A stretch of 38,374 nucleotides of DNA from Planctomycetota bacterium (GTDB taxonomy: Bacteria; Planctomycetota; Phycisphaerae; UBA1845), in NCBI GenBank assembly GCA_030616775.1, contig JAUWWQ010000041.1:1-38374 (forward strand). The letters are read 5' to 3'. The notes under the pieces were generated by a model. It saw only the letters and a program-made list of their open reading frames with translations. It had not been told where the DNA came from and did no database searches. The position numbers were made by a program, and so were the translations under genes. Positions 1-38,374 of the stretch are shown here, one piece after another. Position 1 is the stretch's first letter. Every line of letters starts with the position of its first letter.

Positions 1-503
1 AAGGCCTCGCTCCCTTGTTCAGAGCCGCCTTGGCCGACGATCACCGAGCCGTCCGCCGAGACCCCCGTTGCTTTGCTGTAAGACGATCCGACGAAGTGCC
101 CAAGGCCGCTCATCACGTCCGTCTCCCGCCGGAATGCCTCGTAGGTGTTCCCCGGCCCTGACTTGCTATAGCCGACGATAACCGACCCGTCCGCCGAGAC
201 ATCAAAGGCTTCACTCCAGAAGTCACCGCCGGGCAGGTCACCCAGACCGACCATCCCACCGTCGAACGTCCAGCGGAACGCCTCAAGTCCTGAAAGTCCC
301 CAGCCCGACCAGCTGTCACCGACGACCGTGGTCCCGTCGGCCGATACGGCGGTCGCCCGACTCATGACCGATCCCCCGGGCAGGTCGCCGAGCCCCATGA
401 ACACTGGCCCCGCAACCGCCGGTGTCCTGCCGATCAGGCCACTCAGCGCAACCAATGTTAAGATCCGGGGCCACAAATCTTGTGTGTGACTACGTGTGCG
501 CAT
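1..503 (-). CDS. Secreted HAF-repeat protein, 5' part only
   Basis: The 5' part of a gene running off the left edge; about 167 codons are visible. It opens with MRTRSH, a hydrophobic stretch (ILTLVALSGLIG) and a probable cleavage site near AVAG, so it should be exported. Three copies of a repeat of roughly 45-55 residues follow, each with a GLGDLPGG-like turn, a SxAxxVSADG strand, VVG or VIVG, and an EAFR end. That is the HAF extracellular repeat pattern (SADGSVIVG), found in planctomycete surface and secreted proteins and thought to fold as a beta-propeller-like array. GAGGTGAG lies just upstream of the ATG at 503 and supports this start. The substrate or partner is unknown. The C-terminus, which may carry a sorting signal, is not visible. 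Confidence 0.8.
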   Translation of the reverse strand, partial: MRTRSHTQDLWPRILTLVALSGLIGRTPAVAGPVFMGLGDLPGGSVMSRATAVSADGTTVVGDSWSGWGLSGLEAFRWTFDGGMVGLGDLPGGDFWSEAFDVSADGSVIVGYSKSGPGNTYEAFRRETDVMSGLGHFVGSSYSKATGVSADGSVIVGQGGSEQGSEA

Positions 504-731
504 AACATCTCACCTCAAAGGTCCGCTCACGCCACGACCGTGCACGCGCGGTTCGGCACTTGGCTTTCCTCGCTTTGTCTGTCCAGCACACGGTACCGAC
601 AACGCTCCGCAACGGCCGAGCACAGCGCGCGGTTGCTCCTTCCTATTAGACACCGCTCCCGCGACATCGACGGGAAAAAAACCTACAGGAAGGAACCGAG
701 CTTCCGATGGGACAACGGCTGGGTGGGCGAC

Positions 732-804
732 GGGTGGCATGCTCGGCGCAGGCGAGCATGGTCTCACGTCAAGCATGTCCGCGCTTCGCCCGGACATGCC
801 ACCC
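732..804. repeat. Compound palindrome, three-stem (REPIN-like)
   Basis: GGGTGGCATG (732-741) is exactly complementary to CATGCCACCC (795-804). Inside lie two more perfect stems: CATGCTCG (738-745) with CGAGCATG (753-760), and GCATGTCCG (773-781) with CGGACATGC (791-799). The stems share bases, so either one long hairpin or two side hairpins can form. This is the architecture of a REPIN-like intergenic element. No function can be read from it. Confidence 0.65.
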
Positions 805-810
805 AATCCA

Positions 811-862
811 ACCGAGAATCCCTTCTCGGCACGCGCGAGAGAACCGAGAAGGGATTCTCGGT
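811..862. repeat. Perfect 19-bp inverted repeat made of two GAGAA palindromes
   Basis: Arm 811-829 (ACCGAGAATCCCTTCTCGG) is the exact reverse complement of 844-862, with a 14-bp loop. Each arm is itself a small hairpin, CCGAGAA-N4-TTCTCGG. The same hairpin recurs at 11107-11126 and 16601-16618, with a variant at 16637-16660, so this is a dispersed family. The absence of a T-run argues against a simple intrinsic terminator. Confidence 0.75.
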
Positions 863-949
863 CCAATCGAGGATGTCCGCGCAGTCGTTAAGCCTGCGGT
901 TCAGATAGTCGCGGGACTTATAAAACACGGTACTTCGGTTTTGGTACAG

Positions 950-1651
950 TCAAAACTCATCGCCGGGTGGGCGGAGGGCCAGGGGTGGGCTTAGGATCTC
1001 TCTTAGCACGACCGCACGGCGCATGGTATGGCGTGACGGGCACCCGATCACCGGAACGCGTGCACGGCCACGGCGAGCAGCGGCCGGTGCCCACGGTGTC
1101 GACTCCACATGGCACAGTCTCTCCTCGATGTCCTCTTCGAAATGCAATTCCTCCCCCGGGGCAGCGGACTCCAGGTGTGCCATTCTCTCCTCTGCGGCTT
1201 CCTCGAATCGCGTCTCCTCTTTCGGCACGGTCGATTTACGATGGCCGAGTCGCTCCTTGGCCCGAGCGGGCGCGGGCGTCGCCGGCTTCGGTCGGTGTGT
1301 GGTACGAGGGCGGGGTGCTGCACGCTGCGGCAATTCCTCCGGAACCGAGTAACTGACGATCGGAGGAGGCGGGTACGGCCGGGCGACCGGCGGTTCCACC
1401 GACGGCGGCCGTGGCGAAGTAGGGGCCATGGGCCTGGCCACAGGATGCGTAGGTTGACCTGGGCGCTGTGCTGGGGCGGGTCGGCGCGGGGCGCCTGGTA
1501 CCCCAGGCTGCGTCTGGCCGGGCTTATCCGGCTCCTTCGGCGAGAACACTTGGATGAGCTTCTTGGAGACGGTTGCTAGCACGGACCCACCCACAACCAG
1601 AATCGCGATGACGATCTGGAACCAATTGTCGATTTCCGGCTGTGCCAACAT
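950..1651 (-). CDS. Proline-rich single-pass membrane protein downstream of floA
   Basis: 233 residues. A short N-terminus (MLAQPEIDNW) leads into one membrane segment at about residues 12-29, then KKLIQVFSP. A long proline/arginine-rich linker spans about 40-130. Residues 133-185 hold two complete 22-residue repeats and part of a third: ERLGHRKST..., ERMAHLESA..., ERLCHVEST, each with EExxFEE in the second half. GAGGA lies 8 bases before the ATG. It follows floA on the same strand after 148 bp, so it may be the last gene of the nfeD-floA operon. Proteins opening like this beside floA are familiar to me from planctomycetes, but no function is known. The basic tail after residue 190 shows nothing recognisable. 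Confidence 0.6.
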   Translation of the reverse strand: MLAQPEIDNWFQIVIAILVVGGSVLATVSKKLIQVFSPKEPDKPGQTQPGVPGAPRRPAPAQRPGQPTHPVARPMAPTSPRPPSVEPPVARPYPPPPIVSYSVPEELPQRAAPRPRTTHRPKPATPAPARAKERLGHRKSTVPKEETRFEEAAEERMAHLESAAPGEELHFEEDIEERLCHVESTPWAPAAARRGRARVPVIGCPSRHTMRRAVVLREILSPPLALRPPGDEF

Positions 1652-1694
1652 CAGGCAGTCCTCGTGCGGAATCCCATGGCAAACGAACGCAAAA

Positions 1695-1763
1695 CCCGAG
1701 CCGCAGGCTTTCCCGGCGCGCCGGGACGCGGACGTCCGCGCGGGCTAAAGCCCGCGGCTCGGG
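1695..1763. repeat. Inverted pair of GGCTCGG-type palindromes (REPIN-like)
   Basis: The left arm 1695-1711 (CCCGAGCCGCAGGCTTT) pairs with the right arm 1747-1763 (AAAGCCCGCGGCTCGGG) with one mismatch. The loop contains CCGGCGCGCCGG and GCGGACGTCCGC. The right arm overlaps a smaller hairpin, GCGGGCT-AA-AGCCCGC followed by GGCTCGG, that recurs at 11155-11177 and 35926-35948. The element lies between floA and the next gene, so a transcript crossing it would form a strong hairpin that may reduce expression of the downstream gene. Confidence 0.7.
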
Positions 1764-1799
1764 GCAGGATCATCGTCGCACTATTTATGAAACACGCCA

Positions 1800-2870
1800 C
1801 TATCTCTTCTGCTCCGTCGGGCCTTCACCCTTGCCGATCGAATCGCGCATCGAGGTATCAGCCTGGATGTTCTTCATCCGGTAGTAGTCCATGATGCCCA
1901 TGTTCCCGCTGCGGAAGGCTTCGGCCATTGCCTTGGGCACCTCCGCTTCAGCCAGCACAACCTTGGCCCGGTTCTCCTCGACCTTGGCAGTGTTCTCGGC
2001 GGCCAGGGCGATGGCCATGGCACGGCGTTTTTCGGCCTCGGCCTGGAACCGACGCTTGTCAGCATCGGCCTGTTCGGCCTGGAGCTTGGCGCCGACGTTG
2101 GCCTCCTGCGATACCCCAGCGACACTGATGTCGGCGATATCGACCGAGAGGATCTCGAAGGCGGTTCCGGAATCAAGCCCGGACCCCAGGGCCCTGCGAG
2201 CGATGTCGTCCGGGTTTTCGAGTACGTGCTTGTAGGTGTCGGCTGATCCGATCGCGCTTATAATCGCCTGCCCGACGCGGGCGATAATCGTTTCTTCCGT
2301 GGCCCCGCCAATGAGTTGACGAATATTGGTGCGGACGGTGACACGTCCCTTGGCCAGCAGGCGAATGCCGTCCTTGGCGACGGCGTCGAGCTTATCGGCG
2401 CCGCGAGCGGCGGCGTCGTCGACGCCGGGGCAGTCGATGACCTTGGGATTCACCGAGGTGTTGACTGCGTCAACAATGTCTCGACCCGCCAGGTCGATGG
2501 CACAGGATTTTTTCCAGTCCAGGTCTAACACAGCCCGGTTGGCGGCGATCATCGCCCGGGTTACGTGGGTGACGCGCCCACCGGCGAGGTAGTGACTCTC
2601 CAGATCATTGACCGTAACGTCGTGGATGCCGGCTTTGACGAGTTGAATCTTGGCGAGCACCACGGTGCCCAGGTCGACTTTGCGCAGACGCATTCCGATC
2701 AGGTCAAACAACTTGACGTCCGCATTGCTCATGTATGCCTGGAGCCATATGCGGAAGAACTGGGCGACGATCAGCAGGATGACGAAGGCGACTACGCCCG
2801 CCACGACCGCCACAATCCACCCGAAAGACCAGCTCACCTGTGCCAGAGCCGAAGGTGCAGTCAGACTCAT
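1800..2870 (-). CDS. floA: Flotillin-like protein FloA
   Basis: 356 residues, close to the usual FloA length. A single membrane segment at about residues 14-40 (WIVAVVAGVVAFVILLIVAQFF) is followed by an SPFH-type domain and a long alanine/glutamate-rich helical region (about 240-320: AEQADADKRRFQAEAEKRRAMA), the coiled coil typical of flotillins. FloA proteins form membrane foci and organise functional membrane microdomains in bacteria such as Bacillus. Here it is the third gene after two nfeD genes on the same strand, the usual partnership, since NfeD proteins are linked to flotillin/stomatin-family partners. The gap to the upstream short nfeD gene is 82 bp. No key region appears to be missing. 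Confidence 0.93.
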   Translation of the reverse strand: MSLTAPSALAQVSWSFGWIVAVVAGVVAFVILLIVAQFFRIWLQAYMSNADVKLFDLIGMRLRKVDLGTVVLAKIQLVKAGIHDVTVNDLESHYLAGGRVTHVTRAMIAANRAVLDLDWKKSCAIDLAGRDIVDAVNTSVNPKVIDCPGVDDAAARGADKLDAVAKDGIRLLAKGRVTVRTNIRQLIGGATEETIIARVGQAIISAIGSADTYKHVLENPDDIARRALGSGLDSGTAFEILSVDIADISVAGVSQEANVGAKLQAEQADADKRRFQAEAEKRRAMAIALAAENTAKVEENRAKVVLAEAEVPKAMAEAFRSGNMGIMDYYRMKNIQADTSMRDSIGKGEGPTEQKR

Positions 2871-2952
2871 AATTCAAAACCTTTCCATAAACCGCTGAAT
2901 TGCGGCGACGCAGTACCAGACAAGTCAAACGGCACCGCGCCGGACTTTCGAC

Positions 2953-3444
2953 CTAACTCTTCTTCTCCTGAACAGCCAGGTTCGCTCCGGAGATCCCAAC
3001 CGCCTCGACGATGACGCCGGCTTCGACCATACCGAACTCCGTTACGCAGGAGACCCGCTTACCGTTGAACTCGCAAATGCCAACGGGCCTCAACGGGGTT
3101 TCACTGCGGCCGGTCCGGCCGACAAGACGGCTCAGCTCTTCGATCGGAATGCTGGTGTCATCCGTTGTGAGCGTCGGGTTCGGCGGAGCGATCCGCCTGC
3201 CGATCGGAGTACGATGCCAGTATTTGACGGCAATCAAGGCTAAAGCCGGCACAAAGACCAAACATGCAAGAACGGCGATGGTTCCGGCCTCACGCCCGCC
3301 GTAGCTGAAGGTCTTGACCACGGCTGCTATCAGAAAGCCCAAACCGACCACGCTCAAGACGCCGTGCGAAGGGATGAAGATCTCCGCGACGAGCATCAGC
3401 ACGCCAACGGCGAAGAACATAATCAGGATGCCCAACTCCGGCAT
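2953..3444 (-). CDS. Short NfeD-family membrane protein
   Basis: 163 residues. It has hydrophobic segments at about residues 4-60 (two or three helices around GILIMFFAVGVLMLVAEIFIP and VVGLGFLIAAVV), then about 62-80, followed by a C-terminal soluble domain with the LVGRTGRSETPLRPVGICEFNGKRV pattern of the NfeD OB-fold. The PLRPxGxxxxxG core is the best diagnostic. It lacks the N-terminal protease of the long NfeD encoded immediately upstream (32-bp gap). It probably helps localise or partner FloA, encoded next. The pairing of long and short NfeD with FloA fits a membrane-microdomain operon. Confidence 0.88.
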   Translation of the reverse strand: MPELGILIMFFAVGVLMLVAEIFIPSHGVLSVVGLGFLIAAVVKTFSYGGREAGTIAVLACLVFVPALALIAVKYWHRTPIGRRIAPPNPTLTTDDTSIPIEELSRLVGRTGRSETPLRPVGICEFNGKRVSCVTEFGMVEAGVIVEAVGISGANLAVQEKKS

Positions 3445-3476
3445 GGAGACTCCCTCTCGGTTGCCAAGCCTTCCGT

Positions 3477-5192
3477 CTAGCTCCTGATCGCGCGAACCAC
3501 GACGCGATTGCCTCGCCGCTCGATCACCTCAACCTGCGCACCACTATCAAGATACTCGCCCTGGGTGACCACGTCGACCAGTAGGGAGCCGAAGCGGGCC
3601 TTTCCGGCTGGATGTAGCGGACCGGCCGCCTCACCCATGTCGCCGACACGCGCCATCCCACGGTATGGATCCTCGGTCGCCACCTCGGACGGGGTTGGAT
3701 TGGCCGCAACCATCCGCCCGAAGACCGGCATGCGCGGCAGAAAACGGCTAAGCATCGCCATACCGATCAGCGAAGCCACCATCGACGAAACCAGCGTTAT
3801 CAGGGCAAATTTGAGGCCTTCCAATGTCGACGGCAGCGAGGGGATATACAGCGGAATCGACCTGCCCGGCTCGTCCGGGACGAACGTGGCCAACAGCCCG
3901 ATGATCACCAGAACGATCCCCAGAATCCCGGGGATGCCGAAGCCCGGAATGACGAACACTTCCAGGGCGATGAGCAGGAAGCCTACGACAACGAACAGGA
4001 TTTCCCACACATTGGCCAACCCGGCCAAATAGGGCGCCCCGACGAAGACGGCCAGGGCGATCAACGCAACCAGCCCCGGTACGCCGACCCCCGGGGTGTG
4101 GAACTCCACATAGGCACCGAGCAGAATGATCGCAAGCAGAAACCCGCGTACCCACATCGAGGTCATCCACAGGGCCAGGCTCTCCGACCATAAAGGTCCG
4201 ATGCGGGTCGTGCCGGCCAGCCCGTAGCGCTCGCTCAGGTCAGCGTCATTCGTGACCATGCCCTTGCTGAACCCGTAGGCGTAGGCCTCGCTGCCGGACA
4301 TCTGCAAGAGCTGATCATCGCGGACCACCGGCTGAATCGCTTTAACTTCGCTCTCTAGCCGGATGTCGAAGTAAGTCTCAACGAGCTTCCACTGCGGCTT
4401 CTGGTCTGCGGCCGATCCACCTGCGCTGTCGGTCTCGTCCTTTGCGCTGTCGGTCTCTCCCTCTGCGTTGTCGGTGTCTTCCTCTGCGCTATCAGCCTTC
4501 TCGGATTCGCCGAGCCTCTTGAGCTTCTCCTCACGAAAGACAAACTCGCGCTCGCCGGTCTCGATGTTCTCCAGCCACCAGACCTCGCGATCCGGATCGA
4601 CCAGTGACTCGCAGAGCGTCTGGCTGTATCCGCGAAGCTGAGCGGAAGCGCGGACATCCGCCAGAACGGGTGTTGTGATCTTGGGCTTGAGCTCCTCGGG
4701 GACCGCCTGCGGCCCGGCGGGCATGCCAAATATGACCTGGGCATCGCCGATGCGCGACGAGCGGGCCATTACGATTTCCTCACACGCTATGGCCACCAGG
4801 GCGCCGCCGGAGTGAGCATTGGTATTGACCCAGGCCACGGATTTTATCTCGGTCAGGTTCCTGATCTGATCGGCGATGTCGAAGGTGCTGGTCACCAGCC
4901 CGCCGGGGGTGTCCAGCTCGAAGACAATTACGGTTGCCCCCTGGCGACGAGCTTCCTCGAGGCGGCGTCTGACGCTGTCGGCGGTGATGTCGGTGATCTC
5001 GGTATGAATAGGGATGATCACGCCGACGCCGTCCGGTGTCTGAATCTTCGTGATGTCGGGTTCAGTAGCCGGTTGTTGATCAAGTTCTGGCTGTGCGTGC
5101 ATAGTCGAGCCAGGCCACACGACGGCGGCGACAAACAACAGGATGCGTGCCGGTCGAAAACTCACTTGCCTTCGATCTTTATAGCCGACCAT
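3477..5192 (-). CDS. nfeD: Long NfeD: ClpP/SppA-like membrane serine protease with NfeD domain
   Basis: 571 residues from the ATG at 5192. That start has AGAGGTG about six bases upstream and leads straight into a signal sequence, whereas an ATG 12 codons earlier lacks both. The N-terminal part (about 45-215) is ClpP/SppA-like: VIVFELDTPGG, and NAHSGG whose serine (about residue 128) should be the nucleophile. A repetitive acidic linker at about 234-258 is built from a 7-residue unit (DSAEEDT, DNAEGET, DSAKDET, DSAGG). Several membrane helices follow at about 335-480, then a C-terminal OB-fold with GPLHPAGKARF. Long NfeD proteins cleave the C-terminus of stomatin-type partners, so FloA two genes downstream is the obvious candidate substrate (inference). 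Confidence 0.9.
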   Translation of the reverse strand: MVGYKDRRQVSFRPARILLFVAAVVWPGSTMHAQPELDQQPATEPDITKIQTPDGVGVIIPIHTEITDITADSVRRRLEEARRQGATVIVFELDTPGGLVTSTFDIADQIRNLTEIKSVAWVNTNAHSGGALVAIACEEIVMARSSRIGDAQVIFGMPAGPQAVPEELKPKITTPVLADVRASAQLRGYSQTLCESLVDPDREVWWLENIETGEREFVFREEKLKRLGESEKADSAEEDTDNAEGETDSAKDETDSAGGSAADQKPQWKLVETYFDIRLESEVKAIQPVVRDDQLLQMSGSEAYAYGFSKGMVTNDADLSERYGLAGTTRIGPLWSESLALWMTSMWVRGFLLAIILLGAYVEFHTPGVGVPGLVALIALAVFVGAPYLAGLANVWEILFVVVGFLLIALEVFVIPGFGIPGILGIVLVIIGLLATFVPDEPGRSIPLYIPSLPSTLEGLKFALITLVSSMVASLIGMAMLSRFLPRMPVFGRMVAANPTPSEVATEDPYRGMARVGDMGEAAGPLHPAGKARFGSLLVDVVTQGEYLDSGAQVEVIERRGNRVVVRAIRS

Positions 5193-5339
5193 GATGGGCA
5201 CCTCTCGACGTGCGCACAGACCGCCCACCGGCCTTTCGCACGATCAATGAATTCTACAGCGCTGGTGACTTATCGGCAAGTTGAAACTGGAGCCGAGTTT
5301 AGAACCGCAATCAGGCTCATTGCCCGGTAGGACACATTT

Positions 5340-6281
5340 TTACATGGGTTTGGCGCGCCACCATTCGATCGTCCGCCGGAGCCCTTCTTCCAGCCCCATC
5401 TTGGCCTGCCAGTCGAGCAGCGAGGCGGCCCGGGTCGTGTCGAGCCTACGGCGCGGCTGGCCGTCGGGACGCGTCGCGTCCCAGGCAATCCGCCCGTCAA
5501 AGCCGCACAACCGCCCCACCAGAAGGGCCAGGTCGGCAATGGTGATCTCCCGGCCGGTGCCGAGATTGATCGGCTGGGAATCGTTGTGGACTTCGGTGGC
5601 TGTGACGATCGCCTCAGCGGCATCATCGACGTAGAGGAACTCGCGGCTGGCCTTGCCGCTGCCCCAACAGGTCACCGTATCGACGCCGCTACCGACCGCC
5701 TCGCAGAACTTGCGAATCAGCGCGGGGATCACGTGCGAGGTCTCGGGATCGAAGTTGTCGCCGGGGCCGTACAGGTTGACGGGTATGAGATAGACACCGT
5801 TGAACCCGTATTGTGTGCGGTAGGCCTCGAGCATCACGCCGAGTGTCCGCTTGGCCACACCATAGGGGGCGTTGGTTTCTTCGGGGTATCCACTCCAGAG
5901 ATTCTGCTCGCCAAACGGTACCTCACAGTGCTTGGGGTATGAGCAGACCGTACCGACCTGAACGAACTTTTCTATTCCCCGAAGACGAGCTTGTTCTATC
6001 AGGTGAAGACCCATGGCCATGTTCGCATAGAAGAACCGCCCGGGCTGTTTTTGATTTGCGCCGATCCCGCCGACCTCGGCGGCCAGGTGGATTACAATAT
6101 CGGGCCGGGCTTCGTTGAAGAGACGGGCCACAGCCTCGGCCTCGGTCAGATCATACTCGCGCGATCGCGGCACGAAGATGTCGGCCACACCGCGTTTCTT
6201 CAGCTCCCGGCAGACGACCCGGCCTAAGAATCCGGCCCCGCCGGTCACGCAAACACGTTTGCTCTCCAAAAACGAGGACAT
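5340..6281 (-). CDS. fcl: GDP-L-fucose synthase
   Basis: 313 residues, normal for the family. It makes GDP-L-fucose from GDP-4-keto-6-deoxy-mannose with NADPH, a two-step epimerase/reductase reaction in the cytoplasm that supplies fucose for surface glycans. The Rossmann nucleotide motif GGAGFLG is at residues 14-20. The short-chain-dehydrogenase catalytic set is S114 (TVCSYP) with Y140 and K144 (YGVAK), matching the Ser-Tyr-Lys of E. coli Fcl. The substrate-pocket sequence NLYGPGDNFD is intact. The partner gene gmd (GDP-mannose dehydratase) is not in the window, and neighbours are unrelated, so it appears to be a lone gene rather than part of a visible glycan cluster. Confidence 0.94.
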   Translation of the reverse strand: MSSFLESKRVCVTGGAGFLGRVVCRELKKRGVADIFVPRSREYDLTEAEAVARLFNEARPDIVIHLAAEVGGIGANQKQPGRFFYANMAMGLHLIEQARLRGIEKFVQVGTVCSYPKHCEVPFGEQNLWSGYPEETNAPYGVAKRTLGVMLEAYRTQYGFNGVYLIPVNLYGPGDNFDPETSHVIPALIRKFCEAVGSGVDTVTCWGSGKASREFLYVDDAAEAIVTATEVHNDSQPINLGTGREITIADLALLVGRLCGFDGRIAWDATRPDGQPRRRLDTTRAASLLDWQAKMGLEEGLRRTIEWWRAKPM

Positions 6282-6430
6282 CAGTCAACCAGTATAGGCT
6301 ATTCGGGACGGACAGCTACCGTAAAGCCGGGACTTTAGGTGGCATGTACCTCTCGTGACGGAGACCCGGGTGTCTGCTCGAGTGGCGGCGCCGCCGGGTG
6401 CGTCCACGACGAGCCCTGCCAGTGTGTCAA

Positions 6431-6676
6431 TTACCCTTGTTGGGGAGTTCCGTCCAACTTCTCCACACGGGTGATGTGGATGAGGGCGCAGAAAACAGTT
6501 CGTTCCACGGGGCCTTCGGGGCCTTTGGGCCCAGGTATACCTACGAGGACCTTCGATTGTGCGACCATGGCAAGCTCAGGATGACGGATCACGAACGCGC
6601 TGCCGTCTGACATGTGAATACGAAACGGTTCAAATGGTCTCGCTCGCAAGAGTCCCAGAATGTCCTCGGGTTTCAT
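6431..6676 (-). CDS. Small conserved protein of unknown function (EPFRIHMSDG family)
   Basis: 81 residues from the ATG at 6676. I chose this start because GGGAGG sits six bases before it; an ATG two codons earlier directly abuts that same ribosome binding site. The sequence (PEDILGLLRARPFEPFRIHMSDG, then VIRHPELAMVAQSKVLVGIP, then VFCALIHITRVE) matches a small protein type I know as recurring, uncharacterised open frames in planctomycetes. It looks like a compact alpha/beta domain with no signal or membrane segment. A single copy lies here between fcl and hutI with no shared operon evident. No function can be assigned. Confidence 0.7.
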   Translation of the reverse strand: MKPEDILGLLRARPFEPFRIHMSDGSAFVIRHPELAMVAQSKVLVGIPGPKGPEGPVERTVFCALIHITRVEKLDGTPQQG

Positions 6677-6820
6677 CAGCATCCTCCCGCCGTGCGGGCT
6701 TTCTCTTGCAGAGCATTCTATTACCCACTGAGGCAGCGATCAAACCCTGTGCCGTGCCATGTGCCCTGGTGTCACATCTCCGCGTCGGCGGACCCATGCC
6801 ACCGAAACGCACAACGAAAG

Positions 6821-8056
6821 CTACTGGTTGGAGGCGACAACCGTTCCTCCTGCAATGACCGTTCGCACGCAGTTTCGGCCTGGTTCGTACATCCATCGAT
6901 CGTGGTTGGGTACGTCGAGGACCACCAGGTCGGCCTGCATGCCTACCTGGATCGCGCCCAGGCGGTCGTGGCGGTTTACGGCCGCGGCGGCGTTGGCGGT
7001 TGCGGCGACAAGGGCTTCCGTTGGTGTTAATCGCATCTGCGTGCAGGCGATGTGCATCACCAGGGGTAGTGACTCGTCCATGGCCGAACCGGGGTTGAAG
7101 TCCGTGGCCACCGCTACCGGCAGGTCAGCTTCGAGAAGGCGCCGAGCCGGAGCCTGCTTTACACTCAGGAAGAAGGAGCAGCCGGGCAGGAGCACGGCCA
7201 CGCAACCGGCCGCCCTCATCGCGGCGATGCCCGCATCGTCGACGGTTTCGAGATGGTCGGCCGAGATCGCGCCGACCTCTCCTGCCAGCGACGTGGCACC
7301 CATTTGCGTGATCTGGTCGGCGTGCAACCTGGGCGTAAGGCCGAAGCGCTTGGCCGTCGTCAGAACCCGTCGCGACTGCCCGATATCGAAGGCCGTACGT
7401 TCACAGAAAACGTCGCAAAACTCGGCAAGCTTCTCATCACGGATGCGGGCCAGCAACGATTCGTTCAACATCATGTCGAGATAGTCATCCGGTCGACCTT
7501 CGAACTCACGCGGTATGGTGTGGGCCGCCAGATAGGTGGCCACCAGTTCGACGGGCTGAAGCTCCTTCAACCGCCGAACCGCCTCGAGCATTTTCAGCTC
7601 ATCCTCGACGGTCAGGCCGTAGCCGCTCTTGATTTCAACGGTCGTCACGCCGTTGTGCAGCATGCGCTGCAATCGCGGCAGGGCCAGCTCGACCAGTCGA
7701 TCGCAGGTTGCCGACCGTACGGCATCGACGGTCACTCGAATGCCGCCGCCGGCTTCGGCGATCTGGGCATACGATTTACCCTCGATGCGTTGGACGAACT
7801 CGGCTTCACGTGTGCCGGCGAATACGGTGTGCGTGTGGCAGTCGATCAGCCCGGGTATCACACATCCGCCGCGGGCATCGATCGACTCACACCCGGACGG
7901 GGCGTCAAGCTCCCTCTCGAGGCCGAACCACGCGATGCGGTCATCGTCGACAAGCACCGCGGCCGCTTCAATGCCTGTCACGTTCCGCATCGATCGCCCA
8001 CCGACTGGTCCTGGAGGTACTACCACGAGTTCACCAATGTTACGAATCGCCAGCAT
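6821..8056 (-). CDS. hutI: Imidazolonepropionase
   Basis: 411 residues, typical of HutI. It hydrolyses 4-imidazolone-5-propanoate to N-formimino-L-glutamate, the third step of histidine breakdown. It belongs to the amidohydrolase superfamily: H74 and H76 in CHTHTVFAGTRE, H245 in LHADQ and D319 in ATDFNPGS form the expected metal and catalytic site, and EIKSGYGL (141-148) is also characteristic. GGAG lies eight bases upstream of the ATG. No other hut gene (hutH, hutU, hutG) is present in the window, so the pathway partners must be elsewhere or missing. Confidence 0.95.
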   Translation of the reverse strand: MLAIRNIGELVVVPPGPVGGRSMRNVTGIEAAAVLVDDDRIAWFGLERELDAPSGCESIDARGGCVIPGLIDCHTHTVFAGTREAEFVQRIEGKSYAQIAEAGGGIRVTVDAVRSATCDRLVELALPRLQRMLHNGVTTVEIKSGYGLTVEDELKMLEAVRRLKELQPVELVATYLAAHTIPREFEGRPDDYLDMMLNESLLARIRDEKLAEFCDVFCERTAFDIGQSRRVLTTAKRFGLTPRLHADQITQMGATSLAGEVGAISADHLETVDDAGIAAMRAAGCVAVLLPGCSFFLSVKQAPARRLLEADLPVAVATDFNPGSAMDESLPLVMHIACTQMRLTPTEALVAATANAAAAVNRHDRLGAIQVGMQADLVVLDVPNHDRWMYEPGRNCVRTVIAGGTVVASNQ

Positions 8057-8309
8057 CCATCAGACTCCTTTTTCGCGACGGCTCCGTTGCCTTCGGTCCC
8101 TGCATCCGTACACCGACAGGACGACATCAACTGACCGGTACTCCGCCTGGGGAGATAATATCTCATCATCCTAACAGGCTGTAAACGAGGCGCTGATTCC
8201 CGTTTGCCCGGTTGGCATCGTCTGGTGCGGCTGTTATTGTGACTTGCCGGCGGCCAATGGGGTCGGCTGACGCTGGATAGGGACCGATTTACAACAGTAG
8301 AGACGTGTG

Positions 8310-9269
8310 ATGCATAGAATTAGGCGACTTTTCGTGCTGTCTACCTCCATCGCTTGCCACGTGTGTGTGGCGCTGGGCCAAGACCAGCCTCCGGTCGACC
8401 CGGCCTCCACACACAAGATTCCAGCCTTCAAGATCCCGACGGTCAAACCCGGGGTGGCGTACGAACGCTTCATCGTGATAGGCGATACGGGCACGGGTCT
8501 GTCCGGGCAGCACAAGTTGGCGGGCGCCATGGCCCTGCGGGCCAAGGCGGACGGATTGGACTTCTGGCTGACCACGGGCGACAACATCTACCCTGACGGT
8601 GTGAAATCCGCCGACGACCCTCAGTGGAAAACGAAGTTCGCGGACGTCTACGCCGATCCTTCCCTTCGCGTTCCAATCTACGCTACCATGGGCAACCACG
8701 ATCATCGCAGCAAGCCACAGGCCCAGATCGAGTACGGGAAGCGTAACAAGAACTGGAACATGCCGGCATTCCACTACACATTCACGCGGACACTATCCGA
8801 CGGTGCCAAAGTGCAGTTTTTCGCAATCGATACCACGCCAATCGTAAAGGAGGACGCCGACACCAAGGTCCAGGTTGCCTGGCTGGATAAGGAGCTGGCC
8901 AAATCCGATGCCCGCTGGAAGATCGTGTTCGGGCATCACCCCCTTTACGGACACAACCCGTGGCGCGGGCACAACGAGATATTAATAGCCAAGCTCGAAC
9001 CGCTTTTTGTCAAGTCCAAAGTGGATGTCTATTTTGCCGGGCACGACCACGCATTAGAGATGCTCAAACCCATCAAGGGCGTCAACCATGTCATCTCCGG
9101 TGCGGGGGCGGGGCCGGAGTGGGCCTACCCGGTAAAGTGGACCGAGGAATCCTTTTACGTTGCCACGCTGGGCGGCTTTACGCTCTGCCGCATCAGCAAG
9201 GACGAGTTGGTGATTGAGTTCGTCCGGTCGAACGGAAAAACGCAGTACGCCCATACACTGACCAAGTGA
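8310..9269 (+). CDS. Secreted metallophosphoesterase, purple-acid-phosphatase-like
   Basis: 319 residues from the ATG at 8310; a GTG directly before it is an alternative start. A signal peptide is likely (RRLFVLSTSIACHVCVALGQ). The calcineurin-type metal motifs appear in order: VIGDTG (about 57-62), TTGDNIYPDG (about 88-97), MGNHDH (about 127-132), FGHHPLYGHN (about 210) and AGHDHALE (about 245). This order and the overall length resemble tartrate-resistant acid phosphatase (single-domain purple acid phosphatase). It would act outside the cytoplasm on phosphate esters; the substrate is unknown. The next gene begins 32 bp downstream on the same strand, so the two may be co-transcribed. Confidence 0.88.
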   Translation: MHRIRRLFVLSTSIACHVCVALGQDQPPVDPASTHKIPAFKIPTVKPGVAYERFIVIGDTGTGLSGQHKLAGAMALRAKADGLDFWLTTGDNIYPDGVKSADDPQWKTKFADVYADPSLRVPIYATMGNHDHRSKPQAQIEYGKRNKNWNMPAFHYTFTRTLSDGAKVQFFAIDTTPIVKEDADTKVQVAWLDKELAKSDARWKIVFGHHPLYGHNPWRGHNEILIAKLEPLFVKSKVDVYFAGHDHALEMLKPIKGVNHVISGAGAGPEWAYPVKWTEESFYVATLGGFTLCRISKDELVIEFVRSNGKTQYAHTLTK

Positions 9270-9301
9270 CCAGGACCGCCGCAAAGGCCTGAGGCAAGCG
9301 C

Positions 9302-10855
9302 ATGAACAATGCCGGCGCGACCTCTGGAGTTCCATCACAGACTGCTAACACAGATCTTGAGCGGCGCTGGCCGGCAATGCTGGTCTTTGTGACCGCGTGG
9401 TTGCTGCCGGCGACTACGGCCCGGCGGACCGGCCATGTGTCCTTGCTGAATGCCTGGCTGATACATCTGCCGGCTACGCTGTTGACCATTCTGCTGATCG
9501 TGATTCTTGTGGCTTTGGTGAATGGGAATGGCATTACGAAACAGCCCGACCTGATCTTCGATGAATTCGGCAGTATCATCAATGCCATAGCCGACAGATT
9601 CAAGCGTCATCCGTACGCGTTCCCGGCGACTGTGGCGGGGATCGCCATATCGATTGAGATAGGTTTTCTCCTATTGGCGCTGCTGGCAATGCCGTGGGGA
9701 GCGGGCGATGAGCCGATGCGAGAGAGCTATCGAAACGCACTTCGGCATACGTGGCTGCGCACGGCACACGTCGTTCCCTGCGTACTGCTGGTTGGAACCG
9801 TGAGCTTGGCGCTTCACAACATGCAGTTCGAATGGTTACGGGCGAATCCAGCGCCAAAGTGGCCAGTGCAGCCTCCGTGGGTGCCGGTGTCGACAAGTGA
9901 CCCTACGTACCAACAAGCGGTGGCCGAATACGAAGCTGCCATGGTGCAATATCGTGAGCAAGCGGCCCGCGCCCAAGAAGCTTGGAAGACTTGGGCTGCA
10001 CAAAGGCCATGGCACGTCGACTACTCTGTGCCCTTAGCTGTGCAAACGGCATTCATAACAGCCTTATGGCTTTTGTGGGGCCTCTTTCGTGCCGTGGGCG
10101 CGTCCAGACACACGCCGCTGATTGAGCGACCACCGATGTGCGAGGCGTGTGGGTACAACCTCAGCACCATACCGATGGAGAGCCGATGCCCCGAGTGCGG
10201 CGAAGCGGTTGAGACTTCTCTGGGACCCACTGCCAGGCTGGGAACCGCATGGCAACGCGAAGACGAACCAGGACGTTGGGCTGCGTGGTGGCAATGCTCT
10301 GTCATGGCGCTGCGCCGTCCACGTCTGCTCGGCCGGCAACTACAGACTGTTTCACCCGGGACCGGCCATCGGCGGTTCTTTGTCCTGCATCTGCCGGTGG
10401 TCTTCTGTATCGGGGCGGTGGGCACGACAGCCTTTGTGGCGGTTGACGTCGGTATTGACGAGTTGGCCAATGACCTGGCCATCGCGTTTATGGTTACGTC
10501 GATGTTCGGGTACGCATGTGTGGCCGGTGCCGTCGCATTTGCCAATCTCGCCGCCCTGGTCGTTAGTGTAGTTGCAGGCCTTTGCTACAAGCGCAACCTG
10601 CTGCCCGCTGCGATCCAGATCACCTGCTATCTGGGAATGTATCTGACCGCGTGGGCCATGTTCGGGGCGGCAAGTGGCGTGGCGATCGTGGCACTGGCCG
10701 AGGAGTATTGGTTCCATGCGCTGGAGAGTCTGACCGGGATATACCGATATGATTTGGCGAGATTTACATGGCTTTTGCCGAACACGGCCTGGGGTGTCTG
10801 GTACTTCGTGCTCGTTGCGCGCGGCACCGCCGCAACGCGGTACGCAAATCGGTAG
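9302..10855 (+). CDS. Multi-pass membrane protein with cytosolic zinc ribbon, unknown function
   Basis: 517 residues. Hydrophobic segments occur at about 55-80, 105-130, 150-170, 240-265 and then in a C-terminal set (about 355-510), suggesting eight or more helices. Between the two halves, around residues 280-305, lies a four-cysteine zinc ribbon: CEACGYNLS, then CPECGEAVE. The CGYxL...CPECG form is very common in membrane proteins of Phycisphaerae and related planctomycetes but has no assigned role. A charged alanine-rich stretch with helical character lies at about 200-235 (EYEAAMVQYREQAARAQEAW). It starts 32 bp after the phosphoesterase gene. No transport or enzyme signature was recognised. 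Confidence 0.75.
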   Translation: MNNAGATSGVPSQTANTDLERRWPAMLVFVTAWLLPATTARRTGHVSLLNAWLIHLPATLLTILLIVILVALVNGNGITKQPDLIFDEFGSIINAIADRFKRHPYAFPATVAGIAISIEIGFLLLALLAMPWGAGDEPMRESYRNALRHTWLRTAHVVPCVLLVGTVSLALHNMQFEWLRANPAPKWPVQPPWVPVSTSDPTYQQAVAEYEAAMVQYREQAARAQEAWKTWAAQRPWHVDYSVPLAVQTAFITALWLLWGLFRAVGASRHTPLIERPPMCEACGYNLSTIPMESRCPECGEAVETSLGPTARLGTAWQREDEPGRWAAWWQCSVMALRRPRLLGRQLQTVSPGTGHRRFFVLHLPVVFCIGAVGTTAFVAVDVGIDELANDLAIAFMVTSMFGYACVAGAVAFANLAALVVSVVAGLCYKRNLLPAAIQITCYLGMYLTAWAMFGAASGVAIVALAEEYWFHALESLTGIYRYDLARFTWLLPNTAWGVWYFVLVARGTAATRYANR

Positions 10856-10860
10856 TCTCG

Positions 10861-10930
10861 TTAGGGTGCAATGCGTTCCCCGAGGCGCTGGGGCATGTCG
10901 GCTAAGATGTACGCCACGGCGGTGGGGACG
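10861..10930 (-). pseudogene. 3' scrap of an M28 peptidase gene (duplicate of 21219-21290)
   Basis: Read on the minus strand this ends VAYILADMPQRLGERIAP followed by TAA. The intact M28 peptidase gene at 21219-22667 ends VAYILADMPQRLGERLAP. Bases 10873-10917 are identical to the corresponding stretch near 21232-21276 (45 bp), after which similarity fades quickly. Nothing upstream in this frame resembles the rest of the peptidase. It is therefore a short duplicated tail rather than a gene, lying 5 bp beyond the stop of the convergent membrane-protein gene. Confidence 0.7.
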
Positions 10931-11062
10931 GTGGTGCTCCTGCGGCGGCGGGTCGCTCGGGCGTAGAACCAGGAACAGATGGGTCTTGCGACGTATCCCA
11001 CAGGTGTCTCCTCCTGAGCCGCATGCTTTAGCTTGCGCGGTCGGTCCGGCGCCGTGACACGT

Positions 11063-11177
11063 GCGCGGCATACGGGAATCCGCGCAGGCTCTGAGCGCGC
11101 GGGAGGACCGAGAAAGGATTCTCGGTGCAGCGCGCGCGGCGTACGGGACTCCGCGCGGGCTGGAGCCCGCGGCTCGG
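11063..11177. repeat. Composite repeat: 28-bp direct repeats around a GAGAA hairpin
   Basis: A 28-bp unit, GCGCGGC-R-TACGGGA-M-TCCGCGC-R-GGCT, occurs at 11063-11090 and 11134-11161 with 25 of 28 matches. Between them ACCGAGAA (11107-11114) and TTCTCGGT (11119-11126) form an 8-bp hairpin of the family seen at 811-862. The second unit runs into GCGGGCT-GG-AGCCCGC-GGCTCGG (11155-11177), the family seen at 1740-1762 and 35926-35948. Two dispersed repeat families are thus joined here. Apart from this and the peptidase scrap, the interval 10931-11257 holds no gene that I can support. Confidence 0.7.
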
Positions 11178-11210
11178 TCTGTAGGTTTGGACATTCGCGC
11201 GCAGTCTCAA

Positions 11211-11227
11211 GGTCCGCAAAGCGGACC
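11211..11227 (-). terminator. Hairpin after the biotin carrier gene, possible operon terminator
   Basis: GGTCCGC (11211-11217) pairs with GCGGACC (11221-11227) over a 3-nt loop, 31-47 bases beyond the biotin-carrier stop codon on the minus strand. It is the first strong simple hairpin after the last gene of the acyl-CoA operon. No clear U-run follows, so its role as an intrinsic terminator is uncertain. Confidence 0.4.
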
Positions 11228-11257
11228 CTATACAGGCTTTATACGGAACAGTACTGT

Positions 11258-11869
11258 CTAGTTGACGGGTTTTATGTGGAACAGTGCCTGGCCGAATTGG
11301 ACCTCGGAGGTATCTTCGGCGAGGATCTTTACGACCTCTCCCTCTTCGGGAAGACCGGGACCATCGTAGGTGATCTGGTAGAAGCACTTCATGATTTCCA
11401 CAAGGCCGAGCACTTTTCCGGGCGTCACCGGGGAACCGACCTCCACATACGGGGGCGAGTCTGGAGATGGACGGCGGTAGAAGATCCCCTCAGACGGAGC
11501 CGGGACTGTGATCAAGTTGGCATCGTCGGCCTCACCAGAGACGCTGCGGCGCCCGGCCGGCCCGCCGGAGACTTCCGCACCGGCCTCTAGTACCCGGGGA
11601 TCGACGCGGGCGATTGGTTGACCATAGGCAACCGGCGTGTAGGCGTTGGGAATCAATGTTTCGGTGACCCGCCCGTGCACGTCGCGTGGCAGGCGTAGCA
11701 CGTAGCGCTGATTGAGGACCTTCATCGTGATCACCCGATCGAACGGGTTAAGGAACACGCCGACTCTCGGCGCTCCGTCGGCCATTCCCACAACGGGAGA
11801 AGCAACCAGCAGCATCTGGGGATCCTCCTGATCCTCTAGCACCTTAGCGATGAGCGTTCTCTCAGCCAT
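11258..11869 (-). CDS. Biotin carboxyl carrier protein of an acyl-CoA carboxylase
   Basis: 203 residues, longer than a bare biotinyl domain. Residues about 120-203 form the carrier domain: PAPSEGIFYRRPSPDSPP, VEVGSPVTPGKVLGLVEIMK with K161 as the expected biotinylated lysine, and VQFGQALFHIKP at the end. Residues about 22-91 look like a shortened, altered copy of the same fold: VASPVVGMADGAP, ITMKVLNQ (K50), and HGRVTETLIPN...VAYGQPIARVDP. The first copy lacks the usual strand before MK, so it is probably not biotinylated. It would shuttle carboxyl groups between the biotin carboxylase (14334-15683) and the carboxyltransferase (12044-13777). It is the last gene of the operon, 174 bp after the carboxyltransferase. 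Confidence 0.85.
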   Translation of the reverse strand: MAERTLIAKVLEDQEDPQMLLVASPVVGMADGAPRVGVFLNPFDRVITMKVLNQRYVLRLPRDVHGRVTETLIPNAYTPVAYGQPIARVDPRVLEAGAEVSGGPAGRRSVSGEADDANLITVPAPSEGIFYRRPSPDSPPYVEVGSPVTPGKVLGLVEIMKCFYQITYDGPGLPEEGEVVKILAEDTSEVQFGQALFHIKPVN

Positions 11870-11888
11870 ATCTTCCGCTGCTTCCGCA

Positions 11889-11930
11889 GCGAATAGCGAA
11901 TTATGAATGGTGAATTATGAATGGTGAACA
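11889..11930. repeat. Degenerate 7-bp tandem repeat (NNGAATN)
   Basis: Six in-phase heptamers: GCGAATA, GCGAATT, ATGAATG, GTGAATT, ATGAATG, GTGAACA. They lie just upstream of the biotin-carrier start codon. The array is in inverse orientation to the one at 11972-12041, so a transcript could fold the two together. Confidence 0.7.
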
Positions 11931-11971
11931 AGAGCGCGGTATGGTTGCGTTCGCCGCCTCTTGTCTATCTC

Positions 11972-12041
11972 CATTCGACGCTTGCTGTTCGGCATTCATC
12001 ATTCCGCATTCGCCATTCGACATTCGCAGTTCGCTATTACC
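11972..12041. repeat. Degenerate 7-bp tandem repeat (CATTCNN)
   Basis: Ten in-phase heptamers including CATTCGA, CATTCAT, CATTCCG, CATTCGC, CATTCGA and CATTCGC, running to within 2 bp of the carboxyltransferase stop codon. Divergence between units with strict retention of the 7-bp frame suggests an old array that changes by substitution rather than by indel. Confidence 0.75.
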
Positions 12042-12043
12042 AT

Positions 12044-13777
12044 CTATCCCGAAAAATCCGCCACCACGCTAAGATCGTGCATCGACCATATCCTGGGGTT
12101 TTTGATTCGTCGATACCCGAAGCTCTGGTAGCACATCTCAACGAGTGTCATCAGATAGTCACGCAGTTCGTGCACCGTCACGATCTCATCCGTGTCCATC
12201 TGCCGGGCGGCCTTGTAGGGGTCCATGTCGGCCTCGATGCGGTCCTCGACGGCCTTCATCCCCGCCTCGACCTCGGCCCGCTCCTTGGGGTCGGTGGTGA
12301 TGATCTGGAAGTTGTCGTCAAGTCTGGTGCGGAAGGTCCCGATAGCCAGCGTCCGACCCTCCATGACGGCCAGGCGGGTCAGCGGCGTGGAGAGTTGCAC
12401 GATGGGTTCGTACGGCAACCCTTCCATGGCATAATAGCCCGCGCCGGAGGCCTTGCGCAAGAGCACCGTGATCATGGGGACGGTGTTCGTGGAGTTGGTG
12501 TACAACAGGTTCGAGCCGTATCCCAAAAGCCCGTGCTTCTCGGCTTCTATACCGATGTCGAATCCGGAGATGTCCTGCAGCCAGATGATGGGGATCCCGT
12601 CGGAGTTGCAGGACCTGGAGAACTGCGAAATCTTGGCGATTCCCTCGCGGTACAGGAGTCCCCCGGGCCGGGTCCGGTCCTTGAGCTCCGGATGAGCCGT
12701 GAGCTTCTGGTTGTTGGCGATGATCCCCACATATAGCCCGTTGATGCGGGCGACGCCGGTCACCATCTCTTCACCAGTATGGGGCATGAGCTCCCAGAAG
12801 AGTGAGCTGTCCACCAGACGGGCGATGATCTGACGGATGTCATAGACCACCCGGTGGTCGACGGGAAGAAGACCGTTGATCTCCCCCGGCAGGAAGCGGG
12901 GCTCAGCGGGCGAGAATCCGTAACGGTAGTATGCCACCGCGCTGGCCGGTAGTTTCTCGACCTCCTGGCGAATGCGCTTGATCATGGTCCGGTCGTCGGG
13001 GACCCGCTCGTCAGCACAGTTGGAAAGATGCACGTGTACGTCCGGCCCGCCGATGGAGAGCGAGGTGATTTTCTGTGACCTGCCTCCCTTCACCAGTGCG
13101 GCACCGGCAATGACCATATAGGCCTGCTCGGTCATGAACAGCTTGTCGGAGATGATGGGCATATAACCGCCGCCGGCGATACAGTCGCCAAGCACGCCGG
13201 CAATTTGCGGAACTCCGTTGGCGGACAGCAGCGAGTTCATCTTGAATATGTATCCCGCCCCTGTCCTGCCCGGGAAGGTCCTGGACTGCTCCGGCAGAAA
13301 GAGCCCTGAACAGTCGACCAGGTAGATCACCGGGACGCGAAGACGCAGCCCGACCTCCTGAGCCCGCTCGATCTTCTCCGGGGTCAGCGGCCACCAGGAA
13401 CCGGATGCCACCGTGTTGTCATTAGCGATCACCACGGTCAGCCGCCCGTGAACGCGTACAAAGGCCGTGATGACCCCGGCCGAAGGAGATGTGCGCGGCG
13501 GTTCCCCGAACTGCAAACCGTAGTTCACGAACGTGTTGATCGGGAAGATGGTCGTTCCGGGATCCTTCAGTATGTCCAACCGCTCCCAGGTGGTGAGTTT
13601 GCCCTTGGCGTGCACCCGTTCGATGTACTTAGGCCCCCAGCCTTGGCGAATCTCCTCCCGGCGCGCCAGGACAACCTCGTTCAGCTTCTCCATGCGCCGG
13701 TGGTTTTCCGTATAAGCCTTCCCGTCGACAGCCTCCTCGATGGGAGTGCCGATGGTATGGAGGATGACTTTTGACAT
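12044..13777 (-). CDS. Acyl-CoA carboxyltransferase, GcdA (glutaconyl-CoA decarboxylase alpha)-like
   Basis: 577 residues with the tandem crotonase-fold carboxyltransferase halves of the AccD/PccB/GcdA superfamily (about 80-290 and 320-540). The second half ([56 protein letters not shown]) follows the glutaconyl-CoA decarboxylase alpha subunit as I remember it more closely than methylcrotonyl- or propionyl-CoA carboxylase beta subunits. The length also fits GcdA (about 590). GcdA moves a carboxyl group between a glutaconyl-type CoA ester and biotin. Here the partners are a soluble biotin carboxylase and carrier, with no GcdB-type sodium pump visible. Likely substrates in this context are 3-methylglutaconyl-CoA/3-methylcrotonyl-CoA (inference). 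AAGGG lies about nine bases before the ATG. Confidence 0.88.
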
Positions 13778-13797
13778 GAACGAAAACCCTTATGTAC

Positions 13798-13839
13798 AAG
13801 GATGAAGGCGGAAGGATGAAGGATGAAAATGGAAAGAAG
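13798..13839. repeat. 7-bp tandem repeat (AAGGATG), inverse orientation
   Basis: In-phase heptamers AAGGATG, AAGGCGG, AAGGATG, AAGGATG, AAAATGG, AAAGAAG beginning 21 bp upstream of the carboxyltransferase start codon. This is the reverse complement of the CATCCTT unit found at 13885-13905, so the two arrays form an inverted pair around 13840-13884. Confidence 0.75.
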
Positions 13840-13884
13840 CGCGATAGACGCTGTACGTGGTGCTCCTCACGAATGGCCTCTCTT

Positions 13885-13905
13885 TATCCTTCATCCTTCA
13901 TCCTT
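13885..13905. repeat. 7-bp tandem repeat (CATCCTT) at the 3' end of the four-helix gene
   Basis: TATCCTT, CATCCTT, CATCCTT at 13885-13905, continuing as a pyrimidine-rich degenerate stretch to about 13926. The stop codon of the four-helix-bundle gene (13898-13900 on the minus strand) lies inside this array. Confidence 0.8.
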
Positions 13906-14284
13906 TTCTTCCTTGTCCTTTCTTCTTCGCGTTCTTGACACAAGTTGTCAGTATCGCGATAAGTTCGTCGGCCTCTCCCATCAAGTCTCCCATTCGGTCC
14001 TTGGTGAAGATCTCGGATTCGAGGACGAGTTCCAGCCAGTAGACAGTCTCCTCGAGCTCCTGAAGAGCGCCTTCGAGTTTACTGATGAACTCCGCATTCG
14101 ACCGGCTCCGTATACCCTCCCGATAGTGTGCTCCAACGGACGTCCCTGACCGCAGCATTTGTTTCCCGATGACCTGCGCGACTGTGGTCTTCGGCAGCGA
14201 GGAGTACGATCGGATGATCCGAATAGCGAACTGCCTCGTCCGCACCTTCAAATCAACCGGCTCACTCCGAGCATCATCCCTCAT
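13898..14284 (-). CDS. Four-helix-bundle protein (S23 / Avd-like family)
   Basis: 128 residues, the usual size for the family originally found in 23S rRNA intervening sequences and related to Avd of diversity-generating retroelements. Diagnostic features are VRTRQFAIRIIRSYSSLP, QMLRSGTSVGAHYREGI, RSRSNAEFISKLEGALQELEETVYWLELV and the closing helix MGEADELIAILTTCVKNAKKK. It is a basic helical protein thought to bind nucleic acid; its cellular role is unknown. It sits between accC and the carboxyltransferase gene, where it makes no metabolic sense. CATCCTT arrays touch both ends: the start codon lies in a heptamer at 14282-14288 and the stop in the array at 13885-13905. No reverse transcriptase or rRNA is nearby. 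Confidence 0.88.
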   Translation of the reverse strand: MRDDARSEPVDLKVRTRQFAIRIIRSYSSLPKTTVAQVIGKQMLRSGTSVGAHYREGIRSRSNAEFISKLEGALQELEETVYWLELVLESEIFTKDRMGDLMGEADELIAILTTCVKNAKKKGQGRKG

Positions 14285-14326
14285 CCTTTTTCATCCTTCA
14301 TCCTTCATCCTTCATCCTTCATCCTT
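14282..14326. repeat. 7-bp tandem repeat (CATCCTT), five perfect units plus one
   Basis: Five exact CATCCTT units in a row at 14292-14326 and a sixth at 14282-14288 after a 3-bp interruption. The ATG of the four-helix-bundle gene is the reverse complement of the CAT in the 14282 unit, and on that strand the AAGGATG units upstream could act as its ribosome binding site. Only 7 bp separate the array from the accC stop codon. Confidence 0.9.
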
Positions 14327-14333
14327 GGTTTGC

Positions 14334-15683
14334 CTATCCCAACAACCTCCCAATAAACCCGGTATCGTAGTTCCCTGCTGCAAAGTCCGAGCTTTTCATG
14401 ATCTGCAGGTGAACTGGGATAGTAGTCTTTACTCCCTCGACGCGGAAGGATTCAAGTGCCTTGATCATACCTTCCCGAGCGGCATCCCGATTGGGGCCCC
14501 AGATGATCAGCTTGGCGATGAGGGAGTCATAGTAGGGCGGAATACGGTAGCCCGGGCGCACGTGCGAATCGACCCGGACTTTCACGCCTGGGATCTCCGT
14601 CGGCGGGGCAAACTCCGTCACCTCGCCCGGTGAAGGCTTAAAATCCTCGAAGGGATCCTCAGCATTGATACGGCACTCGATTGAATGCCCATTCATCTCC
14701 ACGTCGTCCTGGGCGAAGGAGAGCGTCTCATTGGCTGCGATCCGGATCTGCTCAACGACGAGGTCGCGCTGGGTCACCTGCTCGGTGACCGGATGCTCGA
14801 CCTGCAGGCGGGCATTGACCTCCATGAAGTAGAGTTGCCCGTCCGAGTTCCGGAAGAACTCGACCGTGCCGGCGTTCTGGTACCCGATCACCCGTAACAC
14901 CCGGCGGAGCTTCTCACCCAGGTCGTGCCGGGTGGTAGGATCCATCACCGGCGAGGGCGACTCTTCGACCAGCTTCTGATGCCGCCTCTGCGCCGAGCAC
15001 TCCCGTTCTCCCAGATGCGCGACATTCCCGAAGGCGTCGGCCATTACCTGGAACTCGATGTGACGACCATCGACAATGTACTTCTCCAGGTACAGGCCGG
15101 GGTTACTGAAGGCCTTTTCCGCTTCCATCGAGGCCTCGCGGTACGCCTGCTCGAATTGCCCCGCCGCATCGACTCGTCGCATGCCCTTGCCCCCACCGCC
15201 CGCGGTGGCTTTGAGCAGGACGGGGAAGCCGATCTCTTTGGCGAGCTTGAGGCCGTCCGCCAACCCCGGGAGCGTTCCCCGCGATCCGGGAATCACCGGC
15301 AGATCCGATTCACGCATGGTCTCCCGCGCGGTGGCCTTATCACCCATCGCCCTGATCGCACTTGCTGGGGGACCGATGAAGGTCATCTTGGCCTGCTCGC
15401 ACAGTTCGGCGAACAGAGAGTTCTCAGCCAGAAAGCCGTAACCCGGATGGATGGCGCAACAGCCGTTCTGTTCAGCCGCCTGGATGATGGCTTCCATATT
15501 CAGGTAGCTGTCGGCGCTTCTAGGCGGTCCGATGCATACCTTCACGTGGGCCTCGTCTAAGTGTGGCGAGCGGGCGTCGGCCTCCGAGTACACGGCCACG
15601 CTCTCGATACCGAGCGTTTTGCAGGCCCGGATCACCCGAAGGGCAATCTCACCGCGGTTAGCCACCAGGACACGCTTAAACAT
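14334..15683 (-). CDS. accC: Biotin carboxylase subunit of an acyl-CoA carboxylase
   Basis: 449 residues, the normal length of free-standing AccC. It carboxylates the biotin of the carrier protein using ATP and bicarbonate. The biotin-carboxylase N-domain starts FKRVLVANRGEIALRVIRAC. The ATP-grasp domain shows the glycine-rich loop KATAGGGGKGM, the EKYIVDGRHIEFQV strand, the RECSAQRRHQK segment and EVNARLQVEHPVTE, and the C-domain has ECRINAEDP. All usual catalytic residues appear present. It is the stand-alone form, with no fused carrier, consistent with separate carrier (11258-11869) and carboxyltransferase (12044-13777) genes. The gene is separated from its natural partner gene by the four-helix-bundle insertion. 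Confidence 0.95.
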   Translation of the reverse strand: MFKRVLVANRGEIALRVIRACKTLGIESVAVYSEADARSPHLDEAHVKVCIGPPRSADSYLNMEAIIQAAEQNGCCAIHPGYGFLAENSLFAELCEQAKMTFIGPPASAIRAMGDKATARETMRESDLPVIPGSRGTLPGLADGLKLAKEIGFPVLLKATAGGGGKGMRRVDAAGQFEQAYREASMEAEKAFSNPGLYLEKYIVDGRHIEFQVMADAFGNVAHLGERECSAQRRHQKLVEESPSPVMDPTTRHDLGEKLRRVLRVIGYQNAGTVEFFRNSDGQLYFMEVNARLQVEHPVTEQVTQRDLVVEQIRIAANETLSFAQDDVEMNGHSIECRINAEDPFEDFKPSPGEVTEFAPPTEIPGVKVRVDSHVRPGYRIPPYYDSLIAKLIIWGPNRDAAREGMIKALESFRVEGVKTTIPVHLQIMKSSDFAAGNYDTGFIGRLLG

Positions 15684-15766
15684 GCGCTATAGAACTCTCC
15701 CGCAAAACTGCCCCAGGAGAACGATTCCAGCAGTCAGTGTATCAACGTTTCGACGTTTTGCCTTTT

Positions 15767-15794
15767 CATCCTTCATCCTTCATCCTTCATCCTT
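15767..15794. repeat. 7-bp tandem repeat (CATCCTT), four perfect units
   Basis: Four exact CATCCTT units at 15767-15794. The array overlaps the last codons and the TGA stop (15773-15775) of the hydratase gene on the minus strand, so the hydratase tail RMKDEG is encoded by repeat sequence. Confidence 0.9.
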
Positions 15795-16582
15795 GATTCT
15801 TCCCCCGCCCACCGCGGCTTCTTCTTATTAAGAAACGCATTCATCCCCTCCTGCCCCTCGTCGCTGACGCGCAGTCGGGCAATTACCTCCGCGGTATACG
15901 GGCCGTTCTCGTCCAGAGAACGTTCGGAAATCTCGCGGATAAGTTCCTTTGAAACAGCCAGGGCCTCGGGACCACCCGTCATGATCATCTCGACCTTGGC
16001 GTCCACCGCTGCGTCGAGTTCATTCGCCGGCACGACTGCGTTTACCAGCCCCATTTCCGCGGCCCGGGCTGCCGAGAAGCGCTCTCCGGTCAGGAAGTAT
16101 TCACGGAGATTCTTCTCCCCCATTCGTTTGAGCAAATAGGGGGAGATCGTGGCGGGAGTGAGTCCGAGTTTCGTCTCGGTGAAGGCGAAGACTGCATCCT
16201 CGGATGCGATGGCGATATCACAGACGGCGACCATGCCGGTCCCTCCGCCGACCGCCGACCCGTTGATGCGCCCGACGACCGGCTTGGGGCAGGCGTAGAT
16301 CTCACGAAGCATCCGGGCGAGGTTGAGTGAGCCCTCGTAGTTCTCCTCGTAACTGTAGTTGACCACCCGCTTCATCCAGTGAAGGTCGGCCCCGGCGCAG
16401 AAGGATGTCCCTTCACCGGTAAGCACGACCAGGCGTATCTCGGGATCGTCGCGGATTGAGGTGAAGATCTCCAGCAGATCTTCGAGCATCTGATCGTTGA
16501 ATGCGTTGCGGACATTCGGGCGATTCAGAGCGACGCGCCCAACAAAGCCCTTGCGTGTGAGGCGTACGGTACCGTGGCTCAT
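15773..16582 (-). CDS. Enoyl-CoA hydratase, LiuC (3-methylglutaconyl-CoA hydratase)-like
   Basis: 269 residues, a crotonase-fold hydratase. The FCAGADLHWMK oxyanion-hole sequence (61-71), with the ADLxWM form, is the feature I associate with methylglutaconyl-CoA hydratases (LiuC) rather than general fatty-acid hydratases. The second motif is GSAVGGGTGM, lacking the glutamate of the usual GGGxEL, which as I recall is also replaced in bacterial LiuC proteins. E136 in FTETKLG should be the remaining acid. It would interconvert HMG-CoA and 3-methylglutaconyl-CoA, linking the HMG-CoA synthase module upstream to the carboxylase downstream (inference). GAGGTG precedes the ATG. The last residues, RMKDEG, come from the heptamer array. 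Confidence 0.8.
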   Translation of the reverse strand: MSHGTVRLTRKGFVGRVALNRPNVRNAFNDQMLEDLLEIFTSIRDDPEIRLVVLTGEGTSFCAGADLHWMKRVVNYSYEENYEGSLNLARMLREIYACPKPVVGRINGSAVGGGTGMVAVCDIAIASEDAVFAFTETKLGLTPATISPYLLKRMGEKNLREYFLTGERFSAARAAEMGLVNAVVPANELDAAVDAKVEMIMTGGPEALAVSKELIREISERSLDENGPYTAEVIARLRVSDEGQEGMNAFLNKKKPRWAGEESRMKDEG

Positions 16583-16597
16583 TCACACCTCGACGCT

Positions 16598-16708
16598 GGG
16601 CCGAGAATCATTTCTCGGCCCCACTTTCAACGGCTGGGTGCGAGAAGGGATTCTCGCACCAGCACAAGAAGGGATTCTCGCACCAGCACAAGATTCTCGC
16701 ACCAGCAC
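16598..16708. repeat. Cluster of GAGAA hairpins and 24-bp direct repeats
   Basis: GGGCCGAGAA (16598-16607) pairs with TTCTCGGCCC (16612-16621) over the loop TCAT. GGTGCGAGAA (16637-16646) pairs with TTCTCGCACC (16651-16660) over GGGA. A 24-bp unit starting GAAGGGATTCTCGCACCAGC occurs twice in tandem (16644-16667 and 16668-16691), and a shortened third copy runs 16692-16708. The cluster fills the gap between the DUF35 and hydratase genes, so the operon transcript should carry strong hairpins here. Confidence 0.85.
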
Positions 16709-16723
16709 TTAACTCATCAGCAT

Positions 16724-17119
16724 TCAAATCCTTACGGGAACCGCCTTATGCCCGTAGTGTATGGCGCCGGCCTCCCCTTCCGAAGAAATCCGCCGAAACT
16801 CCAGCCTAACCGGCATTCCGATCCTGAGCTCCTCGAAGGGAAGGTCGACAATCTGCGAGGTCAGCCGCGGGCCGTCGTCCATCTGAATGATCCCCAGTGC
16901 AAACGGCGCCTGGCCGGAAAACTCGTCCGACGGAGTCCGGATGATTGTGTGGGTCACCACTTTGCCCGTGTGCTTCATCTCGAAGTGCTCGAACTGACGT
17001 CCATTGCACTTGTTGCAAACCAGCCTGGGCGGGAAGAAGGCCTTTCCGCACTTACTGCAGCGGGCCGCCTCCAACCGGTAGGTCTGCGGATAAGCTCTCC
17101 ACGATCTTGCAGGTGGCAT
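16724..17119 (-). CDS. DUF35 zinc-ribbon/OB-fold protein, scaffold of thiolase-HMG-CoA synthase complex
   Basis: 131 residues, usual for the family. The N-terminal rubredoxin-like zinc ribbon has C21, C24, C35 and C38 (CSKCGKAFFPPRLVCNKC), followed by an OB-fold (KVVTHTIIRTP, FALGIIQMDDGPRLTSQIVD, GMPVRLEFRRI). In methanogenic archaea a DUF35 protein bridges acetoacetyl-CoA thiolase and HMG-CoA synthase, and the complex channels acetoacetyl-CoA. Here its ATG directly follows the thiolase stop (TAGATG) and its ribosome binding site (GGAGG) lies inside the thiolase gene, so translation is likely coupled. Gene order and packing support the same complex in this bacterium. Confidence 0.9.
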   Translation of the reverse strand: MPPARSWRAYPQTYRLEAARCSKCGKAFFPPRLVCNKCNGRQFEHFEMKHTGKVVTHTIIRTPSDEFSGQAPFALGIIQMDDGPRLTSQIVDLPFEELRIGMPVRLEFRRISSEGEAGAIHYGHKAVPVRI

Positions 17120-18274
17120 CTACATAACCTCCAGAATGTGAACAACGGAGCTTCCGCCGCTCCCGCCCATGTTCTGTGCGAGTCCCACCCGGGCGCTGCT
17201 GACCTGCCGGTCACCGGCCTCGCCACGAAGCTGCTCGGTCAACTCGACGATCTGAGCCACTCCTGTCGCGCCCACCGGGTGCCCCTTCGACTTTAGTCCC
17301 CCGCTGGCATTGATCGGGATTCGTCCCTTGAGGCTGGTCTCTCCGACCTCAGCCGCAGGGCCTCCCTTGCCGCGCTCGAACAAACCAAGACTCTCCGAAA
17401 CGATGATCTCTGCAATCGTGAAGCAGTCGTGCACCTCGGCGAGGTCGATGTCCTTGGTGTCCTTGCCGGACATTTTGTAGGCCTGCTCGGCCGCCTCGGT
17501 CACAGCACTTAGCGTGGTCAGGTCCTCGCGGTCGTGCAGGGCGATAGTATCAGTAGCGTGCCCGCTGCCGATCACCTTAACCCCCGGCTTCTTGAACTTC
17601 TTCACCATATCAGCCGGCACGAGGATTACTGCCGCGGCCCCATCGGTGATCGGAGAGCAGTCAAGGATGTTCAGCGGGTCGGCCACCTTGGTGGAGTTGA
17701 TCACCCCTTCCACGGTGATCTCCATCCGAAACTGGGCCCGCGGGTTCATTGTCCCGTTGTGGTGATTCTTGACCGCGACCGCGGCCAACTGTTCACGAGT
17801 CGTCCCGTATTTATCCATGTGGGCGACGGCCATCATGGCGTACAAACCCGGAAAGGTGACACCCTGGACACCTTCCCATTGCATGTCCGCGGCGGTCGCA
17901 AGGGCGTGTGTAGCATCGCCACCGCCAACGTCGGTCATCTTCTCAACACCGCCTGCCAGAACGATGTCATGCATCCCGCTGGCCACCTCCATAAAGGCCA
18001 TCCGGAAGGCAACGCCGCCGGAAGCACACGCGGACTCCACGCGCGTGGAGGGAATGCTCTTCTGGCCGAGATAGTCGGCCATCACCGATCCGAGATGCTC
18101 CTGTGATGTGAACAGCCCGGGACTCATGCTCCCGATGTACATCGCATCAAGGCTGTCAACGCCGGCGTCGTCCATCGCCAGGAGGGCGGACTCGACGAAG
18201 ATATCGCGGGTCGACTTCTCCCAGAGCTCTCCCCATTTCTGCATGCCGACGCCGATTACGGCAACATCTCTCAT
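17120..18274 (-). CDS. Archaeal-type acetyl-CoA C-acetyltransferase (thiolase)
   Basis: 384 residues, the length of archaeal/SCP-x-like thiolases. It condenses two acetyl-CoA to acetoacetyl-CoA, or runs in reverse. The nucleophile is C83 in ESACASGG, and H332 lies in [28 protein letters not shown] is also typical. The end, [13 protein letters not shown], is the SCP-x-type form and lacks the second cysteine of biosynthetic bacterial thiolases. It lies 12 bp after the HMG-CoA synthase gene, with GGAGG before the ATG, and directly abuts DUF35. This three-gene order is what makes an archaeal-type channelled complex likely, in which acetoacetyl-CoA would pass straight to HMG-CoA synthase. Confidence 0.92.
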
Positions 18275-18286
18275 CTATCTATCCTC

Positions 18287-19345
18287 CTACTTCTCCGCCA
18301 GGCGGATCTTGCGCCGCATCTTGGCGTACTCGCCGTACTCGACGTAGGTGACGTTCTCATCCATGAGCCATCGCGTCCTCGGCGCCAAATCCCGGACCTC
18401 GCGCACTCGATCACGAACGGTAAAGACGAAAGCGTCACTCCCGGCCCCCGAGCCGTAGGAACACATCAAAATCCTGTCGCCGGGATCGGCCACATCCAGA
18501 ATCGCGGTAAGGCCTATCGGCGAAGACCCGGAGTACGTATTGCCCAGCCACGGCACCAGGCGTCCTACGTCAATCTGCTCGAAGCTGAATCCGAGAATCT
18601 TGGCCGCTCGCTTGGGGAACTTCCCGTTGGGCTGATGGAAGACCACGTACTTGAAATCCTCGGGCTTGAGGTTCGATTTTTCCAAGATGCCCCGGGCTGC
18701 CCCGGTGACCGTGCGGAAGTAGGCCGGTTCGCCGGTGAAGCGGCCACCGTGGGCGGGATAGAACTGATGCTCGCGGCGCCAGAAGTCCGGCGTGTCGGTC
18801 ATGAACGAGAAAGTCTCGTCCACAGTGGCGATCATTCGCTCTTCGTCGGCGCCCATGATAAAGGCGGCCGCTCCCGCGGCGGCGGAGTACTCGAGAGCGT
18901 CACCGGGCGCACCCTGCGACGTGTCAGCCCCAATCCCCATGCCGTACTTAATCAGCCCGGCCTTGACCAGGCCGTACGCCACGAACATACCCTCCGAGCC
19001 CGCCTTGCACGCGAACTCGAAGTCGGCGCAGTGGCAATCGGGGGTGGCCCCGATGGCCTCGGCCACCGTCACGCCGGAAGGTTTCACAGCGTATGGGTGC
19101 GACTCGCTGCCTACGTAGACGGCGCCAATGTCTTTCGGATCGATCCCCGACCGGGCGAGTGCGTTTCGGGCCGCCTCGACCGACAGTGTAATTGTGTCCT
19201 CGTCGAGCGCGGGGACCGATTTCTGGAACAGCTCCAGGCCTCTTTTGTAGCTTGCGGCGTCCGCCCCCCAGACCTTGGCGATATCTTCGACCTTGATACG
19301 CCGCCTGGGGATGTGGGCGCCATAGCCGACTATTCCAACGACCAT
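18287..19345 (-). CDS. mvaS: Archaeal-type hydroxymethylglutaryl-CoA synthase
   Basis: 352 residues, the short archaeal form. It condenses acetyl-CoA with acetoacetyl-CoA to give HMG-CoA. The expected triad is visible: E81 (VGSESHPYAVKPS), C113 (FEFACKAGSEG) and H237 (VVFHQPNGKFPKRAAKILG). DTSQGAPGDALEYSAAAGAAAFI (141-163) is strongly archaeal in style. GGAGG lies just before the ATG, making this the first gene of the long minus-strand operon. There is no HMG-CoA reductase or mevalonate kinase in the window, so a role in the mevalonate pathway is not supported by context; the hydratase and carboxylase downstream suggest a different fate for HMG-CoA. Transfer from archaea is possible but would need a tree. 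Confidence 0.93.
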   Translation of the reverse strand: MVVGIVGYGAHIPRRRIKVEDIAKVWGADAASYKRGLELFQKSVPALDEDTITLSVEAARNALARSGIDPKDIGAVYVGSESHPYAVKPSGVTVAEAIGATPDCHCADFEFACKAGSEGMFVAYGLVKAGLIKYGMGIGADTSQGAPGDALEYSAAAGAAAFIMGADEERMIATVDETFSFMTDTPDFWRREHQFYPAHGGRFTGEPAYFRTVTGAARGILEKSNLKPEDFKYVVFHQPNGKFPKRAAKILGFSFEQIDVGRLVPWLGNTYSGSSPIGLTAILDVADPGDRILMCSYGSGAGSDAFVFTVRDRVREVRDLAPRTRWLMDENVTYVEYGEYAKMRRKIRLAEK

Positions 19346-19366
19346 AGGTCCTCCTTATTCTGTGGT

Positions 19367-19392
19367 GGCCGGACCCGCACTCGGGCCCGGCC
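19367..19392 (-). promoter_or_regulatory. Strong leader hairpin upstream of the HMG-CoA synthase gene
   Basis: GGCCGGACCCG (19367-19377) and CGGGCCCGGCC (19382-19392) form an 11-bp stem with one mismatch at DNA level (a G-U pair in the minus-strand transcript) and a 4-nt loop. It ends 21 bases before the start codon. This could be a stability element, an attenuator or the end of the transcript unit upstream. No riboswitch family is recognised. Confidence 0.4.
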
Positions 19393-19559
19393 TCCGGGAA
19401 TCCAACACACCCTCCTGTGCAGCCGCCGGTTACCGGTGGCCAGTTTAGGCAGTCAAATGCAGGTTCAGGAGATTAGCGACCCGGCAGGCCCTCGTCAAGC
19501 GTGACACCGTGGTGTCGAATCACGGGCCGTCAGCCGTCGGCGGGAGAGCGGCTCATCGC

Positions 19560-19770
19560 GGTCTGCGATACGCAGGCCGGTTCGCTCGGGCAGATGATAG
19601 ACGCTGGATCGTGTCACGAACAGGGACTCCGCCAGCACGGCTGCCGTCTTGCCCTTGGTAAGATGCAAGATGATCGATATTCGCGTCCACGTCCCGGTGT
19701 CGGTGTCGCGGAATCCGGATCCGCAGTTGTCTCTTTTCGGATCGCGATAGTTCGGGAATAATGTCCGTGG
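19560..19770 (-). pseudogene. Remnant of a transposase helix-turn-helix domain (IS630-like)
   Basis: On the minus strand one frame reads IPELSRSEKRQLRIRI. After a +1 shift a second frame continues RDTDTGTWTRISIILHLTKGKTAAVLAESLFVTRSSVYHL. The second part has the layout of the N-terminal helix-turn-helix of IS630-type transposases (IILxLxxGKTxxxxAxxLxVxRSxVY). No catalytic DDE region follows. I read it as a frameshifted fragment. The rest of the gene-free interval 19393-19906 shows nothing that I recognise. Confidence 0.4.
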
Positions 19771-19906
19771 GACATCCTTGCCGCCAAGGTCTTGTGATGG
19801 GCACCCGGCATTGATGCCCTCTTATATGGATTACTTTTCGGGCCGCGCGATCGGGAATGATGATTTAGAAGGTCGGGGGTGTCGAACCCAATACGGGAAA
19901 GCGACG

Positions 19907-21097
19907 ATGCTCACAAGTCGATGCAAATGCGGAGCAAAGTATCGTTACCCCGAGTCTTCGATCGGTAAGCGCGCCAAGTGCAAGAAGTGCGGCACTATCT
20001 TCACACTCAAACCGGAAGATGACGAGGGTCCGATCCCCATCGCCGACGACAGCGATATGAGGGGTGAAATCGCCGCTGCCGCGAACCGGTGCAAAGCCAT
20101 CTCAGCCGAACAAGAAGAAGCTGAGGCCCGGGCGGCAGCGGCGATTGCGCTGCCGCACAGCGGGCAATCCATCCGGGCCCAGCACGTAGCTGCCTCCAAG
20201 CCCAGGATGGGAACACGCGAATACTTTCGGGACTTGATCGCCACACTGGTTTTCCTCAAGAAGCCGGCGAGCCTGATAAGCTTCGTGGTCATGTGGGTGA
20301 TTCTTGCGCTTGGGATCCTTGGCGCTCAAATACCGTTGTTCGGTATTCTGCTGCTCCTGATGTCGCTGGGCTGGTATGCCGCTTTCCGATTTTCCGTCGT
20401 TAGCTCCGCGGCCGCAGGGGAAAAGGAAGTGCCAATGCTCAGCTTTGAAGACGGCGTCGGTGGCGGCATCGTCCTTCCGCTGTTCAGGTGGGTCGGTACT
20501 TGGGTCCTGGCGTTCGCCCCCGTCATCGTGTTCATGGTTATCTATGTCGGGGTGACGGTGAGCGCGATTATGGGCGGCGTGTCCGGAATCATCTCCGCTG
20601 GAGGCGCGAACATTACTCTGTTGTTGCTCAGTGCTCTGGGATTATTCGTCTGGCCGATGATCGTGCTTTGCGTCAGTCTCGGGGGCTTTGAAACCCTTAT
20701 CCATATCGATCTTATCGTGCCCACACTGGTCAAAACGTTTCCTATGTACGTCCTGACCGTCGGGATCGTGATGGGAACGCAGTTCATCGACTACTCTTGG
20801 CAGGCGGCCGCAAAAAAGACCGTCGCCAAAGCGCAGTTCGAGGGCACAATGATGGAGAATCTCGTCAACGAGCAGGGTGAATACACCGGCGACACACTCA
20901 CTCCTAAACAGTGGGAGCAGGTCGTAAAGGACTCTCGACGCAAGCCCGCAGTGAACGTTTCGGCGGGGATGGAAACTGACCTATACATCAGGATCTTCGG
21001 CGCGGGCCTTATCCTGTATCTCGAGATTGTTGCGATGCGCGCGATCGGTCTTTACTACTTTCATTTCAAGCGGCGATTCGCATGGGACTGGGGATAG
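19907..21097 (+). CDS. Zinc-ribbon multi-pass membrane protein, unknown function
   Basis: 396 residues from the ATG at 19907. That start places the zinc ribbon at the N-terminus as usual in such proteins; an in-frame ATG 43 codons earlier would add unlikely sequence. The ribbon is RCKCGAKYRYPESSIGKRAKCKKCG, with cysteine pairs at about 6/8 and 25/28, followed by an acidic linker. About six hydrophobic segments lie at roughly 130-155, 160-185, 215-245, 255-280, 290-320 and 350-375. A polar loop (KAQFEGTMMENLVNEQGEYTGDTLTPKQWE) precedes the last one. MJ0042-like ribbons at the head of a membrane protein are common in planctomycetes and their function is unknown. It is convergent with the M28 peptidase gene, with a 121-bp gap. 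Confidence 0.72.
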   Translation: MLTSRCKCGAKYRYPESSIGKRAKCKKCGTIFTLKPEDDEGPIPIADDSDMRGEIAAAANRCKAISAEQEEAEARAAAAIALPHSGQSIRAQHVAASKPRMGTREYFRDLIATLVFLKKPASLISFVVMWVILALGILGAQIPLFGILLLLMSLGWYAAFRFSVVSSAAAGEKEVPMLSFEDGVGGGIVLPLFRWVGTWVLAFAPVIVFMVIYVGVTVSAIMGGVSGIISAGGANITLLLLSALGLFVWPMIVLCVSLGGFETLIHIDLIVPTLVKTFPMYVLTVGIVMGTQFIDYSWQAAAKKTVAKAQFEGTMMENLVNEQGEYTGDTLTPKQWEQVVKDSRRKPAVNVSAGMETDLYIRIFGAGLILYLEIVAMRAIGLYYFHFKRRFAWDWG

Positions 21098-21218
21098 TGA
21101 TCATCGATTGGGGATTGCCGATTACGGATCTGGGGTTCGGGGTCGAGGATTGGGGGCTGTCGGTTCCGCGTGTTTTCTCCCGTTTCAGCGACGGGGACGG
21201 CTCGGTTCTGTTAGCGCT

Positions 21219-22667
21219 CTAAGGCGCCAAGCGTTCCCCGAGGCGCTGGGGCATGTCGGCTAAGATGTACGCCACCGTGGCGAGGACGGCGACGTTTTTC
21301 GAGAGGTCTTCAGGTTTGACCTTATCAAGCGTGTCGGCGGGGGAATGATGATAGTCAAAATACTTCGACCCTTCGACCCGTTGCCCCATCAACATTACAC
21401 CTGTGTCTTTCATCGGGCTGATGTCCGCCCCGCTGCCGCCTACCCTGACGGTCATCTCACCCACAGATGATGAGAACAGGCCCATGATGTCGCGCATCTG
21501 CTCGGCGGCGACGGTCTCTCGCTGCTTGTCTGTACACTCCAGTGAAAACCCGGTGGGCCTAAAGACACCGGCGTCCGATTCGATGGCGACAACATGCTTG
21601 CCCATCTCGTCGGCGTGGTCCTTGGCATATGCAATCCCTCCGCGCAGGCCGTTCTCTTCGTTGACCCACAGCACGACCCGGATCGTGCGCTTGGGGATCA
21701 TGTTCAGCTTGCGCAGGACGTTAATGACCTCCATGGCGATGACGCAGCCGCCGGCGTCATCGTGGGTACCGTGGCCGACATCCCAGGAGTCGATATGCCC
21801 TCCGATGACGACGACTTCATCGGGCCAGGTGGAGCCGCGAAGCTCGCCGACCACGTTTGCGGACTCCGCGTCGGGCAGTGTCTTGGCTCCCATCTTCAAA
21901 AGTACGCGAACCTCCGCTCCGAGCCGTCGCAGCCCGGCGATGGTGTCGGCATCTTCGGTTGAGATCGCCGCCGCGGGGATCTTGACCTTGGCGTCGCCGT
22001 ATCTCATGGCCCCCGTGTGCGGGGTTTGAAGGCTGTTGGCGGTTGCCGATCTGACCAGGCAGGCGATCGCGCCCTTGGCCGCTGCCAGCCGCGCACCATG
22101 TGTGCGATATTTGACGGCAACGCCGTAACCCGAGCCGTGCCCAGGGTCGTACTGGGGCATCACCTTGTTGAACAGGACGATTCTGCCGCGAGCGCCTTCG
22201 CCAAGAGCGTTGAGTGCAGCCTCGTCCTCGACGACTAGGACTTCTCCGAAGATACCTGCTTCCGGCGTCCCGACAGATCCGCCCAGCCCAAGGATGTGCA
22301 AGTTCTCAGACCGCGGCGTGACCATCCAAGCCGCCTCATGACCGCGCACCCAATGAGGCACCATGACCTTTTCGCGATGTACGTTCTCGGCACCGTCCTT
22401 CTTCAGCGTCTCAGCCGTCCAATCGATCGCCTTCTCCATTCCCGGTGAACCGCTGAGTCGATGACCGACGCCTATGCAGAGATACTGCAGCTTGTCATAG
22501 GCTTCGTTGTCAGCCAGCGTAGTGCGGACGATCTGCTCGGCTGCGTCGCGATATCGAGCAGCAATGGATCCATTCTCATCCCGAGTTGGCGGTTCGGTCT
22601 CCGGGTATGTCGATAAGCCAAGTGATGCTCCCAACACCAACACCGCAAAGATCATCTGGGAACGCAT
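21219..22667 (-). CDS. Secreted M28 zinc peptidase, carboxypeptidase Q-like
   Basis: 482 residues from the ATG at 22667, chosen because AGGAGGTG lies directly upstream and a signal peptide begins there (MRSQMIFAVLVLGASLGLST); the frame extends 55 codons further back without such support. M28 metal-ligand motifs are in place: GGHIDSWDVGHGTHDDAGG (His and bridging Asp), VNEENGLRGG (Glu-Glu), ESDAGVF, and DYHHSPADTLDKV near the end. A PA-type insert lies at about 130-230. The arrangement matches carboxypeptidase Q/plasma glutamate carboxypeptidase, exported enzymes that trim dipeptides or short peptides. The last 18 codons are duplicated almost exactly at 10861-10917. Confidence 0.92.
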   Translation of the reverse strand: MRSQMIFAVLVLGASLGLSTYPETEPPTRDENGSIAARYRDAAEQIVRTTLADNEAYDKLQYLCIGVGHRLSGSPGMEKAIDWTAETLKKDGAENVHREKVMVPHWVRGHEAAWMVTPRSENLHILGLGGSVGTPEAGIFGEVLVVEDEAALNALGEGARGRIVLFNKVMPQYDPGHGSGYGVAVKYRTHGARLAAAKGAIACLVRSATANSLQTPHTGAMRYGDAKVKIPAAAISTEDADTIAGLRRLGAEVRVLLKMGAKTLPDAESANVVGELRGSTWPDEVVVIGGHIDSWDVGHGTHDDAGGCVIAMEVINVLRKLNMIPKRTIRVVLWVNEENGLRGGIAYAKDHADEMGKHVVAIESDAGVFRPTGFSLECTDKQRETVAAEQMRDIMGLFSSSVGEMTVRVGGSGADISPMKDTGVMLMGQRVEGSKYFDYHHSPADTLDKVKPEDLSKNVAVLATVAYILADMPQRLGERLAP

Positions 22668-23173
22668 AACACCTCCTGCGCGCTCAAGCATGCTGAACGG
22701 AAACGTCGCGGTCTCCGCCAGGGTCGTGGCCTCACGCGACATTGTTGCAATTCTAGCTAACCGGCAGTGCATTACCAGGCCGGTGTTGCCGGGCCTGGAG
22801 GTACTCGCGGGCTCAAGCCGGTCCCAGACCAACGGACAACGGATTGACCGGCGTAACGGAACGGAATGGTAAGGACGCCTGCCGGTAGTCGGACGTATGG
22901 TGGTGATCGGTGGCGCGAATTTGTGTAATCAGCACAGGACCCGCTGCATGAGGCCTTGCACGAGATGCTTGTCCTATAAACATCAATGCCCCATACAGGA
23001 TTGAAGACAGCTTGCTCTCACGATTAAAAAGTAGTAGCCTTGGGCGTTGGCATTTGGGTCTACATCGCAGACTCTTGGGGTGGAGATACTGCTTGCCTGG
23101 AATCGCTACTTCAGGAAGGGGTTCGGTCCGTCGGGTTGGAGATGCGACCCCTGCTTCGCTCAGGCGTCGTCCA
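22668..23173. other. Intergenic region between divergent genes
   Basis: About 500 bp separate the M28 peptidase start (minus) from the phosphodiesterase start (plus). Open frames here show no domain or ribosome binding site. Both promoters should lie in it, but I cannot place a convincing -35/-10 pair. The phosphodiesterase frame itself stays open back to 23012, so part of 23012-23173 would be coding if an upstream start is used. Confidence 0.5.
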
Positions 23174-25375
23174 ATGGATCACAGGATGATGCAACACAAC
23201 CGGCTCACATGGCGTACCATAATTCTTTCCTCGATCTGTGCGCTGATGTTGCACGACCACGCCCATGCCTACATCGGGCCGGGAGCGGGCTTCGCGGTCG
23301 GGACCACGCTCTTCGCGTTTTTCGTGGCCTTTTTCTCCGGGCTTGCTGCGATCTTCCTCTGGCCGATTCGATGGTTCTTTCGCTTCCTGCGCGGTCGGCG
23401 GGCCCACGCTCGGGCTCGCGTCAAGCGGTTCGTGATCCTGGGTCTGGACGGAATGGAACCGACCCTGGCGGAAAAATACATGGCCGAGGGGAAGATGCCC
23501 AATCTGGCCAGGCTGAAAGAGAAAGGCAGCTATTTGCGTCTGGGCACCACGCTGCCGCCGCTCTCGCCGGTGGCTTGGTCCACGTTTCTTACCGGCTGTA
23601 ACCCCGGTAAGCACGCCATCTTCGACTTTCTGACTCGCAGCAAACGCAACTACCTGCCCGCGTTGTCGTCGGTGAGCATCCGAGGGGCATCGCGTGCCTG
23701 GAAGATCGGCCCATATCGGATTCCTTTGGGCAAGCCCGACATACGCTTGCTCCGGCGGGGTAAGCCGTTCTGGAACGTGCTCGGCCAGCACGGCGTCTTC
23801 AGTAACATCATCCGTGTTCCTATCACATTTCCGCCGGAGCGCTTTCGCGGGGCCTTGCTCTCAGCCATGTGCGTCCCGGATTTGCGCGGCAGCCAGGGAA
23901 CCTTCTCCTACTACACGACCCGGGCGGAAGGTGAGGATGACTATATCGGAGGCGAACGGATTCATGTTAAGCGCCAGAGCAATGTCATCCGTTCGCATCT
24001 AATCGGGCCCGAGAATGATATCCGTCGCAGCGGTGGTCCGATGCGCTGTCCCTTCGAGATCATCATCGGCGATAGCGGCGAGGCGATACTGAAGATCAAC
24101 GGGCAAACACACAACCTTAAGAAGGGGCAGTACACGCCGTGGATTCGAGTGGAGTTCAAGGCCGGTCTGGGGATCAAGGTTCGGGGGATTTGCGAGTTTC
24201 TGCTGTTAGCTCCGGAGCCGGAGTTCGAGCTGTACGTAACGCCCATTCACATCGATCCGGATAAACCCGCCCTGCCGGTCTCATATCCGTCCGTGTATTG
24301 CACTTACCTGTCGAAGATGCTGGGCTCGTATGCGACGCTCGGTCTGGCGGAGGATACCTGGGGCCTTAACGCCAGGATTCTGGACGACGACGACTTTCTG
24401 CATCAGTGCCTCGAGGCCGACACGGAACGCGAGAAGATGTTCCTTGATGCCCTCGAGAAGGTCCGCCGCGGGCTGTGCGTTTGCGTGTTTGACGGGACCG
24501 ATCGCATCCAGCATATGTTCTGGCGTTATATAGACCCCGAGCACCCGGCCCATGATGGACAGTCACAACAGCAACATCGAAACGCGATCGAGGAGCTTTA
24601 TCTGCGAATGGACGATCTGGTCGGCCGGACGATGCTGGCCTGTGATGACCAGGACACCGTGCTGATGGTCATCTCGGATCACGGGTTCAACTCATTCCGC
24701 CGAGGGATCGACCTGAACTTCTGGCTGGAGCAAAATGGCTACCTCAAGCTCAAGCCGGACGGACGGGGCAAGAAGTATCTGGTGGGGGTCGACTGGTCGC
24801 AGACCAAGGCGTATTGTCTTGGCCTTGCCGGTATCTGGCTTAACGTCCAGGGCCGTGAGGCTGAGGGGATCGTAGATCCGAAAGATGCCGACGGGCTCCG
24901 CGACGAGCTTTGTGAAAAGCTGACCGGGTTGCGCGACGAAGAGACGGGGACCCTGGCCATCAGCCGGGCCTTCAACGCCCACAGGACTTATCACGGACCG
25001 TACAAGACGGAGGCTCCGGACATTATCATCGGGTATAACACCGGTTATCGCGCATCCTGGGAAGCGGCGATTGGTCAACCCACCGATGAACTCTTTCACG
25101 ACAACACCAAGGCCTGGAGCGGTGATCACTGCATCGATCCCAAGTTGGTACCCGGGGTTCTGTTCTGCAACCGCAAGATCAAGACTGCAAAACCGAGGCT
25201 TATGGATCTGGGCCCCACGGCACTCGCCATGTTCGGGGTTGAAGTTCCGTCACATATGGATGGAAAGGCGCTGGCGGTAGCTGATGCGGACGGATCGTTT
25301 CCGTCAACCGGAGACGGTCTGCGTGAACAGACGGACACGTCGAGCACGGAGAACCGCGAGGCGGTGGGAGTGTAG
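23174..25375 (+). CDS. Membrane-anchored alkaline-phosphatase-superfamily phosphodiesterase
   Basis: About 733 residues if translation starts at the ATG at 23174; ATGs at 23186 and 23189 are equally possible, and none has a strong ribosome binding site. A signal-like N-terminus is followed by AYIGPGAGFAVG and one or two membrane helices (to WPIRWFFRFLRG). The catalytic domain then begins VKRFVILGLDGMEPTLAEKYM, with PPLSPVAWSTFLTG carrying the serine/threonine nucleophile. Later metal-site motifs are FDGTDRIQHMFWR, VISDHGFNSFRRG and GDHCIDPKLVPG. It belongs to the type I phosphodiesterase/nucleotide pyrophosphatase group; the substrate is unknown. A paralogue follows after 5 bp, and the two should be co-transcribed. 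Confidence 0.88.
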   Translation: MDHRMMQHNRLTWRTIILSSICALMLHDHAHAYIGPGAGFAVGTTLFAFFVAFFSGLAAIFLWPIRWFFRFLRGRRAHARARVKRFVILGLDGMEPTLAEKYMAEGKMPNLARLKEKGSYLRLGTTLPPLSPVAWSTFLTGCNPGKHAIFDFLTRSKRNYLPALSSVSIRGASRAWKIGPYRIPLGKPDIRLLRRGKPFWNVLGQHGVFSNIIRVPITFPPERFRGALLSAMCVPDLRGSQGTFSYYTTRAEGEDDYIGGERIHVKRQSNVIRSHLIGPENDIRRSGGPMRCPFEIIIGDSGEAILKINGQTHNLKKGQYTPWIRVEFKAGLGIKVRGICEFLLLAPEPEFELYVTPIHIDPDKPALPVSYPSVYCTYLSKMLGSYATLGLAEDTWGLNARILDDDDFLHQCLEADTEREKMFLDALEKVRRGLCVCVFDGTDRIQHMFWRYIDPEHPAHDGQSQQQHRNAIEELYLRMDDLVGRTMLACDDQDTVLMVISDHGFNSFRRGIDLNFWLEQNGYLKLKPDGRGKKYLVGVDWSQTKAYCLGLAGIWLNVQGREAEGIVDPKDADGLRDELCEKLTGLRDEETGTLAISRAFNAHRTYHGPYKTEAPDIIIGYNTGYRASWEAAIGQPTDELFHDNTKAWSGDHCIDPKLVPGVLFCNRKIKTAKPRLMDLGPTALAMFGVEVPSHMDGKALAVADADGSFPSTGDGLREQTDTSSTENREAVGV

Positions 25376-25380
25376 GGGGC

Positions 25381-27468
25381 ATGTCAGAAGGCAACGACGG
25401 AATCACCAGGAGGAAATTCATTCGTGTGGCCGGTGCTTCCGGAGTCTCATCGGCACTCTACCTCTACGGCGGCTGCAGGGGAGTCGCCACAAGACCGGGA
25501 AAGGGTGGCAGGTCGGCGGCCAATGGGAAGAAGGTAATTATCATCGGTATAGACGGGATGGACCCACGTTTATGCGAAAAGCTGATGGCTGCGGGCGAAC
25601 TGGGTAACTTTGCCAGAATGCGTGACGCCGGTGGGTACCACCGCCTGGGCAGCAGTATCCCGCCGCAAAGCCCCGTGGCGTGGGCCAACTTCATCACCGG
25701 GGCGGGTCCCGGCGTACACGGTATCTTCGATTTCATTCATCGCAACCCGGAGAGGCAATGTGCCCCTTACTACGCCGCGGCGGAGACGATCCCTGCACTC
25801 GACGGCTGGGAGGTCGGCGAACACAAGATCCCTCTGGCGTTCTGGCCGTTTAATCATCAACCCGCAGAAACCGTCCTTCGACGGGAGGGAACACCATTCT
25901 GGGATTATCTTGATGAGGCTGGCATACCTGCATGGTTCTACGACATACCCTCCAATTACCCACCCAGTCCATCGCGTTACGGACATGTTTGTTGTCTGAG
26001 CGGGCTGGGCGTGCCGGACCTTCTGGGTTCCTACGGTACTTACCAGCACTTCTCCGAAAAAACCATTGTGGACAGGAATGAGGCAGGCGGCCTGCGCAAG
26101 CCGCTCGTATTTAGGAACAATGTGGCCAAGGCCAAACTGATTGGGCCGGACAATATATATTTACAAAAGCCGACCGCCACTACAGTGGAGTTTATAATTT
26201 ACCGTCACCCCAGCGAACCCACTGCGCGAATTGAATTCCAGGATCAAACGGTCGTGCTTAAGGAAGGTGAATGGAGCGACTGGTGCAAAGTCGATTTTGA
26301 ACTTCAAATGCCGCCGTTCCTGCCAAACGAGAGTGTGAGTGGCATTTGTCGATTCTATTTGCAGGAGGTTCATCCTGATCTCACTCTTTATGTGACTCCG
26401 ATCAACATCGACCCCTCCGATCCCGGTGGGCAGAAGATAACTGAACCGGCTAACTTCATCACCCGCCTATCGGACAAACTCGGCTTGTTCTATACGACCG
26501 GCTTTCAAGAGGATCACAAAGCCCTTGCCAACAGAATATTCACTGATGAGGAGTTCCGTCAGCAGGCCGATTATGTGCTCAAAGAGCGCCTTAACCTGCT
26601 CGACTATGCACTGGAACACTACGACGATGGAGTACTGTTCTTCTATTTTTCGAGTACCGACCTGCAAGCTCACATGTTCTGGTGGGACTCTGATGAGAAG
26701 CACCCTGTGCGGTCGGCCGACGATGCCAAGAAATACGCCAATGTGATCAGCGATCTCTACAAGAAGATGGACAATACTGTCGGAAACATCGCTCGGCAAT
26801 ATGGTGATGAAGCCACCATCCTGGTTCTGTCCGATCACGGCTTCTGCAACTTTCGCCGGCAGTTTAATCTAAATACCTGGCTGCGCGACAACGGTTATCT
26901 CAATCCGCCCAACGCCAAGTCGCTTCTGGATCCGCGGCGAGGACGGCTCGTGGACTGGAGCAGGACGAAGGCGTACGGAATGGGACTGAATGGGCTGTAT
27001 CTAAACCTTGCGGGCCGGGAGCGCGAGGGGATTGTCCGCTCCGGTGAGCGCGATGCCCTGCTCAACGAGATAAGAGAGAAGCTCCTTGCGGTGCGCGATC
27101 CGGCCGACGGCCGGCCGGTGATCGTGCAGGTGGATCGCGCCGATCAGGCCTACTCCGGTCCCAACGTGTTCAAGGCACCGGACTTGATCGTAGGCTATCA
27201 TCGTGGGTACCGGGCGTCATGGGCGACGACACTCGGCGATCTGTCCAAGGAAGTGCTCAGTGACAACGACTCCGCATGGAGCGCGGACCACTGCATGGCT
27301 ACCAGCCAGCTTCCAGGTGTTATTTTTAGCAACCGGGCGATACTGCGTCAGAATCCTTCGCTTGTCGACCTGGCCCCGACCATTTTGCAGGAGTTCGGCG
27401 TCGAGCCGCCGGGAACGATGACCGGAGGAAGTCTGTTTACATCCGCGGTGACGGCCGGCGCCGGCTAA
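25381..27468 (+). CDS. Tat-exported alkaline-phosphatase-superfamily phosphodiesterase
   Basis: 695 residues. The N-terminus ITRRKFIRVAGASGVSSALYLYGGC is a twin-arginine signal; the cysteine suggests a possible lipoprotein, although the lipobox (YGGC) is weak. Catalytic-domain motifs parallel the upstream gene: VIIIGIDGMDPRLCEKLM, PPQSPVAWANFITG (Asn where the paralogue has Thr; the nucleophile position should be checked), FSSTDLQAHMFWW, VLSDHGFCNFRRQ and ADHCMATSQLPG. The two genes align along most of their length, so they arose by duplication, one membrane-anchored and one exported folded by Tat. Several stretches are less GC-rich than neighbours. It ends 14 bp before the small gene. Confidence 0.88.
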   Translation: MSEGNDGITRRKFIRVAGASGVSSALYLYGGCRGVATRPGKGGRSAANGKKVIIIGIDGMDPRLCEKLMAAGELGNFARMRDAGGYHRLGSSIPPQSPVAWANFITGAGPGVHGIFDFIHRNPERQCAPYYAAAETIPALDGWEVGEHKIPLAFWPFNHQPAETVLRREGTPFWDYLDEAGIPAWFYDIPSNYPPSPSRYGHVCCLSGLGVPDLLGSYGTYQHFSEKTIVDRNEAGGLRKPLVFRNNVAKAKLIGPDNIYLQKPTATTVEFIIYRHPSEPTARIEFQDQTVVLKEGEWSDWCKVDFELQMPPFLPNESVSGICRFYLQEVHPDLTLYVTPINIDPSDPGGQKITEPANFITRLSDKLGLFYTTGFQEDHKALANRIFTDEEFRQQADYVLKERLNLLDYALEHYDDGVLFFYFSSTDLQAHMFWWDSDEKHPVRSADDAKKYANVISDLYKKMDNTVGNIARQYGDEATILVLSDHGFCNFRRQFNLNTWLRDNGYLNPPNAKSLLDPRRGRLVDWSRTKAYGMGLNGLYLNLAGREREGIVRSGERDALLNEIREKLLAVRDPADGRPVIVQVDRADQAYSGPNVFKAPDLIVGYHRGYRASWATTLGDLSKEVLSDNDSAWSADHCMATSQLPGVIFSNRAILRQNPSLVDLAPTILQEFGVEPPGTMTGGSLFTSAVTAGAG

Positions 27469-27482
27469 GAGGAGTATTGCCT

Positions 27483-27668
27483 GTGGCCAAGATCAAGATC
27501 GATTCGTACCTGTACGACCGGATCAAGAAGGTTTCCGAACTGGCCGGCTATACCTCGCCGGAGGAGTTCATCGTTCACGCCCTCGAGAAGGAGCTCTCGG
27601 TTCTGGAGGCGGCTGGGTCCGATGAGGAGGTGACCGAACGACTGCGGGGACTCGGATACCTGGAGTAG
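27483..27668 (+). CDS. Small helical protein, possibly ribbon-helix-helix
   Basis: 61 residues from a GTG at 27483. AGAGGAG ends nine bases upstream, while a TTG two codons earlier lies too close to it. The sequence KIKIDSYLYDRIKKVSELAGYTSPEEFIVHALEKEL has the short strand followed by two helices of ribbon-helix-helix proteins. The acidic tail ends RLRGLGYLE. It could be a DNA-binding regulator of this operon, or a small accessory protein that uses the RHH-like fold for pairing. It sits between the phosphodiesterase pair and the Oxa1-like membrane gene. I know similar small genes beside such phosphatase genes, but no characterised member. Confidence 0.65.
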   Translation: MAKIKIDSYLYDRIKKVSELAGYTSPEEFIVHALEKELSVLEAAGSDEEVTERLRGLGYLE

Positions 27669-27722
27669 TAGTAGCGGCGCCGGGCTGATTACGCTGGTAG
27701 AGATCTGCAAGGTCGATCTGCT

Positions 27723-28667
27723 ATGGAAGCCGTCAACTGGCTGCTGATAAACGGGGCAAACGCCGTCCTTTGGCTGTGGGGGCTGGTCAAGAGCCTCTTG
27801 GTCGGGATTTTCTCCGCGCTGGATACAGTTCTTAATCCAGTGCTGTCGCCGGTCCTTGCCCTGCTGAACCCGATTTGCACCACGATCGGCGACGCAGTGT
27901 ACGCTGTTCTTGATCTGCTGCCCGTCTGGTTGGGCTTGACCATCCTTTCTGCGCTGATGGGCATCGTGATGCTGGTGGCCTTTCGATACGTGTCCAATCA
28001 GGCGGCCATCGGCAGGGCCAAAGACGATATCAAAGCCAACCTGTTGGCACTGAAGCTATACAAGGATGAACTTCGCGTCACGTTCCAGGCACAGGGGCGG
28101 TTGTTGTGGGCGGTTCTGCGGCTGCAACGGTATATACTGACCCCAGTGCTGGTAATGTTGGTGCCGATGCTGCTTTGCCTCACTCAGATGGGTATTCGCC
28201 ATCAGTGGCGACCCCTGCACCCTGGCGAACAGACGCTGATCCGGATGAGGCTGGCCCAGGACGCTGGCAACCCCATCCAGGTTCAACTCGAACCTAATGC
28301 AGGCGTGGTGACCGAGGTCGGCGCAGTGCCCGGCGGCGGGGAACTGGTCTGGCGGATCCGCGGCGGCGAGCCGGGACGTCACACGTTGCGGTTTAACACA
28401 GCCGGTCAAGTGATCGAAAAGGAGTTGGTCGTCGGGACGGACTTTCAGCGTGTCAGCGCCGCCCGAGTCGGCCCTAATTGGACCGGTCAGCTTTTCCATC
28501 CTGCTGAACGACGTCTGCCCGGCAGCGGTCCGGTTCGGTCGATCGAGATTGTCTATCCCGGTGTTGACTCGTGGATCTACGGCGCGAACTGGTGGGTGCT
28601 GTACTTTTTCGTGATCTCCATGGGCGCCGCCCTGCTGCTTAAACCGCTGTTCAGGGTGAGATTTTGA
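27723..28667 (+). CDS. Membrane protein with Oxa1/EMC3-like core
   Basis: 314 residues. Helices are visible at about 5-45, 60-85, 135-160 and 285-305. The central stretch is KDDIKANLLALKLYKDELRVTFQAQGRLLWAVLRLQRYILTPVLVMLVPMLLCLTQMGI: a long charged amphipathic segment leading into a proline-containing hydrophobic hairpin. That layout recalls the Oxa1 superfamily (YidC, archaeal DUF106, EMC3/TMCO1), whose members insert or support membrane proteins. About 110 residues after it form a soluble, probably extracytoplasmic beta-rich domain. It is the last gene of the operon with the two phosphodiesterases. Similarity to Oxa1 is judged by eye; structure prediction would settle it. Confidence 0.6.
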   Translation: MEAVNWLLINGANAVLWLWGLVKSLLVGIFSALDTVLNPVLSPVLALLNPICTTIGDAVYAVLDLLPVWLGLTILSALMGIVMLVAFRYVSNQAAIGRAKDDIKANLLALKLYKDELRVTFQAQGRLLWAVLRLQRYILTPVLVMLVPMLLCLTQMGIRHQWRPLHPGEQTLIRMRLAQDAGNPIQVQLEPNAGVVTEVGAVPGGGELVWRIRGGEPGRHTLRFNTAGQVIEKELVVGTDFQRVSAARVGPNWTGQLFHPAERRLPGSGPVRSIEIVYPGVDSWIYGANWWVLYFFVISMGAALLLKPLFRVRF

Positions 28668-28672
28668 CATAT

Positions 28673-28720
28673 AGGGCCGGCACTGCCCGCCACGATCACT
28701 CGACAGGCAAAGCCGGCCCT
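28673..28720. terminator. Inverted repeat between convergent genes, possible bidirectional terminator
   Basis: AGGGCCGGC (28673-28681) pairs with GCCGGCCCT (28712-28720), and TGCC (28684-28687) pairs with GGCA (28706-28709) inside it. It lies between the stop codons of the Oxa1-like gene (plus) and the dodecin gene (minus). There is no clear T-run on either side. Confidence 0.45.
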
Positions 28721-28743
28721 GCATGCTTATCGTCCTTCGGTGG

Positions 28744-28959
28744 CTAATCGCCGGATTCATACTTGAAGGACAGACCCACCCTGGCGCGGTATCCGACGAC
28801 TTTCCCGTCTTCAACCTTCATGTCCAGCTTGTTGATCTCTGCGACCCTCAAGTTCTTTAGACTCTTGCCGGCAACCGCTATGGCATTTTTGGCGGCTTCC
28901 TCCCAGGAAGCCTCACTTGTCCCTACCAGCTCGATAACCTTGTAGACGCTGTCACTCAT
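28744..28959 (-). CDS. Dodecin family flavin-binding protein
   Basis: 71 residues, the usual size. Dodecins form hollow dodecamers that bind and store or buffer flavins in the cytoplasm. The full pattern is present: VYKVIELVGTSEASWEEAAKNAI with W19, AGKSLKNLRVAEI, and the closing strands MKVEDGKVVGYRARVGLSFKYE. AGGAG lies seven bases before the ATG. It is a single gene facing the preceding operon, with no flavin-biosynthesis gene nearby. Confidence 0.95.
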   Translation of the reverse strand: MSDSVYKVIELVGTSEASWEEAAKNAIAVAGKSLKNLRVAEINKLDMKVEDGKVVGYRARVGLSFKYESGD

Positions 28960-29276
28960 AGCCGTTCTCCTAAGTAAGACGCCTCGGAAAGGGCAATCCA
29001 GCCTGCCTGACTCCTCTTGAGCGAGAACCGCGCCTCATCTTCGTGGAAGAGGAGTCACCTGTCCCGTCCGTCTCCGGTGGACATGATGATCCTACCCGAC
29101 TCATTCTACAGCGCCAAGCCTTTTTCGTCGGACCGAGTTTGCAGCGGTGCTCCTGACTGTAGCAGAGTTGATCTCGGCGGAGAACCAGGTTATTTAGCTC
29201 ATTGATTGCGGGATGCCGGGCGCTTACGCCCGCCGTTTATCTGTTCACGATACGGCCGTTGAACAAGGAGCAGAAA
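28960..29276. other. Intergenic region, nothing recognised
   Basis: About 317 bp between dodecin (minus) and the small membrane protein gene (plus). No repeat, hairpin or open frame here looks real. Promoters for both flanking genes should lie in it but cannot be placed with confidence. Confidence 0.5.
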
Positions 29277-29405
29277 ATGATGGACAACGTCACCGTGGCA
29301 TTCTACGTACTGGTGTTTATTGGCTTTGTACAGATCGACCGCCGGTTGCACGATATCGTCAGAACTCTAAAGAAGATGACCGAGCCACGTAGCAAGACTT
29401 CTTGA
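29277..29405 (+). CDS. Small single-pass membrane protein, unknown
   Basis: 42 residues: MMDNVTVAFYVLVFIGFVQI, then DRRLHDIVRTLKKMTE. One hydrophobic helix is followed by a basic amphipathic tail. AAGGAG ends six bases before the ATG, a strong ribosome binding site that supports a real gene despite its size. No family is recognised. It is alone on this strand, convergent with the transporter unit that follows. Confidence 0.5.
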   Translation: MMDNVTVAFYVLVFIGFVQIDRRLHDIVRTLKKMTEPRSKTS

Positions 29406-29485
29406 TGACAGCGGGTTCTGGTGTTAATGGCGCGCGACCGGAAGCACCGCGCTGCGCTTGGCCATGGCACCTAGCGACAGCGCTT

Positions 29486-29704
29486 CTACGCCTCGCGGTC
29501 GTGGGTGTCGATGTCCAGCGGGGCGTGGTGATGCTCCGTGGGACGCTTCTCGCGAAGAATCCGGGTCATACAGAAGATCAGCAAGCCGAGCACCAGCACG
29601 ATGCTGCACGTCATAACAACAGTTCCTCCGACGGTAAGCCCGACGTCGTCGGTTGCGGCCTGTGCAAGCATCGCTAACAATCCGTTCACGGCGAAGTCTC
29701 CCAT
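29486..29704 (-). CDS. Small membrane protein, probable small subunit of the NSS transporter
   Basis: 72 residues from the ATG at 29704; an ATG 7 codons earlier (29725) is possible. A single hydrophobic helix (GTVVMTCSIVLVLGLLIFCMTRIL) is followed by a charged histidine-rich tail (EKRPTEHHHAPLDIDTHDREA). It overlaps the 3' end of the NSS transporter gene by 19 bp, implying coupled translation. NSS transporters of the MetP type use a small one-helix partner (MetS) encoded directly downstream, and size, topology and position fit that role. The sequence itself is not distinctive. Confidence 0.6.
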   Translation of the reverse strand: MGDFAVNGLLAMLAQAATDDVGLTVGGTVVMTCSIVLVLGLLIFCMTRILREKRPTEHHHAPLDIDTHDREA

Positions 29705-31515
29705 CCAGCACCGGAGTCCTCCCATTGGTCGATCATCCGGCCGATGCGGTTGCGACAGGCGATGTCACTCAAGACCACCAGCATGATGTAGAACCCGATA
29801 ATTCCCATGAAGACGAATCTGGCGATGTTGGCGTCAGCCGCCGCGGCGCGTCGGTCCTCTTCGGCGGTCTCCTGATGTTGCTGCAGCCACGCCGGCAGCT
29901 CGGCAACGTTAACGGGCTGGTCCTCTTCGGGACCGAGCAACTCTTCCACTTTTGATGCCAGCACTTCGGCATCCAAACCGGTGTCGGTGAAGTTGTCCTC
30001 GATGGCCTGGGCGTAAACCGCCCGTTCAGCGACGATACCCTGCCTGGCGGGATTCATACCGCGAATGTAATCCGGCAAATTGTGGTAGCCCCACATCACC
30101 AGAATCACGATCAGAAACGTCGGTGTAATGAAGCGTATGACGAATGCGACAACGCGGGGTACGTGCAGATCGGCGCCGCGGTTCATCTCCTTGACGCCGC
30201 GTGCAGCCCCGATGACCCATCCGAAGATGAGGACCTGGAACGTCGCCGCAATAATCATCATCAGGTTGCACCAGAAATCGGTGTGATCCAGGGCGAGCGT
30301 ATTCTTGCTGAAGTACATGGTCAACGTCGCCCCACCGGCCGTAATAATGCCCAGGATGGCGATACTAGCCCGGCGCGGTAGAGCGAAAGCATCCTCCAAA
30401 AATGCAATCGCCGGCTGCAACATGCTCAGCGAGCTGGTCACGGCCGCCAGAAACAGAAGGCCGAACCACATGGCCCCAAAAAAGTTCCCCAGGGGCATGA
30501 AGTGCATGATGGCCGGTATGGTGACAAATCCCAGCCCGAACAAGCCTTTGGTGGCATTTTCGGCGCCCAGGAAAAGGAACGCGGTCGGCACGACGATCAA
30601 CCCGGCCAATATGACCTCGCAGAATTCGTTGGCGCTCGAGGCGCTCAGCGAGGTGAGCACCACGTCGTCGTTGCTGCGGAGATAGCTCGAGTAGCACAGG
30701 ATGAGGCCGAACCCGACGCTGAGGCTGAAGAAGATTTGCCCCGCCGCCGCCAGCCAAACCTGCGGATTCTTCAGTTGCTCCCACTGGGGATTCCACATGA
30801 ACCCCAGTCCCGACGAGATGTTCGGCAGCGTCAGCACGCGAAGCAGGATGATCACGGCGCACAGGACCAGCAGGGGCATTGCCCATTTGCAGAAAACCTC
30901 GATTCCCCGAGTGACGCCGTGATATATGATGTAGAAGTTTACCAGGAAGCAGATCGACACCAGCCAGATCGTCCGCCCGCCCTCGCGCAACAGGATCCCG
31001 TGTTCGGATCCACCCGAAGTCGTTTCCCAATGGGCGTCGGTCGCCTCAACGACGGCTTGCACCTCGGCGGTGTGGTCACTCGAAGCAGTGGTGATCTTCG
31101 CGTACATTTCCGCAAAGCCGCCTTTGGCGAACTCGATGCAGTAATCCAGACACCACGCTTCCAGCAGAACGTAGTACATGTAGATGACCACGGGGATGAG
31201 CAGCGTCATCGCACCAAGGACCTTGGCAGGCCATCGCCGCCAAAGGGCGAACATGATCCCCGGGGCGCTGTTCTGCCCGAACCGCCCGCCAAGCCGACCC
31301 ATCGTCCACTCGCACCAGGCAATCGGAATCCCCAGCAGCACGAAGCTGATGATATAGGGGATCATGAAGGCGCCTCCGCCGTTGTTGGCCGCCTGCCCGG
31401 GGAAACGCAGAAAGTTGCCCAATCCGACGGCGGAGCCCGCCACTGCCAGCACCACCCCGATTTTCGAGCCCCATTTTTCCTTCACCGCCAGATCCGGTTG
31501 GGGTGATGTGCTCAT
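29686..31515 (-). CDS. Sodium-dependent NSS (SNF) family transporter
   Basis: 609 residues with about twelve membrane helices, a little longer than most bacterial members. The N-terminal signature SAVGLGNFLRFPGQAANNGGGAFMIPYIIS carries the unwound first helix that binds sodium and substrate in the LeuT fold. LSVGFGLILCYSSYL corresponds to helix 6. A soluble insert at about 500-565, rich in Asp/Glu, precedes the last helix. It likely imports an amino acid or a related compound with sodium; the substrate cannot be read. It is divergent from the AGCS symporter gene across 231 bp, and the small subunit gene overlaps its 3' end. Confidence 0.92.
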   Translation of the reverse strand: MSTSPQPDLAVKEKWGSKIGVVLAVAGSAVGLGNFLRFPGQAANNGGGAFMIPYIISFVLLGIPIAWCEWTMGRLGGRFGQNSAPGIMFALWRRWPAKVLGAMTLLIPVVIYMYYVLLEAWCLDYCIEFAKGGFAEMYAKITTASSDHTAEVQAVVEATDAHWETTSGGSEHGILLREGGRTIWLVSICFLVNFYIIYHGVTRGIEVFCKWAMPLLVLCAVIILLRVLTLPNISSGLGFMWNPQWEQLKNPQVWLAAAGQIFFSLSVGFGLILCYSSYLRSNDDVVLTSLSASSANEFCEVILAGLIVVPTAFLFLGAENATKGLFGLGFVTIPAIMHFMPLGNFFGAMWFGLLFLAAVTSSLSMLQPAIAFLEDAFALPRRASIAILGIITAGGATLTMYFSKNTLALDHTDFWCNLMMIIAATFQVLIFGWVIGAARGVKEMNRGADLHVPRVVAFVIRFITPTFLIVILVMWGYHNLPDYIRGMNPARQGIVAERAVYAQAIEDNFTDTGLDAEVLASKVEELLGPEEDQPVNVAELPAWLQQHQETAEEDRRAAAADANIARFVFMGIIGFYIMLVVLSDIACRNRIGRMIDQWEDSGAGWETSP

Positions 31516-31746
31516 CGATCTCTACTCGAATGTTCCTGTCCTGCTACCTGCGCAGGATTACCGAACCGCACCGACTATTCTTGGCCTTCGGCCGGGATCT
31601 TCATCCAGCAAACGCACGACCCGGGCAAGCACCGCGCCAATCCAACATGGGCGTGATTCTACACGAACGACCGTGCAACCGGCAATGGTTGATCGATCCA
31701 TGGAGTTCCCGTATGTTCTCGTACCCTTACAGCGAGTGGAGATGCT

Positions 31747-33558
31747 ATGCCTAATCTGGAATGGTTAAGCGCGACAATGGTGGACTGGGTCTGGTCGGTC
31801 CCTCTCTTCTTCCTTTTGCTTGGATGCGGGCTGGTCTTTTCCGTCTTCGCCAAGTTTGTCCAGTGGCGGATTATGACCCACGGCTACGCCTGCATCCGCG
31901 GCCACTACGACAGGCCGGAAGACACCGGGCACATCAGCCACTTCCAGGCGTTATGCGCGGCCCTTTCAGCGACGATCGGCCTGGGAAACATCGCCGGCGT
32001 CGCAGTGGCGATCTCGGTCGGCGGGCCGGGGGCGATCTTCTGGATGTGGATCATCGGTGTCTTCGGCATGGCCCTGAAGTTCATGGAATGCTCGCTGGCC
32101 GTCATGTTCCGCGACGTACGCGACGTGCCCGACCCCAGCGCGCCCGCACTGATGGAAGCCGACGCCGAGCAGCGCACGCTCGAATATCGTGGTGAGCCGC
32201 CGCCCGAACCGGGTACACAACCCAGAGCCCGCGGTGAAGTCCGCGGTGGACCGATGTGGTATATGCAGAAGGCCCTGGTCGAGCCCTTACGCCTTCGCGG
32301 CAACCCCGCGTGGGTCCTGTTCAAGATCCTTGCGGTGTGCTTCGCGGTTGCAACGATGCTCAATTCCTTCGGTGGCGGCAACATGTTCCAGGGTTGGAAC
32401 GTCTCCGACCAATTGCACAAGCAGTTCGCGGTTCCCAATTACATCGCGGCTACCCTCGTGTCGGGGCTCGTGGCCCTGGTCATCATCGGAGGGATCAAGC
32501 GAATCGGTGTGGTGGCATCCCGGCTGGTACCGTTCATGTGTGTGGTGTACGTACTTGGCGCTCTTTACGTCATCGTCTTACATGCCGACGAGATCCCCAA
32601 GTATCTTGCCCTGATCGTCAACTCGGCCTTCACACCCGTAGCGGAGAGCGGAGCCTGCGCGGGTGTCGTGGTCTGGCTTGCCTTCAAGCATGGTCTTCGG
32701 CGGGCGTGCTTCTCGAACGAAGCCGGTGAGGGATCTGCCGCGATGGCCCACGCCGCTGCCCGAACGGAAGAGCCGATCCGCGAAGGCGTCGTCGCGGGGA
32801 TTGGGCCGTTCGTCGACACCATCGTCATTTGCACGATGAGCGCTATGGTGTTGCTGATGAGCGGGGCGTGGGAACGCCCGCCGGTCGGCACGATTGCATC
32901 GATCGAGGGAGACAGGGCCGTGGTGCAAACCGGCGACACTTTGCCGCCCAACATGGAAGGACTCTACCTGGAGCGCATGGTGGTCGACTCCAAGAACCTC
33001 GCGATTCATGTCCTGCGCCAGCGAGATCAGGAGCTCGAGTTTGTCTCGGCACCCATTACCTCGATCGACAGGGGGGATGGCGAAGGATGGGAAGCGCTCA
33101 AGAGAGTGTCGGTCGATCTGTCGGAACTCGCCGAATTCGACCGTGAGCGGGTCGCCGTGGGGCAGCATGTCCACCTGGACCTGGATGGGGCGGAGCTGAC
33201 CGGGTTCGCGTTCGACACCACAATGAAGGGATTCGGGAAGTACATGGTGACACTCGCCGTGTGCCTTTTCGGATTCAGCACCATGATCAGTTGGAGCTAT
33301 TACGGCGAGAAAGGAGCGGAGTATCTGCTGGGACCTCAGGCCATTTTACCGTACAAGTTCCTGTTTGTGATTTTCGTGTTCTTGGGGATGGTGCTGCCCA
33401 AGTTCCAGACCGTTTATGATTTCTCCGATGCCACGACGGGCCTCATGGTGCTCTGTAACCTGCCGGCGGTATTGATACTATCCCCTGTGGTCTTGCGTGC
33501 CGCCAGGGCGTATTTCCGCCGTCTCGACGCCGGTGAAATGCCCCGCCGGTTCAGCTAA
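31747..33558 (+). CDS. AGCS-family alanine/glycine:cation symporter with large insert
   Basis: 603 residues; the family is usually about 450-540. Family motifs are clear: LSATIGLGNIAGVAVAISVGGPGAIFWMW, RGEVRGGPMWYMQKAL, GEGSAAMAHAAARTEEPIREG and YYGEKGAEYLLG. The extra length is mainly a soluble segment at about residues 375-487 between SAMVLLMSGAW and the next helix. It has beta-rich composition (IASIEGDRAVVQTG, LEFVSAPITSIDRGDGEGW) and is probably extracytoplasmic. A second, short insert lies at about 122-160. GGAG precedes the ATG. It likely imports alanine or glycine with sodium. Its stop codon overlaps the convergent mazF-like stop by 3 bp. Confidence 0.92.
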   Translation: MPNLEWLSATMVDWVWSVPLFFLLLGCGLVFSVFAKFVQWRIMTHGYACIRGHYDRPEDTGHISHFQALCAALSATIGLGNIAGVAVAISVGGPGAIFWMWIIGVFGMALKFMECSLAVMFRDVRDVPDPSAPALMEADAEQRTLEYRGEPPPEPGTQPRARGEVRGGPMWYMQKALVEPLRLRGNPAWVLFKILAVCFAVATMLNSFGGGNMFQGWNVSDQLHKQFAVPNYIAATLVSGLVALVIIGGIKRIGVVASRLVPFMCVVYVLGALYVIVLHADEIPKYLALIVNSAFTPVAESGACAGVVVWLAFKHGLRRACFSNEAGEGSAAMAHAAARTEEPIREGVVAGIGPFVDTIVICTMSAMVLLMSGAWERPPVGTIASIEGDRAVVQTGDTLPPNMEGLYLERMVVDSKNLAIHVLRQRDQELEFVSAPITSIDRGDGEGWEALKRVSVDLSELAEFDRERVAVGQHVHLDLDGAELTGFAFDTTMKGFGKYMVTLAVCLFGFSTMISWSYYGEKGAEYLLGPQAILPYKFLFVIFVFLGMVLPKFQTVYDFSDATTGLMVLCNLPAVLILSPVVLRAARAYFRRLDAGEMPRRFS

Positions 33559-33944
33559 TGTGGGAATTGCACAGGTTCGACAGGCTCACAATCAGCCGAG
33601 ATGACGTATCCGATGGCGCGTATCACGTTACGCATGGATTCTCCGTCAAGTGTGTCGATCACGCCGGTGTCTAGATCAAGGTCCAACTGCTCCCGTATCG
33701 TGATCGCCTCTGCCTGGGCAACGCAGTCCTTCTCAAACCCGAACTGTCCTGCGCGAAACGAAACACAGTTCCGTAAATGTTGCCGCGTCTCGAGTCTGCT
33801 GGACGTGATTGGGACTACGACTACATATCCACCCCGATTGAACTCCTCACGGGATACTACGACGACGCGGTGGTGTCGGACCTCCTGCCCCGGTTCGATC
33901 TCCTCAAGATAAGCCAAGTAGATCTCACCAGGGCGGAGCGGCAT
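33555..33944 (-). CDS. MazF/PemK-like toxin
   Basis: 129 residues from the ATG at 33944. That codon overlaps the stop of the upstream gene (TAATG), the usual coupling in toxin-antitoxin pairs; the frame extends 19 codons further without support. Motifs fit the PemK/MazF fold: RPGEIYLAYLEE, HHRVVVVSREEFN, VVVVPITSSR, and CVAQAEAITIREQLDLD where the family has SxAxxxQI. MazF toxins are sequence-specific RNases neutralised by the antitoxin encoded just upstream. The C-terminal tail beyond the conserved IRAIGYVIS is short. Activity cannot be judged by eye. Confidence 0.82.
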   Translation of the reverse strand: MPLRPGEIYLAYLEEIEPGQEVRHHRVVVVSREEFNRGGYVVVVPITSSRLETRQHLRNCVSFRAGQFGFEKDCVAQAEAITIREQLDLDLDTGVIDTLDGESMRNVIRAIGYVISADCEPVEPVQFPH

Positions 33945-34168
33945 TAGTACGGATTCTCTCTGGCCCACCGTGCTACCGACCGACGAGCACCCTTGACCCA
34001 CGCACGCAGTTCATCGTCGGCGTCCTGTGTCTCTGGTGGCAAGGCGTAGTCACCGCCAACCGTGTCGGTGGGTAGGCGTTCGTCGGAGTCGAGCCAACTG
34101 AATATGCCCCGGTCCGGTGAGTCCAGCGACGACGTCGGACTCGGGGGCGTTGTCAGGGTTTCGACCAT
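33944..34168 (-). CDS. Putative antitoxin of the MazF-like toxin
   Basis: 74 residues, acidic and proline/serine-rich at the N-terminus (TTPPSPTSSLDSPD), followed by a hydrophobic patch (GIFSWL) and a C-terminal helix (DDELRAWVKGARRSVARWARE). Its stop overlaps the toxin start by one base. No DNA-binding domain is recognised, which is unusual for a MazE-type antitoxin, so the DNA-binding task may lie elsewhere, perhaps with the upstream 243-residue protein. The role is inferred from size, position and coupling only. Confidence 0.6.
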   Translation of the reverse strand: MVETLTTPPSPTSSLDSPDRGIFSWLDSDERLPTDTVGGDYALPPETQDADDELRAWVKGARRSVARWARENPY

Positions 34169-34185
34169 CAGAGAAGCTCCTTCCC

Positions 34186-34917
34186 CTAGCGATTCAGGAC
34201 GTCGAAGACGCCCTTACGGTTGTAATCGTCAGCCAAACCTAGGATCGTCAGCCAATCCGTCTTCGCCAATTCTTGCTTTACATCACGGTTGTTGACGTCG
34301 ACAACCAACTTCACGCCGAAGCTTATGTGGTCCATGGGTTGACCCGCTTGAACCCGCTTCTGCTCGACAGGTTCGATCGTGAAGATGTGGTTGTGACTTT
34401 CGTCGGGAAGGTTGAACCGGATGCTAATCTCACCTTGATCGGGAACCTCAATTCGTGAGAAACGCTTGGCAACAAGCTCCAGAGATTTGGTGTTTCCACA
34501 TTCGAAAACGTACTCGTTTACTTTCCCGACTCTGATCACCCGGCGCCCCTTAAACACCTCCAAGAAATACTCCATGCAGTCAACGAACACATCATTAATC
34601 TCGGGAAGATCGGGCTCGAGATTGATCTCGCTGATTCGCCGTGGCACAACAATGACCGGGCCGCGTTCGGTCATCGTATATGTCACCACATCTGCGGTCG
34701 GCTTACCTGGGTACTCAAGAGTCTTGAGCATTTCGAAACGTTGCTTCCCAACGACCATCCGGTCGAAGAGCTGTGGATGATGGTCTTGGGCCCAGTTCGA
34801 GAAGTTCTGAAAATGGACCCTATCAAGTTCGATTTGAATCGGTGGGCGAATGTCAGCACCGATCTTTTGAATCCAACGAACGATCATCCCATCCGTGAAT
34901 TTGTAGGAATCCATCAT
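34186..34917 (-). CDS. Unknown protein heading the toxin-antitoxin-like operon
   Basis: 243 residues, soluble, no signal. I do not recognise the family with confidence; the overall pattern (PPIQIELDRVHF near the start, NHIFTIEPVEQKR and SFGVKLVVDVNN towards the end) recalls the TIGR04255 group of sporadic proteins, but this is a guess. The next gene starts 17 bp downstream on the same strand, so the three genes look like one unit. One 60-bp line that I counted is about 48% GC, lower than most of the window, which hints at transfer. A promoter-like sequence and a palindrome lie just upstream. It could be the regulator, a second antitoxin or a chaperone. Confidence 0.7.
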   Translation of the reverse strand: MMDSYKFTDGMIVRWIQKIGADIRPPIQIELDRVHFQNFSNWAQDHHPQLFDRMVVGKQRFEMLKTLEYPGKPTADVVTYTMTERGPVIVVPRRISEINLEPDLPEINDVFVDCMEYFLEVFKGRRVIRVGKVNEYVFECGNTKSLELVAKRFSRIEVPDQGEISIRFNLPDESHNHIFTIEPVEQKRVQAGQPMDHISFGVKLVVDVNNRDVKQELAKTDWLTILGLADDYNRKGVFDVLNR

Positions 34918-34926
34918 ATCACCGTT

Positions 34927-34971
34927 ATTCTAGGCATGCGTACTTGGGACCCAAGTCCTACGCAAGCATGC
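34927..34971 (-). promoter_or_regulatory. Promoter overlapping an operator-like palindrome
   Basis: On the minus strand TTGGGT and TAGAAT are separated by 16 bases and end about 10 bases before the first start codon of the toxin-antitoxin-like operon. The -35-like hexamer lies within the palindrome CTTGGG-A-CCCAAG (34943-34955). GCATGC occurs on both sides (34934-34939 and 34966-34971). This arrangement is typical of autoregulated toxin-antitoxin operons. The transcript would have a very short leader. Confidence 0.45.
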
Positions 34972-35235
34972 ACCAGGTACTCCCATCAGGTCAATCGTAG
35001 GAAAGGACCGACGAATCCACAAGCCCGCGCGCTCACAGGCAATCATTTCCGAAAGCTGAGACCCCGGCTCGCCAGGCCCACTCCTTCCATAACCGACACA
35101 GCTTATCGGAACAACGCCAATAGGGATGCCCCGCGGCGCGGCGTAACTGCAAAATCATCAGCATCAGCTGCGCCGGACCCAGTGCTGGGGCCTCGCCGAC
35201 GGCACCTTAGCACCCTATGTGCGGAATTCAGCATC
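34972..35235. other. Gene-free spacer
   Basis: No gene, repeat or strong hairpin was recognised between the operator-like palindrome and the purN stop codon. Confidence 0.5.
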
Positions 35236-35850
35236 CTAGACAATTGTCACGCTGTCTCCCTCCAGCCTGATCCGTCCTTCAGCAAAGAGCCGGACGGCCT
35301 GGGGATAGGCGATGCACTCCTGCTCGAAGACGCGGGCCGCCAGCGTATCCGGCGTATCATCCGGCAGCACCGGTACCTTCCGCTGTAATATGATCGGGCC
35401 GTGATCGTATTCGTTATCACAGAAATGCACGCTACACCCGCTGACCGTCTTACCGGCTGCAAGGACCGCCTCGTGCACACGCTCACCGTACATTCCCCGG
35501 CCACCGAACTCCGGCAGTAGCGCAGGGTGAATGTTCATCACCCTCCCGTAGAACTCGTCAGGTATCCGCCACAGGGACAAGAAACCGCCCATCAACACCA
35601 GATCGACACCGGCTACGGCATCGGTGATTGCATGCTGAAACGTCGCCGGTGAAAGGCTTCTTCGTTCAATGACGATTGTTGGCAGCCGCAGCTCCCGCGA
35701 TCGTTCCACGCCTTTCACGTCGCCGCGCGAGCTGACGACAATTTCGATGCTTGCGTTCAGCGTACCGGCGGCGATGTGCTCTTGCAGGTTGACCAAAGTC
35801 CGGCCGCCACCGGAGATCAACATACCCAATCGTATCGGTGCTTGCGACAT
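35236..35850 (-). CDS. purN: Phosphoribosylglycinamide formyltransferase
   Basis: 204 residues, normal for PurN. It transfers a formyl group from 10-formyltetrahydrofolate to glycinamide ribonucleotide, the third step of purine synthesis in the cytoplasm. The catalytic residues are N106 and H108 (MNIHPALLPEFGG) and D149 (DNEYDHGPII), and the phosphate-binding loop near the N-terminus is SGGGRTL. No other purine gene is nearby, and both flanks hold gene-poor sequence, so it is probably transcribed alone. Confidence 0.95.
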   Translation of the reverse strand: MSQAPIRLGMLISGGGRTLVNLQEHIAAGTLNASIEIVVSSRGDVKGVERSRELRLPTIVIERRSLSPATFQHAITDAVAGVDLVLMGGFLSLWRIPDEFYGRVMNIHPALLPEFGGRGMYGERVHEAVLAAGKTVSGCSVHFCDNEYDHGPIILQRKVPVLPDDTPDTLAARVFEQECIAYPQAVRLFAEGRIRLEGDSVTIV

Positions 35851-35925
35851 CGCCTCGACACTTAAGCAGAGAAACGAATTCCACGTTGAATGAGCCGCCG
35901 GTCTCTACCGGCATGGTGTCTCCGT

Positions 35926-35948
35926 GCAGGCTAAAGCCTGCGGCTCGG
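35926..35948. repeat. Short palindrome, GCAGGCT-AA-AGCCTGC-GGCTCGG
   Basis: A 7-bp stem over AA followed by GGCTCGG. It matches the elements at 1740-1762 and 11155-11177 except for one compensated base pair (GC to AT) in the stem, which suggests that the hairpin itself is kept. It lies in the spacer upstream of purN. Confidence 0.7.
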
Positions 35949-36042
35949 TCAGCGGAGCCTGCGACTCGATCAGCTCGCATCATGGCAACCCAGGTCCGCT
36001 GACGCAAGTGCAGCCGAAAGATGCCGCCACGACACTTTGATC

Positions 36043-37506
36043 TTACGTCTGGGAGGATATGGCCGCGCTTCCTTCCTTAGAATCGTCCTTGACTATTTCG
36101 CCGTCATCAATCGCGACCCGGAACAGGTCAATCTTCATCCAGGCCCGACTGCGCCACCGCCACCACAGAAAAACGCCGGTGATCACGATCAGACCCGACG
36201 CCGCAAGCCACGGTCCCAGGCTGCCCAGGTGCGGATAGTGTGTCGCGACCAGCCAACCGCAGCCCACGATGATGACCCAGTTGCTGACGATAAAAAACAC
36301 CGAAGGCACGAACGTGTCACCCGCACCGCGCAGCGCCGCACTATACGTGATACCGATCGCGTCGAACAACTGGAATACGGCCGCACACATCATGATGGTC
36401 GTGCCGATCTCTACGACCTTGGGGTCGGCGTTGAACAGACGGATCAATTCGGGACCTTTGAGCCAGTAGAGCACTGAAAGGGAGCCCATGTAAACCAGCG
36501 TGATCAAGGCCGCGATGCGCGCCTCACGTATGGCCCGGGCGGGGTCGTCGGCACCGATCGACTTACCCACAAGCGCGGTCAGCGCCTGCCCCACGCCAAT
36601 CGTCGGCAAGAAGGCCAGCCGCATATACTGCCAGGCCGTGTTCGTTGCTATCAAATGTATGGTCCCGAACTTGGTGCCCACAAGTACGTTGACGAAGATC
36701 GCCCACACGACAACATCGCACAACCATTGAAAACTGCACGGCAGACCGATGCGCAACAGACTCTTCATATAACGCCAGGACGGCCGCCAGGTGCTTCGTG
36801 AATGGAATGTTTGGTCAGCCGAGGGAGCGACCAGGGTCAATCCCAACCGGATCGTTCGATAGCTGACCGCAGCCAGTGTCCCCCAGGCGGCACCCGCGAT
36901 ACCCATCGGTTCGAAACCCAGATGCCCGAAGATCAGCACGAAACTGACGGCGATGTTGACTACGTTGGCCTCGATCGCCGTCCACATGGTCACCCGAGGT
37001 CGATGAACGCCGACAAAAAACCACCCGAAACCGTACGCGGTGATCGTGGGCCCCACCGTCAGCAATGCGACCTGGGTATAAGCCAGTTCCAGGGACTGCA
37101 CCTTCGGATCGTGACCGATCCAGGCCACCAGAGCGGGAAGGTTCGGCCGCAGGGCCAGTGCCACCAGGCCGAAGGCAACAGCCACGTACAGCGATTGCCA
37201 GGCGTAGGAGCTGCAGTCGCGGTACTGCTTTCGTCCCAGTGATTGAGAAGCGAACGTGTTGACCATCGATGCGATGCCCAGTCCCAAGATGATGTACGAC
37301 CACATGATGATCTGCGCAGGAATGATCGCCGCCTGGGCCTCGTCGAGCCCCAACCGGGAGATCATCAGGTAGTCCACGATATCCATGAAAGCGCGCGAGC
37401 TGGTCGTAATCACCACCGGGATCGACATGGCGATCACGTTGCCGACCTCGGCCCTGCGCTGTGCGCGCCGTTGTAAGGTTAACTCAGTGTTTTCGCTTCC
37501 AGGCAT
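36043..37506 (-). CDS. MATE-family efflux transporter
   Basis: 487 residues, typical. Two MatE halves of six helices each are visible, the first from IPVVITTSSRAFMDIVDYLMISRLGLDEAQAAI and the second from MKSLLRIGLPCSFQWLCDVVVWAIF. The inner repeats GWFFVGVHRPRVTMWTAIEANVVNI and YSAALRGAGDTFVPSVFFIVSNWVI correspond to each other. Such proteins export drugs, metabolites or lipid-linked compounds using a sodium or proton gradient. The substrate is unknown. No regulator or partner gene is adjacent. Confidence 0.93.
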   Translation of the reverse strand: MPGSENTELTLQRRAQRRAEVGNVIAMSIPVVITTSSRAFMDIVDYLMISRLGLDEAQAAIIPAQIIMWSYIILGLGIASMVNTFASQSLGRKQYRDCSSYAWQSLYVAVAFGLVALALRPNLPALVAWIGHDPKVQSLELAYTQVALLTVGPTITAYGFGWFFVGVHRPRVTMWTAIEANVVNIAVSFVLIFGHLGFEPMGIAGAAWGTLAAVSYRTIRLGLTLVAPSADQTFHSRSTWRPSWRYMKSLLRIGLPCSFQWLCDVVVWAIFVNVLVGTKFGTIHLIATNTAWQYMRLAFLPTIGVGQALTALVGKSIGADDPARAIREARIAALITLVYMGSLSVLYWLKGPELIRLFNADPKVVEIGTTIMMCAAVFQLFDAIGITYSAALRGAGDTFVPSVFFIVSNWVIIVGCGWLVATHYPHLGSLGPWLAASGLIVITGVFLWWRWRSRAWMKIDLFRVAIDDGEIVKDDSKEGSAAISSQT

Positions 37507-38058
37507 TTGTGGTTCACCACTGCACGGTGCAAGACCACCTTAGCCTATAATGTGGACTTTCAGAAGGGGCGGCGCCTCATACCAGGTTTGCCGTAAAGAT
37601 GTCGGTTGCTCCACTACCGAGTCGCGGGCTTCAACCCGCGCAGTTCTGCCTCCTTCGCCGCCGGTTCCTCTGGTCAGCGATGGCTATACAATGACCGGGC
37701 ATGCCCGCTGCGTCATCACAACCCGGCGATTTCATTAACACGTCCGAAACGGGCGCCGAGACAGCGCGCCATTGCCGCGCGCGATCATCGCTTCATCCAA
37801 CTACGAATCGCACCATCTCCTATATCTCAGTATCGTCGTCGCCATTTGGATGGTCGCGGACGCCGCGCTACGCGTCACAGTCTTCCGCACAACCCCAATG
37901 TCCCTGTCAGTAGCGTGGTTGCTACTTGGTCGTCCCTGAAGAAGCACAATTCGTCTTGATTCGTAGTGTTTTTGGTCGTTGTCGTGGCGTGGAAATTGCA
38001 AGGTTTCTGGCTGATTGGCACGGAAACCTTGCAATTTTGGAAGCGGCATGGAGGCCCT
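37507..38058. other. Gene-free spacer leading into an insertion sequence
   Basis: About 550 bp. CGCGGG/CCCGCG (37623-37628 and 37635-37640) is a short hairpin related in composition to the GCGGGCT family. AGTAGC/GCTACT at about 37909-37926 is a second. The left end of the insertion sequence should lie somewhere in 37900-37990, but the terminal inverted repeat cannot be defined without its partner. No gene is supported. Confidence 0.5.
37993..38037. repeat. Perfect 15-bp inverted repeat upstream of the transposase
   Basis: AAATTGCAAGGTTTC (37993-38007) is exactly complementary to GAAACCTTGCAATTT (38023-38037) over a 15-bp loop. It ends 21 bases before the transposase start. It could be a terminator that blocks read-in from outside, a translation control hairpin or a subterminal transposase site. 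Confidence 0.75.
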
Positions 38059-38374
38059 ATGAAGCCCAAACCCCAGCCTCGCGACGCGTTTGAACTGTTC
38101 CAAGCCCACTTCGATCATATACTCGATCCCAAGCACGAGTTGATCTTGCTGGCCAACAAGATCGACTGGTCGGGTATGGAAGCTGCATTCGTGGACACTT
38201 ACTGCCCCGACTTCGGCGCCCCGGCCAAGGCTGTCCGGCTGATGGTTGGTTTGCACTACCTCAAGTACGCCTTCGACGAGTCGGACGAGTCGGTGGTGGC
38301 CCGCTGGGTCGAGAATCCCTACTGGCAATGCTTCTGCGGCTACACACACATGCAACACGAATGCCCGATCCATC
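38059..38374 (+). CDS. IS5/IS1182-type transposase, N-terminal part
   Basis: About 105 codons before the window ends. It starts MKPKPQPRDAFELFQAHFDH and contains LILLANKIDWSGMEAAF, KAVRLMVGLHYLKYAFDESDESVV and ENPYWQCFCGYTHMQHECPI, the conserved N-terminal domain (DUF772-like) of IS5- and IS1182-group transposases. GGAGG lies before the ATG. The DDE catalytic domain would be beyond the right edge, so whether the element is intact is unknown. Confidence 0.85.
   Translation, partial: MKPKPQPRDAFELFQAHFDHILDPKHELILLANKIDWSGMEAAFVDTYCPDFGAPAKAVRLMVGLHYLKYAFDESDESVVARWVENPYWQCFCGYTHMQHECPIH

Follow-up and report, generated by a model that had tools for sequence, protein, structure and literature searches.

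S23 genes between inverted heptamer arrays, a probable IVS-like hairpin element in Planctomycetota and other bacteria

Genes of the S23 (23S_rRNA_IVP) family lie, at most of the loci analyzed here, between two inverted and matched arrays of a short tandem unit, an arrangement seen almost nowhere else. The two arms of a locus change in concert while arms of separate loci have different units, and dispersed copies of the unit are present in the same genome. S23 is conserved as a protein, and its units occupy operon junctions as well as, in frame, the interior of host ORFs. We consider it probable that an IVS-like hairpin element, with inverted 7-8-nt arrays as its arms, carries the S23 gene as protein-coding cargo. 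Furthermore, the dispersal of the unit and the existence of empty sites point to its mobility.

The S23 locus of the window

The locus studied lies in a DNA stretch of 38,374 nucleotides from a Planctomycetota bacterium (contig JAUWWQ010000041.1 of assembly GCA_030616775.1), hereafter the window. The genome is referred to as G000, while other G numbers denote related genomes in a set of 60, and L numbers denote loci. On the minus strand, the gene order is HMG-CoA synthase, thiolase, OB-fold protein, enoyl-CoA hydratase, accC, S23, carboxyltransferase and biotin carrier. The relevant features are as follows.

15765-15802, minus strand: further AAGGATG array (TRF), inside which the enoyl-CoA hydratase ORF ends (...RMKDEG)
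14334-15683, minus strand: accC, one flank of the S23 gene
14274-14326, minus strand: 5′ arm of seven AAGGATG-type units immediately past accC, the last units giving the S23 ATG (TRF)
13898-14284, minus strand: S23/23S_rRNA_IVP four-helix-bundle gene, 128 aa (PF05635, TIGR02436, AF2, Foldseek)
13882-13905, minus strand: short direct AAGGATG array covering the S23 stop codon (TRF)
13828-13881, no strand: spacer of about 54 nt from the direct 3′ array to the inverted arm (sequence)
13798-13827, plus strand: 3′ arm, an inverted AAGGATG array just before the carboxyltransferase gene (TRF, inverted alignment, fold)
12044-13777, minus strand: acyl-CoA carboxylase carboxyltransferase, the other flank of the S23 gene
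11898-12038, no strand: S23-less heptamer hairpin in the carboxyltransferase/biotin carrier gap (GAATGGT-type array plus CATTCGC-type inverted array)

The ORF between accC and the carboxyltransferase gene is a genuine member of the S23 family, with 73.6 bits against PF05635 (curated cut-off 33.8) and 88 bits against TIGR02436 (curated cut-off 24), which confirms the 128-residue four-helix-bundle gene that an earlier sequence-only reading had recognized here. The AF2 model consists of four helices (pLDDT 91, pTM 0.82), and Foldseek matched it to the S23 proteins 2rld and 2gsc (Xcc0516), followed by Avd 4dwl and DGR ribonucleoprotein structures. Between close pairs, the dN/dS of S23 amounts to 0.04-0.19, indicating purifying selection. 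Xcc0516, which is related to S23, is a pentamer, and Avd is a ribonucleoprotein subunit; to our knowledge, no catalytic activity of S23 has been described.

The whole unit, a hairpin, spans roughly 13798-14326 on the minus strand. As had been noticed from the sequence alone, the start and stop codons of the gene fall within heptamer units, the ATG being that of an AAGGATG unit and the TGA being part of GGATGA in the 3′ array. The sequence-only reading had also placed arrays of one orientation at both gene ends. These arrays are detected by TRF, but the whole unit lies on the minus strand, and the inverted array at 13798-13827 had been overlooked. Read on that strand (13827-13798), the 3′ arm is CATCCTT CATCCTT CCGCCTT CATCCTT, the reverse complement of the 5′ arm, and the inverted alignment between the arms scores 57. 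In a single-strand fold, the outer arms form a closing stem (z -4.5). The direct 3′ array (13882-13905) is missing both from the orthologous copy in G001 and from the copy in G026, the nearest relative, and therefore looks like a local, lineage-specific addition.

A search of the 4.45-Mb genome with AAGGATGAAGGATGAAGGATG, allowing up to 2 mismatches, gave 62 matches compared with 0 for the reversed control, showing that the heptamer arrays of the window are not due to chance. Many AAGGATG arrays in this genome are one-sided and lack an S23 gene. Near-identical AAGGATG hairpins occur at L033, L307 and L315 (contigs C31, C68 and C44), in a longer repeated context resembling integron cassette sites.

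The congener G001 carries an S23 gene at the accC/carboxyltransferase site as well. This copy is frameshifted, so individual S23 copies do decay, and its arms are still AAGGATG and CATCCTT. The unit at this site thus predates the split of G000 and G001, whose carboxyltransferase genes are 89% identical, and its insertion here is not recent. At E <= 1e-100, this carboxyltransferase gene was found in only 2 of the 60 genomes (G000 and G001). The S23-less hairpin at 11898-12038 likewise has a counterpart at the same place in G001, with drifted units. Just upstream of the hydratase gene, at 16643-16708, lies a tandem 24-bp unit, AGAAGGGATTCTCGCACCAGCACA, which is not related to the heptamers. Within the window, no Rfam match was obtained, and PADLOC and PHROGs returned nothing useful.

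Inverted arms at S23 loci of other genomes

This genome contains six PF05635 genes, all of which are bracketed by inverted heptamer arrays, with one unit per locus (GGCGAGT, AAGGTCG, GAATGGT, AATTACG, AAGGATG and GTCGATT). Their hosts, some of them named from translations of the neighboring genes, are the pairs accC/carboxyltransferase, atpG/atpD, membrane-fusion protein/CzcA-type RND, ABC ATPase/permease and moxR/DUF58, and the interior of an Eco57I-type methylase ORF.

S23 is present in 45 of the 60 related genomes. Arms were assessed at 103 S23 loci, those of relatives being partly non-independent, by local alignment of the upstream flank with the reverse complement of the downstream flank. 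The score had a median of 42, compared with a cross-locus median of 18 and 99th percentile of 34; 68 loci reached at least this percentile, at 55 the own partner flank ranked first of 103, and about one third of the loci had no detectable arms. In contrast, similarity of the flanks in the same orientation passed at only 5 of 103 loci, and the initial model of a cassette between two direct repeats was replaced accordingly. The best lag corresponded to period 7 in 68 upstream and 60 downstream flanks, with period 8 second. Arms of one locus match each other, whereas those of different loci are distinct, even where copies share a site, and the S23 ORF in the hairpin loop is usually in sense orientation relative to the host operon.

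Among the controls, such arms were found in 0.3% of 3000 random windows and at 2 of 258 genes (0.8%) in 375 kb of this genome. One of these two control genes with strongly similar flanks encodes a RAYT-like transposase (L157 866-1535). Under a fixed criterion, namely an array with an inverted partner within 900 nt, 62 of 103 S23 loci (267 kb) qualified compared with none of 60 control stretches (1.15 Mb), from which it follows that most hairpins in these genomes belong to S23. The number of 7-8-nt arrays was also higher in S23-rich than in S23-less genomes (33 vs 7); since other periods were likewise more frequent in S23-rich genomes, array density was set aside as evidence for the link.

The cassette bordered by its own repeat, as proposed by the sequence-only reading, is thus strongly supported and general, with empty sites at other loci, but its borders are inverted arms, and it is not tied to CATCCTT, each copy having a heptamer of its own. 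The two observations named beforehand as speaking against it were not made: other four-helix-bundle genes do carry inverted heptamers in their flanks (6 of 6 here, 68 of 103 in relatives), and conservation of the gene at this position does not extend to all relatives.

A breadth scan with one genome per species gave more than 580 relatives, and sufficient flanking sequence was available for 75 named loci. Of these, 51 have inverted arms that reach the same score, with period 7 or 8, in at least a dozen phyla, including Planctomycetota, Pseudomonadota, Bacteroidota, Cyanobacteriota, Acidobacteriota, Verrucomicrobiota, Omnitrophota, Chloroflexota, Bacillota, Desulfobacterota, WOR-3, Armatimonadota and Patescibacteria. 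The longest arms, in Vreelandella sedimenti (score 219), have a heterogeneous unit order that is copied between them.

Arm concordance, dispersal and occupied sites

Arms at dnaE2 match their own partner with a mean score of 55 compared with 30 in cross-comparisons, and those at atpG/atpD with 46 compared with 23 (permutation p 5e-5 in both cases). At L120, one arm copies the other perfectly over 31 nt of mixed units. Mismatches between arms show no G.U bias (78 G.U vs 70 A.C, p 0.57), and selection for RNA pairing of the arms was rejected for this reason. Arm concordance in the absence of such a bias suggests DNA-level copying between the arms (template switching) or repeated re-insertion.

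Among the S23 proteins compared, the closest to that of the window is encoded in G026 (72% identical) at a non-homologous site, between DUF362-like and ferredoxin/NapH-like genes (names from translations). It has AAGGATG arms too, its 5′ arm being an AAGGATG array like that of the window, and solo arrays in G026 repeat, whole or in part, the unit order AAGGATG-AAGGATG-AGGGATG-AAGGATG of its S23 arms. With at most 1 mismatch, AAGGATGx3 is found in 6 of the 60 relatives, namely the three species of this genus, G026, G007 (one long array) and G040 (weak matches). At L324 in G007 (contig C435), at least 11 perfect AAGGATG units run up to the end of the contig, where a long array may have broken the assembly, and at L319 in G026 (C1 154000-154650) an AAGGATG array is nested in a GAATGCA-type heptamer hairpin. 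Across non-homologous sites, unit similarity correlates weakly with S23 identity (rho 0.12, Mantel p 0.0005), the relation being clear above 55% identity.

Outside the AAGGATG group, the heptamer of the S23 arms was also the enriched dispersed heptamer of its own genome in all 4 genomes tested. GGGATTC gave 352 matches in Dokdonella and 239 in Aquimonas (0-11 elsewhere), AGTTTCG gave 40 in Desulfobacca (0-18 elsewhere), and AGTTAGG gave 119 in a WOR-3 genome (0-5 elsewhere), where the control gave 35. In some genomes, the dispersed arrays are far more numerous than the S23 genes.

The S23 tree groups by insertion site, with one dnaE2 group and one atpGD group and weak support in places. As the trees follow insertion sites, vertical inheritance and loss may account for much of the distribution, and many of the dnaE2 and atpG/atpD copies were probably passed on in place.

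Occupied and empty versions of one site, as known for transposon-like mobile elements, were observed at atpG/atpD and inside dnaE2, by the kind of comparison that the sequence-only reading had recommended for orthologous operons. At atpG/atpD, S23 with matched arms was read in the gap sequence of four genomes (G000, G018, G015, G008) and S23 adjoins atpD by coordinates in six more (G001, G031, G048, G038, G046, G017). The gap measures 10-111 nt and is free of S23 in twelve genomes (G004, G013, G012, G033, G029, G024, G020, G003, G027, G011, G047, G006), and in G014 and G021 it holds a short array without S23. The set of dnaE2 (ImuC-type polymerase) genes comprises 21 genes with both halves, defined by host homology. 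Of these, 13 are empty (linker 45-78 nt), one contains an S23-less hairpin (G030, 261 nt) and 7 contain an S23 unit (540-672 nt).

All dnaE2 inserts are in frame and free of stops, and they are located between the NTPase and finger domains according to Pfam annotation (residues 444 to 653 of the L063 frame); S23 units are likewise present in dnaE2 of three public Phycisphaerales MAGs (L225-L227). Inside host ORFs, S23 is encoded on the same strand in another frame. The host frame is open at 12 of 12 in-ORF loci, partly by construction, while among 91 S23 genes at other places that alternate frame is open in 7, counts that carry less weight owing to common descent. The dnaE2 set, having been chosen by host homology, is a fair test of the open frame. 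The open host frame across the element suggests that dnaE2 units are read through, whereas RNase III excision from the transcript, with no ligation afterwards, characterizes the 23S rRNA IVS.

Further arrangements were observed inside host genes. In G048 (contig C4), two S23 units (L076 and L053) occupy different sites of one dnaE2 gene, the second S23 falling in the S23 clade of the dnaE2 group. The C-terminal part of dnaE2 in G038 (L059) contains another in-frame S23-less heptamer hairpin, with the peptide GQGTGNREQGTE...CSLFPVPCSL. S23 units also lie inside DNA methylase genes (L001, L050, L040/L246, L284), in L001 and L050 just upstream of the DPACGSG motif; the L040 methylase has an S23-less heptamer hairpin where the related gene L284 appears to have S23. 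Insert-free homologues of methylase L001 were considered as an empty site and rejected, with C-terminal matches only at about 45% identity. Near-identical S23 copies on two Calothrix plasmids turned out to be part of a larger duplication with no element boundaries. A search for recent transposition and target-site duplication found no identical or near-identical flank pair with and without the unit.

Mechanism, rival explanations and known systems

In the preferred explanation, a single 7-8-nt unit, repeated in two inverted arrays, makes up the arms, the S23 ORF lies in the loop between them, and the S23 oligomer would bind its own arms. The element may move, or spread its arms, via the hairpin as folded single-strand DNA, a cruciform or an RNA intermediate, with host enzymes carrying out the movement. 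Arm identity could be restored by DNA-level template switching between the arms, that is, quasipalindrome correction, which would fit a copied unit order without G.U bias. Insertion would be tolerated where the element leaves the host frame open or, in operon gaps, where each AAGGATGA unit could offer SD-like, ATG and TGA signals for stop-and-restart translation.

The main rival, which we regard as unlikely though worth serious attention, assumes that heptamer hairpins are primary and spread independently (MITE-like or slippage-born), with S23 genes inserting preferentially in their loops, much as rRNA IVSs are located at the tips of 23S helices. The excess of dispersed arrays over S23 genes in some genomes and the two S23-less arrays or hairpins of the window agree with it, as do the G030 hairpin in dnaE2 and the short arrays at atpG/atpD in G014 and G021, although the latter cases fit either order, insertion or loss. 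However, the arm motif tracks S23 relatedness at non-homologous sites, if weakly, and arrays with an inverted partner, frequent at S23 loci, are absent from 1.15 Mb of control sequence. Insertion of the unit by recombination at pre-existing heptamer arrays is a live alternative.

It is improbable that the unit is an operon-internal RNA regulator, whose arms are selected to pair in the mRNA (for RNase III processing or insulation) and whose stem is bound by S23. Such a role would suit the 63 of 98 scorable loci that sit between two co-directional genes, the closed stem predicted for the window unit and the cleavage of the Coxiella rRNA IVS stem by RNase III (PMC4990558). Selection for RNA pairing should nevertheless favor G.U over A.C mismatches, which is not the case; the patchy presence at essential operons speaks against a needed regulator, and in-frame units leave the host ORF open, so that the mRNA is presumably read through.

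Even less credible is that S23 acts as an Avd-like accessory of a reverse transcriptase (RT) and that units move by RT-mediated retrohoming. The fold match to Avd 4dwl and DGR ribonucleoprotein complexes, the published homology of PF05635 and Avd (PMC10053308) and the sense orientation in transcripts speak for this idea, which is weakened for genome-encoded RTs by the lack of association between S23 and RT genes across 60 genomes (Fisher p 0.23, Spearman 0.01). Eight relatives with at least 4 S23 genes have no RVT_1 match, the single RVT_1 match in this genome is on another contig (C55), and no RT was seen next to S23 genes. Finally, an excess of heptamer repeats is on record for many bacterial genomes (quoted in PMC4692102), but coincidental adjacency of S23 to ordinary slippage-prone simple repeats is refuted by the arm controls (66% of S23 loci vs 0.3-0.8%), by the per-locus match of inverted arms across at least a dozen phyla and by the fixed-criterion comparison.

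The hairpin element with S23 as cargo can tentatively be extended. S23 units could represent a pan-bacterial class of minimal mobile elements, in which one gene for a non-catalytic RNA/DNA-binding protein sits in the loop of a heptamer hairpin that is self-templated and relies on host enzymes for its movement; the dispersed bacterial heptamers would be its arms and S23-less derivatives, and rRNA IVSs would be members that landed in rRNA. Three loose ends, namely S23 genes, over-represented heptamer repeats and rRNA IVSs, would then come together. If this holds, S23 gains a testable function, namely binding of its own hairpin, the heptamer families of a genome can be predicted from its S23 arms, and the gene hidden in another frame of dnaE2 or methylase genes is an unusual element that its host reads through. 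For annotation, peptides such as GTGNREQ and SLFPVPC in bacterial proteins may be translated arms.

Dispersed, intergenic heptamer arrays have been reported before, GGGAATC in Xanthomonas with 70-75 convergent (inverted) pairs per genome (PMC4692102) and TAACTGA in Beggiatoaceae, cyanobacteria and Bacteroidetes (PMC4679880). The passages found in these two papers do not mention a link of heptamers to S23, and no paper joining S23 genes with dispersed heptamer arrays was found among the open-licence papers searched. Here, the heptamer of the S23 arms equals the dispersed heptamer of its own genome. Earlier work also describes S23 genes within cas operons (PMC3936711) and within the rRNA inserts of CPR bacteria (PMC11270868).

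Compared with DGR Avd (4dwl, 8ub7), the four-helix-bundle fold is shared, but no RT, template repeat or variable repeat was seen beside S23. In REP/REPIN-RAYT systems, a gene lies between inverted copies of a short sequence that is also dispersed between genes, as in the units described here. In contrast, the flanks here are tandem arrays whose sequence varies by copy, and the gene is S23 and not a Y1 (HUH) transposase, which is absent from the window unit, where S23 is the only protein. Rickettsia palindromic elements are not known to carry an additional gene in a different reading frame or to be built of heptamers. The present units resemble them in being palindromic inserts kept in frame within protein genes, as described for these elements and coding palindromes in PMC6649704.

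The closest comparison is with rRNA IVSs. The Coxiella IVS, of about 430 nt, contains an S23p ORF between 28-bp terminal inverted repeats, with two to three tandem GACAGAT heptamers just ahead of the S23p start, and the rRNA IVSs of Coxiella and Leptospira are patchy and thought to be horizontally acquired, the Coxiella S23 appearing expendable (PMC4990558). The units described here share the protein family, the S23 ORF in the loop of a terminal-inverted-repeat hairpin and the patchy distribution. However, their arms consist entirely of 7-8-nt arrays, many different units occur per genome, they lie in operon gaps and in frame in protein genes, and S23 is under purifying selection, unlike in Coxiella. 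The window unit has an S23 ORF closed by terminal inverted repeats (14274-14326 and 13798-13827), as the IVS definition asks, and is located in the accC/carboxyltransferase gap instead of a 16S or 23S rRNA gene. By this comparison, it resembles an rRNA IVS hairpin, yet falls outside the IVS definition by its location.
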